This document shows, one piece after another, positions 1 through 35,307 of a stretch of 35,307 bases of DNA. Every line of letters begins with the position of its first letter. Position 1 is the stretch's first letter. The notes below the pieces were generated by a model, which had not been told where the DNA came from, searched no databases, and saw only the letters and a list, made by a program, of their open reading frames with translations. The translations under genes were made by a program, and so were the position numbers. Where the stretch lies: the NCBI GenBank assembly GCA_017960565.1, contig JAGCYY010000032.1, forward strand, positions 1 to 35,307. The letters run 5' to 3'. Source of the DNA: a bacterium. GTDB taxonomy: Bacteria; Bacillota_I; Bacilli_A; Izemoplasmatales; UBA1188.

Positions 1-2
1 GG

Positions 3-104
3 GAATATGATAGATTTGATAAATTTTGTAGTCTATCATATATGGATAAAATAAAAACTATGAATCTAACAGAGGGGCAAATAAACGATATAATTTATTC
101 ATAA
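3..104 (+). CDS. 3' end of an unidentified gene, possibly a transposase (partial)
   Basis: A reading frame open from the left edge of the window gives 33 codons and a TAA stop at 102-104. The residues are mixed charged and hydrophobic (it contains EYDRFDKF and ends NDIIYS). It is the only plus-strand coding candidate, and its stop codon lies inside the first arm of a long palindrome (101-175). That arrangement is common at the 3' end of insertion-sequence transposases, but I do not recognise the family from so short a tail. It could also be a chance open frame. Confidence 0.3.
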   Translation, partial: EYDRFDKFCSLSYMDKIKTMNLTEGQINDIIYS

Positions 105-175
105 TGTCCCAAAATAAAATTAGCGAAGAACTAACAAAATTTTTCGCTAATAAACAATATTTTTTGGGACATTAT
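101..175. repeat. 75-bp nested palindrome, possible IS end or MITE
   Basis: Perfect 14-bp inverted arms ATAATGTCCCAAAA (101-114) and its complement (162-175) enclose a second perfect 9-bp pair, ATTAGCGAA (119-127) and TTCGCTAAT (143-151). The whole segment can fold into one long hairpin. No run of U follows on either strand, so an intrinsic terminator is a weaker reading than a transposon end or a small non-autonomous palindromic element. It lies 83 bp beyond the stop of the minus-strand gene ending at 258 and may still help end that transcript. Confidence 0.55.
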
Positions 176-257
176 CGAAAGTTATTGACAGTGTTTTTTG
201 CTTAAAATGCAATATGTATTCAATTTTAATTGAATATGTAGATTTTAAAAGCTATTT

Positions 258-587
258 TTATGAGTAAAGTGTTACAGTCAAAATAATAACGATTATGAGT
301 ATTATTAGTTCAATTAAAAATGAAATTAATAATGATTTTCTAATTTTTTTTGTCACCTTTAAGGATTCTAAAAGATCATCATTTTCTTTTTTCTTATTTT
401 GAAGTTTATAATTTATTTTTATTTCACGAGATTTCGAAAGGTTAAGTGCTAAAAGAAAGAGTAGTGTTAATACAGTTGAGATAATTGTAGAAATATCATA
501 AAGATTAAATATAAATAAAATTGGTGTCGATATTATGCTTAAAGATAAGATAATATAAGGGATTAAAAAATATATTCTATTTTTCAT
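258..587 (-). CDS. Small hypothetical membrane protein (109 aa)
   Basis: I do not recognise this protein. It has two hydrophobic segments near the N-terminus (about residues 5-28 and 32-50), a charged Lys/Glu-rich middle (about 51-85) and a C-terminal hydrophobic helix (about 87-107), so about three membrane spans with a cytoplasmic-type charged loop. Its ATG overlaps the stop codon of the upstream ApbE-like gene (TAATG), which suggests translational coupling and a shared function at the membrane. No catalytic motif or signal peptidase site is visible. It is the last gene of the minus-strand run before the palindrome at 101-175. Confidence 0.7.
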   Translation of the reverse strand: MKNRIYFLIPYIILSLSIISTPILFIFNLYDISTIISTVLTLLFLLALNLSKSREIKINYKLQNKKKENDDLLESLKVTKKIRKSLLISFLIELIILIIVIILTVTLYS

Positions 588-1861
588 TATATATCTCCAT
601 AAAGACTAGATGAATCTGTGAATGTAATATCACTTGGCATATTCGATATAACATTAAGACTTGCATCTAGATACAATGAATAGATACCATTTTCAAGTAT
701 TTCTGATACTTTTGATGTATCGATATTATTTCTTGTATAAATATCGATTATTGATAAAGCAACATCAGCTGAGCCTAAGGTGCTTGAACATGCATAATAG
801 ATTTTAGATGCTTCTTTAGCGATACCATCCGATGGATCAATATATCTACTTGTGATATCTAGGATGTCATTTGTTTTATCATCTTTATCATAATAAACAT
901 AATAATTATCTTCATTTATATCGAGTGGAGAATCAGAATAGTTCACAAAAGCTTTAGTGCCACTAAATGTTAACCTTCCGACAAGATTTTTTTGTTTTTT
1001 TGTTTTTTGCCAAACTTCAATAGCAACTTCTTCTGTAACACCAACAACATAATTATAGCCATCATTGCTTGATAAAATAAAATCAGTGATTCCATTTTCA
1101 AATAAATTATCGACAATATAGTCTGATACAAATGCGTTTTTTAAAGTCCAAAAATCTAGATAATCTGTGATATTATTTTCTTCTGAATATGTTAGATAGT
1201 CATCTAAAACATTTAACCTAATTTTGTTATTTTCAAATAATTCGATATTGATTTTATTATTTTCAAGATAAGTGCATATAGTGCTAAAATATTCTTTCAT
1301 TGAATCGTTGTATTTTGCATCAAATTCATATGCTTCTGTATTATTTAAAGATGTGAATAATGATCGATATTGTGAATATACTGGTCCTAAGAAAATTGTT
1401 TTATTACCATATTCATTTATCTTCTTAAATGAATTATAAAGGAGTGAATCAACCTCAATTATTTCATTAGGATGTTCGTTGATATATTTAAGGTTAATGT
1501 AGCCTTCATAATCATTTAATGTATCAAATAGAATCAAAGGTTTTTCGACAAGATCACTATAGATGCCTTGAACTTTTTTCTTCATAAGAGTTGAATCTTT
1601 TTTAGGGACATTGTAGTTTAAGATGAAATCTTGACCGATAGATGGATAATTAGTGTTGATTTCTTCAATTACCATCCAACCTGGATCAGCACTTAATAAA
1701 GATGAAAAGAATATTCCAAAAGCGGTAATTGCGATTATTATGACAACTATCAAAAGAACCACTCTTAATGGAATATGTTTTTCATTTAATTCAATTTTCT
1801 TTACTTTTTGAACTATAGGCTTATTGCTGTCTGTAGCTCCTCTATGTCCACGGTCTTTCAT
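587..1861 (-). CDS. Membrane-anchored degenerate ApbE-like protein (424 aa)
   Basis: The protein has a short basic cytoplasmic N-terminus, one membrane helix (about residues 33-55) and a large extracytoplasmic domain. Parts of that domain follow the order of FAD:protein FMN transferases (ApbE family). An FDTLNDYEGYINLKYIN stretch resembles the N-terminal 'fxxYNxxSxxxxxN' region. LDFWTLKNAFVSD falls where the family has LDLGGIAKGYAVD. DPSDG followed by SADVALS resembles the 'DPxTG ... ADALAT' metal site. The conserved Gly-Gly and Ala-Lys-Gly of the active-site loop are missing, so catalytic activity is doubtful. The ATG at 1861 has no clear Shine-Dalgarno sequence and lies 12 nt after the opp terminator hairpin. 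The family assignment is my inference from motif order; it could be a divergent fold relative or a non-enzymatic binding protein. Confidence 0.5.
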   Translation of the reverse strand: MKDRGHRGATDSNKPIVQKVKKIELNEKHIPLRVVLLIVVIIIAITAFGIFFSSLLSADPGWMVIEEINTNYPSIGQDFILNYNVPKKDSTLMKKKVQGIYSDLVEKPLILFDTLNDYEGYINLKYINEHPNEIIEVDSLLYNSFKKINEYGNKTIFLGPVYSQYRSLFTSLNNTEAYEFDAKYNDSMKEYFSTICTYLENNKINIELFENNKIRLNVLDDYLTYSEENNITDYLDFWTLKNAFVSDYIVDNLFENGITDFILSSNDGYNYVVGVTEEVAIEVWQKTKKQKNLVGRLTFSGTKAFVNYSDSPLDINEDNYYVYYDKDDKTNDILDITSRYIDPSDGIAKEASKIYYACSSTLGSADVALSIIDIYTRNNIDTSKVSEILENGIYSLYLDASLNVISNMPSDITFTDSSSLYGDI

Positions 1862-1872
1862 TGTTTATATAA

Positions 1873-1909
1873 ATAATGGTTTAGTACTTGTTAGGTACTA
1901 AACCATTAT
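1873..1909 (-). terminator. Hairpin terminator after oppF
   Basis: A perfect 15-bp stem (1873-1887 with 1895-1909, arms ATAATGGTTTAGTAC type) with a 7-nt loop lies 11 nt past the oppF stop. The tail on the minus strand is only moderately U-rich (TTTATATAAAC), so read-through into the ApbE-like gene is possible. Confidence 0.7.
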
Positions 1910-1919
1910 ATCATATTAT

Positions 1920-3257
1920 TTAAATTAATGAAATTATCAAGAATAAGAAGAATAGTACAACGATAGCTCCAATGACAGATAAACTTATGATTGTGCCTTT
2001 TCTACACGCCTTGAAATTTCGGTAATATTTAATATGTTTAAATACTATCCAACCAACGATACCGAGGATTGGAAGAATGAATGAACCAACTGCATACCAA
2101 TTGCTTCCTGTATCTCCTACTGGAATATCGAGGATTGATTCACCTTGTGGAAGAACTTCTTCTTCATGCGTTTTTTGGATATTTGGTCTTTCTTCACCAG
2201 GTTCTAAAATTGTGATTGATTTTAAAGGGACACCTGATTCTCTAATTTTCTTGTATTCAGCGATTTCAGCTTCATTGCCGAATACTAGATGCCCATGACC
2301 AATATCGTGCATCTTAGGCATATCTCCAGTGTAACCTTTTTCATTATACTCATGAATTTTAGGGTTATATGTAAATAAGATTTTGTTTTTCTCAAGAAGT
2401 GGATCAGGAATTGGAATCGCTGATATTAATGATCTAGTGTATGGATGAAGTGGATAATCAAATAATTCAACTGCATCTGCAACTTCTACTATATCACCTT
2501 TATAGATAACACCGATTCTATCCGAAATAAATCTAACGATAGAAAGATCGTGTGCTATGAATAGATAGGTGATTCCTTTTTCTTCTTGGAACTTCTTAAG
2601 AAGATTTAATACTTGAGCACGAATTGATACATCAAGTGCTGAAATAGGTTCATCAGCTACTATAAATTCAGGTTCCATGACAATAGCACGAGCAAGACCG
2701 ATACGTTGACGTTGTCCACCTGAGAATTCATGAGGATAACGAGTTAAGTGTTCAGGAAGAAGACCAACTTCTTTGATGATGTTTTCTACTTTTTGAACAC
2801 GATCAGCTTCATTTTCAAATAGATGGAAATTATATAAACCTTCAGATACTATATAGTCTACTGTCGCTCTTTCATTTAATGATGCAGCAGGGTCTTGGAA
2901 AACCATTTGAATGTTTCTTATTACTTCTCTATCTAATGTGCTTGGGATTTTACCAGAAATTCTTACACCCTTATAACAAATTTCACCATTGGCACAAGGA
3001 TTGACTCTGATGATTGCCCTACCAATTGTGGTTTTGCCGGAACCTGATTCGCCAACGAGAGAGAATGTTTCACCTTTATAAATATCAAATGAAGCATTTT
3101 TTACAGCCTTAACGGCGTTTTCGCCTTTTCCAAATGTGATATCAACATTTTTTAGTGATACTAGTATTTCTTTACCATTTTCCGCTATTGGACCATGTTC
3201 TGGAAAGTGTGAAGCTGTGCTTTGAGGAGTGATTTTTTCTATATTTTCTTGTTTCAT
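1920..3257 (-). CDS. oppF: Oligopeptide ABC importer ATPase OppF with C-terminal membrane helices
   Basis: This is one of the two ATPases that power the Opp peptide importer on the cytoplasmic face. Walker A GESGSGKT is at residues 69-76, Q-loop [10 protein letters not shown] near 120-129, signature FSGGQRQR at 178-185, Walker B and catalytic Glu in IVADEP at 199-204, and the switch His in IAHDLS near 233-238. A family-typical C-terminal region (about 255-300) follows. Beyond it the protein is unusual: about 80 further hydrophilic residues, then two hydrophobic helices (about 390-408 and 423-443) that would anchor the ATPase in the membrane. Usual OppF proteins are about 310-330 residues and soluble. 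It starts 13 bp after oppD with a GGAGGAATGA ribosome binding site and ends the opp operon. Confidence 0.93.
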
Positions 3258-3269
3258 ATATCATTCCTC

Positions 3270-5018
3270 CTAAATATTGAAAGCCTTGATAAGCTTTTCA
3301 TGAATATTTTGAATAGCTTCAGGTTTTTCAATTTTTGGTGCACGTGGATCTAATAACCAAGTTTTTGCATAATGTGTATCAGATACTTTAAACATTGGCG
3401 AATCTAACATTGTATCAATCTTTAAACAATATGGATTTCTTGGAGCGAATGGGTCACCTACAATCTTATTATAAAGAGATGGAGGTGTACCAGATATTGA
3501 ATATAGTTTTGTATTCTTTTGTGCTAATTGTGGGAGCGATGAAAGAAGTGCCCAAGTATATGGATGTCTTGGATCATAGAATACTTCTTCTACAGTTCCT
3601 AGTTCAACTAGTTGTCCAGCATATAGAACAGCTACTCTATCTGCGATATTCGCAACGACACCAAGGTCGTGAGTAATAAATACTATTGTATAATTAAATT
3701 CTTTTTGTAAATCTTTAATTAATTTTAAAATTTGAGCTTGAATTGTAACATCAAGTGCAGTAGTTGGTTCATCGCAGATAAGAATCTTAGGTTGACATGA
3801 CAAGGCAATCGCAATAACGATTCTTTGTCTCATACCACCAGAGTATTGGAATGGATAGTCATCATAACGATTTTCTGCGTTAGGAATACCTACTTTTTTC
3901 ATGAGTTCAACAGCTCTTACTCTAGCTTCACCTTCAGATACTTTTTGGTGTTTCATGATGATTGATGTGATCTGTTTTCCAATTGTAATGATTGGGTTCA
4001 GTGATGTCATAGGATCTTGGAAAATAGTCGCAACTTTTCTACCACGAATGAGTTGCCAGTCTTTAGTGTATTTTACTTTAGCTAGATCAGCGAAACATGT
4101 ACCATGGATCTTTTCTTCATCTTCGCCGATATATTTAACTCTAAATACTACTGTATCAAATATTTTGTTTAAAGTGTCTTCATTAGTTAGGTTTACACCA
4201 AATCTCATAGCTTTCTTGATGGTTCTTTTGAGTTTGTTTATAAGACCTACTCTACTTAAAAGACCATATCTTCCGACAGAAAGATATATTTCTTTTGCGA
4301 TGATGAGATTACGTTTATTCATATCTTCTGTGATATCTTTTAGAATCTCAAGGTCGTATCTTGATTTTAACTCGTTCATCTGACGAGTATATCTCTCGTT
4401 ATATTCAGTGTTGTTAGCGAGATCTTCTTTGTATTTTTTTAGAAGATTCTTTCTTTCTTCTTCTAAAACTGCGATTTGTTTTGTAAGATTATTGATCTTA
4501 TTTTGTTCAGCAATTATAAGATCTTTTTCTTTAGATGGATCAAAAGTTTGTTTTAAGTTGAAAGATTCAGTTCTTTCATAGATGAGATCAGCGATTTTGT
4601 TGTCAAATTCTTCTTTTTCTTCATTAGAAAGAGACATCATTCTTCTTCTTTCAGCCCTAAGATCAAGCATCTTTATATAGGTGTCTGAACCAAATTCAAG
4701 AGAAGAATATTTATTGAGCGATTTATGGATACTCTTTACAAAATATTCTTCAATTTTGCCTTTGCTGACATCTGTTTTTTGTAAATCTGGTTCATTGAAT
4801 AGAATTGAACCATTGCTTATGAAACCATTCTGGTCAAGCATTCCAGCGAAAGTCTTGGTGAATACTGATTTACCGGAACCTGATTCACCAACAATAGCGA
4901 TTGATTCATTTTCATATACATCAAGACTGATGCCACGAATAGCTGTAAGAATACGTCCACGAACTTTGAACTTTACTTCGAGGTCCTTGATTGAAAGTAA
5001 TACATTTTTATCTTCCAT
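3270..5018 (-). CDS. oppD: Oligopeptide ABC importer ATPase OppD with a large internal insertion
   Basis: This is the second ATPase of the Opp importer. Walker A GESGSGKS is at residues 44-51, but the Q-loop [10 protein letters not shown] only appears at 333-342, whereas in ordinary OppD it follows about 50 residues after Walker A. The extra 235 or so residues (about 85-320) are highly charged and include a Lys/Glu-rich stretch (about 160-225) that looks like a coiled coil. The rest is canonical: YSGGMRQR at 392-399, Walker B ILICDEP at 412-418, H-loop ITHDLG further on, and a C-terminal Cys-containing segment typical of OppD (RNPYC). The gene sits 9 bp after oppC, and its start follows a GAGGTGAAAT ribosome binding site. 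Sequence identity to known inserts cannot be tested here. Confidence 0.93.
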
Positions 5019-5027
5019 ATTTCACCT

Positions 5028-6017
5028 CTACATATGAGTTCTTGGGTCGCTTGCGTCACCTAAATTTTGACCAACGACATAAAGAACGACTGTGATGATT
5101 GATGCAATAACGACAGGGCTCCAGAATTCAAATTCCCAGCCAACTGTAGACATCGCAACTTGGTTTTCATATATCAATCTACCAAGAGATCTATCAGTTA
5201 AACCAATACCGATATATGATAAGAACACTTCATTTGAAATATAAGATGGAATTTCAGTCGCAAGTAATGTGACAATAACTGAAGTCATAAAAGGTAGAAT
5301 ATTTCTCATTGTCAGACGGAATATTGGTGTTCCAAGACAACGAGATGCAAGATTATATTCTCGATCACGAATAATAATTACCTGGGTTCTAATAAAGTAG
5401 GCTATACCTAGCCACCCAGTGACAGTTAAGGCAAATACCATAGTCCAGAAATTCGCCGATAATATCAACACAAGAACGGAAATTAAGAGAATATATGGAA
5501 CGTTACCGACAATATTATATACTTCTGTCATAATGAGGTCCATCTTCTTTGAAAATCCCCATATAGCACCGATTACTACACCGATAGTCATATTGATTGC
5601 GGCACAGATAAGTGCTAGAGAAATTGAAATACTAGATCCATACCAGATTTCATCGAATGTTGATTGTCCTGAGTTACCAGTACCAAGAATGTAGTGAATT
5701 GAAAAACCAAATTTTTGGATGGCAGGCCCAGGTTTTAAGTGTTTAGAACCATCTATTAGTAGATTCTTGAATGGATCTACTTTTGGATCATATCCAATAA
5801 TTAATGGATAGATATATGCGAATATAATAATTAAAGCGAGTAATATTAGAATAATAATATTGATTTTGTTTTTAAAGAAAACTCTAAAAACTGATTTCCA
5901 ATATGAATATCTAGGGGCTGTAATCTTTTCAGAATCGGAATTAGAATTATCATATTTAGTGAATAGTTCACTTTCAGATAAGTTTAAAGATGAAAGATCA
6001 TATAATTCATTATCCAT
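5028..6017 (-). CDS. oppC: Oligopeptide ABC importer permease OppC
   Basis: This is an inner-membrane permease subunit that pairs with OppB to form the peptide channel. An N-terminal cytoplasmic tail of about 45 residues is followed by a membrane helix (about 51-75), an extracytoplasmic loop, and five more hydrophobic segments. The binding-protein-dependent transport motif (EAA loop) that docks on the ATPases lies around residues 224-245 (ASRCLGTPIFRLTMRNILP). The C-terminal GQNLGDASDPR is the usual OppC/DppC ending. The length (329 aa) is normal for the family. It starts 3 bp after oppB and precedes oppD. Confidence 0.94.
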   Translation of the reverse strand: MDNELYDLSSLNLSESELFTKYDNSNSDSEKITAPRYSYWKSVFRVFFKNKINIIILILLALIIIFAYIYPLIIGYDPKVDPFKNLLIDGSKHLKPGPAIQKFGFSIHYILGTGNSGQSTFDEIWYGSSISISLALICAAINMTIGVVIGAIWGFSKKMDLIMTEVYNIVGNVPYILLISVLVLILSANFWTMVFALTVTGWLGIAYFIRTQVIIIRDREYNLASRCLGTPIFRLTMRNILPFMTSVIVTLLATEIPSYISNEVFLSYIGIGLTDRSLGRLIYENQVAMSTVGWEFEFWSPVVIASIITVVLYVVGQNLGDASDPRTHM

Positions 6018-6020
6018 AAA

Positions 6021-7601
6021 CTAAGCCCTTCCTTTCGATGAGAATGAAATTCTAGGGTCAACCATACTCATTAGTAAGTCACCTAAAATGATAGAAATTA
6101 CTGATAATGTTGAATAGAAGAGTGTTATACCAACTATTACACCATTATCATAATAGTTAATCGCTTTTGTAAGAACATTACCAACACCAGGAACTACATA
6201 TACACGTTCAGTTACGATAGCACCTGTTAAAGAGAATAAGATACTTCCAGGAATACCATGCACAATAGGTATTGCAGCATTCTTTAAGATATGTTTTCTA
6301 AATATTTCGCCTTCAGAAAGACCGCCTGATCTTGCAAATTTAACATAGTCAGAATTCATTTGGTCAATCATGTATCTTCTTAACCACTTCATAAGTCCAG
6401 CGATTGATGGAAGGGCAAGAGATACAATTGGAAGGATATACATTGCGATATTTGTCTTTTCAGTATCAAAGGTCGTTGGTAAATTAAATAATTTATTACC
6501 AAGAGCTCTAAACATAAAGATATAAGCTAGAGATGGAACCGCAATTATAAAGATAATATATACTGTACCAATCTTATCGAAGATACCATCTTTATTTCTA
6601 GCCATAATTACACCTAGAGGAATACCCAAGAAATACGCAACAAGAACGGAAATAATACCTATTACGAATGAATATCCCATCCTTGATTTACCACTTAAGT
6701 TTTTATCGACAACTGTATAATCATCAGTGAATCTCAATTCATAAATAGGAAGTGATGTTCTAGAACCATATTGATATCTTGCCGAATGAAGATTATCAGA
6801 TGATTCAGCAATTTCACCTGTTGGATAAACTAATTCTGTTTTTACTAAGGCACCTTGTGTTTGTGTCATTGTTTTCCAAACATCAACATTTTGGTTTACT
6901 GAATATGATAAACCAAGTTTTATTGTGAATAAGTTTTGATGAATGTAAGGGAATTTATTGTCAGTATATAATAAATATTTATAAGTAGTACCATTGCCCA
7001 TTATAGTTGGAGAAAATTTATCTCCATATAAAGGATCATGTAAAGAGAAAGTGATTCTTCTTTCTTCATCAGCTATACCTTGAGCATTGTGGATATTATC
7101 AACCCAAATTAGACCACTAAAAAACTTCCATAATCTTGTAGTTAATGGAATATCTTTAATTGCGAATAATCTTTGTCTACCACCTGATGCAACTTTTACA
7201 GGGGTTAACATTTTAGCATCTAATCTTCTAACAGTATAGCCTTTTGATTTATAATAGTCGGTAAATTTTTTAACATATAATTGAACAATTTCATCATCTT
7301 CTTCTGGTTTTTTTCCGAAGTTTAAAGCACTTCTTCTTTGTTCATCTGTTTCAAATTCACCGTTTTTGGCGATTTCATTTATATAGTCAGAATATGTGAC
7401 ATAATCTAAATATCCATAATCTTCCCATCTTTCATATCTATATACTTCTTTATCGTTGTTCGCATATTTTGTATAATTTGCATCTTGGGCAAATATGAGT
7501 GTTCTATCCATTAATGAATAGATAAGAATCATTACAATCGAAACAACTAGAATTATTGAAAATAATCCGTGGAGTAGACGTCTTAATAAATATTTGGTCA
7601 T
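6021..7601 (-). CDS. oppB: Oligopeptide ABC importer permease OppB with a large extracytoplasmic loop
   Basis: This is the partner permease of OppC. It has an N-terminal membrane helix (about residues 11-31), a hydrophilic segment (about 36-305), and then the usual bundle of five helices from residue 311 on. The EAA loop around residues 422-445 contains ARSGGLSEGEIFRKHILKNA, and the protein ends with the family's MVDPRI motif. Ordinary OppB proteins are about 305-340 residues; this one has 526 because the loop between helices 1 and 2 carries roughly 150-200 extra residues. That loop faces the outside, where it could contact OppA. The gene is 124 bp downstream of oppA, with a stem-loop in the gap. 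Confidence 0.93.
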   Translation of the reverse strand: MTKYLLRRLLHGLFSIILVVSIVMILIYSLMDRTLIFAQDANYTKYANNDKEVYRYERWEDYGYLDYVTYSDYINEIAKNGEFETDEQRRSALNFGKKPEEDDEIVQLYVKKFTDYYKSKGYTVRRLDAKMLTPVKVASGGRQRLFAIKDIPLTTRLWKFFSGLIWVDNIHNAQGIADEERRITFSLHDPLYGDKFSPTIMGNGTTYKYLLYTDNKFPYIHQNLFTIKLGLSYSVNQNVDVWKTMTQTQGALVKTELVYPTGEIAESSDNLHSARYQYGSRTSLPIYELRFTDDYTVVDKNLSGKSRMGYSFVIGIISVLVAYFLGIPLGVIMARNKDGIFDKIGTVYIIFIIAVPSLAYIFMFRALGNKLFNLPTTFDTEKTNIAMYILPIVSLALPSIAGLMKWLRRYMIDQMNSDYVKFARSGGLSEGEIFRKHILKNAAIPIVHGIPGSILFSLTGAIVTERVYVVPGVGNVLTKAINYYDNGVIVGITLFYSTLSVISIILGDLLMSMVDPRISFSSKGRA

Positions 7602-7630
7602 ATATTTACTCCTTTAAAACTATAAATCAA

Positions 7631-7666
7631 ACTAGGAGATGGTAATTTTCACTACCATCCCCTAGT
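7631..7666 (-). terminator. Intra-operon stem-loop between oppA and oppB
   Basis: The arms ACTAGGAGATGGTA (7631-7644) and TACCATCCCCTAGT (7653-7666) form a 14-bp stem on the minus-strand transcript (13 Watson-Crick pairs and one G-U) with an 8-nt loop. It is followed only by TTTGATTT, a weak U tract. It probably acts as a partial terminator or a 3'-end stabiliser that keeps oppA mRNA in excess over the permease and ATPase genes, as is common for binding-protein genes. Confidence 0.75.
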
Positions 7667-7725
7667 ATCATATGTTATGTTAAATTTTTACTAAATATTA
7701 ACTAAAAGTTTTTGTTTTTTGTATC

Positions 7726-9987
7726 CTAGAAGATACCTACACATTTAACCATGTAACCTGCGAAGTCTGGTAAGAATGTGTCAAGATAAGTTTGTGGATC
7801 ACCATAGTCAGGTCCCCAACCAGATACATCATAAATATCATAGTTAGCTTGATAACCGAAATCTGTGTAATAACCAGCGTAGTACCAAGCAGAGCTTGTT
7901 GAGCAAGTTACTAAGTTGATTACAACGTTACCACCAAGAACATTCTTAACTGATTGAGCGAATGCATTAGCTCTATTTAAGTATGTTGTTGAACCAGAGA
8001 AGCAAGGGAGGTCAATGTAGATTGGAGTAGTGATGTTCTTAGCACCTTTAGCAGTTACTGTAACTTCACCAGAATCTTTATCTGTCTTGAATGTTAAAGT
8101 TCCAGCTGCTACTAATGCATCAACAGCTTTGTTGTATGCAGCTACAGCAGCTTCTTCATTAAACCAACCATCGAAACCAGATGAAGCACCGATACCACCA
8201 TCAGCATCTTGATCCCATACTTTGAATGCATATCCATCAGCAGTGATTACATCTTGCATAATCTTGCCATAGAAAGTGCCAGCTGGATAAGTTTTTTCTT
8301 CACCACCAACAGTGATTGTAGTTTCATTTGGTAGAGATACGAATGTACCAGGAGTATAAGAGTTGATGAGTGAAGTTAATGCTAATTCTTCACCAACAGC
8401 TTGAGCGTTGTAAGCTTCTCTATCTAATGCGTAGCATAATGCAAGTCTGAAATCTTGTAAGCCCATTGCAGCTTTAGATACAGCTTTTTCAGAATCATTC
8501 TTATCTGAAGAAGCTTTAGAAGGGTCGTTAACGTTAGCGTATTGAGAACGGTTGATGTTGAAGAATCCCATGAATGAAGTTGCATCAGTACCACTTGTGT
8601 AATGATATGTTTCGAACCAAGATTTATCAGTTCCTTCAACTAAGTCTGCTTTAGATTGTGCTAAAGATGTTGCACTTAAACCAGCGCCTGCATAGTGACC
8701 TTCTTTCATTCCGTTGTAAGCTTTTAATGGATCTGTACCATCGTTGAATTCCCAAACGATTTCAGTGATGTTGATGTTGTCTTTGTTCCAATATTTAGGG
8801 TTAGCTTCGAAAGTGATCTTTGTTTCAGCTGTATTTTGTTTTACAAGATATGGTCCACAGTAAGCGATGTTAGCAGGAGTTTTACCATATGTGTAATCTT
8901 CAGCTTTAGCATCGAATTCAGCACCGAATTTACCACCTTGAGATGTATAATAAGCTCTACTTAATGGAGCAAATACACCATAACCGAACATAGTATCGAA
9001 GAATGAGCATGGTTCAACAAGTGTATATTCTAATGTAGTATCATTAATAGCCTTAACACCTACTTGAGCGAAATCAGTAACGTCGCCTTCGATATATTCT
9101 GTAGCATTAACGATAATGCCTTGGATTAGATATTCTAAACCACCAGCAACGTCACACATATGTTGCATACCAGCTACGAAGTCATCAGCTTTAACGTCAG
9201 CAACTTTGTTACCATCTTGGTCAACCCATTCAAGACCGCTCTTTAATGTGATAGTTACAGTTTTACCATCTTGAGATACAACTGGAAGATCAGCAGCTAG
9301 AGCTGGTTTTAATTGGTTTTCAACATCGTATTCATAAAGACCATCATAAGTATTAACGATAGCTTCAGAGTCAGCTGCTCTAGAAGTAGCGAGAACGTCC
9401 CAAGTTTGAGGGTCAGAAGAATAACCAAGTGTATAAGTGTCGTTTAGAGTGAATCCATTATCAGCTAACCAAGCTTTAGCTCTTTCTTCATAAGCGCCAG
9501 TGCCTTTAACTTCAGCGTAGATAGCTTTGAGTTCATTTCTTTGAGCTTCTGTTAATGGTTGTTCATTAACGATTAAAGCTTGATGATATCTATAGCTATC
9601 ATTTCCCCATAATGCTGGAGTGATAGAATATGGAACAACTCTTGAAATTGCATAGTTACCACCATTAGATGATAATGGTAATAAAGTACCAGATTCAATT
9701 AATTTTGCTTCTGCAACAGCCATTAATGCGAATCTCTTACCAAGATCAACGTTTTCAGCTTTAGCGAGTGCATAAGCTGCCTTGAAATCTGCATAAACTT
9801 CATTGTAAATAGCAGTTGATTCAGCAACGTAAGCTTCAAGATCAAAGTCATCTGTATCGCCAGATCCTGATGCAGTTGTAGTTACATCATCTCCACTTTT
9901 TGCAGTTGTAGTTTCATCGCCGCCTTTACAAGCAACAAGTCCAACCACGAGGAGAAGAGCAACTAATAATGATAATAATTTTTTCAT
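7726..9987 (-). CDS. oppA: Oligopeptide-binding lipoprotein OppA, apparently circularly permuted
   Basis: This is an extracytoplasmic solute-binding lipoprotein that captures peptides for OppBCDF. It has a signal peptide with lipobox VGLVAC (lipidated Cys20) and a Thr/Ser/Gly/Asp-rich linker (about 21-48). The classical start of the SBP_bac_5 fold (YTLGYSSDPQTWD, then DGLYEYD and KPALAADLPV) only begins near residue 185. The protein stops just after GDPQTYLDTF (about residue 738), where relatives continue for about 100 more residues. The missing piece appears to be at the N-terminus: residues 50-140 contain DLGKRFALMAVAEAKLIESG and TLLPL, which match the usual C-terminal region. The 753-residue length is large. 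The ribosome binding site is AAAGGAGAGA and a good promoter lies upstream. Confidence 0.9.
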   Translation of the reverse strand: MKKLLSLLVALLLVVGLVACKGGDETTTAKSGDDVTTTASGSGDTDDFDLEAYVAESTAIYNEVYADFKAAYALAKAENVDLGKRFALMAVAEAKLIESGTLLPLSSNGGNYAISRVVPYSITPALWGNDSYRYHQALIVNEQPLTEAQRNELKAIYAEVKGTGAYEERAKAWLADNGFTLNDTYTLGYSSDPQTWDVLATSRAADSEAIVNTYDGLYEYDVENQLKPALAADLPVVSQDGKTVTITLKSGLEWVDQDGNKVADVKADDFVAGMQHMCDVAGGLEYLIQGIIVNATEYIEGDVTDFAQVGVKAINDTTLEYTLVEPCSFFDTMFGYGVFAPLSRAYYTSQGGKFGAEFDAKAEDYTYGKTPANIAYCGPYLVKQNTAETKITFEANPKYWNKDNINITEIVWEFNDGTDPLKAYNGMKEGHYAGAGLSATSLAQSKADLVEGTDKSWFETYHYTSGTDATSFMGFFNINRSQYANVNDPSKASSDKNDSEKAVSKAAMGLQDFRLALCYALDREAYNAQAVGEELALTSLINSYTPGTFVSLPNETTITVGGEEKTYPAGTFYGKIMQDVITADGYAFKVWDQDADGGIGASSGFDGWFNEEAAVAAYNKAVDALVAAGTLTFKTDKDSGEVTVTAKGAKNITTPIYIDLPCFSGSTTYLNRANAFAQSVKNVLGGNVVINLVTCSTSSAWYYAGYYTDFGYQANYDIYDVSGWGPDYGDPQTYLDTFLPDFAGYMVKCVGIF

Positions 9988-10045
9988 AAATCTCTCCTTT
10001 TTGATTTTTTTGAGTTTTTAAATATTATATTAATATTTATTAGAT

Positions 10046-10074
10046 AGAATACCAAAAACAAGACCATTTTTCAA
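10046..10074 (-). promoter_or_regulatory. Promoter of the opp operon
   Basis: On the minus strand, -35 TTGAAA (10069-10074) is separated by exactly 17 bp from -10 TATTCT (10046-10051). Transcription would start about 50 nt before the oppA ATG. This is one of the best sigma-A-type promoter matches in the window. Confidence 0.65.
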
Positions 10075-10102
10075 GTATTTTTTTAAAAAATGTTGATATT
10101 AA

Positions 10103-10128
10103 ATGGCAATTTGGTGAGAACATGCCAT
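10103..10128 (-). terminator. Weak hairpin after the hydrolase/pseudouridine synthase gene
   Basis: ATGGCA (10103-10108) pairs with TGCCAT (10123-10128) around a 14-nt loop. On the minus strand only a weak TTAATATC tail follows. It lies between the stop of the fusion gene (10165) and the oppA promoter, so a terminator role is plausible but poorly supported. Confidence 0.3.
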
Positions 10129-10164
10129 CTTTTTGATTTTTTTTCTTATTTTATTCATTTTATT

Positions 10165-11475
10165 CTAACTTATATAATATGTATAGTTTTTGAAAATTCC
10201 TTTTCTTGGGCATCTTTGTAACACGTGTTTCTGTTTTGTTACAGGATGAATAAATTCTAGCTTATATGCATCAAGTCCAAGCTTATAATCAGTTCTTTCA
10301 ATCATGCTTTTATATTTGATGTCGTTGAAGATTGGATGGCCTATATTCGATAACTGAAATCTTATTTGATGGAACCTACCTGTCTCTATATATACTTTTA
10401 AAAGAGATAAGTCTTGTTTCTCATCATAATTTAATACTTTATATTTCAAAATAGCGATTTTTCCATCTTCACTACTATAAGCAATCTTCTTTCCTTCGTC
10501 TTTAGAAATATAGTCAACCAAAGTATCTTCTTCTTTTTGAAGCTTTCCATAGACGACTGCAAGATAAGTCTTTATTGGTCTCATTTCGTTTAATCTTTTA
10601 GATGCTTTTGAAGTTTTAGAAAAAATCATAAGTCCTGACACATTCCTATCGAGTCTTTGGATTAATCCTAGATACACGTTACCTGGTTTATTATATTTAA
10701 TCTTAAGATATTTTTTTGTAAGCGATAGAATATCAGCGTCTTTTGATTCATCTTCTTGTGATAATATTCCTGCTTCTTTTTCGACTACTATCACTTGACT
10801 ATCTTCGTAATATACATTAATAGATAATTCATTTTCAATAATTTTATATAGTTCCTCTTGATTTTTGAAAGGAATGAAATGATCAGCACTAGGAATAATA
10901 TAGAGAGCGGAATTTGTGAATGATTCAGCAATCAATTCTAAATGGTCTTTTCTTATTAAATCATTTTCACCACCGATTATTATCGCTCTTGCGCTAACTT
11001 TTCTTAAATCATCTTTATCGATGTTAGGTTCTTCTAAGCATAATTTTGAATAGATAGATTTTGTTTCAAGATAATCTTGTTTAAGATATTCAATGCATTT
11101 AGAAGTCAAACCTTCAGGCGACAAATTTGGACCAATCAAAAATAATTTATCGATGTTATCACATTCTAGCGACATCAAGATTCCAACAATTGCACCATCT
11201 GAAAAACCGATTATAGAATATCTATCGATGTTTTCATCTTTGACAAATAGTTCAATATCATTTTTGATAGTGTCATATGTGAGAATTGAAAATGATGATT
11301 TTCCATGACATCTTGAATCTATAAAATATAAAGAATAATCTTGTAATTTATCAAAGAAGAAAGCAAATGTGTCTAAATTTTCACCATTGCCATGTAGAAA
11401 AAGGAGGGGATAACCCTCCATATTTCCAAAATGTTCATAGTTTAAACTAATACCATTTTCTAAGACTTTGATCAT
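10165..11475 (-). CDS. Alpha/beta hydrolase fused to RluA-type pseudouridine synthase
   Basis: One uninterrupted frame of 436 residues encodes two domains. Residues 1-217 form an alpha/beta hydrolase: oxyanion-type LHGNGEN at 27-33, nucleophile elbow GFSDG with Ser92, and likely acid and base Asp172 (GGENDLI) and His199 (SADHF). Residues 218-436 form an RluA-family RNA pseudouridine synthase: the YYEDSQVIVVEK start, catalytic Asp276 in QRLDRNVSG (the usual His before RLD is Gln273), and GRFHQIRFQLSNIGHPI near the end. There is no S4 RNA-binding domain; the hydrolase takes its place. The synthase half would isomerise uridine in rRNA or tRNA, while the hydrolase substrate is unknown. The gene starts 2 bp after the CvpA-like gene and is probably co-transcribed with it. 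Confidence 0.88.
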   Translation of the reverse strand: MIKVLENGISLNYEHFGNMEGYPLLFLHGNGENLDTFAFFFDKLQDYSLYFIDSRCHGKSSFSILTYDTIKNDIELFVKDENIDRYSIIGFSDGAIVGILMSLECDNIDKLFLIGPNLSPEGLTSKCIEYLKQDYLETKSIYSKLCLEEPNIDKDDLRKVSARAIIIGGENDLIRKDHLELIAESFTNSALYIIPSADHFIPFKNQEELYKIIENELSINVYYEDSQVIVVEKEAGILSQEDESKDADILSLTKKYLKIKYNKPGNVYLGLIQRLDRNVSGLMIFSKTSKASKRLNEMRPIKTYLAVVYGKLQKEEDTLVDYISKDEGKKIAYSSEDGKIAILKYKVLNYDEKQDLSLLKVYIETGRFHQIRFQLSNIGHPIFNDIKYKSMIERTDYKLGLDAYKLEFIHPVTKQKHVLQRCPRKGIFKNYTYYIS

Positions 11476-11477
11476 TA

Positions 11478-12668
11478 TTAAGCTTCTTGGAATAACTTCA
11501 TTATTCTATTGTAGTCTTCTTGACTTAAATCACCAGATGTAACCTTGTCTTGAAGACTATCAGAAATTTGATCGACATAATCACTACCAACATCTTTTAA
11601 TAATCCTGGATTTGCTTCAGCGACTGCAAGAACAAGTTCTGAATCAACTGCAGCATCTGTGAATTTTTCGATATTTTCTTGAGTTAATTCACCATCATCT
11701 CTAACTACGACTGCTAGATCTTTAACAGCGATGAAGATTTCTGCTTCATTGCTTAAATCAACATCAGTTAGATCGATATTAGCTTCAGGAATGATGTCAT
11801 CAATGACACCTGAGATCATTTCTTTAACTGTTTCTGAATCTTCAAGATTTGAGAAGATTTCTCTGATTTCATCATCGTCAAGTTGAGCGAATGTTTCAAA
11901 GACATCTTGACTACTATCACTGCTTCCGCTTTGCATTACAGAGGCAAGTTTCATTAGTGATGGAATACTCTTGATATCATCATAAAGATATCTTTCTTCA
12001 TCACTACCTTCTTTTGTATATTTTAAAGGTTTGATTTTAACCTTTTCTAATACTTTGCTTGAGTAATCTAAGAAGAATGATGTTTTAGATTGTTCCTCGA
12101 TGAGGGCAAAAGTTTGATTGCTATTGTCTTCACTTGTATCGAGTGCAGTAGCGTTCCTTAATACTGGTGTTAATACAATTAATGGGAAGAACACTACAAT
12201 GACAGTTATAACACCTTTTAATAAACCAAAGATACCAACTGTCTTAAACGCGGTGCGTTTAGGTCTTCTTGCGAAGAATATTAATGTTAGTAAGTTACCA
12301 ACTAGTGGAATTACGATAATAGATCCGAGAGCAAGCACCCAGAAACATGCCATCTTAAGAATACCACCAACGAGTGCATTCACTGAATCAGCAGGAATAT
12401 TAAGCCCTGAAGATTGAATCGTCTCAGAGATAAATCTTTCTATAAATATAGCTAGTGTTTCTCCGTCAGCCTGTCCAATATCAAATGGAATGATTGAAGC
12501 AGGTGTACTAGATACTAAACCTACAAATTGATCTACTAAAAAATAAGCTAGGAAAAAGGCAATCAACATGAATAGAAATGAAAAAATCTTTCTTGGGGCC
12601 TTTCCCATAAATCCAAAAATGAAACTTATAGCGATTATTGCGATAAATGCAATATCAAAATAACTCAT
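11478..12668 (-). CDS. CvpA-family membrane protein (396 aa)
   Basis: The N-terminal 175 residues contain four hydrophobic segments (about 2-20, 28-48, 105-133, 148-172) in the pattern of CvpA (colicin V production) proteins: FDIAFIAIIAISFIFGFMGK at the start, and the 'F..G..KG' turn seen here as VGIFGLLKGV. The remaining 220 residues are acidic and hydrophilic and predicted to be outside or peripheral; they hold several Asp/Glu-rich helical stretches (for example QLDDDEIREIFSNLED). Bacterial CvpA proteins are usually about 160-200 residues, so the long acidic tail is an extension. Function is uncertain; relatives are linked to envelope maintenance. The ribosome binding site is a strong AGAGGAGG 9-10 nt before the ATG. 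Confidence 0.7.
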   Translation of the reverse strand: MSYFDIAFIAIIAISFIFGFMGKAPRKIFSFLFMLIAFFLAYFLVDQFVGLVSSTPASIIPFDIGQADGETLAIFIERFISETIQSSGLNIPADSVNALVGGILKMACFWVLALGSIIVIPLVGNLLTLIFFARRPKRTAFKTVGIFGLLKGVITVIVVFFPLIVLTPVLRNATALDTSEDNSNQTFALIEEQSKTSFFLDYSSKVLEKVKIKPLKYTKEGSDEERYLYDDIKSIPSLMKLASVMQSGSSDSSQDVFETFAQLDDDEIREIFSNLEDSETVKEMISGVIDDIIPEANIDLTDVDLSNEAEIFIAVKDLAVVVRDDGELTQENIEKFTDAAVDSELVLAVAEANPGLLKDVGSDYVDQISDSLQDKVTSGDLSQEDYNRIMKLFQEA

Positions 12669-12705
12669 TTTCTTCTACCTCCTCTTTTTTAAGACATAAT
12701 ATCTT

Positions 12706-12735
12706 GAATATTGTTTATTGTATTATACAATATTC
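12706..12735 (-). promoter_or_regulatory. Promoter region of the CvpA-like gene with nested palindromes
   Basis: The -10 hexamer TATAAT (12722-12727 on the minus strand) sits in the centre of a perfect 15-bp palindrome ATTGTAT-T-ATACAAT (12717-12731). It shares bases with a second inverted pair, GAATATTG (12706-12713) and CAATATTC (12728-12735). The -35 box is poor (TCTACA-like, 19-bp spacing). A repressor operator over the -10 box is a reasonable reading; AT-rich sequence makes chance palindromes more likely. Confidence 0.45.
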
Positions 12736-12803
12736 TTTTAAGATTTTGTAGAAATATTTACTAACTTATGCAAAGTGTGATAAATAAGTGTATAAAAATA
12801 TAT

Positions 12804-13376
12804 CTATTCTTCACTCTTTTTTAAACCAAAACTTAAGATTCTATTCATTGAAATAAATAAAATTATTGCAAGAAGAGTTGTCAATAAGACATAACTCCCA
12901 TTATAGATTAAAGATGCATAGAAACTTTCAGCAAATTCATTAAATCCAGTCCAACTATACCAAAGTAAAACGCCAGATGTTGTATGAGATATGAGTCTTA
13001 TTATTCCACAAAGAACTAATACAAGAGAACCTTTGATTCTCTTATTTAAAGTGTTTGTGAATAATGATGCAATACCATAACCTACTGTGTATGGAATGAA
13101 TCTATCTAATAATATCTCTATTAAAGGATAATCTGAATAGATTTTTAACCCACCTATTAACCAAGCAAGTAACCAGTATAATGTCGCACCAAGAAAACCA
13201 TATTTTGGTCCTCTTCTAAGTCCAATTAAACATATTGGAAGCATCGCAAGATCGATTGTTCCACCTTCAAAGAAATTTAAAAATGGAATAATGTCTGATA
13301 AAAATTTTAAGGCAAGTCCAAGTGCCACAAATACTGCAGTCTCTGTAAGAGATCTAACTGTTTCATTTGATTTCAT
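12804..13376 (-). CDS. thiT: Thiamine-specific ECF transporter S-component ThiT
   Basis: This is the substrate-binding membrane subunit of an energy-coupling-factor importer for thiamine. Its 190 residues hold about six hydrophobic segments. ThiT-like features include GLALKFLSDIIPF, the LPICLIGLRRGPKYGFLGA turn and a Trp-rich stretch YWLLAWLIGG. The decisive evidence is regulatory: a TPP riboswitch with its own terminator immediately precedes the gene. The ATPase and T-component needed for transport are not in this window and are presumably shared with other S-components. The start is set by AAGGAG 8 nt before the ATG. Confidence 0.88.
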   Translation of the reverse strand: MKSNETVRSLTETAVFVALGLALKFLSDIIPFLNFFEGGTIDLAMLPICLIGLRRGPKYGFLGATLYWLLAWLIGGLKIYSDYPLIEILLDRFIPYTVGYGIASLFTNTLNKRIKGSLVLVLCGIIRLISHTTSGVLLWYSWTGFNEFAESFYASLIYNGSYVLLTTLLAIILFISMNRILSFGLKKSEE

Positions 13377-13400
13377 AAACTATTCTCCTTGAGTATGATA

Positions 13401-13431
13401 TTAAAAAGGGACCACAATTGAGGTCCCTTTT
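13401..13431 (-). terminator. Riboswitch-controlled intrinsic terminator before thiT
   Basis: AAAAGGGACC (13404-13413) pairs with GGTCCCTTTT (13422-13431) around an 8-nt loop, and on the minus strand a U run (TTTTTAA) follows. It lies between the TPP aptamer and the thiT ribosome binding site, which implies control by premature termination: thiamine pyrophosphate bound, terminator formed, thiT off. Confidence 0.85.
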
Positions 13432-13452
13432 ATACATAAATAAAATATAGAA

Positions 13453-13530
13453 GTTCCCTCCGCTAGCATTGCCTAGATCAGGTTATGGGTCGTAGATTAA
13501 TCTACCTCTCAGCCTATAACTCAGCTCCCC
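13453..13530 (-). ncRNA. TPP riboswitch (THI element)
   Basis: Read on the minus strand, the segment starts GGGGAGCTGAG, contains the conserved pyrimidine-sensing CTGAGA (13507-13512), and ends with the pyrophosphate-sensing half: ACCTGATCTAGG, then CAATGCTAGCGGAGGGA (13455-13483). These are the hallmark sequences of the TPP riboswitch. It sits in the 31-nt-plus leader between the transketolase stop and thiT, followed by an intrinsic terminator. Confidence 0.95.
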
Positions 13531-13544
13531 TTTTTATTATCTTT

Positions 13545-13573
13545 ATTATATACCTATTATTTTATTTTTTTAA
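13545..13573 (-). promoter_or_regulatory. Candidate promoter of the TPP riboswitch/thiT transcript
   Basis: A perfect -10 TATAAT (13545-13550) lies 14 nt upstream of the aptamer's first base, with a weak -35 TTAAAA (13568-13573) at 17-bp spacing that overlaps the end of the transketolase gene. Start would be near 13537. Read-through from the suf-tkt operon is an alternative source of the transcript. Confidence 0.45.
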
Positions 13574-15505
13574 TATTTCTTTAAAACATTCAGAAACTTT
13601 TTCTTTTGTGAATCCAAGATATGGTATTACATCATTACAGTTGCCAGATGCTCCAAATCTATTTATGCCATAAACATAATCAGCATAGCCATAAAGTCCA
13701 TATGGAGATGCCATCTCTAAGAATAATGATGGGATGTTTCTTGGAATGATAGCTTCTTTTGTTTTAGAATCTAATCTGTCGAAGAGATTTGTAGATATCA
13801 TTTCGACAACTCTTACTGGAATACCTTCTTCCATTAATAAATCTTTTGTCTTGAGGGCAAGAGATACTTCAGATCCACTCGCAACAATAGTGCCTTTAGC
13901 ATTCTTGTTTTCATATCTTACGAATGCACCATTCTTAAATTCTTTATCACTAACATCATCTAATAGATCAAGATTTTGTCTTGTGAGGCATAATACTGAT
14001 GGTCTATTTTTATCGTTCATCATATATTTAACAGCTTGTACAGTTGTTTTAGCATCACTTGGTCTAAATACATTGATATTTGGAATAGAACGGAGAGATG
14101 CAAGTTGCTCGATTGGTTCATGTGTTGGGCCATCTTCACCAACTGCGACTGAATCATGAGTAAAGACAAATTCTGATGGAATTCCCATTAAGGCAGCCAT
14201 ACGTATTGCTGGCTTCATGTAATCAGAGAATACAAAGAAGGCACCAGTCATACTTCTTACATGATGAAGTGTTAGACCATTTGTGATAGCGCCCATCGCA
14301 TGTTCTCTAACACCATAATTGATATTTCTTCCGAGTCTATTATCAATGTCGTAACTTCCATCTAAGCCTTTGACATTTGTTGAGGCTGTTAAGTCAGCAC
14401 TTCCTGCCACAAATGAACCATAATGTTTAGAGATAATGTTTATGATTGCGCCGATTGTTTTTCTAGTAGCCTCATTCTTATATTCAAAGCCTTCAAACAT
14501 ATTGTCACTAAGTGTATAATCATCATTTAAGACTTTTGTGAATTCTAAGAATTCAGTAGGATATTTTGTTTTATATTCTTTTAATGATTTTTTCCATTTG
14601 TTGTAGAGTCTTGTGTTCTTATTTAAAGCACTTCTATAATCGAGATATACATCATCATCTACTGTGAATGGCTCATTAGTATATCCTAGATTTTGTTTTA
14701 ATACTTCCATACCAGCTTTATCAAGTGGGGCACCATGAGATTTGCTCATGTTGGCAACTGGAGATCCAAAACCGATAATTGTATGACATTCTACGATAGA
14801 TGGTAAATCACTCTTTTTAGCTTTTTTGATGGCTTTTTTAACTTCATCTAGATTTTCTGGATCAGAAACACTTAAATAATTAAAGCCAAGAGATTTGAAA
14901 TATTCTTTAGGATTATTGATGCCACCAGCATTTTTAACTGGTCCATCAAGTTGAATTCTATTAGAATCAAATAAGATGATTAATTTATTGAGTTTCAATC
15001 TACCTATTAATGATAATGCTTCAAGAGTAACACCTTCTTGAAGATCACCATCACCACATTCAACATATGTATAGTGATCGATTAATTTAATATCCTCTTT
15101 GTTGAATCTTGCGGCAAGCATTGTTTCTGCGATTGCCATACCAGCTGCCATCGCTATACCTTGACCGAGTGGCCCACTAGTTGAATCGATTCCTTCTGTA
15201 TGCTTGTATTCAGGGTGACCTGGAGTTAATGAACCAAGTTTTCTAAATTTAGTTAAATCTTCCATTGAAACCTTATAACCAAAAAGATGAAGAAGGGCAT
15301 AAAGCATACTTGAAGCGTGACCTGATGCGAGAATGAAACGATCCCTATCAAACCAATCAGGACATTTTGGTGTAATCTTTAAAAAATCATGCCATAGTGT
15401 ATATGCGATAGGCGCAAATCCTAATACAACACCAGGATGGCCACTGTTAGCAGCGTTTATTTCATCCATCGCAAGCATTCTTAATGTGTTTACTGACTTA
15501 TTCAT
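13562..15505 (-). CDS. tkt: Transketolase
   Basis: This thiamine-pyrophosphate enzyme of the non-oxidative pentose phosphate pathway transfers two-carbon ketol units between sugar phosphates. At 647 aa it is close to the family norm of about 660. Visible motifs are SGHPG (21-25), SGHASSMLYALLHLFGY (61-77), SGPLGQG (110-116), the TPP/metal motif GDGDLQEG (151-158), the Pyr-domain GSADLTASTN, the RNINYGVREHAMGAITNG segment, and the THDSVAVGEDGPTHEPIEQL signature. It starts 16 bp after sufB with an AGAAAGGA ribosome binding site, so it is probably the last gene of the suf transcript. It is directly followed by the TPP riboswitch of thiT, which imports its cofactor precursor. Confidence 0.97.
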   Translation of the reverse strand: MNKSVNTLRMLAMDEINAANSGHPGVVLGFAPIAYTLWHDFLKITPKCPDWFDRDRFILASGHASSMLYALLHLFGYKVSMEDLTKFRKLGSLTPGHPEYKHTEGIDSTSGPLGQGIAMAAGMAIAETMLAARFNKEDIKLIDHYTYVECGDGDLQEGVTLEALSLIGRLKLNKLIILFDSNRIQLDGPVKNAGGINNPKEYFKSLGFNYLSVSDPENLDEVKKAIKKAKKSDLPSIVECHTIIGFGSPVANMSKSHGAPLDKAGMEVLKQNLGYTNEPFTVDDDVYLDYRSALNKNTRLYNKWKKSLKEYKTKYPTEFLEFTKVLNDDYTLSDNMFEGFEYKNEATRKTIGAIINIISKHYGSFVAGSADLTASTNVKGLDGSYDIDNRLGRNINYGVREHAMGAITNGLTLHHVRSMTGAFFVFSDYMKPAIRMAALMGIPSEFVFTHDSVAVGEDGPTHEPIEQLASLRSIPNINVFRPSDAKTTVQAVKYMMNDKNRPSVLCLTRQNLDLLDDVSDKEFKNGAFVRYENKNAKGTIVASGSEVSLALKTKDLLMEEGIPVRVVEMISTNLFDRLDSKTKEAIIPRNIPSLFLEMASPYGLYGYADYVYGINRFGASGNCNDVIPYLGFTKEKVSECFKEILKK

Positions 15506-15521
15506 AAATTAATCCTTTCTA

Positions 15522-16940
15522 TTATTCTAATTCTATTTTTATTAATTGATTTAACTCTACTGCATATTCAAGTGGAAGTTCTCTTGCGAATGGTTCTATA
15601 AATCCCATAATAATGAGTTCCATTGCTTCTTTTTCAGATAAACCTCTACTTTCAAGATAGAATAACTGATTATCTGATATTTTCGATACTGTTGCTTCAT
15701 GTTCAAGTGAAGATGAATTATTAGATACGATGTTTAGTGGATAAGTATCACTTCTACTATCATTATCCATAATGAGAGTATCACAAGATACACTGGCTTT
15801 AGACCCTATTGCTTCTTTGGTGATTCTTGCAGTACCTCTATAATTTACTGTACCACCTTTTCTCGCGATAGACTTAGATATTATCGATGATGAAGTGTTC
15901 TTACCTATATGAATCATTTTAGCACCATTATCTTGATACTGTCCAGTAGAACCAAGAGCGACAGATATGACAAGTCCTCTTGCATAATCTCCTTTTAGGA
16001 CGCAACATGGGTATTTCATATTAGCACCACTTCCGATATTTCCATCTATCCATTCCATATATCCTTTTTCATGTACAAGGGCTCTTTGGGTAACTAGATT
16101 GATGATGTTGTTTGACCAGTTTTGAATTGTTGAATATCTACATCTAGCATTTTTCATTACGATGATTTCAATGACTCCAGAGTGCAGTGAATCAAGAGAA
16201 TATTTTGGTGCAGTGCAGCCTTCAACATAATTTACAAATCCACCTTCATCAACAATGATCAATGTTCTTTCAAACTGTCCCATATTTTGAGAATTGATTC
16301 TAAAATATGATTGAAGAGGTTTATCTAGCTTTACATTTTTAGGAATATATATAAATGACCCACCACTCCATACTGCACTATTCAGGGCAGCATATTTATT
16401 GTCGTTATATGGGACAACTGATCCAAAATATTTTTTGAAAATCTCTGGATATTTTTTAAGACCAGTATCTGTGTCTAAGAAAATTACGCCTTGTTCCTCA
16501 AGCTCTTTTTTATTGTTGTGGTAAACTACTTCTGATTCGAACTGTGTTGATACACCAGATAACCATTTTTGTTCAGCTTCCATGATACCTAGTTTATTAA
16601 AGGTGTCTTTGATAGAATCTGGAACTTCATCCCAATCGTGTTTTACTGTGTCAGTAGATTTAATATATAGGCACATATCGTTTGGATCGACGGATTTTAT
16701 TTTATCAACTGGTCCATATGTGGGGTTTTCCATCGCAAAATAAGCTTTTAATGATTTGAGTCTATATTCGAGCATCCATTCTGGTTCACCTTTTGCTTTA
16801 GATATTTCGCGAACGATTTCTTCATTTAAACCAGTAGATACTCTTTTATATGCTTTAGCATCGGTCACAAAACCATATTTATATTCAAAATCAAGATTAT
16901 TTAGTTCATCTATTTTTGCTTGTTTCTTATCGTTCTCCAT
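15522..16940 (-). CDS. sufB: Fe-S cluster assembly scaffold SufB
   Basis: SufB is the core scaffold of the SUF system, where Fe-S clusters are built with SufC and SufD. The 472-residue length is typical. Family features include an N-terminal helical region ending in [35 protein letters not shown], the [21 protein letters not shown] strand, YVEGCTAP, and a C-terminal beta-helix with RGTARIT and SRSDTYPLN, ending with the EHEATVSKI and [10 protein letters not shown] segments. It follows sufU by 3 bp; its ribosome binding site (GAGGACAA) lies within the last codons of sufU. Confidence 0.97.
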
Positions 16941-16943
16941 GGT

Positions 16944-17378
16944 TTATTTGTCCTCACTTGTTAAAGTTGATAGGAGAGCTTGTGAAGATATTGATGCACA
17001 TCTAACTCTTGCAGGAAGATCTTTAACTCCATCAAACACTTGTAGTTCATCAAAATCAATAGATTCATCATATTCTTGGTTAGATACCATTTTAAGATAG
17101 TTCTCTAGAAGTTTTTTAGCATCTTCTACAGTCATTCCTTTTACAACTTCACTCATAATAGATGCACTAGCACAACAAATAGAACATCCTTCTCCATCAT
17201 GTCTAATGTCTTTTATAATTCCGTTTTCTACTAGCGATTCAACATCGATCATATCGCCACAAGAAGGGTTTTTTAAATGACACTTAACATAAGTGCTAGA
17301 ATTTGTAAGACCTTTATTTCTTGGATTTCTATAGTGATCCATTATCACTTGCCTATAGAGATTGTTTAAGTTAGTCAA
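16944..17378 (-). CDS. sufU: SufU, zinc-dependent sulfur acceptor for SufS
   Basis: SufU-type IscU-like protein that accepts persulfide sulfur from SufS in Gram-positive SUF systems. Metal and sulfur-relay ligands are present: Cys40 and Asp42 (NPSCGD), Cys65 (GEGC) and Cys127 (RVRC). Two additional cysteines (68 and 69) make a CSICC cluster that is denser than the usual single Cys. The start is TTG at 17378, supported by a strong AGGGAGG 9 nt upstream; it overlaps the 3' end of sufS by 8 bp. The next ATG (codon 13) has no such site. Confidence 0.93.
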   Translation of the reverse strand: MTNLNNLYRQVIMDHYRNPRNKGLTNSSTYVKCHLKNPSCGDMIDVESLVENGIIKDIRHDGEGCSICCASASIMSEVVKGMTVEDAKKLLENYLKMVSNQEYDESIDFDELQVFDGVKDLPARVRCASISSQALLSTLTSEDK

Positions 17379-18582
17379 TGTAGCCTACCTCCCTAAAGAA
17401 ACTTATAGTTTTTTTAACTACATCTAAGAATTTAGATACATCAGATTCATCGTTATAAAAATAGAAGCTTGCACGAGTAGATGCAGATATTTTTAAGAAT
17501 CTGTGAAGTGGTTCTGCACAGTGATGTCCCGCTCTTACTGCAATATTATTTTCAGCAAGCACACTCACAAGATCATGAGAATGAACACCTTTTATATTAA
17601 AAGCTATGATACTTGATTCTTGATTCTTATTGTAGACTTCAATCTCATCAAGCTTTAATAATTCTTTTAAAGCTAAATTTCTAAGACGTATCGATTCTTT
17701 TTCGATATTTTCTATTCCGATTTCAGATAAAAAATCGATTGTAGCACCTGATGCAAATATTTCAGCGATTGGCATTGTTCCAGTTTCAAATTTATATGGT
17801 AGATCTTTGTATGTAACGCTATTTTTTGTGACTTCATCGTTCATTTCTCCACCAAGTTCAACTGGATCAAGTTTTTCTAATAATTCTTTTTTGCCGTAGA
17901 GAATGCCAAGACCTGTAGGACCACACATCTTATGAAAACTAAATGAATAAAAATCAGTATCTAAATCTTTCATATCGAGCTTCATATGAGGAGATGCTTG
18001 AGCACCGTCAATCGATGTGATGGCACCAACCTCATGAGAGAGCCTTATTATCTCTTTAACATCTGTCTTATAACCCAAAACATTAGATACATGTGTTAAA
18101 GCTACCACTTTAGTTTTATTAGATAATACTTTCTTAAAATTATCTATTGTGATTCTTCCGTCAGCCTCAAGTGGTACAAATACGAGTTTGATACCAATTT
18201 CTTTTTGCAGATTTAAAAATGGTAAGAATGATGAATGATGTTCAAGTTCTGATGTGATCACTTCATCACCTGGTTTTAAGATCTTCTTAAGCATAAGAGC
18301 TACCATATTTAAAGAATTTGAAGCTCCACGTGTGAAGATAATCTCTTTAGAATTTGCACCTATATATTCAGCAATTTTCTTTCTTGATTCTTCTACTCTT
18401 TTTGTCGCATTAAGCGCAAGATTATAAACTCCTCTTTCAATATTGACAGAGTAGTTTAAATAATAATCGTTTATGGCATCGATTACTTTTTGTGGTTTCA
18501 TGCTGGATGCAGCACTATCTAGATAGACTAGATCTTTATTTTTTTTGAATACAGGGAATAATTCTTTCATAAATTTACTCAT
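17371..18582 (-). CDS. sufS: Cysteine desulfurase SufS
   Basis: Pyridoxal-phosphate enzyme that takes sulfur from cysteine as a persulfide for Fe-S cluster assembly. PLP Lys218 lies in SFHKMCGPTG; the active-site Cys355 lies in RAGHHCAEP, the group II (SufS) form; ITSELEHHSSFLPF is the conserved His-containing stretch. Its 403 residues are normal. The ATG overlaps the sufD stop (ATGA), showing translational coupling; a second in-frame ATG four codons on (18570) is better spaced from the AGGA and could be the true start. Its substrate could be supplied by CysK, encoded 4-5 kb upstream in another operon. Confidence 0.96.
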   Translation of the reverse strand: MSKFMKELFPVFKKNKDLVYLDSAASSMKPQKVIDAINDYYLNYSVNIERGVYNLALNATKRVEESRKKIAEYIGANSKEIIFTRGASNSLNMVALMLKKILKPGDEVITSELEHHSSFLPFLNLQKEIGIKLVFVPLEADGRITIDNFKKVLSNKTKVVALTHVSNVLGYKTDVKEIIRLSHEVGAITSIDGAQASPHMKLDMKDLDTDFYSFSFHKMCGPTGLGILYGKKELLEKLDPVELGGEMNDEVTKNSVTYKDLPYKFETGTMPIAEIFASGATIDFLSEIGIENIEKESIRLRNLALKELLKLDEIEVYNKNQESSIIAFNIKGVHSHDLVSVLAENNIAVRAGHHCAEPLHRFLKISASTRASFYFYNDESDVSKFLDVVKKTISFFREVGYID

Positions 18583-19367
18583 CCTATAGTCTTATCAAGC
18601 ATTGCCTTAACAGTTGATAAGAATTCTTCGTTATCGATTTCTTTATAGATTGGATTAATCAGTGATTTAGAGATGATTTTTAAAGCATCTTCATATGATA
18701 ATCCTCTACTCATAAGATAATAGATTTCATTAGTATCTATAGTGCCTATCGCACATCCGTGTTCAGCATGAACATCATCACATTTGATAATGAGAACTGG
18801 TTTTGCGAATATTTTAGAACATCTCGATAGAAGCATTCCTTTAATTACTTCTTTAGAACTAGAATTGGTCATATCTTTTTCGATAGTTGAGATTGCATCT
18901 CTATCGATTGTTCCATTTCCTCTTGATAGATAATACAAATATGCCTCTGATGTGGTATTTTTGTCTAAGTGATTTAGAGAAAATTTACCGGTTATATTGT
19001 TGTTTAAAACAGGAAGATATTCGTATGAATATAGATATGCATTAGTTCCTTTTAGATTTATTGTTTTATTTATTGTTGCATCTGATTCATAATAATCTGA
19101 TGTATATAGTTTCAAAGATGAATCTCGTGATACATTGATGTTTAAATCATAATTAGATGATCCATATGAAATAAATATTAATTCAACTTTAGAATTTTCT
19201 AATATATCAATTGTGATAGTTGCATCTTTTTTTATCTCGGATAAAATTAAGATTTTAGTATCAGTGTTTTTGAAAATAGAAAAAGAATAGTTATTTTCAT
19301 CGACAACTAATTTATAATATTCTTTATTTTCCTTTCCAATGATATTAGTTTCTAAAAGAGGAAGCAT
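18579..19367 (-). CDS. sufD: SufD-like Fe-S assembly protein (short)
   Basis: SufD partners SufB and SufC in the cluster-assembly complex. This copy has only 262 residues, whereas typical SufD proteins have about 420-440, so the N-terminal helical domain is largely absent and mainly the beta-helix core and C-terminal helices remain. The C-terminal signature is clear: the IKCDDVHAEHGCAIGTID segment (with the conserved His and Cys), then YYLMSRGLSYEDALKII, matching the SufB/SufD family. Its start TAATG overlaps the sufC stop. The position between sufC and sufS supports the call despite strong divergence. Confidence 0.88.
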   Translation of the reverse strand: MLPLLETNIIGKENKEYYKLVVDENNYSFSIFKNTDTKILILSEIKKDATITIDILENSKVELIFISYGSSNYDLNINVSRDSSLKLYTSDYYESDATINKTINLKGTNAYLYSYEYLPVLNNNITGKFSLNHLDKNTTSEAYLYYLSRGNGTIDRDAISTIEKDMTNSSSKEVIKGMLLSRCSKIFAKPVLIIKCDDVHAEHGCAIGTIDTNEIYYLMSRGLSYEDALKIISKSLINPIYKEIDNEEFLSTVKAMLDKTIG

Positions 19368-20173
19368 TACTTATCTCCCTTAAATGCACATGTCTCAAGA
19401 AGAGTTACTTCTTCTTTGATTCCAGCTTCTTTTTTGATTTCATCAAAACCATTTTCATCGATATAATCAAGAAGAGTGCTGTCACCTTGTTTCACGATTG
19501 TACCATCTATTAAAACAACTACTTTAGATGGTTTAATATATTCATATAATCTATGATAGTGAGAGATGACTATTAAACCCATATTGTTAGATGATTTTAG
19601 ATTGTTGATGTTTTCAGATACAATTTTGATTGCATCAACATCTAGACCAGAATCAATTTCATCTAAAATAGAGATTCTTGGTTCTAACATCTTCATCTGT
19701 AAGATTTCATTTTTCTTTTTTTCACCACCAGAAAAAGACTCGTTGACATATCTATCTGCGAGATCTTTATCCATCTTTAAATCGGCTATAGCTTTGTCGA
19801 GTTTTAATGAGAATTTGTAATATGAAATTAATTTATTTTGATTTGAATCTTTTTTATCGAGTGCTTGCTTAATAAAATCACGATTTGTGACGCCATTTAT
19901 TTCATATGGTGATTGCATTGCTAGGAATAATCCTAATCTCGCTCTTCTATCTGTCGAGAGATTTGTGATATCTTCTCCATCAAATTTGATTGTTCCTTTT
20001 TCAACTGTATATGATGGGTGTCCCATAATCACATATGCAAGAGTTGATTTACCAGAGCCGTTTGGACCCATGAGAGCTAAAACATCACCTTCATTAATTT
20101 CAAGGTTGACTCCTTTTAAAATCATTACTCCTTGAGCGCTTGCCCACAAATCTTTTACTATTAGTTTAGCCAT
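19367..20173 (-). CDS. sufC: Fe-S assembly ATPase SufC
   Basis: ABC-type ATPase that drives conformational change in the SufBD scaffold; it is cytoplasmic, not a transporter. Walker A GPNGSGKS is at 36-43, Q-loop LAMQSPYEING near residue 87, SufC-specific signature FSGGEKKKNEILQM and Walker B RISILDEIDSGLDVDA follow, and the switch His is in VISHYHRL. At 268 residues it is slightly longer than most (about 250). First gene of the operon, with a promoter just upstream and a GAGG ribosome binding site. Confidence 0.97.
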   Translation of the reverse strand: MAKLIVKDLWASAQGVMILKGVNLEINEGDVLALMGPNGSGKSTLAYVIMGHPSYTVEKGTIKFDGEDITNLSTDRRARLGLFLAMQSPYEINGVTNRDFIKQALDKKDSNQNKLISYYKFSLKLDKAIADLKMDKDLADRYVNESFSGGEKKKNEILQMKMLEPRISILDEIDSGLDVDAIKIVSENINNLKSSNNMGLIVISHYHRLYEYIKPSKVVVLIDGTIVKQGDSTLLDYIDENGFDEIKKEAGIKEEVTLLETCAFKGDK

Positions 20174-20195
20174 ACTTTAAAACCTCACAAAAAGT

Positions 20196-20224
20196 ATAAT
20201 ATAACAAAGTTATAAATAAATCAA
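20196..20224 (-). promoter_or_regulatory. Promoter of the suf operon
   Basis: On the minus strand, -35 TTGATT (20219-20224) and -10 TATTAT (20196-20201) are separated by exactly 17 bp. It lies about 25 bp before the sufC ATG and directly after the terminator of the SDR gene. I see no clear operator or Fe-S regulator site. Confidence 0.6.
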
Positions 20225-20239
20225 ACAATATGATAAATA

Positions 20240-20257
20240 GAAAGCCAAATGACTTCC
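20240..20257 (-). terminator. Terminator after the SDR gene
   Basis: GAAAGCC (20240-20246) and GACTTCC (20251-20257) form a 7-bp stem with two G-U pairs on the minus-strand RNA and an AUUU loop, followed by UAUUUAUC. The stem begins on the stop codon of the SDR gene and separates it from the suf promoter. Confidence 0.5.
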
Positions 20258-21063
20258 TATTTTACAAGTCTTAAAAAGATTTTATCTTGAAGACGTTCAG
20301 GCATTATGCCAAGAAGTTTTAATTTAAAACTATTTTTATATCTATAAATCAATTTTACTTTTTTCTTTTCAATAATCTTTGCGATTAGAGCTGCTAGTGG
20401 TTCTACTTTATTTGTTTTTGAGAGTTCACCATCCATTAAAAATTTCATTTTAAGAAGCTGATCTTTAAAATGAACTGTCGATGATACAAGTTCATCAAAT
20501 TCATGAGATGCTTTAGAAAGCATTTTGGTGTTGAGAGAACCTGCCTCAATCTTGACAACTCTTATTCCTAAATAATTAGATTCTCTTCTTAAATCATCAG
20601 AATAACATTCGACCATTTTCTTTGTCATAGTGTAATATGAGAGAAATGGTAGAGATGAATACCTAGCTACTTCACTAGACATATTTATTATTGTAGAGCC
20701 TTTATCAAGAAGGCTGTATAAACCTTTATTTATGTAATACATGCTTAAGAAATTTATTCTGATTATGTTTAAAAATGATTCAGTGCTTCCTTCAATCACA
20801 GATTCCATTTTAAAAATACCACATAGATTTATTATTGATTTTAATCTTATGTCATAAGATTTAATTAAATCGATTGTGGATTCAATTTCTTCTATATTAG
20901 ATAAATCGCATTTTATAAATTTAATATTTTCTTTTTCTGGAATTTTGTTTCCAATTATATCAATTGCGAATATGAAATAACCTTCTAAAGAAAGTTTATT
21001 TAGTAATGGCAGTCCTACTCCACCATTTGCACCAGTAAGTACAATGTAGCCTTTATATTCCAT
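20257..21063 (-). CDS. SDR-family oxidoreductase
   Basis: Short-chain dehydrogenase/reductase of 268 residues with a Rossmann fold. The nucleotide-binding TGANGGVG is at residues 10-17, an acidic residue (Asp) follows the second strand (FAIDIIG) and suggests NAD preference, CDLSN marks the adenine contact, NLCG replaces the usual NNAG, and the catalytic set is Ser in NMSSEVARYSS plus Tyr and Lys in YYTMTKK. The last 40 residues (KKKVKLIYRYKNSFKLKLLG) are basic and hydrophobic and resemble the tail of membrane-associated SDRs. The substrate is unknown. It is the last gene of the run that starts at 22908, 8 bp after the DUF1292 gene. Confidence 0.9.
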   Translation of the reverse strand: MEYKGYIVLTGANGGVGLPLLNKLSLEGYFIFAIDIIGNKIPEKENIKFIKCDLSNIEEIESTIDLIKSYDIRLKSIINLCGIFKMESVIEGSTESFLNIIRINFLSMYYINKGLYSLLDKGSTIINMSSEVARYSSLPFLSYYTMTKKMVECYSDDLRRESNYLGIRVVKIEAGSLNTKMLSKASHEFDELVSSTVHFKDQLLKMKFLMDGELSKTNKVEPLAALIAKIIEKKKVKLIYRYKNSFKLKLLGIMPERLQDKIFLRLVK

Positions 21064-21071
21064 TTATTTAC

Positions 21072-21347
21072 CTATAATTTATCGTATTCAACAAAAAGTT
21101 TTTCAATGATTTCTTCGTCGACAATCTCAATGAGTTCTTCTTTTTCTTCATCAATTAAAAATACGATTGCTTCATCATCTTCCATTCCTTCTAGAGGTTC
21201 TACAGGTTTTGCGATACAATAGATTTTATCATCTAGAGGGATGATAGCATGCTGTTCAAATTCGATTTTTTTATCATCTAGATCATAAAGAAAAAAGTTA
21301 TCATCACAATTTTCATCTAGTAAGATATCAAGCGCTGTCTTTTCCAT
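21072..21347 (-). CDS. DUF1292-family protein (91 aa)
   Basis: A small acidic protein with the DUF1292 pattern: an 'ffL.DeDg...fe.lat..ld...Y' core seen here as NFFLYDLDDKKIEFEQHAII followed by KIYCIAKPVE, and an acidic end DDEAIVFLIDEEKEELIEIVDEE is split across residues 56-79. Relatives are widespread, uncharacterised Bacillota proteins often near alaS and the Holliday junction resolvase gene; that context is absent here. The start (ATG at 21347, AAGGAAAT ribosome binding site) lies within the last codons of the VanZ-like gene, a 20-bp overlap. Confidence 0.75.
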   Translation of the reverse strand: MEKTALDILLDENCDDNFFLYDLDDKKIEFEQHAIIPLDDKIYCIAKPVEPLEGMEDDEAIVFLIDEEKEELIEIVDEEIIEKLFVEYDKL

Positions 21348-21843
21348 AATTTTTATTTCCTTTTTTTGTTTTATTTTTACTGATTATCAATAACATTATA
21401 TTTATAATAATGATTCCGGTGACTACACCATATACATCTATTAATAAATCTCTTAATTCCATCGCACGACCATCTATAAAGAACTGATGTACTTCATCAC
21501 TTAAGGCATAAAGGGAGGCGATGGAAAACGTGAGAAGAGATGATTTTATATATGAGAAATTTGTAAGATTTATTAGCATGATGATAAGAGAGATAGATAA
21601 CAATAAAAAGATTGAATAGTGAGCTAATTTTCGAATGACAAATGATACTTTATCACGATATTCTATCTTTAAAGTTTCATCCATATTGTCGTAATCTTTA
21701 TTGATTACTGATATTACAAAATCAACTACTATGCCACTCGTTTTTTCTGACTTATCACCTGATTCACTAGAAAATATGAAAATGAGAGATGCAAATACTA
21801 CGACAGGGATAATATATAGGAGCTTAATTGGTTTAAATTTCAT
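21328..21843 (-). CDS. VanZ-like family membrane protein
   Basis: A 171-residue protein with four hydrophobic segments (about 6-24, 67-90, 94-113, 137-159). It shows the VanZ-like motifs: FSSESGDKSEKTSG after the first helix, RKLAHYSIFLLLS at the second, and ALSDEVHQFFIDGRAMELRD before the last, including the conserved Asp-Glu-His-Gln-Phe. The family takes its name from a protein giving low-level teicoplanin resistance, but most members have no known role. It lies 3 bp after the Mbeg1-like gene and overlaps the next gene. Confidence 0.88.
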   Translation of the reverse strand: MKFKPIKLLYIIPVVVFASLIFIFSSESGDKSEKTSGIVVDFVISVINKDYDNMDETLKIEYRDKVSFVIRKLAHYSIFLLLSISLIIMLINLTNFSYIKSSLLTFSIASLYALSDEVHQFFIDGRAMELRDLLIDVYGVVTGIIIINIMLLIISKNKTKKGNKNYGKDSA

Positions 21844-21846
21844 AAA

Positions 21847-22908
21847 TTAGATTTCCTTATATTTTATGAAATTTGAAATGAATTTGAAGAAATATTTTTT
21901 ATTCTTATAAGATATCTTGTTTAGGTGCCTTAGAACTAGTAGCCATTGTTTTTTAGCATCCCTTAAGGTTTCTGTCTTTGTCTTAAGAATACAAGAATGA
22001 ACTTCTTCTGCGATTTTTATTTTATCTTCTTCTGGCATACTTTCAATTAGATCGACTGTCGCCTTGGAAAGTTTTTTAGCATTTTTGCTGATCGATTTGA
22101 TGGTGACAAATTCTTTTCCATCTACTTCCCAGCCAGCAGCATTGTGCTGAAAGATTTTTTTATCTTTACTTTTGACGACAATCGTTTTTCCAGCAATATT
22201 ATCAAATAACATTCCGACAACCGATTCTTCAGGAATTATTTTTGTAATTTTAGGTTCGACTTTTAATAGTTTATCTTTGTCGAGTTTTTTTCTTATCATT
22301 CCAGTACCATCATTGGAATAAATTTGTATAATTCTATCTACAATTTCATCATCTTGATATAATGCAGCATATACAGCGAGTGTTCCACCCTTTGAATGGC
22401 CAAGCACATAGATGTTTTTATTTTTGTATTTGTCAGCCATTTCTTTTAAATAATCTTTCGCGAGTGTCATCGCAATCACTGGAAATGTCGATACCATATT
22501 CAAATTTTCTTGCCAACCTGCGAATGTGTCATCTGTGCCTCTAAATGTGACAAAGATATCATCTCCACTATGAAATGTTAGAGCTGAGAATTGACATGGT
22601 TTAGTGATGTCTATTATATTTCTATAATCACTCACAAAAAGATTTGAGAATCGTTTAGATTCTTTTAACGTATAGATGAGATCAGTAGTGTCTTTAGGAA
22701 AGAAAAAATTTAAAACTATTTCACCTTTTTTAAGTCTTTCAAAAACATCATTTAAAGCATGTGAAAGCAATACCTTATCTGATGTTTTAGTTGGATCAAA
22801 ATCAAAATAAGCTATGTTTGAAAGAATTACATTATCTATTAAATTGAAAGGATCTTGGTCAAAGGATAAGTCTCCTCGCCATTTTAGATAATCAATTACA
22901 GTACTCAT
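21847..22908 (-). CDS. Mbeg1-like (DUF2974) alpha/beta hydrolase-fold protein
   Basis: A 353-residue lipase-like protein with the N-terminal YLKWRGDLSF and LSNIAYFDFD features of the Mbeg1/DUF2974 family. FVTFRGTDDTFAGWQENLNM at about 119-138 is the lipase class 3-like strand, and the nucleophile elbow GHSKGG (170-175, Ser172) is intact. A likely acid and His occur later (YSNDGTGM; FQHNAAGWEV). The C-terminal third is Lys-rich. It has no signal peptide, so it acts in the cytoplasm; the substrate is unknown. It leads a run with the VanZ-like, DUF1292 and SDR genes. The ATG has no Shine-Dalgarno sequence and lies 8 nt below a TATAAA box, so a nearly leaderless mRNA is possible. Confidence 0.85.
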   Translation of the reverse strand: MSTVIDYLKWRGDLSFDQDPFNLIDNVILSNIAYFDFDPTKTSDKVLLSHALNDVFERLKKGEIVLNFFFPKDTTDLIYTLKESKRFSNLFVSDYRNIIDITKPCQFSALTFHSGDDIFVTFRGTDDTFAGWQENLNMVSTFPVIAMTLAKDYLKEMADKYKNKNIYVLGHSKGGTLAVYAALYQDDEIVDRIIQIYSNDGTGMIRKKLDKDKLLKVEPKITKIIPEESVVGMLFDNIAGKTIVVKSKDKKIFQHNAAGWEVDGKEFVTIKSISKNAKKLSKATVDLIESMPEEDKIKIAEEVHSCILKTKTETLRDAKKQWLLVLRHLNKISYKNKKYFFKFISNFIKYKEI

Positions 22909-22943
22909 ACAATAATTTTATATTAAATTATTAAGATTTTAAA

Positions 22944-22978
22944 GAAAAAAATAAAACCAGTATACCAATACTGATTTT
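22944..22978 (-). terminator. Terminator after cysK
   Basis: On the minus-strand RNA an 11-bp stem (AAAAUCAGUAU with AUACUGGUUUU, 22953-22963 and 22968-22978) closes a UGGU loop and is followed by AUUUUUUUC. It lies 17 nt past the cysK stop and ends the serC-cysK operon. Confidence 0.85.
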
Positions 22979-22995
22979 ATTTATATAGTTTATAT

Positions 22996-23931
22996 TTAAG
23001 CTTCTTTGTTGTAAAGAGGGGTAGACAGATATCTATCGCCATTATCTGGAAGAACGACCACAATCATCTTGCCAGCATTTTCTTCTCTTTTTGCTAGTTC
23101 AACAGCGGCAAAGAGAGCTGCACCAGATGAGATTCCTGCAAATACTCCATCATAAGCAGTAGCGAGTCTTCCCATCATAAAAGCATTTTCATTTGTGACT
23201 GTGATGATTTCATCATAGATTTTGGTATTGAGAATGTCAGGGACAAAGCCAGCACCGATTCCTTGAATCTTATGTGGACCAGGAGTTCCTTTTGAAAGAA
23301 CTGGTGAAGAATCAGGTTCTACTGCAACAACCTTTACAGTTGGTTTTTTACTCTTAAGATATTCTCCTGCACCAGTTATTGTTCCGCCAGTACCAACACC
23401 GGCTACTAAGATATCTACTTTTCCATCTGTATCTTCATAGATTTCAGGCCCTGTGTGAAGTCTGTGAGCTTGCGGATTAACAGGGTTTACAAATTGACCT
23501 ACGATGATGGAATCTTTGATTTCATTATGTAGTTCTTCAGCTTTAGCGATTGCACCTTTCATGCCTTTTGCACCTTCAGTTAAAACAATTTCAGCACCAT
23601 ATGCTTTAATTAGATTTCTTCTTTCAACTGACATTGTTTCTGGCATTGTGACAATTAATTTATATCCCTTTACTGCAGATATAAAAGAAAGACCTATTCC
23701 TGTGTTGCCTGATGTTGGTTCAATGATTGTTGAACCTTTCTTTATAATACCTTTCTTTTCGTAATCTTCAAGTATTTCTTTTGCGATTCTATCCTTCACT
23801 GAACCTGCAGGATTGAATCCTTCGATTTTCGCAACTATTTTTGCTTTAAGATTTAATTCCTTTTCTAAATTTTTAAGTTCAACTAGTGGAGTGTTTCCTA
23901 CTAGCTCAAGCATCGATCCGTAGATTTTCAT
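22996..23931 (-). CDS. cysK: Cysteine synthase A (O-acetylserine sulfhydrylase)
   Basis: Cytoplasmic PLP enzyme that makes cysteine from O-acetylserine and sulfide. The PLP lysine is Lys46 in GSVKDRIA; substrate-loop [12 protein letters not shown], the phosphate-binding [10 protein letters not shown], and EPDSSPVLS are all present, as is GISSGAA near the end. The 311-residue length is standard and there is no CBS domain. The ribosome binding site AAGGAGA is 13 nt from the ATG, a long spacing. It closes an operon that also makes serine; the serine acetyltransferase that would link the two is not in the window. Confidence 0.96.
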
Positions 23932-23949
23932 AATTTATAGTATTTCTCC

Positions 23950-25233
23950 TTATTTGTTTAGTATATATTTTATGCTTTCAATTTTTATTGATAATGAGAC
24001 TAATTTTGAGGCAATCGCAATTTCGTCAAGGCTTGGATATGATGGTGCCAAGCGAATATTAGAATTATTTGGATCTTTATGGTATGGGAATGCTGATCCA
24101 GCTGGAGTTAGTTCAACACCGCATGATTTACATCTATCAACTACTTTTGAAGCGATAGGAAGAGATGTATCAAGTGATATAAAGTAACCACCTAGAGGGC
24201 TTGTCCATTTAGCAATTTCAAGACCTTCTAGATTTTCTTTTAGGATAGTTTCTACTTTTTCAAATTTTGGTCTTAAGATGTCAGCATGTCTTTTCATCTG
24301 CATCTTTATACCATCTAAGTTTTTAAAGAATCTTACGTGTCTTAGTTGGTTTACTTTATCATAACCGATTGTAGAAATACCCATCTGTTTCTTTATTTCT
24401 TTAATGTTGGCTTCGCTCGCAGCAAGTGCGGCAATACCACTGCCAGGAAAACTTATTTTTGAGGTAGATGTGAATTTATATACGAGGTCTGGATTTCCGG
24501 ACCTTCTACACTCTTCTAATAGTTCGATTAGATAATCTTGTTTATCATCATAAAGATGATGAACTGAATATGCATTATCCCAATAAATTCTAAAATCTTT
24601 GGCTTTTGGTTTTAGTCTTGCGAATCTTTTTACAACTTCGTTTGAATATGTTGTACCATCTGGATTTGAGTATTTAGGAACACACCAAATACCTTTGATA
24701 GATTCATCAGATTCAACAAGTTTTTCAACCATGTCCATATCAGGGCCATTATTATCCATATCGATGTTGATCATCTCGATACCGAAATATTCGGTTATAG
24801 CAAAATGTCTATCATATCCAGGAACTGGACATAACCATTTTACTTTATCAAGTTTCATCCATGGTGTAGATCCAAGTACACCATGAGTCATACTTCTAGA
24901 GATGCATTCATACATCACATATAGGCTTGAATTACCATAAATAATAATGTTTTCTTTTGGAACTTCAATCATGTCAGCTAAGAGTTCTTTACATTCTTCA
25001 ATGCCACCAAGAACTCCATAATTACGACAATCTATACCATCTCGGCAGGTGAGGTCAACATCGCTATTTAAAACATCCATCATTTCCATGGATAGATTTA
25101 ATTGTTCAGTTGATGGTTTTCCTCTTGTCATATTGAGTTTTAGATTGAGAGATTGATAATCTTTATATTCTTTTTCAAGATCAGCAAGTTCTCTTTCTAA
25201 CTCAAGACTAGTATATTCTTTATAAGACTTCAT
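23950..25233 (-). CDS. Class Ic aspartate-type aminotransferase
   Basis: PLP aminotransferase of the PF12897-type (subgroup Ic) family, judged from LKLNMTRGKPSTEQLNLS near the N-terminus, RNYGVLGGIEECKELLADM, YSNPDGTTYSNEVV, WDNAYSVHHLY and the PLP-lysine stretch FTSTSKISFPGSG; the C-terminus carries LAPSYPS. Characterised relatives use aspartate/2-oxoglutarate, so interconversion of aspartate and glutamate is likely. I place the start at ATG 25233 (427 aa), which has GAGG and AGGT upstream; a TTG five codons earlier (25248) would overlap that ribosome binding site. It lies between gdhA and cysK, where glutamate made by the dehydrogenase would be its amino donor. Confidence 0.9.
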   Translation of the reverse strand: MKSYKEYTSLELERELADLEKEYKDYQSLNLKLNMTRGKPSTEQLNLSMEMMDVLNSDVDLTCRDGIDCRNYGVLGGIEECKELLADMIEVPKENIIIYGNSSLYVMYECISRSMTHGVLGSTPWMKLDKVKWLCPVPGYDRHFAITEYFGIEMINIDMDNNGPDMDMVEKLVESDESIKGIWCVPKYSNPDGTTYSNEVVKRFARLKPKAKDFRIYWDNAYSVHHLYDDKQDYLIELLEECRRSGNPDLVYKFTSTSKISFPGSGIAALAASEANIKEIKKQMGISTIGYDKVNQLRHVRFFKNLDGIKMQMKRHADILRPKFEKVETILKENLEGLEIAKWTSPLGGYFISLDTSLPIASKVVDRCKSCGVELTPAGSAFPYHKDPNNSNIRLAPSYPSLDEIAIASKLVSLSIKIESIKYILNK

Positions 25234-25305
25234 AAATACCTGCCTCAATTTTAATATTTAGTATTTTAAAGCACAATTTATTTTTCTGCAAGCAATATGA
25301 TAATG

Positions 25306-26652
25306 CTAAATTACACCTTGTGCTTTCATTGCATTATATACTTTTAAGAAGCCAGCGATGTTTGCACCAAGTGATAAATTTTTAGGTTCACCATATTTAG
25401 ATGCAGTTTCATAACAAGCTTTAAAAATATTTTGCATAATTTCTTTTAATTTTTGATCTACTTCTTCAAATGTCCAAGATAAGTGCATTGCATTTTGTGA
25501 CATTTCAAGTCCAGAAACAGCAACACCACCAGCATTTGATGCTTTACCAGGACTGAAAATTACACCATTTTCATATAGATATTTAACAGCATCTAATTCA
25601 GTTGGCATATTTGCCCCTTCACAAAGGACTTTACATCCATTTTTAACAAGCGCTTTAGCATCTTCTATATTGATTTCATTTTGAGTAGCTGATGGAAGTG
25701 CAATATCACATTTGATTTTCCAAATATCATGAGTGTTTTTACCGTTTTTAGTATTTGGATATTTCTTAACATATTCATCTACTAATGATTTTCTTTCATT
25801 TTTGATATTTCTTACAAACTCGATATCGATGCCATCTTCTGATGCAATATATCCATTTCTATCAGACATTGCAACAACTTTTGCACCGAGTTCAGTCGCT
25901 TTAAAAGCAGCATATTGAGCGACATTTCCAGAACCACTTATTACAACATTCTTTCCATTAAATGAATCGTTGTAGTAGGTTTTTAGTAATTCTTCAGCAA
26001 AATAACAAAGCCCAAATCCAGTTGCCTCAGTTCTTGTGAGTGATCCGCCAAATGAAATGCCCTTGCCAGTTAGAACGCCTGTGACATCTTTAGTTAGTTT
26101 TTTATACATTCCATACATATAACCAATCTCTCTTGCGCCAACACCTATATCACCGGCAGGTACATCTGTGTTAGGGCCGATAACTTGGTATAATTCTTGC
26201 ATAAATGATTGACAGAATCTCATCACTTCAGCGTCACTTTTTCCTTTTGGATTGAAATCAGATCCGCCTTTTCCACCGCCCATAGGAAGACCTGTGAGAG
26301 AGTTTTTGAAAATTTGTTCAAAGCCTAGGAATTTTAGAATAGATAAGTTAACAGATGGGTCGAGTCTAAGCCCACCTTTGTATGGACCTATAGCGCTATT
26401 AAATTGCACTCTATAGCCGTTATTTACTTGTATTTTACCATTGTCATCTACCCAAGGTACTCTAAACATCACAACCCTTTCAGGAACAACTATTCTTTCT
26501 AAAATCGCATATTTTTCGATATCTGGATCACTGCCAACGATATAGTCCATAGAATCTAAAAATTCTTCTACAGCATTGATAAATTCTTTTTGTTCAGCAC
26601 ATTTTTCTTTGACATTTACGAGGATTTTGTTTAAGTATTCATTTTTGTACAT
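25306..26652 (-). CDS. gdhA: NADP-type glutamate dehydrogenase
   Basis: Hexameric glutamate dehydrogenase that assimilates ammonia into 2-oxoglutarate. The substrate lysines Lys92 (YKGGLRLDPS), Lys116 and catalytic Lys128 (PMGGGKGGSDFNPKGKSD) are in place; the PAGDIGVGAREIGYM and the NADP-binding GSGNVAQYAA motifs follow, with CEGANMPT near the end. The length of 448 is typical for the biosynthetic (GdhA) class. AAGGAG lies 9 nt before the ATG. Within this operon it would supply glutamate for SerC and the aminotransferase, which return 2-oxoglutarate. Confidence 0.96.
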   Translation of the reverse strand: MYKNEYLNKILVNVKEKCAEQKEFINAVEEFLDSMDYIVGSDPDIEKYAILERIVVPERVVMFRVPWVDDNGKIQVNNGYRVQFNSAIGPYKGGLRLDPSVNLSILKFLGFEQIFKNSLTGLPMGGGKGGSDFNPKGKSDAEVMRFCQSFMQELYQVIGPNTDVPAGDIGVGAREIGYMYGMYKKLTKDVTGVLTGKGISFGGSLTRTEATGFGLCYFAEELLKTYYNDSFNGKNVVISGSGNVAQYAAFKATELGAKVVAMSDRNGYIASEDGIDIEFVRNIKNERKSLVDEYVKKYPNTKNGKNTHDIWKIKCDIALPSATQNEINIEDAKALVKNGCKVLCEGANMPTELDAVKYLYENGVIFSPGKASNAGGVAVSGLEMSQNAMHLSWTFEEVDQKLKEIMQNIFKACYETASKYGEPKNLSLGANIAGFLKVYNAMKAQGVI

Positions 26653-26685
26653 TGTTCATTTCTCCTTCTATATTTTATATTTTAT

Positions 26686-27840
26686 TTAATGTATTAATCT
26701 AAGACGAATTACACCTTTTATTTTTTTGATTTCATCAAGTTTTTCTTTATTCATTCTACCGGATACATCGAGAATTGTATAAGCATAATTTCCTTTAGAT
26801 TTATTACTTAAGTTTTCAATATTTAATCCGATACTTGATAATACTTTTGTCACACTTGAGATGACATCAGGAATATTATCATTTAAAATGCAAAGTCTAA
26901 AGTCTCCCGCTCTTGGAGATGATACGCTTGGAAAATTAACACTATTTTTAATGTTTCCGTTTTCGATATAGTCCATCAGTTCGAGAGCGGCCATTATAGC
27001 ACAATTATCTTCTGACTCGAGTGTAGAAGCACCAAGGTGTGGGATAGTGACAACTCCCTTATATCCGACGATTTCATTTGTCGGAAAATCAGTGACATAT
27101 CTTGAAACTTTGCCACTATCAAGTGCTTCTTTCAAGTCGCTGAAATCGACAAGTTCAGCACGTGAGAAATTAAGAATCTTAACTCCATCCTTCATATGTG
27201 ATATTGTTTCTTTATTGATAATGCCTTTGGTATCTTGCGTATATGGAATATGAAGTGTGATATAGTCTGATACTTTATATATTTCATCATTACCTGATGC
27301 ATGTCTTATATGGTGATTTAATTTCCAAGCATTTTCAACTGAGATGAATGGATCATATCCGATGACATCCATATCTAAGTGAATTGCCGTGTTCGCAACC
27401 ATTCCGCCAATCGCACCAAGACCGATTATGCCTAGTGTTTTGCCTTTGATTTCTGATCCAGCAAATTTATTTTTACCTTTCTCAACAAGGGGTGCAATAT
27501 CACCTTTTAGAGTGTTAATCCACATTGAACCATCTATAATATCTCTTGAGGCTAACATAAGACCACAGATGACTAATTCTTTAACACCATTGGCATTAGC
27601 GCCTGGGGTGTTAAATACAACAATGCCTTCTTTGCTGCATCTATCTACTGGAATATTGTTTACTCCAGCACCCGCTCTTGCGATAGCGAGAAGTTCTTTA
27701 TTAAATGCCATTTCATGCATAGCTTCTGATCTTACAAGAATTCCATCTGGATTTTCTTCTTCATTTGATATGGCATAATTATTTGTGAATTTTTCAAGTC
27801 CAACATTAGAAATTTTGTTTAGTGTTTTTATTTTTATCAT
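26686..27840 (-). CDS. serA: D-3-phosphoglycerate dehydrogenase
   Basis: NAD-dependent first enzyme of serine synthesis from 3-phosphoglycerate. It has GARAGAGVNNIPVD-type substrate loop (residues 51-64, ARAGAGVNN), the NAD-binding GLGAIGG, the catalytic Arg in NFSRAELVD, Glu in the following strand, and catalytic His in IPHLGASTLES. The C-terminal about 75 residues (from FRLCILNDNIPDV) form an ACT domain, which in relatives senses serine. Its 384-residue length is the short SerA type with one ACT domain. It begins 4 bp after serC; AAAGGG at the end of serC serves as its ribosome binding site. Confidence 0.95.
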   Translation of the reverse strand: MIKIKTLNKISNVGLEKFTNNYAISNEEENPDGILVRSEAMHEMAFNKELLAIARAGAGVNNIPVDRCSKEGIVVFNTPGANANGVKELVICGLMLASRDIIDGSMWINTLKGDIAPLVEKGKNKFAGSEIKGKTLGIIGLGAIGGMVANTAIHLDMDVIGYDPFISVENAWKLNHHIRHASGNDEIYKVSDYITLHIPYTQDTKGIINKETISHMKDGVKILNFSRAELVDFSDLKEALDSGKVSRYVTDFPTNEIVGYKGVVTIPHLGASTLESEDNCAIMAALELMDYIENGNIKNSVNFPSVSSPRAGDFRLCILNDNIPDVISSVTKVLSSIGLNIENLSNKSKGNYAYTILDVSGRMNKEKLDEIKKIKGVIRLRLIH

Positions 27841-27844
27841 AGTG

Positions 27845-28942
27845 CTACCCTTTTGGATTATCTTTAGCGAAATCCTTCATAAAATTAATTAATTTTTCAA
27901 CACCTTCTACCGGCATTGAATTATAGATAGAGGCTCTCATACCGCCTACTGATCTATGACCTTTAAGACTTTTTAGTCCGTTATTTTCTGCTTCTTGTGC
28001 GAATTTTTTATCTAAATCAGGATTTCCAGTAACGAATGTCACATTCATCATCGATCTAGATTCTCTCTTTACTGGGGTAATATAATAATCTTGACTATCG
28101 AGATAATCATATAATAATTTAGCTTTATAAGAATTGATTTCTTTCATTCTTTCAAGGCCACCAATAGATAAAAGCCATTTGTATACTAGACCAGCCACAT
28201 AGATTGTGTAGCATGGTGGAGTATTGTACATAGAATTATTTTCAGCCATTACCTGCCAATCAAGCATCGTAGGCATTTTTTCTTCTTGATATCCAAGTAA
28301 GTCTTCTCTTACAATGACAAGTGTCATACCTGCAGGTGCCATATTTTTTTGTGCTCCAGCATAGATGACACCAAATTTTGATACATCTATAGGTTCCGAT
28401 AATATGCATGATGACATATCAGCAACTATTGGTACATCTCCGGCATCAGGAATATATGGGAATTTTGTGCCATAGATGGTGTTGTTAAAACAGATGTGAA
28501 GATAAGAAGCATCTTGATCAATATCAAATTTTTCAACATATGGAACATAGGCAAAATTATCGTCCTTGCTTGATGCGATTGCTTCTGCATTATATCCCAT
28601 TTTAAGAGCTTCTTTATAAGCTTTAGTTGAGAATTGACCAGATAAAATATATAAAGCTTTTTTAGATTCACACCTATTTATTAAGTTTAGAGGTACTGAT
28701 GCAAACTGTGTGGACGCACCACCTTGAAGAAACAATACCTTGTAGTTAGAAGGTATACTCATTAGTTTTCTTAAGTCAGCTTCTGCTTCATTTATGATAG
28801 CTTCATAATCTTTTCCTCGGTGGCTCATTTCCATTACGGACATGCCAGTATCCTTATATGATACTAGTTCGCTTGCCGCTTTTTCTAAAACTGGGAGAGG
28901 AAGCATTGAAGGTCCCGCAGAGAAATTAAAAATTCTGTCCAT
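27845..28942 (-). CDS. serC: Phosphoserine aminotransferase
   Basis: PLP aminotransferase that converts 3-phosphohydroxypyruvate and glutamate to phosphoserine. It opens with FNFSAGPSMLPLPVLEKA and contains MEMSHRGKDYEAI, LQGGASTQF, the cofactor-lysine stretch GVIYAGAQKNMAPAG, and near the end LKGHRSVGGMRASIYN; all are SerC hallmarks. I place the start at ATG 28942 (365 aa) because the GGAG ribosome binding site lies 9 nt upstream; an in-frame ATG at 28957 overlaps that site and would give only five extra residues. First gene of the operon, which is unusual in placing serC before serA, gdhA and cysK. Confidence 0.96.
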   Translation of the reverse strand: MDRIFNFSAGPSMLPLPVLEKAASELVSYKDTGMSVMEMSHRGKDYEAIINEAEADLRKLMSIPSNYKVLFLQGGASTQFASVPLNLINRCESKKALYILSGQFSTKAYKEALKMGYNAEAIASSKDDNFAYVPYVEKFDIDQDASYLHICFNNTIYGTKFPYIPDAGDVPIVADMSSCILSEPIDVSKFGVIYAGAQKNMAPAGMTLVIVREDLLGYQEEKMPTMLDWQVMAENNSMYNTPPCYTIYVAGLVYKWLLSIGGLERMKEINSYKAKLLYDYLDSQDYYITPVKRESRSMMNVTFVTGNPDLDKKFAQEAENNGLKSLKGHRSVGGMRASIYNSMPVEGVEKLINFMKDFAKDNPKG

Positions 28943-28973
28943 TAGTTTACACTCCATTTTTTTAAAATAAATA

Positions 28974-28988
28974 GCTTAATCGATAAGC
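28974..28988 (-). promoter_or_regulatory. Palindrome in the serC leader, possible operator
   Basis: A 15-bp near-palindrome, GCTTAATCGATAAGC, lies about 15-30 nt downstream of the predicted transcription start and 32 nt before the serC ATG. It could be a repressor site or a small leader hairpin. I do not recognise it as a known regulator's box. Confidence 0.3.
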
Positions 28989-29008
28989 AGTTTATTTTTT
29001 AGTATAAT

Positions 29009-29036
29009 ATTTTACACAAAAATGTTGGTTTGTCAT
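29009..29036 (-). promoter_or_regulatory. Promoter of the serC-cysK operon
   Basis: On the minus strand, -35 ATGACA (29031-29036), a 16-bp spacer, and an extended -10 TGTGTAAAAT (hexamer 29009-29014). Start would be near 29002, giving a leader of about 60 nt before serC. Confidence 0.55.
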
Positions 29037-29410
29037 TACATTTATTAAAAATAAATGAAAAAATAAAAAAACCATCTTTGAATAAAATGCTTAGAAATGG
29101 TTATTTTGATAATTTATTATTCATCTACTAATTCTCTTTTTAATTATAATTTTTCTACCATTCCAATAATAATTCTTTGAAATAATATGATAGATTCTTT
29201 CTAGTAAATACAAATCTTTCTATAAGCATTTGGTTTAAGATATCAATATCAAAAGAATCTTCTTAAATCACTATTGTTGTATATCATTGTTAATTCAGCA
29301 CCTTTAATCTTGTTTTATAATATTATCAACAATTTTCTATTTTTTTATTTTTGTTTTATTTACAGGTATAAATTTAGACGAACAATTAACTAACATAACA
29401 TATTTTAATA
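29037..29410. other. Gene-poor intergenic stretch with possible gene relics
   Basis: No convincing gene lies between the serC promoter and the terminator of the amino-acid ABC operon. A minus-strand open stretch of about 34 codons (roughly 29144-29245) has a coding-like composition (contains FDIDILNQMLIERF and KNLSYYFKELL) but no start with a ribosome binding site. A plus-strand stretch at about 29340-29415 ends TGINLDEQLTNITYF and also lacks a start. Both could be remnants of decayed genes or chance. A weak hairpin (AACCAT at 29070-29075 with ATGGTT near 29097-29102) is also present. Confidence 0.3.
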
Positions 29411-29450
29411 AATAAAACACAATGGTGACCAATCATCATTGTGTTTTATT
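29411..29450 (-). terminator. Terminator of the lysine ABC operon
   Basis: AATAAAACACAATG (29411-29424) pairs perfectly with CATTGTGTTTTATT (29437-29450); the inner TGA/TCA adds three more pairs. It lies 5 nt past the stop of the ATPase gene and is followed on the minus strand by TTATTAAAATA. Confidence 0.8.
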
Positions 29451-29455
29451 ATAAT

Positions 29456-30181
29456 TTAACTATTTATATATCTCTTTAAGAATTCTTTTGTACGTTCATT
29501 TTTAGGATTAGTAAAGAATTCTTCTGTAGGTGAATCTTCTAGAATAACACCATCATTCATAAATACTACTCTAGTAGATACATCTCTTGCGAACTGCATC
29601 TCGTGTGTAACAATAACCATTGTCATGCCAGTATCTTTAACTTGTTTGATGACATTTAATACTTCACCTACCATTTCTGGATCTAGTGCAGAGGTCGGTT
29701 CATCAAAAAGCATAATTTCTGGGTTCATAGATAAGGCTCTTGCGATTGCGACACGTTGTTTTTGTCCACCTGATAAGCTTCTTACATCTTTATATGCAAA
29801 ATCTTTCATGCCAACTCTCTCAAGTTCTTTTAAGGCAATTTCCTCTGCATCTTTTTTGTTTCTTTTTAGTACTTTAATTTGTCCAACAGTGCAATTTTGA
29901 ATGACATTCATATTATTGAATAGATTAAAAGATTGAAAAACCATCCCTATTCTACTTCTTAAAGTATTGACATTTATATCTCTAATATTTTGATCATTAA
30001 AGATAATATCTCCTGATGTAGGCTGCTCCAAGAGGTTTACACATCTAAGCATTGTCGATTTACCAGAACCTGATGAACCAATAACACAGACACATTCGCC
30101 TTTTTGAACATCAAAATTTATGTCTTTTAATACTTCACTTTTTCCGAAATCTTTTTTAAGATTTCTAATTGATAATATCAT
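29456..30181 (-). CDS. Polar amino-acid ABC importer ATPase (GlnQ/HisP type), probably for lysine
   Basis: ATPase of a PAAT-family importer on the cytoplasmic face. Walker A GSSGSGKS is at 35-42, Q-loop [14 protein letters not shown] near residue 80, signature LSGGQKQR, Walker [16 protein letters not shown], and switch His in IVTHEM. The length of 241 residues is normal and it ends with EFLKRYI, a common ending in the family. It starts 7 bp after the permease gene with an AGGTGG ribosome binding site. The substrate is inferred from the lysine riboswitch that leads this operon. Confidence 0.94.
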
Positions 30182-30188
30182 ATACCAC

Positions 30189-30899
30189 CTAATTTGAACT
30201 TGCGATTTCTTTTATTGGACTTCCTACTCTTCTTTCTATCGCTTTTAATATATATGAAGATGTAAGTGTTAATACTAAATAGATTACGGCTGCGATACTC
30301 ATCGCTTCTACTACTTTGAAGTATTTGTTTCCAGCCATCAGACAGGCATTATATACTTCGATTACACCTATAACATTTAATACAGATGTATCTTTGATAT
30401 TTACGATGAATTCATTGCCTATTGCGGCCATAGAGTTTTTAATAGCTTGAGGATAGATTACAAAAAGCATTGTTTGAAAGCTTCCCATTCCCACACTTCT
30501 TGCAGCTTCATACTGACCATTATCGACGGATTCAATACCACCTCTTAGTACTTCTGTGAGGTAAGCTGTAGTGTTTACAGAGACTGTAAATAATCCAGAT
30601 GCAAGAGGGTCCCAGTTAATACCCATTAATTTAAATGAATAATAGAATATTAGGGCTTGAACCATCATTGGTGTTCCTCTTATGACGGTTACATAAGCAT
30701 TTACAAATACTCTTAAAATTCTACATACAACACCGGCATCTTTTTTCGTTTTAATGTATGAAAAAAGACATGCGATGATAAAGCCTACAACTGTACCTAC
30801 TAAAGATAAGAGGAGAGTAATTCCTATACCTCTTAAGATTTGTAGGGAATATTCTCCAACTATTCTTCCGATCCAGCCGAAAAATGATGCATAAAACAT
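30189..30899 (-). CDS. Polar amino-acid ABC importer permease, probably for lysine
   Basis: HisM/GlnP-type permease of 236 residues. Membrane helices are at about 17-45, 60-85, 95-120 and two near the end. The ATPase-docking loop is [25 protein letters not shown], given here in part as [13 protein letters not shown], and the [12 protein letters not shown] signature near residue 75 is intact. It forms a homodimer channel in relatives that have one permease gene. It starts 7 bp after the binding-protein gene and has no evident Shine-Dalgarno sequence, which suggests translational coupling. Confidence 0.94.
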
Positions 30900-30906
30900 T
30901 TATATA

Positions 30907-31740
30907 CTATTCTTGAGGGCTGTTTTCTACAGCTTGAGCCATCAAGTTCTCTCTTTCTTGACTAGTGATTTTAGCTAAAGCTTGGTTAATTTTTGTTTCT
31001 AAATTGTTATCAACTTTTCTAACACCAATTGATACAATAACATCGGTTGGATCAACCTCAAATGCATCAGTAAGCTTAATCCACTTTAGTTCTGGGTTAT
31101 TTGTGCAAACACCAAGAGCAACTGGTTTTTCAACAACAGTAACGTCAGTATCACCAAGTAAGATACCAGATACGATTAGTGGAACTGTAGCAAGAGGAGT
31201 CATTGCAGTTGTACCAGCAGCTTCTGCGAGTTGATCTGCAAGATCAGCAAATACAGTACCTTTTTGTCCTACGATATTAGCACCTCTAAAATCAGTAAAG
31301 CGAGAAGCATTTGCGAATGGTCCATCAGCTTTAACAATTACAACGTGTTCACTTGCATAATATGGTTCAGTGAAATCAATTGATTCTTTTCTTTCTTCTG
31401 TTGGACTCATACCAGCGATGATTGCGTCGATATCACCTGATTCAAGAGCTGGGATTAAACCTTCCCATGCAATCTTTTTAACAACTAGTGTATATCCGAG
31501 GTCAGCCGCGATTTTTCTTGCCATTTGGATATCATATCCTTCTGCATAAAGACCACTTTGACCATAGATTGGAACGTTTGTGTTAGTGGCAGTTGTTTCA
31601 GTCCAGTTAAATGGAGCATAGTCACATTCAAGACCGATTACAATTTCACCCTTGCTTTCGTCGAATTTAGCGCCTCCACATGCAACTAAACTAACAACTA
31701 GTGCGAATACTAAAATTAAACTTAATAATGCTTTCTTCAT
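30907..31740 (-). CDS. Amino-acid-binding lipoprotein of an ABC importer, probably for lysine
   Basis: Extracytoplasmic solute-binding protein (SBP_bac_3 family) of 277 residues. The signal peptide has lipobox VSLVAC with lipidated Cys21. Ligand-pocket features include IVIGLECDYAPFNWTE, EGYDIQMARKIAADLG, WEGLIPALESGDIDAIIAGMS and TEERKESIDFTEPYY. I set the start at ATG 31740 because it has AAAAGGAGA 9 nt upstream and begins a normal signal peptide. An in-frame ATG at 31935 lies inside the lysine riboswitch and is not a real start. The lysine riboswitch upstream makes lysine the likeliest ligand; related basic amino acids cannot be excluded. Confidence 0.94.
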   Translation of the reverse strand: MKKALLSLILVFALVVSLVACGGAKFDESKGEIVIGLECDYAPFNWTETTATNTNVPIYGQSGLYAEGYDIQMARKIAADLGYTLVVKKIAWEGLIPALESGDIDAIIAGMSPTEERKESIDFTEPYYASEHVVIVKADGPFANASRFTDFRGANIVGQKGTVFADLADQLAEAAGTTAMTPLATVPLIVSGILLGDTDVTVVEKPVALGVCTNNPELKWIKLTDAFEVDPTDVIVSIGVRKVDNNLETKINQALAKITSQERENLMAQAVENSPQE

Positions 31741-31773
31741 AATTTTCTTTTTCTCCTTTTTTTGCTTATTAAC

Positions 31774-31804
31774 AAAAAATAAAAGCGCCTTACGAAGACG
31801 CTTT
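31774..31804 (-). terminator. Lysine-riboswitch intrinsic terminator
   Basis: On the minus-strand RNA AAAGCGUCUU pairs with AAGGCGCUUU around a 3-nt loop (31782-31804) and is followed by UAUUUUUU. The 5' arm (AGCGUCUU) can instead pair with GAGGCGCU just after the aptamer (31834-31841), giving a credible antiterminator. Lysine binding should favour the terminator and switch the importer off. Confidence 0.85.
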
Positions 31805-31839
31805 AACTCAAAGTAAATAATTAAGATGAATAATAGCGC

Positions 31840-31990
31840 CTCTACTACTGTAGGAGTGTTATAGATATTCTCATATAACCCCACGGAAACATTATGCCTA
31901 ATATTAACCGTTCGGCGATGATTGCCTTTCCTCATAAGATCATAGAATGCCTTCTTCCTTAGAGTACTAATCTACATCGCTACCTCTATT
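31840..31990 (-). ncRNA. Lysine riboswitch (L box)
   Basis: On the minus strand the segment starts with TAGAGGTAGCGATGTAG and AGTACTCTAAGGAAGAAGG, which correspond to the conserved AGAGGU...G.. and AAGAGUA regions of the L box. The core GAAAGGCAATCATCGCCGAA matches the family's GAAAGG...GUCGCCGAA, and a long stem GGGGTTATATGAGAATATC leads into the closing strand CTCCTACAGTAG. With a terminator/antiterminator switch and an amino-acid importer downstream, the call is strong although the sequence is divergent in the outer stem. Confidence 0.88.
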
Positions 31991-32030
31991 TTTTATTAAG
32001 TTTTGTCAGTTTTTCTGACTTATGTATCAT

Positions 32031-32058
32031 AGTTTACCATAAATTTTTCTTTTGGCAA
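32031..32058 (-). promoter_or_regulatory. Candidate promoter of the lysine ABC operon
   Basis: On the minus strand, -35 TTGCCA (32053-32058), a 16-bp spacer and -10 TAAACT (32031-32036). An overlapping TATGAT (32026-32031) is an alternative -10 without a good -35. A small perfect hairpin, GTCAG/CTGAC (32005-32019), lies between this promoter and the riboswitch. Confidence 0.4.
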
Positions 32059-32137
32059 TATCTTTTTTTAAAGTTTTTTCATGTAAACGTTTTCAATTAT
32101 TTATCTCTTTAATAAAGAAAAAATTTTGGAACATAAA

Positions 32138-32173
32138 ATGAATAATCTTACGGAAATACGTAAGATTATTCAT
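32138..32173 (-). terminator. Terminator after the M20 peptidase/membrane protein operon
   Basis: ATGAATAATCTTACG (32138-32152) pairs perfectly with CGTAAGATTATTCAT (32159-32173), a 15-bp stem with a 6-nt loop, beginning 3 nt past the stop of the last gene. It is followed by TTTTATGTT on the minus strand. Confidence 0.8.
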
Positions 32174-32175
32174 AA

Positions 32176-32850
32176 TTATTCGCTTTTTGCGATATTCTTC
32201 TTTTCTTTTTTAAATAGATAATATGCGAATAAAATTGTGATTATTGCACTCACTGGGATTAAAACTGTCTTGCCTACTCCTGTAAAGATTTGAAGTACTA
32301 TAGTTAGTATAAATGGAATTGGTACAAGCTTTAAATCTTTTAGGAAATATTTATATGCAAGTGCACCAAAGAGAGCTGTGAATGCAGTTAAGAATGCAGG
32401 AGATAAATTCTCTGATTCTAAGATTGGAGTGAGTGGCTGAATAAGAATTACACCTATTCCTATTACTAGAGTTGTGACAATTGTACTTGTGGCAACAGAA
32501 ACAGTTGAAACAATTTCTCCTTCTTTACTTCCATGTTTTACATTTAACATATCTCTTGCGTTAACTGCACATGGTACTTTTAAGTTTACTAAGTTTCCTG
32601 TAAAAAATGCAAGATATGTACCAGTTGTACCAAGAAGTGGTGCATAAGTTATTACTTCTATAAAACCTCCTATTATAAAGATGATGAGAGGAATAAAACT
32701 CGCAACTATCACTAAAAAGTCTGGAAATACACCAAGTACTATCGATATTATTGTTGGGACTAAGACAATTAAAATAATCGCAGCACCTAAGAAGATTCTT
32801 CCGAATGTATGATTCTTATCATTATAATCTTTAATCTTTTTATCTTTCAT
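32176..32850 (-). CDS. Hypothetical multi-spanning membrane protein paired with DUF5058
   Basis: A 224-residue protein with about five to six hydrophobic segments (about 14-37, 42-62, 68-88, 115-140, 149-168, 182-215). Polar conserved-looking residues sit in the middle: GTTGTYLAFFTGNLVNLKVP followed by CAVNARDMLNVKHGSKEGE, which looks like a substrate or re-entrant loop followed by an amphipathic segment. I do not recognise a named family. It lies 11 bp after the DUF5058-like gene with an AGGAGG ribosome binding site, so the two probably form a complex. A transport role is inference only. Confidence 0.75.
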   Translation of the reverse strand: MKDKKIKDYNDKNHTFGRIFLGAAIILIVLVPTIISIVLGVFPDFLVIVASFIPLIIFIIGGFIEVITYAPLLGTTGTYLAFFTGNLVNLKVPCAVNARDMLNVKHGSKEGEIVSTVSVATSTIVTTLVIGIGVILIQPLTPILESENLSPAFLTAFTALFGALAYKYFLKDLKLVPIPFILTIVLQIFTGVGKTVLIPVSAIITILFAYYLFKKEKKNIAKSE

Positions 32851-32861
32851 GTCCTTTCCTC

Positions 32862-33641
32862 CTACCCAAATATTACCGCGGATGCCATACCTATTATCAT
32901 CGATAATCCTAAAGAGAAATTACCGAGCCATTTCCATTTAAGTTTCTTTTCTAAAAGATCAAATAAAGCCATCGAGAGAAATGAAACAACTATTACTATT
33001 AGGGGGACATATGAATTGATTGGTGTTTCTGCATTGATATATTTTAGTTTAGCAATATCTTCTGCAAGAAATGAACAAATCATCGCAATAAAAGCAGCGT
33101 TGAATAGAATCGGCCCAAATGATTTCTTTTCTTTTGTTTCTTTTGGCTGATCAGATGATTCGTTATCATTATTGTTTTCTTCTCTTGCCTTTGCTAATAT
33201 TTTTTTGTCATATGCTTTAAAACCAAAAAGACAGAATAAAGGACCAGAGAGTATTCCAAGTGTCATAACAAAAGCGATTGTGGCGAATTCTATTTTTGTC
33301 ATAGTTGCCATAGTAATATCACTATAAGCCGCACTTACAGCTGCGCCTTCATAATGAAGTGCACCAATTACAGATAATCTTATCCAAGGAAGTGGTATTC
33401 CAAGAATTCCTGATAAAGCAATTACTCCAATTAAAATGCTTATAGATGGGATAAGAGTGAATAATATACTTGTGATAATTGTTTTTTTTATATAACTCTT
33501 ATCCATTCCAATCTCTTTAGCATCTTTATAAGATTTGAAGATAAATATTATAGAGCCAGCAAGCACAAATAATACCACAATAGATGCCATCAAGTACATC
33601 CATGGACTATTCGCAAGCTCAAATGTCATTTTCTCATCCAT
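32862..33641 (-). CDS. DUF5058-like membrane protein
   Basis: A 259-residue membrane protein with about seven hydrophobic segments. It begins with NSPWMYLMASIVVLFVLAGS and continues with IPLPWIRLSVIGALHYEGAA, where Gly, His, Tyr and Glu line a probable membrane cavity; the ending WLGNFSLGLSMIIGMASAV also fits DUF5058. A hydrophilic acidic and basic loop (about 150-170, with NNDNESSDQPKETKEKK) separates the halves. The family is uncharacterised and looks like a transporter. It sits 12 bp after the M20 peptidase gene and before a second membrane protein, suggesting that the substrate or product of the peptidase is moved by the pair. Confidence 0.72.
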   Translation of the reverse strand: MDEKMTFELANSPWMYLMASIVVLFVLAGSIIFIFKSYKDAKEIGMDKSYIKKTIITSILFTLIPSISILIGVIALSGILGIPLPWIRLSVIGALHYEGAAVSAAYSDITMATMTKIEFATIAFVMTLGILSGPLFCLFGFKAYDKKILAKAREENNNDNESSDQPKETKEKKSFGPILFNAAFIAMICSFLAEDIAKLKYINAETPINSYVPLIVIVVSFLSMALFDLLEKKLKWKWLGNFSLGLSMIIGMASAVIFG

Positions 33642-33653
33642 TTTTGTTTTCTC

Positions 33654-35087
33654 CTATACTTTTGATAATAAATCTAGGTAAAATTCTAAGCATTTCTTTA
33701 ATGTTTCTATTTTGATTGCTTCATTAGTTCCATGGATTCCTTTTCTTTCAATGTTTTCGATTTTTATCGGTGTGAATCTAATGATGCAATCACTTATTTC
33801 ATTGTAATGTCTAGCATCTGTACCACCAATCATAATAAATGGTGATACGATAGAGCCAGGATAGACATCTTTGATTGTTTCTTTAATAAGATTATATCCC
33901 TCAGTATTGATTTCACATTCTTTATACATTTTCGATTCATTCAGTACTTCAATTTTGATTCGATCGTTTTTGATTGTCTTTTTGATGTGAGATATTATTT
34001 CTTCTTTACTGTTGAATGGAGCTTGTCTAACATTGATATTAGCTTCAACATGTGAAGGAATCACATTGGTTTGATTGCCTCCGTTTATCACTGTAAAGGC
34101 AAATGTTGAAGAAACTAGTGCTTTAGTATCACCACCAAGAAGCATAAATACTCGTTTTAAAAGCCCCTTAAAAAGCCATAGATTTGCGAATATCATTTTA
34201 TAGATAAATGATGAATGACGTCCAAGTTTATTTAAGAGTTCTTTTGTAGTCATACAAAATTGTGGTTTCATAGGGTGCTTATCAAGTCTTTCAAGAGCGC
34301 GAGATAATTCGATGATTGGTCCATTCTTTTTTGGCGAAGATGAATGACCACCTGATGTATCTAATGATAGTTTCACATCGAACATTCCTTTTTCAGCTGT
34401 GCCAAGAAGTGCTGTATAATCTTTAACACCAGGAAAAGCATTTTTGATAACGCCTCCGCCTTCATCAAATACTAACATCGGTCTAACACCATCATTCTTT
34501 AGAATTTCTAATATTTCATATTGTGATGTTCCATATATTTCTTCATCAGCGCCAAAACACAGATATAGATCTCTTTTTGGTTTATAGTCAAATTTAAGAT
34601 TTTCTTCTAAAGCACGCAGAGCGGATGCGAATGTACATTTAGTATCGAGTGCACCTCTTCCATATACTTTTCCATCAACTATTTCGCCAAGGAAAGGATC
34701 ATTATCCCAACCATGTGTTGCCTCAACTACATCATAATGGGCAAGAAGGACAACAGATTCATTTGATTCACTACCTTTTACTTTGATATAGATACCACGA
34801 TTTTTGAGTATCCTAGTTTCACATTTTGAAAAGATGAGTGGATATCTAGTTTTTACATCTTCTATGAGTTTTTCAAATTCTTCTTTATCTTCTTTTTCTT
34901 TTTCGATATAAGAAACAGTCTTACATTTGATAAATAGTTTCAAATCTTCAACTATTTTATCATCGATTTCTTTTTCTTTATAATCTGTTTTATATATTTC
35001 TTTGTCGATAAAAAGAAATGTCCTGATAAGGATTATAATTAGTAATAATAGAAAAAGACCTAATAGTATATAGAGTACGTATTTCAT
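33654..35087 (-). CDS. Membrane-anchored M20-family metallopeptidase
   Basis: Zinc-dependent exopeptidase or amidohydrolase of 477 residues. An N-terminal membrane helix (about 4-27) anchors it. Metal ligands are visible: His117 with Asp119 (LLAHYDVVE), bridging Asp148 (GRGALDTK), catalytic Glu182 with metal ligand Glu183 (ADEEIYGT), a later Asp in FDEGGG, and the C-terminal His in GIHGTNE. The dimerisation domain sits in the middle with SGGHSSSPKK. The overall pattern resembles PM20D1/carboxypeptidase S-like enzymes that split or form N-acyl amino acids or dipeptides. AAAGGAG precedes the ATG. It leads an operon with two membrane proteins; the helix places the enzyme at the membrane, but which side cannot be told. 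Confidence 0.92.
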   Translation of the reverse strand: MKYVLYILLGLFLLLLIIILIRTFLFIDKEIYKTDYKEKEIDDKIVEDLKLFIKCKTVSYIEKEKEDKEEFEKLIEDVKTRYPLIFSKCETRILKNRGIYIKVKGSESNESVVLLAHYDVVEATHGWDNDPFLGEIVDGKVYGRGALDTKCTFASALRALEENLKFDYKPKRDLYLCFGADEEIYGTSQYEILEILKNDGVRPMLVFDEGGGVIKNAFPGVKDYTALLGTAEKGMFDVKLSLDTSGGHSSSPKKNGPIIELSRALERLDKHPMKPQFCMTTKELLNKLGRHSSFIYKMIFANLWLFKGLLKRVFMLLGGDTKALVSSTFAFTVINGGNQTNVIPSHVEANINVRQAPFNSKEEIISHIKKTIKNDRIKIEVLNESKMYKECEINTEGYNLIKETIKDVYPGSIVSPFIMIGGTDARHYNEISDCIIRFTPIKIENIERKGIHGTNEAIKIETLKKCLEFYLDLLSKV

Positions 35088-35133
35088 GAAATAGTCTCCT
35101 TTCTTTTATATAAAATATTTAATAGATATTATA

Positions 35134-35154
35134 GAAGAAAATTGATTTTTCTTC
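35134..35154. repeat. Small inverted repeat in the M20 gene leader
   Basis: GAAGAAAA (35134-35141) and TTTTCTTC (35147-35154) form a perfect 8-bp inverted repeat just upstream of a TATAAT-like -10 (35128-35133, minus strand). It could be an operator or a chance feature of AT-rich sequence. Confidence 0.3.
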
Positions 35155-35166
35155 CATATAAATAAG

Positions 35167-35208
35167 AAAGGGGCTGTTAAGAAACTAACAATTTCTTAAT
35201 TACCCTTT
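35167..35208. terminator. Bidirectional terminator-like hairpin
   Basis: TTAAGAAA (35177-35184) pairs with TTTCTTAA (35192-35199), and outer arms AAAGGG (35167-35172) and CCCTTT (35203-35208) extend the stem. On the minus strand the tail is CTTTCTTATTTAT, so it could end a minus-strand gene lying beyond the right edge. It also contains the first copy of the repeat noted at 35175-35303. Confidence 0.5.
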
Positions 35209-35303
35209 TTCTATATATTTTGTGAAATAACAACTACGTTGTTAAGAAACTAATCAAAAATTACCTAATTTAGGCATTTTTTAATTAACTTTTTTTCTTA
35301 ACA
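35175..35303. repeat. Clustered 14-bp repeats at the right edge
   Basis: TGTTAAGAAACTAA occurs at 35175-35188 and again at 35240-35253 in direct orientation, 65 bp apart; its inverted core TTTCTTAACA lies at 35294-35303, giving an 11-bp inverted pair with the second copy. This pattern is like sub-terminal sites of a mobile element or regulator-binding sites, but the neighbouring sequence is outside the window. Confidence 0.5.
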
Positions 35304-35307
35304 ATTA

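Follow-up and report, generated by a model that had tools for sequence, protein, structure and literature searches.

Sequence evidence for a circularly permuted peptide receptor in an Ami/Opp-type oligopeptide importer

In oligopeptide-binding proteins of the OppA family, a C-terminal block normally follows the middle domain. The oppA gene found in the window (the whole stretch of 35,307 nucleotides analysed here) departs from this order: its product stops 22 residues past the GWGPDYGDP motif, whereas about 110-150 residues come after the motif in classical relatives. The locus thus raises the question of what became of the rest of the receptor. An earlier note on this DNA proposed that OppA is circularly permuted, its C-terminal segment having moved to the N-terminus. 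The early chain end that it described is real, and so is the lack of any downstream continuation: the frame is open and only 124 nt separate the oppA stop codon from oppB, which means that no continuation of OppA is missing. The block expected at the C-terminus was instead met at residues 50-165, ahead of the body. The gene and its product are laid out as follows.

7726..9987 (-), oppA, circularly permuted oligopeptide-binding protein of 753 aa, ATG start
9928..9987 (-), signal peptide with lipobox LVAC (Cys20), read from the sequence
9850..9927 (-), low-complexity tether, residues 21-46, from the sequence and a pLDDT below 50 in the first AF2 model
9493..9840 (-), block moved to the front, residues 50-165, which is homologous to the final ~105 residues in AmiA-type OppA of classical order
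9442..9492 (-), new linker, residues 166-182, between the original C- and N-termini, placed by alignment and the classical ends
7774..9441 (-), classical OppA body, residues 183-738 (SBP_bac_5 match at 226-740)
7795..7821 (-), GWGPDYGDP motif, residues 723-731
7729..7773 (-), tail at the new C-terminus, residues 739-753, corresponding to the stretch that ends in NGDMLKxFGL in classical proteins

The matches of OppA to PDB chains in phmmer run out of order. Residues 184-556 correspond to residues 15-361 of AmiA and residues 633-738 to 390-497, and residues 75-149 correspond to AmiA 534-610. AliB, AliC and AliD gave out-of-order matches of the same kind, in which residues 75-149 fall on the C-termini. 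This third match is weak in each target (i-E 0.03-0.9), yet alike in all four. Because it is weak by itself, it was retested with family profiles. Every open frame of 130 loci was searched with two HMMs, one for the block (residues 50-165) and one for the body (residues 183-738). In 33 classical proteins the block follows the body (E 2e-19 to 3e-6), in about 20 permuted proteins, counted with duplicates removed, the block comes first, and no protein in these frames has it on both sides. In hhalign, body positions 177-721 of the permuted profile align on 52-552 of the classical one (E 8e-114) and block positions 55-157 on 564-669 of 677 (E 7.5e-15, 32% identity), so that the order is inverted. 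When OppA was reordered in silico, the classical HMM scored 450 bits with the block at the end, compared with 429 bits for the native order and 370-375 bits for controls with a shuffled block. All segments of the classical protein are therefore kept and their order is rotated, as in a circular permutation. At the level of sequence, these results show a rotated order, a short fusion linker and a chain end just after the GWGPDY strand, and the permutation accounts for an N-terminal stretch that automatic annotation had left unexplained. The equation of the N-terminal segment with the usual C-terminal block thus holds, although its extent, given before as residues 50-140, is corrected to about 50-165, and the start of the classical N-terminal homology shifts slightly, from near residue 185 to about 183.

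The permutation held in each of the sequence tests, and neither outcome that the earlier note had named as refuting it was observed. A comparison with the SBP_bac_5 HMM, which had been named as a possible source of refutation, provided none. PF00496 matches OppA collinearly (E 6.9e-35, residues 226-740 on model positions 2-362 of 368), but the model also ends at the GWGPDY region in a classical protein (L057), where the match stops at residue 548 of 671. Since PF00496 stops before the C-terminal block in classical proteins too, a collinear match to it is no evidence of collinearity, and Pfam and NCBIfam matches taken alone, being collinear and partial, were set aside as uninformative. A Mycoplasma OppA match (NCBIfam NF043077) had suggested that Mollicute OppA might also be permuted; the matches from other families whose order could be read, such as those in G267 and G260, are classical.

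The Pfam result, with its single collinear SBP_bac_5 match and nothing above the cut-off in the N-terminal block, is what would be expected if OppA were a C-terminally truncated receptor to which an unrelated N-terminal domain (residues 50-165) had been added. However, the added segment is homologous to the very block that is missing, it never occurs together with a C-terminal copy, and the reordered chain scores about 75 bits above the shuffled-block controls, all of which make this reading very improbable. Even less weight can be given to an artefact of assembly or gene calling, such as mis-joined contigs, a frameshift or fragments of neighbouring genes. The window does come from a draft genome of 35 contigs, but the oppA frame is free of stops with oppB close behind, and a search for homologues with the same order, proposed in the earlier note, recovered collinear genes elsewhere: one of 82% identity in a second assembly, that of a rumen relative (G003/L036), and others in about 15 further assemblies. 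The latter include full-length homologues of about 50% identity in Clostridia, namely Oscillospiraceae and Lachnospiraceae MAGs and the isolate Fusicatenibacter saccharivorans D41t1 (L040). An assembly error is excluded because the second assembly and the isolate genome show the same order.

It is also conceivable that the permutation is real while the protein no longer serves as a peptide receptor and acts, for example, as a signalling or scaffold lipoprotein. Peptide binding by the permuted OppA is a prediction, and a distant, divergent relative (L008/L048, an ORF of 1,012 aa with 36-40% identity) has lost the GWGPDY motif and gained an N-terminal extension of about 300 residues. On the other hand, G723, W724, P726 and D727 are invariant across the aligned permuted family, the complete importer operon is conserved, and the solved structures that come closest are those of peptide receptors. 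We therefore regard a loss of receptor function as improbable. The protein is, with high probability, the circularly permuted receptor of an Ami/Opp-type ABC oligopeptide importer (oppABCDF) that has been re-tethered to the membrane and has spread with its operon, and its function, the capture of peptides for an Ami-type importer, is presumed to be unchanged.

In a classical protein (L059) the order is GWGPDYGDPKTYVDIVDPDSGDMLKYFGL, a variable loop, GLYEFQALKNAAEAIVDDLDLRYELYAKAEAYLLENAILIPYITQGGGYAVSRVVPYT and then about 45 further residues. In the OppA of the window, GWGPDYGDPQTYLDTFLPDFAGYMVKCVGIF is followed by the stop at the end of the chain, and IYNEVYADFKAAYALAKAENVDLGKRFALMAVAEAKLIESGTLLPLSSNGGNYAISRVVPYS comes first after the tether. 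The chain is thus cut within the variable loop and keeps all conserved segments. The members of the permuted family end in GYMxKxxGI(F/Y) with few substitutions in the family alignment. In AliD, Domain I comprises residues 29-63, 191-296 and 583-617, Domain II residues 64-190 and Domain III, which is lobe 2, residues 297-582; the residues that hold the amino end of the peptide, W498 and D501, belong to Domain III (PMC11192437). W724 and D727 of OppA, the counterparts of this pair, are invariant in the family alignment. On this map, Domain I would hold both of the old ends, and the new ends would fall in Domain III, soon after the ligand-binding strand. The N-terminus, and with it the membrane anchor, should thus have shifted from Domain I (lobe 1) to Domain III (lobe 2), so that the receptor would be held by its opposite lobe. 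This alignment with published domains agrees with the earlier proposal that the permutation places the lipid anchor elsewhere on the fold; the change in docking on OppBC that was suggested along with it is a conjecture. We suggest that the permuted OppA keeps the three-domain, two-lobe fold, that it uses the conserved Trp/Asp pair of lobe 2 to bind peptides by their free amino end, and that the receptor closes on its peptide and delivers it to OppBC as AmiA and AliB would.

The lipid anchor is not constant in the permuted family, some members of which carry Tat-like or plain Sec signals. In permuted OppA proteins of Lachnospiraceae (L041-L043, L045 and L047), a Tat-like signal, SRRDFLKG, replaces the lipobox. 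Lipid anchoring was considered as the driver of the permutation, and this idea is weakened because several permuted members have such signals.

A first AF2 model of OppA, from 11 sequences, had a pLDDT of only 71.9. A model of the trimmed protein with 15 sequences reached a pLDDT of 84.5 and a pTM of 0.80. Its nearest solved structures in Foldseek are AliC, AmiA, AliD and AliB, with E values of 1.7e-34 to 4.8e-37. The TM-scores against open AliD are only 0.58 and 0.65, the latter being the best target-normalised value among the Ami receptors, in an alignment that Foldseek makes sequentially. On grounds of homology, the moved block is predicted to pack in its old place in the fold.

By sequence and by model fold, OppA is closest to the pneumococcal receptors AmiA, AliB, AliC and AliD (PDB 8a42, 8qlj, 8qlh and 8qlc). 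They share with it the Trp/Asp motif that binds the amino end, and their partner permease AmiC has a large loop, as OppB has. The Ami receptors differ from OppA in their classical chain order and in being anchored N-terminally on Domain I (lobe 1). Natural circular permutation is rare among transport receptors, and no permuted OppA was found in the open-access literature searched. The only natural precedent found among such receptors is an unrelated sugar-binding protein, Tp0684 (MglB-2) of Treponema pallidum, a naturally permuted, lipid-anchored binding protein of an ABC importer that has relatives in gut Gram-positives and keeps its bilobed fold and ligand-induced closure (PMC4990184). Tp0684 has a type I/cluster B fold, unlike the cluster C family of OppA, and in it the strands that classically come first were transferred to the C-terminus, the cut being elsewhere than in OppA. 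The OppA of the window shows no sign of the type I/cluster B fold, having an SBP_bac_5 match and OppA-family structures only. The permuted OppA offers a natural experiment on whether, and how, the tethered lobe matters for delivery to the permease.

oppA heads an operon in which the order oppA-B-C-D-F is conserved. With the large extracellular loop of its OppB, this oppABCDF operon has the make-up of an Ami-type importer. The partner genes and their unusual segments are as follows.

6021..7601 (-), oppB, 526 aa, large extracellular loop as in AmiC
5028..6017 (-), oppC, 329 aa
3270..5018 (-), oppD, ATPase of 582 aa with an insert
4104..4796 (-), OppD insert of ~233 residues, lying after Walker A and before the Q-loop, for which Pfam gave nothing above the cut-off
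1920..3257 (-), oppF, ATPase of 445 aa
1923..2099 (-), C-terminal two-helix membrane hairpin of OppF, from a hydropathy scan

The earlier note had tied an enlarged OppB loop to the permutation, and this link did not hold. OppB measures 495-544 aa in permuted operons and 490-505 aa in classical ones, and pneumococcal AmiC, at 498 aa, has a large extracellular loop as well (PMC11192437). A large OppB is thus no companion of the permutation, and enlargement of OppB as compensation for it is ruled out, because classical Ami-type systems are equally large. The insert in OppD behaves differently. From Walker A to the Q-loop the distance is 289-299 residues in those permuted operons where the two motifs could be located. 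It is 57 in each of the five classical operons measured, and OppD in the classical Ami-type operons examined is 351-369 aa long and lacks the insert. The insert alone, searched as a 231-residue query, gave matches in 4 of 391 genomes of Clostridia and in 3 of 295 from the window's phylum, and each of these genomes has permuted OppA. The insert is accordingly present in seven of eight permuted genomes and in none of about 678 others. The one permuted genome in which it was not detected is G385, where oppA lies near a contig end. The OppF hairpin is kept in the Clostridia operons with permuted OppA and in the window, and it is absent from the classical and f15 operons examined. The near-strict pairing with the OppD insert suggests that gut and rumen bacteria have a transporter subtype recognisable from sequence.

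In an even sample of genomes, a full-length collinear match to OppA was found in 5 of 391 Clostridia and 3 of 295 members of the window's phylum, and just two of six sampled congeners gave a match. The permuted form is intact and conserved in rumen and gut Clostridia. In trees calculated from the body columns only, with the columns of the C-block left out, the permuted sequences form one clade within the AmiA-type proteins (SH-aLRT 95 and 99 in two data sets), and the oppA of the window is nested among Clostridia genes. This position, together with the matches in only two of six congeners, indicates that the gene was probably transferred horizontally, in one direction or the other. Circular permutations usually arise by gene duplication and fusion followed by trimming. 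In this clade, the permuted gene most likely arose once, when a classical oppA was duplicated in tandem, the copies fused and both outer ends were lost, although no intermediate of duplication or fusion was found among the sampled sequences. The whole operon, OppD insert included, probably then spread with the permuted oppA across gut and rumen Clostridia and some Bacilli.

A second, distant OppA-like family (P2: L019, L023, L029 and L131-L159), of roughly 750-1,500 aa and found widely across related Bacilli families, likewise seems to carry the classical C-terminal helix-strand ahead of its SBP_bac_5 body. Its N-terminal block matches the corresponding place of two independent classical profiles with E values of about 1e-3, a score reached by none of 150 column shuffles, and segments of its body, taken in succession, map in ascending order. 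P2 proteins often have extra Ig-like domains, and in the P2 operons examined (L174 and L175) it is OppC that is enlarged, to 629-646 aa, instead of OppB. The trees place P2 outside the AmiA-type clade, whereas the family of the window (P) is nested among classical AmiA-type proteins, and the P2 cut appears to lie one helix later than that of P, a shift that by itself is not significant. Two independent permutations are therefore likely. A single event would be in keeping with cuts that lie within about one helix of each other and with an AU test that gives no formal rejection of a joint P and P2 clade (p 0.055). In view of the tree positions and of the later start of the P2 block, we consider it rather unlikely; it bears on the history and not on the identity of the protein. 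It is a tentative idea, which we hold at somewhat less than even confidence, that the permuted receptor, the OppD insert and the OppF hairpin form a co-evolved and mechanistically distinct importer subtype held by the opposite lobe, and that permutation occurred near the same Domain III loop at least twice, in P and in P2. If this were true, the two permutations would imply repeated selection for re-tethering.

Two minor observations concern the surroundings of the permuted genes. Tandem copies of permuted oppA were seen in one genome (G372). In the window, positions 10165-11475 (-) encode a fused protein that combines an alpha/beta hydrolase (Abhydrolase_1) with a pseudouridine synthase (PseudoU_synth_2); its gene adjoins oppA in L007 too.

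Follow-up and report, generated by a model that had tools for sequence, protein, structure and literature searches.

The nearest precedent for an RluA-family pseudouridine synthase that shares one chain with a second enzyme is TrcP of Vibrio cholerae, in which the C-terminal RluA-family domain follows a cytidine deaminase and a tRNA-binding domain that is long and helical (PMC9553926). A second point of reference is valacyclovirase, for which a catalytic triad of S122-D227-H255 is reported, along with a residue, D123, that neutralises the alpha-amino group of the substrate (PMC4198189). Here we describe a gene that joins a hydrolase related to the latter to a synthase of the RluA type, located in a 35,307-nucleotide stretch of DNA (the window) from a draft bacterial genome of 1.32 Mb that is 92.6% complete. 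No paper on a hydrolase-RluA fusion was found in the open-licence literature, and we regard its novelty in print as provisional.

The fusion gene and its surroundings

The gene has exactly the coordinates proposed for it in an earlier note on this DNA, and is transcribed from the minus strand. The features of interest are as follows.

10165..11475, minus strand: fusion gene, alpha/beta hydrolase plus RluA-type pseudouridine synthase, 436 aa (open reading frame, Pfam)
10828..11475, minus strand: residues 1-216, valacyclovirase-like alpha/beta hydrolase domain (Pfam Abhydrolase_1, alignments, profile match to 2ocg)
10165..10827, minus strand: residues 217-436 and stop codon, S4-less RluA-type pseudouridine synthase domain (Pfam PseudoU_synth_2, fold match)
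11197..11202, minus strand: codons of the nucleophile Ser92 and of Asp93, which corresponds to Asp123 of valacyclovirase (alignments; both invariant in 13/13 rows)
10960..10962, minus strand: codon of Asp172, the catalytic acid (invariant in 13/13 aligned rows)
10879..10881, minus strand: codon of His199, the catalytic base (invariant in 13/13 aligned rows)
10648..10659, minus strand: codons of QRLD, residues 273-276, with Gln273 for the usual His and the catalytic Asp276 (alignments)
11478..12668, minus strand: upstream neighbour, 396 aa, with an N-terminal CvpA-like membrane domain (Pfam Colicin_V, E 5.2e-7)

Both domains score above the curated cut-offs of their Pfam models, with Abhydrolase_1 (PF00561) matching residues 22-139 (E 3.4e-11; 43.7 bits against a cut-off of 25.8) and PseudoU_synth_2 (PF00849) matching residues 227-376 (E 2.3e-26; 93.3 bits against 26.8). 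The synthase half also scores 126.3 bits with NCBIfam TIGR00005, which is below the cut-off of 192.7 for that model, probably because its 298 positions start before the catalytic domain and the S4-less group has no part that matches there.

The CvpA-like neighbour ends 2 bases before the fusion gene and is therefore probably cotranscribed with it. Homologs of up to 570 aa adjoin the fusion in six of the seven genomes of the genus, the exception being G006, and the C-terminal part of the protein has no solved relative (best PDB match E 0.09). Elsewhere in the window there is an Opp transporter of the Mollicutes type (1920-9987, minus strand), whose 526 aa OppB has a long N-terminal part before its permease domain (305-521) and is best matched by MMSYN1 models, and an Mbeg1-like protein (PF11187; 21847-22908, minus strand). 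A lysine riboswitch (31826-31996, minus strand; Rfam RF00168, 77.2 bits) lies upstream of genes for a family 3 solute-binding protein and an ABC transporter. The longest open reading frame there (30907-31935) runs at its 5' end into the riboswitch, so its true start is probably further in.

The fusion is present in all seven genomes of the genus examined, although one copy (G005) runs off its contig after residue 269, and the other five full-length copies are 44-70% identical to the window's protein. The reading frame is open across the join at residue 217 in all seven assemblies, as the earlier note had read from the single sequence, and none of the seven genes has, at the join, a start codon preceded by an obvious ribosome-binding site. 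We did not find the fusion in the other 83 of the 90 genomes of the order, nor among the matches listed from samples of the class (395 genomes) and the phylum (392 genomes), searches that give the best matches only and in which rare fusions elsewhere may be missed. Synthase matches at E 6.4e-72 or better were listed for 139 of the 395 class genomes, and among these the frame is at least 400 aa in only five, all of this genus, 320 aa in one, and 273 aa or less in the other 133. With the hydrolase half, 36 genomes of the phylum sample gave matches at 1e-25 or better, and long frames were seen only in G000 and G006, again of this genus. Two sets of candidates for further fusions were rejected: a second copy in G002 (C1:215615) is an ordinary synthase of 289 aa, and synthase frames of 353-427 aa in G017, G020, G022, G023, G046 and G048 have ordinary N-termini or are over-extended, with none matching the hydrolase.

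An assembly or sequencing artefact, in which a stop codon between two genes was missed, could be entertained in view of the mostly draft state of the genomes, but seven separate assemblies have the same open frame and diverged sequences have the same join, and we give this explanation almost no credence. Neither of the two findings that the earlier note named as fatal to the fusion, a missed stop codon or absence from close relatives, was thus encountered. Both halves are also maintained by selection. A comparison of G001 with G004, the closest pair of genomes, by the Nei-Gojobori method gives a dN of 0.018 against a dS of 0.162 in the hydrolase half, and a dN of 0.010 against a dS of 0.107 in the synthase half. 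The ratio is about 0.1 in each, and we conclude that the two are under purifying selection of similar strength; more distant pairs were left out, dS being mostly greater than 1.

Relatives of the two halves and how they were joined

The synthase half has close relatives that stand alone. In the sister family of the same order (f3), 26 of 27 genomes (all except G048) match the synthase half by itself at E 2.6e-45 or better, and the 23 loci inspected contain separate synthase genes encoding 227-242 aa; the two of these proteins scanned with Pfam have no S4 domain. A search outside the phylum gave four relatives, all consisting of the synthase only. The six fused synthase halves group in a 32-row tree as a single clade (support 91/98) beside stand-alone Bacilli rows, with Bacteroidota rows outside both and support of 98/93 for the group as a whole, which includes synthases of Arenibacter and Croceitalea. 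Escherichia coli RluA, TruC, RluC and RluD fall outside this S4-less group, although the branches are long and the outer tree is unsure. Transfer of a known RNA site from the E. coli enzymes was considered and set aside, given that they form a separate clade in this tree, with the same reservation.

Since the synthases are S4-less and stand-alone both in f3 and widely in the class, this state is ancestral. Residues 217-436 are orthologous to these S4-less proteins of Bacilli and Bacteroidota (about 230 aa, PF00849; 43-53% identity in f3), and the proposition of the earlier note that the hydrolase had replaced an S4 domain does not hold, there having been no S4 domain to replace. The f3 proteins differ from the fused ones in standing alone, in reading HRLD in 23/23 rows, and in having four extra loop residues before a conserved Tyr.

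The hydrolase half likewise belongs to a family with unfused members. A profile of the fused hydrolases identified stand-alone members with frames of 217-259 aa in 29 of the 395 genomes of the class sample; these match at E 1.9e-31 or better, below which there is a gap in score and then generic hydrolases at about 1e-21. These short proteins from other Bacilli families match the fused half over its full length (E 1e-31 to 1e-56) and share its 18 invariant residues in the aligned rows; they differ in being unfused and in having assorted neighbours. In a tree they separate from the fused hydrolases as a group with support of 97/94. The loci collected (L073-L079 and L086) represent a family whose members are short alpha/beta hydrolases, share a conserved Ser-Asp-Gly elbow and are distributed over several Bacilli families; the one member scanned has no NCBIfam model above cut-off. 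Viral contigs searched with the hydrolase half gave one weak partial match (L087). Genes beside the stand-alone hydrolases encode an acyltransferase, ribosomal protein L25, an acetyltransferase, a response regulator and a polynucleotide-phosphorylase-like protein, and no common functional theme is apparent in the loci examined.

In alignment, the C-terminus of the stand-alone hydrolases falls at the join of the fused ones, such that a full-length hydrolase is followed by a full-length synthase with no linker between them. In G001 and G004 a Met coincides precisely with the first residue of the unfused synthase of L016 (EMSLDIYYED versus MSLDIVFED), and this Met may be the fossil start codon of a once separate synthase gene. 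These patterns are consistent with formation of the fusion a single time, in the ancestor of the genus, by two whole and unrelated genes becoming joined end to end. The earlier note had offered a fusion of neighbouring genes as one possibility, but the parts are not adjacent in any relative examined: there is no hydrolase-matching open reading frame in the 23 f3 synthase loci or in L006-L009, no synthase was found beside the hydrolase in the seven stand-alone hydrolase loci read, and in the five of 29 genomes that have both parts as separate genes (G115, G215, G256, G265 and G303) they are on different contigs each time.

The joining could have been neutral, with two unrelated housekeeping activities coming to share a promoter and a chain and nothing being gained. 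Both the confinement of the fusion to one genus in the samples searched and the scattered, non-adjacent disposition of the two parts elsewhere would fit such an accident. However, it has been kept in 7/7 genomes, some of which are only 44-45% identical over the protein, and changes in synthase motifs accompany it, and we consider a neutral origin rather unlikely.

Catalytic motifs and the probable chemistry of each half

In the synthase half the RLD motif with Asp276, Tyr304 and TGRxHQIR (here TGRFHQIR) are invariant in the six full-length fusions aligned and can be aligned with E. coli RluA, TruC, RluC and RluD. The predicted model of this half has pLDDT values mostly of 75-95, and the fold that matches it best is that of E. 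coli RluA in complex with RNA (2i82), with a TM score of 0.80 when normalised by target length and 25% identity. The residue preceding RLD is never His in the fused rows (Gln in four, including the window's protein, where the earlier note had read it correctly, and Ser in two), yet this His is kept in all 23 f3 rows and in the four E. coli enzymes. It is also missing from two of the four paralogs in the window's own genome and so is not essential for the fold. The six fused rows are also four residues shorter before the conserved Tyr than the 23 f3 rows and those of E. coli. In RluA the RLD motif is positioned at the RNA, and RNA recognition may therefore differ in the fused enzymes; loss of the His and of the four-residue loop suggests that the fusion and RNA recognition are linked.

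These losses (6/6 fused rows, 0/23 in f3), which look as if RNA contacts had been rearranged, raise the question of whether the chief role of the hydrolase half is structural, or is to position RNA for the synthase, with its own chemistry in second place. A join without a linker favours a rigid pair, and divergence is faster in the hydrolase half (35% identity to G001) than in the synthase half (55%), both of which agree with this reading. We nonetheless consider it unlikely, as all of the hydrolase triad and motif residues are kept in the seven fused copies, which would be needless for a mere scaffold.

The hydrolase half contains the expected motifs in order, these being the HGx oxyanion motif (HGN, 28-30), the GxSxG nucleophile elbow (GFSDG, 90-94), the acid and the His. 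Ser92, Asp172 and His199 are invariant in the seven fused hydrolase halves and in all 13 rows of a mixed alignment (five fused and eight stand-alone), in which 18 positions are invariant altogether, including H28-G29-N30, G90, S92, D93, G94, D172 and H199. With Asp276 of the synthase also kept in 6/6 full-length fusions, the catalytic residues listed in the earlier note are borne out for both halves, and its overall description, a real and continuous fusion of two complete and apparently active enzyme domains, agrees with the alignments. The structural model is of less help here, with pLDDT below 50 for residues 1-216; aligned relatives entered the prediction for the synthase half only.

A profile of the hydrolase matches many esterases and related enzymes, among them valacyclovirase (2ocg) across positions 3-218, nearly the whole domain, at E 7.1e-22; eight chains score higher, the top one being a PHB depolymerase (8ynv, 1.3e-31). 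In a stand-alone member SDGGI and GAN align with the same motifs of 2ocg, and in chains 2ocl and 2ock the Ser and Asp places are taken by A and N. Ser92-Asp93 of the fusion is the same pair as the valacyclovirase nucleophile and D123, and because Asp93 is thus placed beside the nucleophile an alpha-amino ester or thioester is the likeliest class of substrate. By analogy, the hydrolase half probably cleaves a small alpha-amino ester. Substrate transfer from valacyclovirase across such a distance would be weak. An SDG motif is by itself not enough to settle the substrate, and alignment is poor in the lid region, on which specificity depends.

From this architecture we infer, with about even confidence, a bifunctional enzyme specific to the genus that is at once an independent pseudouridine synthase and an alpha-amino (thio)ester hydrolase. 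The fusion itself, its conservation, the purifying selection and the kinship of each half are observed, whereas the two activities, the class of substrate and the independence of the halves are deduced. The synthase half would isomerise a uridine in a structured RNA, with Asp276 attacking the flipped-out base, and Ser92, His199 and Asp172 of the hydrolase half would cleave an ester or thioester. Asp93 appears placed to bind the alpha-amino group, and an amino-acid ester or homocysteine thiolactone would be the likeliest substrates. The two activities would most probably be independent, with the hydrolase also providing N-terminal bulk beside the RNA site, although the lost His and lost loop in the fused copies speak against full independence of the halves.

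A more intimate coupling would have the RluA domain dock on a charged tRNA while the hydrolase removes the 3' aminoacyl or peptidyl ester, in proofreading or rescue, much as TrcP combines two reactions on tRNA in a single chain. Asp93 adjoins the nucleophile, as would suit an alpha-amino ester (PMC4198189); RluA-type enzymes can be directed to tRNA; TrcP, which tethers its tRNA, is a precedent for a second enzyme domain ahead of an RluA-family domain (PMC9553926); and the motif changes that accompany the fusion face the RNA. Against this, 24 of the 29 class genomes with a stand-alone hydrolase have no strong match to this synthase, the neighbours of the stand-alone hydrolases have no tRNA theme in the loci examined, and E. 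coli RluA, TruC, RluC and RluD lie outside the synthase clade, such that a tRNA site of the TruC or RluA kind is not transferable. We judge this coupling to be decidedly unlikely. The more specific notion of a two-headed enzyme, whose RluA half binds or marks a tRNA and whose hydrolase strips a wrong amino acid or peptide from that same molecule, seems to us very unlikely; if true, RNA modification and aminoacyl-ester quality control would be linked in one chain.

Comparison with described enzymes

The bifunctional enzyme that we favour is a new architecture made from two known enzyme families and not, as far as shown, a new mechanism. With the changes beside RLD, the fusion provides a test case for whether a pseudouridine synthase can be retargeted by acquiring a further enzyme domain, and the stand-alone hydrolases with their valacyclovirase-like Ser-Asp elbow are obvious candidates for a screen of substrates.

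Human valacyclovir hydrolase (BPHL, 2ocg) shares with the hydrolase half the Ser-Asp-Gly-Gly elbow, the GAN that follows it and the profile match over 3-218, but it has no RNA enzyme attached and is longer, with 254 residues in the solved chain. E. coli RluA (2i82) has the fold that best matches the modelled synthase half and, at 219 aa, is likewise without an S4 domain; it differs in belonging to a separate clade, in having no hydrolase and in reading HRLD rather than QRLD. TrcP resembles the fusion in that a second enzyme is N-terminal to an RluA-family domain in one chain (PMC9553926). Its cytidine deaminase and long helical domain are not found in the fusion, where residues 1-216 match only alpha/beta hydrolase models in Pfam and NCBIfam. 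The TrcP partner acts in sequence with the RluA-family domain on one base (PMC9553926), whereas the partner here is a serine hydrolase without a helical domain. The fusion adds a further domain partner to the short list of RluA fusions.
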